Below, in pieces: positions 1 to 10,920 of a stretch of 10,920 bases of DNA. Location of the stretch: positions 1 through 10,920 of the forward strand of contig VAYL01000099.1 in NCBI GenBank assembly GCA_005884305.1. Reading direction: 5' to 3'. The position numbers were made by a program, and so were the translations under genes. This DNA is from Actinomycetota bacterium (lineage in GTDB: Bacteria > Actinomycetota > Thermoleophilia > Solirubrobacterales > 70-9). The notes beneath the pieces were generated by a model. The model worked only from the letters and a program-made list of their open reading frames with translations. It was not told the DNA's origin and ran no database searches. Each line of letters begins with the position of its first letter. Within the stretch, counting starts at the first letter, position 1.

Positions 1-1462
1 CCTCCTCGCAGGCCCCCCCGTGCCCAGCCGCCGCAGCGGGCCGAAGCGACAGCCCCTCGGCGCTCGCGAGGACGCGATCGGCGTCCTCCCGCAGCGCGGG
101 CTCCTGCTGGAGCAGGTCGGACACGGAGAACGCGTAGGAGCCGAACCGGTCGACCGCCTCCAGGTACGGTCCCGCCTGCACGGGGAAGTGCGCCGGCACC
201 GAGCCGGCGAGCTTGGGCTGAGCCGCCGGGCGGTAGTCCGGCGATACGACACCGCGCGCGACCTCGATCGCCCCGAGGGCCGTGCGTGCGCGCGGGGCGT
301 AGTCGCGGAAGTACTGCTCGGCGTTGTCGAGCTGCTTTACGTTTGTGAGCACGCCCACGATCCCGACGGCGAAGATGGCGATCATGGCCGTCCGCGAGAA
401 GCGCACGCCCGCCAGCGCCGCGGCCGCCACGAGCAGCACCAGTACCGCCCCGGCAAACAGGTAGCGGGACTCCGTCGGCGTGCGTCCCTCGGGCGCGAAT
501 CCCAGCGCCAGCTCGAGCCAGTAGGCGAGGAGGACGGCGAGCGCGACCCACACGAAGGGCGGGATCCGGCCCCGCGACAGCCGGACCGCGAACGCCACGA
601 TCGCGATCGGGGCGATCACGTAGCCCCACGACGGCGACACGGTCAGGCTGACCGCCCCCGAGCCGAGGTCGAGCCCCAGCCCGGTCACCGCGGCGCTCAC
701 GGCCGCGAGGGAGTCGGCCATAAATTGCGGCACGATCAGGAGGTTTCCAACGTGGGCCAGCCCCTCGTGGAACTGGAGCGCCCAGATCCACCAGGCCGCG
801 TAGACGGCCAGCGGGACCGCGAACACCCAGGCCCGCCGGAGCGCCCCGCCGCGGATGAGCACGGCGACGGCGACGCCGACCAGGAACGCGAGACCGGTCG
901 AATGACTGACGACCGACAACGACGCCAGCCCGCACCCCGCGATATCGCCCCGCAGGTCGTTCCGGTCGAGCGCCACGAGCGCGGCCAGCCCGAAGGCGAC
1001 CGCCAGCCCGAAGGTGAGCATCGTCAACGGCCACAGGAGCGCCTCCCATGCCGAGCCGAGAACCAGGAGAACCACGGCGGGGGCGAGCGCGATGGTCGGC
1101 CCCGCGCGCCGCTTCGCGAGGACGAACAGGAGGGCGGCGCACGCCACGAGGACGAGCACGCCGATCACGCGCAGCGGCGTGTAACTCGGCCCGGTCCAGT
1201 CGAAGACCGCCGCATAGACGAGGTGCGCCGGCGCGATGAGGTGCCCGTTATGCGGCTCGAGAATCGAGCGCGCGTCGATTCCCTCCCCCAGTCGCTGGAA
1301 AATCGCGACCTCGTCGTTGAAGAACGTGTTCGAGCGCGTCTCGACGAGGATCAGGAGCGCCGCGAACGCGCTGGCGAACGCAAGAACGATCCAGGCCTCG
1401 AAGTCGTCGAGCTGCCACCGGGAGGCGGCTCGACGTCGGGTTGCAGGCGGAGCCGGGCCCAT
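1..1462 (-). CDS. Polytopic membrane protein, GT-C-like (3' end outside window)
   Basis: Reading down from an ATG at 1462-1460, 487 codons stay open to the window edge, so the C-terminus is missing. An in-frame TAG at 1498-1496 closes the frame upstream, and this is the only ATG in between. No clear Shine-Dalgarno is visible. The protein has a short basic N-terminus, then about ten hydrophobic segments (near residues 22-41, 97-117, 123-141, 145-165, 175-202, 212-230, 280-295, 303-322, 335-353 and 358-374). A soluble tail follows from about residue 378. The first outer loop holds an acidic pair, D50-E51, after the first membrane segment, and an HNGH motif at 71-74. That layout recalls GT-C glycosyltransferases, which use lipid-linked sugars, but no family was confirmed. 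It could equally be an unclassified actinobacterial membrane protein. It is divergent from the secreted hydrolases, which makes a role in surface polysaccharide plausible. The coding call is strong and the function weak. Confidence 0.8.
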   Translation of the reverse strand, partial: MGPAPPATRRRAASRWQLDDFEAWIVLAFASAFAALLILVETRSNTFFNDEVAIFQRLGEGIDARSILEPHNGHLIAPAHLVYAAVFDWTGPSYTPLRVIGVLVLVACAALLFVLAKRRAGPTIALAPAVVLLVLGSAWEALLWPLTMLTFGLAVAFGLAALVALDRNDLRGDIAGCGLASLSVVSHSTGLAFLVGVAVAVLIRGGALRRAWVFAVPLAVYAAWWIWALQFHEGLAHVGNLLIVPQFMADSLAAVSAAVTGLGLDLGSGAVSLTVSPSWGYVIAPIAIVAFAVRLSRGRIPPFVWVALAVLLAYWLELALGFAPEGRTPTESRYLFAGAVLVLLVAAAALAGVRFSRTAMIAIFAVGIVGVLTNVKQLDNAEQYFRDYAPRARTALGAIEVARGVVSPDYRPAAQPKLAGSVPAHFPVQAGPYLEAVDRFGSYAFSVSDLLQQEPALREDADRVLASAEGLSLRPAAAAGHGGACEE

Positions 1463-1510
1463 GTCAGCGCGAAAGCCTACGGTGCTGCGCCGTCGCTACG
1501 ATCCTTACAC
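1463..1510. promoter_or_regulatory. Divergent intergenic region with weak promoter candidates
   Basis: This 48-bp gap lies between the start codons of the minus-strand membrane protein and the plus-strand hydrolase run, so promoters for both must sit here or inside the coding sequences. On the plus strand, TACGAT at 1497-1502 resembles a -10 hexamer. It lies so close to the GTG at 1511 that transcription could begin at or near that codon and give a leaderless mRNA, which is common in actinobacteria. No matching -35 is recognisable. On the minus strand only weak AT-richer words occur, such as TAAGGAT on the complement of 1500-1506. These are suggestions from position and sequence only. Confidence 0.3.
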
Positions 1511-2698
1511 GTGGACGCTGGCAGGGACAGCGACGGACCGTTCCCGCGGGTGGTGACGCTCGCGGCGGGGACCCTCTTGGTCGCGGTGGCGGTGTCCGTC
1601 CTCGCGTGCGGAGGGGGATCCTCGGTTGCGGCTTCCGGATCGACCGGGTCGACCAGGTCGGCCGGCAACGTGCACCTGGAGCACCTCTTCGGCGTGCAGC
1701 CGGGGCCGAGGCTCTTCGACGCGACCGACGGCGCGACGATCGCCAACACCGGGATCGGAACGGTCCGGATCGGCTTCGGCTGGCTGTTCGCGCAACCGCG
1801 CCCCGGGCCGTTCATCTGGAACCGGCTCGACGCGGAGGTGGCGGCGCTCGCCGCAAGCGGCATCCAGGTGGTGCCCCAGCTCGGCGGCGCCAGCAAGCCC
1901 ACCACGGCCCCGGTCGAGAGCTCGACGCAGAGGAAGGCCTGGAAGGCGTTCGTGACGGCCGCGGTCGAGCGCTACGGGCCGGGCGGCGACTTCTGGCGTC
2001 CCGTCGCGCATGGACCGAGTCCGTTCCACACCCGGTGCGGTTGCGTCGCGCCGGCGGTTCCGATCACCGAGTGGCAGGTCTGGAACGAGCCGAACCTGAC
2101 CAACTACTACACGCCGGAGCCGTCGCCGGCCGCCTACGCCCAGCTTCTCAAGATCACGCATTCCGCGATCCGAAAGGCCGACCCCAACGCCGAGGTGGTC
2201 CTCGGCGGGCTCTCCGACGGGGGGCGCAGGGAACACGACATCGGGGCGATCGGGTTCCTCAAGCGGCTCTACCGGATCCACGGGTCCAAGTCCACCTTCG
2301 ATGCCGCCGCCATCCATCCCTACGCGCGCGGGGTGAGCGGTACGCGCAGCGTGATCAAGGCCATCCGGGCCGTGATGAGGCACCGGCACGACGAGCACAC
2401 GCCCCTGTGGGTCACCGAGATCGGATGGGGATCCGCGCCCCCGAACGGCTTCGGCACCACCAAGGGGATACGCGGACAGCGGCGGATCGTCGAGAGGTCC
2501 ATGAAGATGTTCCTCCATGAGCGCAAGCGCTGGCACCTGCAGCGCGTGTACTGGTTCTTCTGGCGAGACCCGTCCAAGTCCGGCGCAGTGGGGCAACTGC
2601 CATGTCGCATCTGCTATTCCGCCGGGCTGCTCCACAGCAACCGCGAGCCCAAGCCCGCCTACAGGGCGTTCAAGCGGGTCGCCAGCCGGGCCCCCTGA
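1511..2698 (+). CDS. Secreted clan GH-A glycoside hydrolase, lipoprotein (copy 1)
   Basis: A 395-residue predicted retaining glycosidase, anchored outside the membrane. The N-terminus has Arg13, a hydrophobic stretch at about 14-32 and a lipobox-like VLAC ending at Cys33, followed by a Gly/Ser linker. The TIM-barrel hallmarks are a WNEPN motif whose Glu193 is the likely acid/base, an IHPYAR motif, and WVTEIGWGS with Glu303 the likely nucleophile. A CGC pair (C176, C178) lies before the NEP strand and a CRIC pair (C365, C368) near the C-terminus before SAGLL. The frame is open far upstream of this gene but has no nearby ATG, so GTG 1511 is chosen because it just precedes the signal peptide. 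GTG 1550 and 1553 are alternatives. The substrate and the CAZy family (GH39- or GH5-like) cannot be fixed by eye. The gene ends 9 bp before copy 2, so the two are probably co-transcribed. Confidence 0.85.
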   Translation: MDAGRDSDGPFPRVVTLAAGTLLVAVAVSVLACGGGSSVAASGSTGSTRSAGNVHLEHLFGVQPGPRLFDATDGATIANTGIGTVRIGFGWLFAQPRPGPFIWNRLDAEVAALAASGIQVVPQLGGASKPTTAPVESSTQRKAWKAFVTAAVERYGPGGDFWRPVAHGPSPFHTRCGCVAPAVPITEWQVWNEPNLTNYYTPEPSPAAYAQLLKITHSAIRKADPNAEVVLGGLSDGGRREHDIGAIGFLKRLYRIHGSKSTFDAAAIHPYARGVSGTRSVIKAIRAVMRHRHDEHTPLWVTEIGWGSAPPNGFGTTKGIRGQRRIVERSMKMFLHERKRWHLQRVYWFFWRDPSKSGAVGQLPCRICYSAGLLHSNREPKPAYRAFKRVASRAP

Positions 2699-2707
2699 GA
2701 CCTACCG

Positions 2708-3826
2708 ATGCGCAAACCCACCATCGCGGCCGCCGCTCTGGTGGCCATCGTCCTCGCCGGGTGCGGTTCGGGCTCCTCGACGTCCGCCCCGGCGGCGGTC
2801 AGCGTGCCGAAGGACTTCTTCGGCGTCGACCCGGGGGTTGCAACCGACGCCCAGGACTTCCAGCAGATGCCCAACGCCGGTGTGGAGACCGTCCGCACCG
2901 GGTTGAGTTGGTCGTCGGTCCAGCCGGAGCAGGGGCCGCTCAACTGGCGCGTGGCCGACGTCAGGGTCGCGCAACTCGCGGGCAACGGGATGGAGTTCCT
3001 GCCGGTCCTCGCAAGCACGCCGGCCTGGATCGCGACGCCACCCGCGACCCCGCCGATCGGCTCGCAGGCGATCGAGGCATGGACACAGTTCCTCAAGGCC
3101 GCGGTCGCCCGCTACGGGCCCGGCGGGACCTTCTGGCAGCCGGCTGAGGGTGGCGGGCCTAGCCCCTTTCACTCCCTGTGCCACTGCGACGCAGACCCCA
3201 TGCCGATCAGCTCGTGGCAGGTGTGGAACGAGCCGACCCTCAGCCACTATTTCAACGTGAGCTCTCCGGTCCAGAGCTACGCAAAGTTGCTCCAGGTCTC
3301 GCACGACGCGATCACAAGCGTGGACCCCAAGGCCCAGATCGTCCTCGCCGGCGTGCCCGGCTTCGGCACGAAGGGAAGCGAGAACGCCTGGCAGTTCCTG
3401 GGCGAGCTCTTCCGCACCCTGGGCAATGGCGACGACTTCGACGTGGTCGCCCTGCACCCATATGCGAGAAGCACCAGCCAGCTCGAACTCGAGATCAAGA
3501 AGGTGCGGGCGGTGATGAACGAGAACGGCGATGGCGCGAAGCCGCTCTGGATCACCGAGCTGGGCTGGGGATCGGGCCCGCCGGACCGCTTTGGATTCAA
3601 CAAGGGCACACAGCGCCAGGCGCAGTTGCTGACGCAGGCGTACTCCCTCCTGCTGCGCGACCGAGCCTCGTGGCACCTCGATCGCGTCTATTGGTTCGAG
3701 TGGCGGGACCCACCCCCCTCGTCCGACCTCTCTTGCAGCTTCTGCGGCTCCGCGGGCCTCCTGCAGAACGACCGCAAGCCGAAGCCCGCATACGACGCGT
3801 TCACGCAGTTCACCGGCGGCTCCTAG
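2708..3826 (+). CDS. Secreted clan GH-A glycoside hydrolase, lipoprotein (copy 2)
   Basis: A 372-residue paralogue of copy 1. The start ATG follows the previous stop by 9 bp, and an MRKP n-region, hydrophobic core and clear LAGC lipobox (Cys19) follow directly. A Ser/Ala linker leads into the DFFGVDPG motif that opens the barrel in this family. The predicted acid/base is Glu175 in WNEPT, with Thr where the other copies have Asn. The predicted nucleophile is Glu284 in WITELGWGS, and LHPYAR lies between them. Cysteine pairs C158/C160 (CHC) and C343/C346 (CSFC) match those of copies 1 and 3. It ends with the family pattern KPKPAYDAF and a short tail. There is no strong ribosome-binding site, so translation may be coupled to copy 1. 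It probably cleaves a beta-linked glycan outside the membrane, but the substrate is unknown. Confidence 0.9.
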   Translation: MRKPTIAAAALVAIVLAGCGSGSSTSAPAAVSVPKDFFGVDPGVATDAQDFQQMPNAGVETVRTGLSWSSVQPEQGPLNWRVADVRVAQLAGNGMEFLPVLASTPAWIATPPATPPIGSQAIEAWTQFLKAAVARYGPGGTFWQPAEGGGPSPFHSLCHCDADPMPISSWQVWNEPTLSHYFNVSSPVQSYAKLLQVSHDAITSVDPKAQIVLAGVPGFGTKGSENAWQFLGELFRTLGNGDDFDVVALHPYARSTSQLELEIKKVRAVMNENGDGAKPLWITELGWGSGPPDRFGFNKGTQRQAQLLTQAYSLLLRDRASWHLDRVYWFEWRDPPPSSDLSCSFCGSAGLLQNDRKPKPAYDAFTQFTGGS

Positions 3827-3875
3827 ACCTGAGTGAACCGGCGGCTATCTTGTCTGCGGCACCGATGCATGGGAC

Positions 3876-3881
3876 GGAGGG
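3876..3881 (+). promoter_or_regulatory. Shine-Dalgarno for hydrolase copy 3
   Basis: A GGAGGG-type purine run sits about 8 bases before ATG 3889. The alternative ATG at 3865 has no such element. This, together with the signal-peptide position, decides the start. The exact edges may be off by one base. Confidence 0.65.
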
Positions 3882-3888
3882 AAAGCGA

Positions 3889-5031
3889 ATGGCGGGCCTG
3901 ATAGCGCTTCTCGCCACGGCGCTTGTGTTCCTGCTTCCCAGCGGAGCCGCGTCCGCGCCCTCCGCGCGAGGGCAGGGTGGTGGTGACGCCCACGTGCGCG
4001 TTCCGAGCGGCTTTCTCGGCGTGCTTTCCGGCCCGACCCCCTTCGACTCGGAGGACGCCACGAAGATGGCCAGGACGCGGATCCGGACGGTGCGCATCAG
4101 CCTGCCGTGGTACGCAGCGCAACGACGCCGGGGCGCCTTCACCTGGGAACCGAGCGACACGATGATCGCTCGTATGGCGGCAGAGGGAATCACAGTCCTT
4201 CCGACCCTCGCTGGGACCCCCCGATGGGTGGCCGGCAAGCCGACGACACCACCGGTCGCCGACCAAGAGGCGAAGGACGCGTGGCAAACCTTCGTGACGG
4301 CGGTTGTGCGCCGCTACGGCCGTGACGGCGTCTTCTGGAGATCGGACGCAGGCGAACCGAGCCCGTTCCAGGCGCAATGCGGCTGTGATGCTCCCCCCGC
4401 TCCGATCACGGCGGTACAGATTTGGAACGAGCCCAACCTGAGGAAGTACTTCACCCCGATACGGTCGGCGAAGAGGTACGCCGAGCTGGTCGAGTTGTCG
4501 CACTCGGCGATCGATGAAGCGGGCCGCAGAGTGAAGCTGGTCCTCGGTGGCCTCTCCGACGGCGGCGATCCGGGCGAAAAGGGGGCGACTTCGTATCTCC
4601 GGAAGCTCTACCGGGTCCCGGGGGTCAAGGAGAGCTTCGATGCGGTCGCCATCCACCCTTACGCTCGTAACCTACGCAATCTCCGCACCGTGATGAGTGA
4701 ATTCCGCCGGATGATGAGGAAGCACGGTGACGGGCGCACGCCGCTGTGGATCACCGAAATCGGGTGGGGATCCCAGCACCCGAATCGCTACGGACACGAC
4801 AAGGGTCCGGGTGGGCAGCGGCGGATGCTCCGAAGGGCCATGTCCCTCATCGCGCGCAAGCGCCTGAGCTGGCGCGTGGAGCACGCGTACTGGTTCTTCT
4901 GGCGCGATCCGCCCAAGACCTCCACCCACGCCGACTGCAGCTTCTGCACCTCCGCCGGCCTCCTGTGGAACTCCGGCCACCCGAAGCCGGCCTACAAGGC
5001 GTACGCGCGACTGCTCAAGCGCCCTCGCTGA
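3889..5031 (+). CDS. Secreted clan GH-A glycoside hydrolase (copy 3)
   Basis: A 380-residue paralogue. ATG 3889 is preferred over the in-frame ATG 3865 because GGAGG lies about 8 bases before it and the signal peptide begins there. The N-terminus is a hydrophobic core ending ASA after residue 23, a type I signal-peptidase site, with no lipobox cysteine. This copy is therefore predicted to be released, unlike copies 1 and 2. The barrel opens with GFLGVLSG. Glu181 in WNEPN is the predicted acid/base and Glu290 in WITEIGWGS the nucleophile, with IHPYAR between. Cysteine pairs C164/C166 (CGC) and C350/C353 (CSFC) are present. The C-terminus has HPKPAYKAYARLL. Copies 1 and 3 share GGLSDGG after the fifth strand, so they are closer to each other than to copy 2. 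It lies 62 bp after copy 2 and 34 bp before the small glycine-rich gene, same strand. Confidence 0.9.
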   Translation: MAGLIALLATALVFLLPSGAASAPSARGQGGGDAHVRVPSGFLGVLSGPTPFDSEDATKMARTRIRTVRISLPWYAAQRRRGAFTWEPSDTMIARMAAEGITVLPTLAGTPRWVAGKPTTPPVADQEAKDAWQTFVTAVVRRYGRDGVFWRSDAGEPSPFQAQCGCDAPPAPITAVQIWNEPNLRKYFTPIRSAKRYAELVELSHSAIDEAGRRVKLVLGGLSDGGDPGEKGATSYLRKLYRVPGVKESFDAVAIHPYARNLRNLRTVMSEFRRMMRKHGDGRTPLWITEIGWGSQHPNRYGHDKGPGGQRRMLRRAMSLIARKRLSWRVEHAYWFFWRDPPKTSTHADCSFCTSAGLLWNSGHPKPAYKAYARLLKRPR

Positions 5032-5065
5032 GCGCCCGAATCCCGATGGGTAAGCTTCTCCATTC

Positions 5066-5386
5066 GTGAGGCGGGAGACGTACCGACACACGTGGGCCCG
5101 CGGCCGCGGGCGGTTGGTCATCGTCGCCGTGACGCTGCTCCTTCTGGGAGCGCCGGCGGGCGCGTCGGCGAGCAACCCGGCCCAGGACCAGTACAAGCTC
5201 CCCACGCCCAGCGCCACCGGCGGCGGTGGCGGCAACGGCGGGGGCAGGCTCGATCCCGCGGCGACGACCTCGGGCTCGGGCTCGGATACCGCCACCGTCG
5301 CGATCCTCGCGGGAGGGCTTGTGGCGATCTGCGCGGCCGCGGCGGTGATCGTCTACCGCCGACGGCGCACCAGCGAGACCAGCTAA
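5066..5386 (+). CDS. Small Gly-rich secreted/membrane-anchored protein, unknown function
   Basis: A 106-residue protein starting at GTG 5066. The basic N-terminus (residues 1-16) is followed by a hydrophobic segment at 17-31 and a plausible cleavage after ASA near residue 35. An exported linker comes next: a DQYKLPTP motif at 41-48, a glycine tract around 52-60, then a Gly/Ser stretch to about 74. A second hydrophobic helix at about 77-97 ends in four arginines (98-101), which as a positive-inside stop-transfer places the C-terminus in the cytoplasm. The shape is that of a small type I membrane stalk. It resembles a sortase-type tail in having a helix plus basic end, but no LPXTG-like motif precedes the helix. 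It lies between two hydrolases on the same strand, so it may be co-expressed and could tether or assist them. No function is recognised. The start lacks a strong ribosome-binding site. Confidence 0.65.
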   Translation: MRRETYRHTWARGRGRLVIVAVTLLLLGAPAGASASNPAQDQYKLPTPSATGGGGGNGGGRLDPAATTSGSGSDTATVAILAGGLVAICAAAAVIVYRRRRTSETS

Positions 5387-5395
5387 CAACTCGAG

Positions 5396-5402
5396 AAGGA
5401 GG
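5396..5402 (+). promoter_or_regulatory. Shine-Dalgarno for hydrolase copy 4
   Basis: AAGGAGG, a near-perfect anti-16S match, lies 9 bases before ATG 5412. It is the strongest ribosome-binding site in the hydrolase run, although the gene it serves is now disrupted. The reading frame may therefore have been lost only recently, or the sequence may contain an error. Confidence 0.75.
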
Positions 5403-5411
5403 CGGGAGCCG

Positions 5412-6450
5412 ATGACGCGGAGGGCGATGCTCTTCATGCTTGCGACGGTCGCGACCGCGTCCTTCCTTGTTTCGCCTGCGGCGGCAAAGGGCCCCAAGGA
5501 CTTCTTCGGAGTCGTCCAGGGACCCGCGTTCACTCAGCGTGACTACCAGCAGCTCGGCAAGGCCGGCACCGGAACGGTCCGCTTCGGCCTGCAGTGGAAC
5601 ATCGTGCAGCCCACCCGCACGAGCGGCTTTCGCTGGAGCGTCTACGACGCCAGGATCGGCACTCTCGCCGCCCACGGGATTCGATCGTTCCCGACCCTGG
5701 GGAGCAGCCCGCCCTGGATCGCCAGCAAGCCCACGCATCCGCCCCTCAAGTCGAAGAAGGCCAAGCGCGCGTGGAGCAGGTTCGTGACCGCGGCGGTGAA
5801 CCGCTACGGGCGAGGCGGGTCCTACTGGCGCACGACCTACCGTCAGCAGCACCCGGGCAAGCCGCAGCGCCCGATCAGTGAGTGGCAGATCTGGAACGAG
5901 CCGAACCTCGCGAAGTTCTTCCCGAAGAAGCGCCGGGTCCGCAACTACGCGAAGCTCGTGAAGATCTCCCACAAGGCGATTCGCCGCGGGGATCGCCGCG
6001 CAGCATCCGAGCGCGGACAAGTTCCTCGGCCGCCTGTACCACGTCAAGGGGTTCAAGCGGTCGTTCGACTCCGCCGCCCTGCACCCGTACGCGACGAACA
6101 TGAGGAAGTTCGTGACGGCCATCAAGCGGATGCGCCAGACGATGAAGCGCCATCACGACAAGCGGGCGGGACTGTGGCTGACGGAGGTCGGGTGGGGCTC
6201 GAGTCACAACGGCCAGCGCCTCAACAAGGGCAAGCGGGGCCAGAAGCGGCTGCTCAAGAAGTCATTCAGCGTGTCGGTCCACAAGCGGCGCAAGTGGCAC
6301 ATCCAGGGAGTGCAGTGGTTCGACTGGCGGGATCCCGGCGCCGGTCAGCCGACCGGCTGCTCGTTCTGCAGCAGCGCGGGACTGCTAAAGCACAACTACG
6401 CCAAGAAACCCGCCTACCGGGCGTTCAGGCAGTTGGCGAAGCGCTACTGA
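5412..6450 (+). pseudogene. Secreted GH-A hydrolase copy 4, frameshifted
   Basis: Two pieces of one hydrolase lie in different frames. The first (5412 to about 5990) has a signal peptide ending near AAA at residue 25, DFFGVVQG, and WNEPN with the predicted acid/base Glu163. The second (about 5992-6450) resumes with FLGRLYHVKG and continues through LHPYA, LTEVGWGS (nucleophile codon 6184-6186), CSFC and KPAYRAF to a TGA at 6448-6450. The join lies near 5985-6000. The paralogues have a strand of the type DP-A-VVLAGLSG here and this copy lacks it, so roughly 25-45 bases (net 2 modulo 3) seem to be gone. TCGCCGCG occurs at 5981-5988 and again at 5993-6000, a possible slippage site. If read through uncorrected, the first frame continues to 6623 as unrelated sequence. 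Lys-rich, and without the CxC pair of copies 1-3. A sequencing error is possible, but a one-base fix would not restore the lost strand. Confidence 0.8.
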
Positions 6451-6719
6451 CCGCCGGCCATCGCCGGCAGGATCATGACGGTGTCGGCATCCGAGACCGC
6501 GGTGTCGAGGCCGTCGAGCACGCGGACGTCCTCGTCGTTCAGGTACACGTTGACGTACCGGTTGAGCTCGCCGCCGTCCGAGAACAGCTGGGAGTGCGTA
6601 CCGGGGTGTGTCTCTGCGAGTGAGCGCAGAACGTCCCCGACCGTGGACCCGGGCGTCGCGACCTCCGCCTCGCCCGCGGTCTGGGGACGGAGCACTGGCG
6701 GGATCTTGACGGTGGGCAT
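6444..6719 (-). CDS. cysO: CysO-like sulfur carrier protein (MoaD/ThiS family)
   Basis: A 91-residue beta-grasp, ubiquitin-like sulfur carrier. Its sequence pattern closely follows mycobacterial CysO: IPPVLRP near the start, then NRYVNVYLNDEDVR (53-66), a GLDTAVSDAD stretch and an ILPAMAGG end. In this family the terminal Gly-Gly is adenylated by a MoeB/MoeZ-type enzyme and converted to a thiocarboxylate that donates sulfur, in CysO's case for cysteine synthesis. Here G89-G90 is followed by one extra residue, Gln91, so the carrier would need trimming before activation. The gene starts 12 bp after the moeZ-like stop and is almost certainly in its operon. Its TAG stop (6444-6446) lies inside the 3' end of hydrolase copy 4 on the other strand, a 7-bp tail-to-tail overlap. 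A MoaD role in molybdopterin synthesis is the alternative, but the sequence fits CysO better. Confidence 0.88.
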   Translation of the reverse strand: MPTVKIPPVLRPQTAGEAEVATPGSTVGDVLRSLAETHPGTHSQLFSDGGELNRYVNVYLNDEDVRVLDGLDTAVSDADTVMILPAMAGGQ

Positions 6720-6731
6720 CCGGGCGCGAAT

Positions 6732-7916
6732 CTAGCGCAGCACCGGCTCGCCGGCGCAGAAGGCCTCGTAGTCGGGAAACTTGCCCATCTCCGACTCCGG
6801 GATCTCCGTCGCGTGGTCGCCGCAGATCGGGCAGTCCGGGTCGCGCTTGACCTTGAGCTCGGTGAACCGGGTGCCCAGCGAGTCATAGAGCAGGAGCCGG
6901 CCGACGAGCGGCTCGCCGACGCCGGTGACCAGCTTGATCACCTCGTTCGCCTGGAGCAGTCCCATGACGCCGGCCATGACGCCGAGGACGCCCGCCGCGC
7001 CGCAGCTCGGGGCCATCTCGGGCGGCGGGGGCACGGGATAGAGGCAGCGGTAGCAGGGCCCCGCGTACGGGACGAACGTCGAGACCTGGCCGTCGAAGGC
7101 GAGAATCGAGGCCGAGACCACGGGCGTGCGCAGCCGCACCGACGCGTCGTTCAAGAGGTAACGGGTCGGGAAGTTGTCCGCCCCGTCGACGAGCACGTCG
7201 TAGTCGGAGATGATGTCGAGGACGTTCTCGGCGTTGAGGCGGGTCCGATGCTCGACGACCTTGACGTCGGGGTTGAGCGCCTCGATGGAGGCCTTGGCCG
7301 ACGCGGTCTTCGGCATCCCGACGCGATCGGTCGTGTGGATCACCTGGCGCTGGAGATTGGTCTCGTCGACGACGTCGTCGTCGACGATCCCGAGCGTGCC
7401 AACGCCGGCCGCGGCGAGATAGAAGGCCGACGGAGCGCCGAGCCCACCGGCGCCGATCAGCAGGACCTTGGAGTTCAGCAGCTTGACCTGTCCCTCGACT
7501 CCGATCTCGGGGAGCAGTGTGTGGCGGGAATAGCGCATCCGCTGCTCGGGCGTGAGCTCGTGCGCCGCGACCACCGGGAAGCCGTCGTCCTGCCAGGACA
7601 CGATCCCGCCCCGCATCACCGAGACGTTCTCGTAGCCCAGGTCCTGGAGCGCATCGGCCGCCCGGGAGGAGCGGTTGTCGGTGCGGCAGTAAAGGACGAT
7701 CCGCTCGGAGTGATCGGGCGCGACATCTCCGATCCGCTCGAGAAGCTCGCCCTGCGGGACGTGGACGGCGTCCTCGAGATGGGCCTCGTCCCACTCGTGT
7801 GGCTCGCGCACGTCGATCAGCTTCGCGCCGGCCTCGACCTCCTCGCGCGCCTTGGTGTTCGCGATGAGATCGATCCTCTGCTTGACCTGCTCGATCGGCT
7901 CAGCGGCGGTCGCCAT
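6732..7916 (-). CDS. moeZ: MoeZ-like sulfur-carrier activating enzyme with N-terminal rhodanese domain
   Basis: A 394-residue fusion predicted to adenylate and sulfurate the neighbouring carrier. Residues about 15-118 form a rhodanese domain with LIDVREPHEW and an active-site loop beginning at Cys77 (CRTDNRS). Residues about 125-360 form a ThiF/MoeB E1-like domain. It has the nucleotide-binding GAGGLG (155-160), DDDVVDETNLQRQ (179-191), the DGADNFPTRYLLND stretch (244-257) and a candidate catalytic Cys305 in APSCGAAGVLG. Zinc cysteines are C288/C291 (CYRC) and C362/C365 (CPIC). In well-known MoeZ and MOCS3 proteins the ThiF domain comes first and rhodanese last, so the order here is reversed. 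GGGAG about 7 bases before ATG 7916 supports the start. The cysO-like gene follows 12 bp downstream. No Mec protease or CysM is visible in the window. Confidence 0.92.
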   Translation of the reverse strand: MATAAEPIEQVKQRIDLIANTKAREEVEAGAKLIDVREPHEWDEAHLEDAVHVPQGELLERIGDVAPDHSERIVLYCRTDNRSSRAADALQDLGYENVSVMRGGIVSWQDDGFPVVAAHELTPEQRMRYSRHTLLPEIGVEGQVKLLNSKVLLIGAGGLGAPSAFYLAAAGVGTLGIVDDDVVDETNLQRQVIHTTDRVGMPKTASAKASIEALNPDVKVVEHRTRLNAENVLDIISDYDVLVDGADNFPTRYLLNDASVRLRTPVVSASILAFDGQVSTFVPYAGPCYRCLYPVPPPPEMAPSCGAAGVLGVMAGVMGLLQANEVIKLVTGVGEPLVGRLLLYDSLGTRFTELKVKRDPDCPICGDHATEIPESEMGKFPDYEAFCAGEPVLR

Positions 7917-7943
7917 CCAATACTCCCAAATCTCGATCCGGAT
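7917..7943 (-). promoter_or_regulatory. Leader of moeZ-cysO with RBS and candidate -10
   Basis: The 27-bp gap upstream of moeZ is AT-richer than its surroundings and contains GGGAG as ribosome-binding site (minus strand). A TATACT word on the minus strand (complement of about 7959-7964) lies just inside the end of the decayed hydrolase remnant and could be the -10 of the moeZ-cysO promoter. No clear -35 was found, so the promoter call is tentative. Confidence 0.35.
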
Positions 7944-8575
7944 TTACTTCAAAAAGTATAGCCCGGCGAGACCTAGCGCCCCCTGCTTCTTCGCGAAGCG
8001 CTTGAAGTGCTTGTACCACGGCTTGTGGCTCCCGTCGTGCCTCACCAGCCCCGCCGAGGGACAGAAGCTGCAGGTGGCCTGCGCGCCGGCCGCCGGATCG
8101 CGCCAGTCGAACCAGTACACCCGGTTGATCTTCCACGTCTTGCGCTTCTTCAACGTGACCGAAAACGACTTCCTGAGGAGCTTCGCCTGGCCGGCGAGCC
8201 CCGCGTTCAGGCGCTGGCCGTTGCTTGCCGAGCCCCAGCCCACCTCGGTCAGCCAGATCGGCTTCTTTCTTCGCACCGCCCCGGTCCAGCGCCTTGCGGA
8301 ACTTCGAGACTCGCGCCTTGTACTCGTTGATCTTCGACGCGTACGGATGCAGCGCCGCCGCGTTGAAGTGCTTCGTGGTCTTCTTGACCTTCAGGAACTT
8401 CTTGATGAACCTCTGCGGGGCCATCTTTGGGGACTTCGAGTTGCCCGAGAGCCCGGCGAGGATCACCTTGGCGTGCTTGTCGGCCGAGCCGATCGCCTTG
8501 TCGGACGCCTTCACGAGCTTCGCGTAGGCCTTGGCGGCTTGAGGCACCAGCTGGGGCGGGTAGGGTGCGCCGGCG
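7944..8575 (-). pseudogene. 5'-truncated, frameshifted GH-A hydrolase remnant (copy 5)
   Basis: Minus-strand homology to copy 4 begins abruptly near 8565-8575 with AYAKLVKASDKAI, just after the point where the WNEP motif should be. The signal peptide, the first half of the barrel and the acid/base glutamate are therefore absent. The body continues with ADKHAKVILAGLSG, LHPYA and RKALDRGGA. A second lesion follows: near 8262-8272 (a CTTCTTTCTTC tract) the frame shifts by one base. It then resumes as RRKKPIWLTEVGWGS, with the nucleophile glutamate intact, through WFDWRDP, CSFCPSAGL and a lysine-rich end to a TAA at 7946-7944. Two independent lesions make a functional enzyme very unlikely. The upstream boundary is approximate, since homology fades into sequence that resembles nothing else here. 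The group traits (Lys-rich, SNGQRLN after the nucleophile) match copy 4 and not copies 1-3. Confidence 0.85.
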
Positions 8576-8627
8576 AACCTGCAAGCACGCGATGCTAGCC
8601 AACGATCGGCGGGTGCGCGAGGGTCCG
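8576..8627. other. Rearrangement-scar-like gap between htpX and hydrolase remnant
   Basis: A short non-coding stretch between the htpX stop and the start of homology of the truncated hydrolase. It contains CGATCGGCGGGTGCG at 8603-8617, an exact 15-base copy of a segment inside the htpX 3' end at 8675-8689, in the same orientation and 72 bp away. No promoter, terminator or attachment site is recognisable. Confidence 0.5.
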
Positions 8628-9488
8628 CTAGCTGAGACTCGGGCGCATCTGCCGCAGGCGCCGGACGCGCTCCTCGATCGGCGGGTGCGTCGAGAAGAGA
8701 CTGGCGATCCCGCCGCCCGCGAAGGGCTTGACGATGTAGAGCGGCTCGGTCGCCTGGTTGACCTGCATCGGCATCGCCTTCGCCCCCTCCTCGAGGCGCA
8801 GGAGCGCCGAGGCGAGGGACTCGGGGTTGCCGCAGATCTCGGCCCCGGTGGCGTCCGCCGAGTACTCGCGCTGGCGAGAGACCGCGAGCTGGATGAGGCT
8901 CGCCGAGATCGGAGCCAGCAGGAAGAGCGCCAGGTTGGCGATGAGCCCGAGCGGCGACTCGTCGTCGCCGCCGAACCACAACATCAAGTAGGCGATCCAG
9001 GTGATCATCGCGCCGATCGCCGAGGCGATCGACGTCGTGAGGATGTCGTAGTGACGCACGTGCGCGAGCTCGTGCGAGAGGACGCCGCGCAGCTCGTCCT
9101 CGGAAAGGAGCTTCGTGATGCCGGAGGTCACGGCGACCGCCGCGTGCTTGGGATTGCGGCCCGTCGCGAAGGCGTTCGGCTGGTCGCTCGGGATGACGTA
9201 AAGGCGCGGCATCGGAAGGCCGGCCCGCGTGGTGAGCTCGCGGACCATCTGGTAGAGCCGCGGCGCGTCGGACTCCGAGACCGGCTTTGCACCGGCGCTG
9301 GCGATCGCGATCTTGTCGCTGAACCAGTAGGCGACGAAGTTCATGACCAGCGCGATGACCAGGAAGACGCTCGCGATCTTGATGCCGCCGATCGCGTAGC
9401 CGATGACGACCAAAAGGCCGCCGAGCGCGGCCATGAGGATGACCGTGCGAATGCCTGCGACGAAGTTGGATCTGCCGGTGGTAGTCAT
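8628..9488 (-). CDS. htpX: HtpX-family M48 membrane zinc metalloprotease
   Basis: A 286-residue integral membrane protease of the HtpX type, which degrades misfolded or surplus membrane proteins at the cytoplasmic face. Two N-terminal membrane helices (about 13-33 and 38-56) are followed by a linker and the conserved NAFATGRNPKHAAVAVTSG block (105-123). The zinc-binding HELAH has ligands H139 and H143 and catalytic E140. Two further hydrophobic helices (about 152-172 and 178-203) precede E208 in SRQREYSAD, the expected third zinc ligand. The C-terminal FSTHPPIEERVRRLR signature is present. Length and motif order are normal for the family, so it should be active. ATG 9488 is chosen because the protein then begins with the usual short polar leader. 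AAGGAG lies about 12 bases upstream, rather far. It is divergent from the histidine kinase, across a 150-bp gap with inverted repeats. Confidence 0.95.
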   Translation of the reverse strand: MTTTGRSNFVAGIRTVILMAALGGLLVVIGYAIGGIKIASVFLVIALVMNFVAYWFSDKIAIASAGAKPVSESDAPRLYQMVRELTTRAGLPMPRLYVIPSDQPNAFATGRNPKHAAVAVTSGITKLLSEDELRGVLSHELAHVRHYDILTTSIASAIGAMITWIAYLMLWFGGDDESPLGLIANLALFLLAPISASLIQLAVSRQREYSADATGAEICGNPESLASALLRLEEGAKAMPMQVNQATEPLYIVKPFAGGGIASLFSTHPPIEERVRRLRQMRPSLS

Positions 9489-9560
9489 TCGAGGGGCGAG
9501 CTCCTTGGCGTTGGACTCGAACGCTCGTCCAATGGTGGCACACGACTAGCTTGATTCCGG

Positions 9561-9577
9561 TGGGGTGAGCCACCCCA
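9561..9577. repeat. Perfect 7-bp inverted repeat, TGGGGTG-N3-CACCCCA
   Basis: The two arms are 9561-9567 and 9571-9577, separated by AGC. The dyad is exact. With a 3-base loop it could fold as a hairpin or act as a protein-binding palindrome. No U-tract follows on either strand, so an intrinsic terminator is unlikely. Confidence 0.6.
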
Positions 9578-9579
9578 AT

Positions 9580-9603
9580 CGACTAGGTGCTGGCCCCTAG
9601 TCG
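9580..9603. repeat. Perfect 8-8-8 inverted repeat (CGACTAGG...CCTAGTCG), candidate operator
   Basis: Arms at 9580-9587 and 9596-9603 are exact reverse complements with an 8-base spacer. The centre lies about 44 bp upstream of a start point inferred from the GATACT -10 at 9624-9629, a typical place for an activator site. A third CGACTAG half-site sits at 9543-9549, on the htpX side. A regulator dimer, such as the NarL-type regulator encoded next door, could bind here. That link is inference. Confidence 0.55.
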
Positions 9604-9638
9604 TCGAAACCGCTCACGAGGCCGATACTTAGGAATAC

Positions 9639-10685
9639 ATGCGCCGGCAGAATCTCCTCACCCAGGTACTCGTCGCGAACCTGCTGCTGATGGTCGCGGC
9701 GGTCGTCGCCCTGGCGATCGCCGGAAACCCCAGCCTGGACGTATCGAGCCACCCGCAGCTAGCGGTGATCCTCGCGCTCGCCGTCGGGCTGATGATCCTC
9801 GTCAACGTGCTGATGCTGCAGCGGCGCTTCCGGCCCCTGGAGCGGCTCGTGGAGGAGATGGAGCGGGTCGATCTGGCGCGGCCCGGCGCGAACCTGCAGA
9901 TCCCGGCCGACGGCCTCGGCGCCTCGGAGGAGGTCGAACGGCTCAACCGTGCCTTCCGGCGAATGCTCGAGCGACTGGAGGCGGAGCGGCGCCGCACGTC
10001 CAGCACGGCGCTCGCGGCGCAGGAGCAGGAACGCGCAAGGGTGGCCCGCGACCTCCACGACGAGGTCAATCAGTCGTTGACGGCGCTTCTCCTCCGTCTC
10101 GAGGCCGCCCGGGCGAGGGCGCCCGTCGAGGTCGCCCACGAGCTCGCCGAGACCAAGGCGCTCGCCAACCGGGCGATGGAGGAGCTCCTGATGCTGGCCC
10201 GCCAGCTGCGCCCGACCGCGCTCGACGACCTGGGTCTGAAGGCCGCAGTCGCGGGGCACGTGACCGAGCTCGGCCGTCGCGGGAAGATCATGATCAGCTT
10301 CGACTCCGACGGCGATTTTTCGGGTCTGCCAGCGGACGTTCAGCTGGTGGCGTACCGGGTCGCCCAGGAGGCGCTGTCGAACGCCGTGCAGCACTCCGGC
10401 GCCGGCCACGTTCACGTAAATCTGGTGCGCAGGGCGGCTCGCTTGGAGGTGCGGGTCGAGGACGACGGCTCGGGATTCACCTTCGACCAGGCCACTCGCG
10501 GTCTGGGCATCGCGGGCATGCGCGAGCGCGCCCTCCTCGTCGGCGGCGACGTGCACGTCGAATCCCGGCCGGGGGCGGGCACCCGGGTGCTCCTAACGGT
10601 GCCGCTCGAAGAGGCCGATAGAGCTTCCGAATGGAAGCGGAACGGGCATCAGCGGTCGTCGTCGCCGAGACCAACGGGACGATGA
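9639..10685 (+). CDS. NarL-type sensor histidine kinase (HAMP, HisKA_3, HATPase_c)
   Basis: A 348-residue membrane histidine kinase. Two membrane helices at about 8-28 and 39-60 are joined by only about ten outer residues, so there is no room for a classical periplasmic sensor. A HAMP-like region follows at about 61-115 and a coiled stretch to about 130. The dimerisation/phosphoacceptor motif ARDLHDEVNQSL carries His140. The ATPase domain shows the N box (N248 in EALSNAVQHS), the DDGSGF G1 box (275-280) and GLGIAGMRERA (from 288). This is the HisKA_3 type that pairs with NarL/LuxR-class regulators. ATG 9639 has AGGA 4 bases upstream. The stop overlaps the regulator start as ATGA, so the pair is translationally coupled. 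The short sensor suggests it reads membrane state or a partner protein, as with LiaS-like kinases. The signal is not known. Confidence 0.93.
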   Translation: MRRQNLLTQVLVANLLLMVAAVVALAIAGNPSLDVSSHPQLAVILALAVGLMILVNVLMLQRRFRPLERLVEEMERVDLARPGANLQIPADGLGASEEVERLNRAFRRMLERLEAERRRTSSTALAAQEQERARVARDLHDEVNQSLTALLLRLEAARARAPVEVAHELAETKALANRAMEELLMLARQLRPTALDDLGLKAAVAGHVTELGRRGKIMISFDSDGDFSGLPADVQLVAYRVAQEALSNAVQHSGAGHVHVNLVRRAARLEVRVEDDGSGFTFDQATRGLGIAGMRERALLVGGDVHVESRPGAGTRVLLTVPLEEADRASEWKRNGHQRSSSPRPTGR

Positions 10686-10920
10686 AGGTCCTGATCGCCG
10701 ACGATCACGGAATCGTCCGCTCGGGCCTGCGGATGCTGCTGGAGCAGCAGGCCGACATCGAGGTGATCGGCGAGGCCTCGGATGGGGCCGAGGCCCGCGA
10801 CATGGCGATCCGCGAGAAGCCCGACCTGGCGATCCTCGACGTCAAGATGCCAAAGCTCACCGGCCTCCAGGCGACGCGCGAGATCCGAGCCCACGCGCCC
10901 GACGTCTCGATCCTGATCCT
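10682..10920 (+). CDS. Response regulator receiver domain, NarL/LuxR class (3' end outside window)
   Basis: The first 79 codons of the partner regulator. The receiver begins MKVLIADDHGIVRSGL, with the acidic pair D7-D8 and the predicted phosphoacceptor Asp53 in LAILDVKMPKLTGL. The DDH start and the P-LTG loop are typical of the NarL/LuxR class, which ends in a helix-turn-helix. That part lies beyond the window and is inferred. ATG 10682 overlaps the kinase stop by 4 bases, supporting coupled translation. An in-frame ATG at 10631 would add 17 residues of poor family fit and is less likely. The regulator probably controls an envelope-related regulon and may control its own operon through the inverted repeat at 9580-9603. 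Confidence 0.92.
   Translation, partial: MKVLIADDHGIVRSGLRMLLEQQADIEVIGEASDGAEARDMAIREKPDLAILDVKMPKLTGLQATREIRAHAPDVSILI

Follow-up and report, generated by a model that had tools for sequence, protein, structure and literature searches.

PslG-like hydrolases of a candidate polysaccharide assembly module in Solirubrobacterales, probably amplified more than once at one genomic site

Hydrolases built into exopolysaccharide operons

The closest described counterpart of the enzymes considered here, by both profile and fold, is PslG of Pseudomonas aeruginosa, a retaining endo-beta-glucanase of family GH39 encoded in the Psl operon. As described in PMC6813494, the catalytic activity of PslG and its association with the inner membrane support Psl production, and the released enzyme degrades Psl. 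The part of PslG in synthesis is disputed, and the same article cites an opposing study. Other exopolysaccharide operons also contain built-in hydrolases, for example, BcsZ, PgaB and PssZ (PMC6813494). The locus described below resembles these in principle only, in that a hydrolase is encoded together with synthesis genes. BcsZ, PgaB and PssZ belong to other enzyme families.

A survey of locus duplication in exopolysaccharide operons (PMC7112194) does not mention PslG in its main text. Our literature search, which covered titles and the starts of abstracts, with subscription journals mostly outside its scope, returned no title on PslG-like arrays in Thermoleophilia and, among the titles listed, no account of surface polysaccharide genes in these bacteria.

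Layout of the locus

The stretch analysed, referred to as the window, is 10,920 nucleotides long and begins at the start of contig C244 (14,891 long), which comes from a 73% complete genome bin. Pairwise and profile searches found five homologous segments in it. The original prediction of five copies of one diversifying hydrolase family thus holds at the level of homology; it needs refining in that only three of the copies are intact, and these three are paralogues of older standing. Copies 1 to 3 are open reading frames on the plus strand (1550..2698, 2708..3826 and 3889..5031), in agreement with the prediction of three intact copies. The first start of copy 1 is the GTG at 1550, and not at 1511 as had been proposed; copy 3 has a further ATG at 3865. 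They are followed on the same strand by a gene for a small secreted membrane protein (5066..5386), with a signal, a D-Q-Y motif, a Gly/Ser linker, a transmembrane helix and an Arg-rich tail, and by copy 4, a pseudogene in two frames (5412..6450). The gaps from copy 1 through the small membrane-protein gene to copy 4 are about 10 to 60 bases, and from this spacing the five genes look like one transcription unit. It is divergent from a gene for a polytopic membrane protein (2..1462, minus strand), which is cut by the contig start. A search for sigma-70 promoters found none, and terminator matches numbered five, against 3.1 in shuffles.

Beyond copy 4 lie genes that mark the site in other genomes. 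On the minus strand are a MoaD/ThiS-like sulfur carrier protein (6444..6719; PF02597, E 1.3e-14), a MoeB-like adenylyltransferase with a rhodanese domain (6732..7916; NF006444 above its cut-off) and an HtpX-like zinc metalloprotease (8628..9488; best match NF002839, E 8e-103, under the model's own cut-off). Copy 5, a truncated and frameshifted remnant, lies between moeB and htpX on the same strand (~7944..8562). A plus-strand histidine kinase (9639-10685; PF07730, PF02518) and response regulator (10631 on; PF00072) fill the rest of the window (9639..10918). A further, distant family member (28%) is encoded on contig C23 of the same genome.

The two broken copies differ in the extent of damage. 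Copy 4 matches the query at 13-211 and again at 226-368, having lost about 14 residues and the frame to a short out-of-frame deletion near 6009. In the profile search, copy 5 aligns with no more of the model than positions 170-262 and, in a second frame, 257-355. Because its N-terminal half is missing, it lacks both WNEP and the FGV-type opening motif, which had been predicted for all five copies and is present in the other four. Misassembly in an incomplete bin might account in part for the two breaks, but hardly for the absent half of copy 5.

Fold, catalytic residues and relation to PslG

In pairwise searches, copy 2 is 46% identical to copy 1 (E 3e-96) and 43% identical to copy 3 (E 3e-98), both far above chance, and copies 1 and 3 are 48% identical. 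All three exceed the cut-off of PF11790 (Glyco_hydro_cc), while their scores with the Pfam GH39 family PF01229 (17.8, 21.4 and 13.4 bits for copies 1 to 3) fall under its cut-off of 26. The predicted model of copy 2 (pLDDT 91.3) has eight strands alternating with helices, which is a (beta/alpha)8 barrel, and its top Foldseek and VIA matches are GH-A barrels. In this model the acid/base E175, of the NE motif, follows strand 169-172, and the nucleophile E284 lies within strand 280-285. Both residues align with the catalytic residues of PslG and are invariant in 68 rows. The profile match, the predicted fold and the aligned residues bear out the earlier assignment to clan GH-A and the resemblance to PslG. 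The copies are thus best described as putative PslG-like endoglycosidases of clan GH-A, nearest to GH39. The cellulase family GH5 was rejected: PF00150 occurs at five places in the genome, none of them on this contig, and among copies 1 to 3 it appears for copy 2 alone, at E no worse than 1 and short of the cut-off.

The likeness to PslG includes both catalytic glutamates, the HPY motif, an aromatic residue at PslG Phe319 (F330 in copy 2), export (here predicted) and a position among polysaccharide assembly genes (here in the relatives of the window). However, identity is only about 22-25%, PslG lacks the C-terminal CxxC in the alignment, and copies 1 to 3 have an extra CxC loop. Unlike PslG, the enzymes described here occur as paralogues in arrays and have an actinobacterial host. 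The GH39 beta-xylosidases and the GH39 enzyme of Bacteroides cellulosilyticus (2bs9, 4ekj, 5jvk) are less similar than PslG.

A search for plasmid-borne kin gave nine plasmid records, all below 60% identity. A Methanomethylovorans plasmid gene named disaggregatase-related (H1, NC_019972.1 141935-142858) matches copy 2 at 27% and is possibly another hydrolase of a self-produced polymer.

Cysteines, motifs and anchoring of the intact copies

The mature part of each of copies 1 to 3 contains four cysteines, a CxC and a CxxC; in copy 2 these are C158/C160, in a loop, and C343/C346. By regular expression, the C-terminal CxxC occurs in 215 of 243 family rows, and 37 of the rows have a CxC ahead of WNE, in one case within a proline-rich loop unlike the others; the rows include the database entries of the window's own proteins. 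Copy 2 has WNEPT, as originally predicted, and this was found in no other sampled row. The residue after WNEP is Ser in 13 and Asn in two of 15 sampled members of the copy 2 clade, and Asn in all 50 other homologues.

Two copies had been proposed to be lipoproteins and one to be released. Judged by motif, the lipobox is firm for copy 2 (LAGC; 28 of 30 rows of its clade) and weaker for copy 1 (VLAC; five of 11 rows, one of the non-bearers being cut at its start). Copy 3 has a signal-like N-terminus and no lipobox, and a lipobox is likewise missing from its clade (0 of 11 rows, one row cut at its start). Among ten listed relatives of copy 3, six have a run of four to seven His after the signal-like N-terminus (P0123, P0124, P0127-P0130); the window's own copy 3 has no such run near its N-terminus.

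Many members of the same genus bear C-terminal Ig-like repeats (L043-L047, L051, L054-L056, in genomes G020 and G021), which are PF19077 and PF17936 in the three that were scanned. Such repeats are common in matrix-binding secreted enzymes. Copies 1 to 3 of the window have no C-terminal Ig-like repeats.

Distribution and neighbouring polysaccharide genes

Matches to these hydrolases at E 1e-15 or better occur in 35 of 50 genomes of the window's taxonomic family, its own included, with up to 16 per genome in the same-genus G020. Across the class, 20 of 119 sampled genomes have a match, and 16 of these belong to the same order. When named genomes were scanned, 142 stretches matched, 140 of them relatives; the best 80 of the 140 (77 loci) come from five Solirubrobacter species and from bins ranked as Solirubrobacterales or Thermoleophilia or left unranked within actinobacteria or bacteria. 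Distant family members are present in cultured Solirubrobacter species. One locus labelled Bifidobacterium breve (L129, CAMCUD010000019.1) groups in the tree with a Solirubrobacteraceae bin, and its contig is perhaps a mislabelled bin.

The original prediction of a polysaccharide-processing locus is supported, though not through the GT-C-like neighbour on which it had relied. The link comes from relatives, because the window contains no Wzy, flippase or priming transferase, its contig starting inside the membrane protein. In relatives, family genes often adjoin genes for Wzy_C, the PF02397 sugar transferase and glycosyltransferases; these neighbours were called with a simple codon model and labelled by BLAST or Pfam on chosen genes, many being left unlabelled. 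Proximity was counted in 13 genomes, picked for contiguity or relevance and related to one another, after second gene pieces and short fragments had been dropped (13 of 72 Wzy_C rows, one of 45 for PF02397 and five of 53 for PF00248). Wzy_C lies within 5 kb of a family gene in 12 of 59 cases against 1.0 expected, and PF02397 in nine of 44 against 0.8, for neighbour families picked after the neighbourhoods had been seen and with an expectation that ignores contig ends. The control family PF00248 gave 0 of 48 against 0.6 within 5 kb, and one of 48 against 1.1 within 10 kb. The majority of these genes (47 of 59 Wzy_C, 35 of 44 PF02397) lack a family gene within 5 kb, and a Wzy_C pair of this kind is absent from five of the 13 genomes, including that of the window. 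In G020, the contig with most of the array also encodes two sulfotransferases and a flippase-like protein, and it shows a weak Wzy-like match below the cut-off. A Wzx-like PF01943 and Wzy_C occur on one G020 contig, and PF02397 and Wzy_C occur together in several genomes.

It may be argued that these are scavenging enzymes, secreted to digest polysaccharides of plants, fungi or other bacteria as food, with the family having expanded for substrate range. The many copies per genome, the Ig-like repeats of several same-genus members and the absence of a lipobox from copy 3 would fit this idea. However, family genes are found close to polysaccharide assembly genes at above the expected rate, and PslG, the nearest solved enzyme, acts on its own host's polymer. 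We regard scavenging as less likely than a role in the assembly module.

The polytopic membrane protein has homologues (32-39% identical) in eight of 12 other genomes searched. Counting the one in the window, six of 19 such genes have a family gene within 5 kb (0.3 expected), in four of the nine genomes that have one. The GT-C label of this protein could not be confirmed, and no other family was assigned: the protein matches nothing in Pfam, NCBIfam or the PDB, a profile of six homologues matched no solved structure and no convincing Pfam family (one member, E 0.16), and a single-sequence structure model (pLDDT 48) was too poor for use.

A small membrane protein and a shared site

The small membrane protein has relatives with the same layout. 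Each begins with a signal peptide, followed by a short motif whose last residue is Y (D-Q-Y, D-E-Y, G-Q-Y or N-V-Y); a linker then leads to a transmembrane helix with a basic tail. Under a helix/tail rule, which was fixed but written after examples had been seen, such a gene stands directly upstream of nine of the 117 family genes for which the upstream sequence was long enough, and of none of 387 other genes. The Y motif is present in eight of the nine proteins found in this way (L118 being covered over its last 130 residues only). By eye, the small gene also precedes a family gene in L048, L146 and L148, and in L145 it stands beside Wzy_C with no recognised hydrolase. None of four tested proteins matched a Pfam family above the cut-off.

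The small gene recurs directly upstream of a family hydrolase, often adjoining Wzy_C, in the window (5066-5386) and in L043, L053, L064, L128, L147, L148 and L151.

Four genomes of three genera (G043, G025, G028 and G026) share the order Wzy_C, small membrane protein, one hydrolase, moaD and moeB, with htpX next after moeB where the contig reaches; G026 and G028 have an extra gene between moeB and moaD, and G043 lacks the kinase/regulator pair after htpX. At the same moaD site, G049 and G048 (one genus) have four hydrolases, and G022 has one beside moaD. In G020, two hydrolases adjoin moaD. Should contig C90 join C25, the array would run to Wzy_C with a total of nine; the small membrane protein would then stand at its Wzy_C end, and a homologue of the polytopic membrane protein would lie inside it. 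This adjacency is likely; the two contig ends have 140 common bases with two mismatches, within a repeated Ig-like region. The window has the same gene order, with four copies and the remnant between moeB and htpX.

Occupancy of the site varies. The same-genus G021 (L152) has moaD, moeB and htpX without any family gene, and in G032, G040 and G041 the nearest hydrolase is 5-8 kb from moeB with other genes between. Of 44 genomes with a moeB orthologue, 12 have a hydrolase within 10 kb (about 1.0 expected), nine within 5 kb (about 0.5 expected) and 32 have no family gene within 10 kb. Clustering thus recurs in other genomes, contrary to the lack of clustering among homologues that would have told against the original reading.

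History of the copies

Members from the window's genus form one clade, with support of 99 in both the FastTree (59 rows) and the mixture-model tree (25 rows), while the G048/G049 arrays form a separate clade (97 and 86, respectively). Neither tree is rooted, and each clade also takes in copies located elsewhere. Since the two clades stand apart, separate origins are most likely for the arrays at the shared site.

Within the window, copies 1 and 3 are closest (99 in FastTree, 96 in the mixture-model tree). Copies 1 to 3 come together in both mixture-model trees (82, and 94 with their relatives); in FastTree, copy 2 stayed apart from the other two. Relatives of copy 2 are 58-74% identical and those of copy 3 54-63%, and copy 1 belongs to a clade of 12 rows that includes its own database entry. 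Copies 1 to 3 are thus paralogues of some age, and for each of them separate relatives occur in other metagenomes. Equal contig sizes (for example, 4,957 for P0017, P0129 and P0133; 10,491 for P0009 and P0127) suggest that relatives of two or three copies share one contig elsewhere.

Copy 4 lies after the small membrane protein and before moaD, and the small gene preceding it suggests that copy 4 corresponds to the hydrolase that stands alone in other genera. In a mixture-model tree it falls with a G020 copy, G020:C108 (support 82), which has a small membrane-protein gene upstream, and it joins G020 copies with supports of 82 and 80 in the mixture-model trees from which copy 5 was left out. 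FastTree made copies 4 and 5 sisters (96), a pairing of which we are unsure.

Two of five copies being broken, the array might be no more than redundant paralogues formed by neutral tandem duplication and now eroding. This is very improbable given that a separate clade of relatives surrounds each of copies 1, 2 and 3, that both catalytic motifs are kept in 10 of 10, 29 of 29 and 10 of 10 of their listed relatives, respectively, and that the copy 2 lipobox is so widely retained. The broken copies and the separate arrays at one site also form a birth-and-death pattern, as would be expected if the enzymes attacked the polymers of competing strains and array turnover tracked the surface glycans of rivals. 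Such a role in competition or self-recognition is improbable, since several genera have retained one copy next to the assembly genes.

Proposed role and significance

With moderate confidence, we place the copies as PslG-like endoglycosidases within an exopolysaccharide assembly module of Solirubrobacterales. Given how often relatives encode such enzymes beside genes for surface polysaccharide, they probably trim or release the cell's own polymer. The enzymes would be exported. By analogy with PslG in P. aeruginosa, the lipid-anchored copies (copy 2 and perhaps copy 1) would sit close to the polymerase, on the outer side of the membrane. There they would use a retaining mechanism with two glutamates to cut the chain, whether nascent or retained, and so set its length and release the polymer. 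The unanchored copy 3 would act further out and loosen the matrix. The ancestral state was probably one copy at the moaD end of the module, paired with the small membrane protein and later amplified separately across genera. In this genome that ancestral copy would be copy 4, now broken, with three older paralogues bearing the Cys-x-Cys loop remaining.

It is tempting to speculate further, and only tentatively, that these observations describe a single, undescribed module of Solirubrobacterales, in which the small protein with its signal, D-Q-Y motif and transmembrane helix partners both the PslG-like hydrolase and a Wzy_C-TPR polymerase/ligase. The arrays at one site might then be repeatedly rebuilt to match changing polymers. 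Copies 1 to 3 might represent a metal-binding or disulfide-braced subtype, through their CxC and CxxC motifs, helped by the His-rich linkers of copy 3 relatives.

On balance, a PslG-like hydrolase belonging to a polysaccharide module of Solirubrobacterales appears to be real, recurrent and ordered in its setting, and to have been amplified more than once at one site. Whether a built-in hydrolase takes part in making exopolysaccharide or only degrades it is disputed for PslG. The loci described here provide a comparative series in which the number, anchoring and loops of PslG-like enzymes vary at one shared site across genera.
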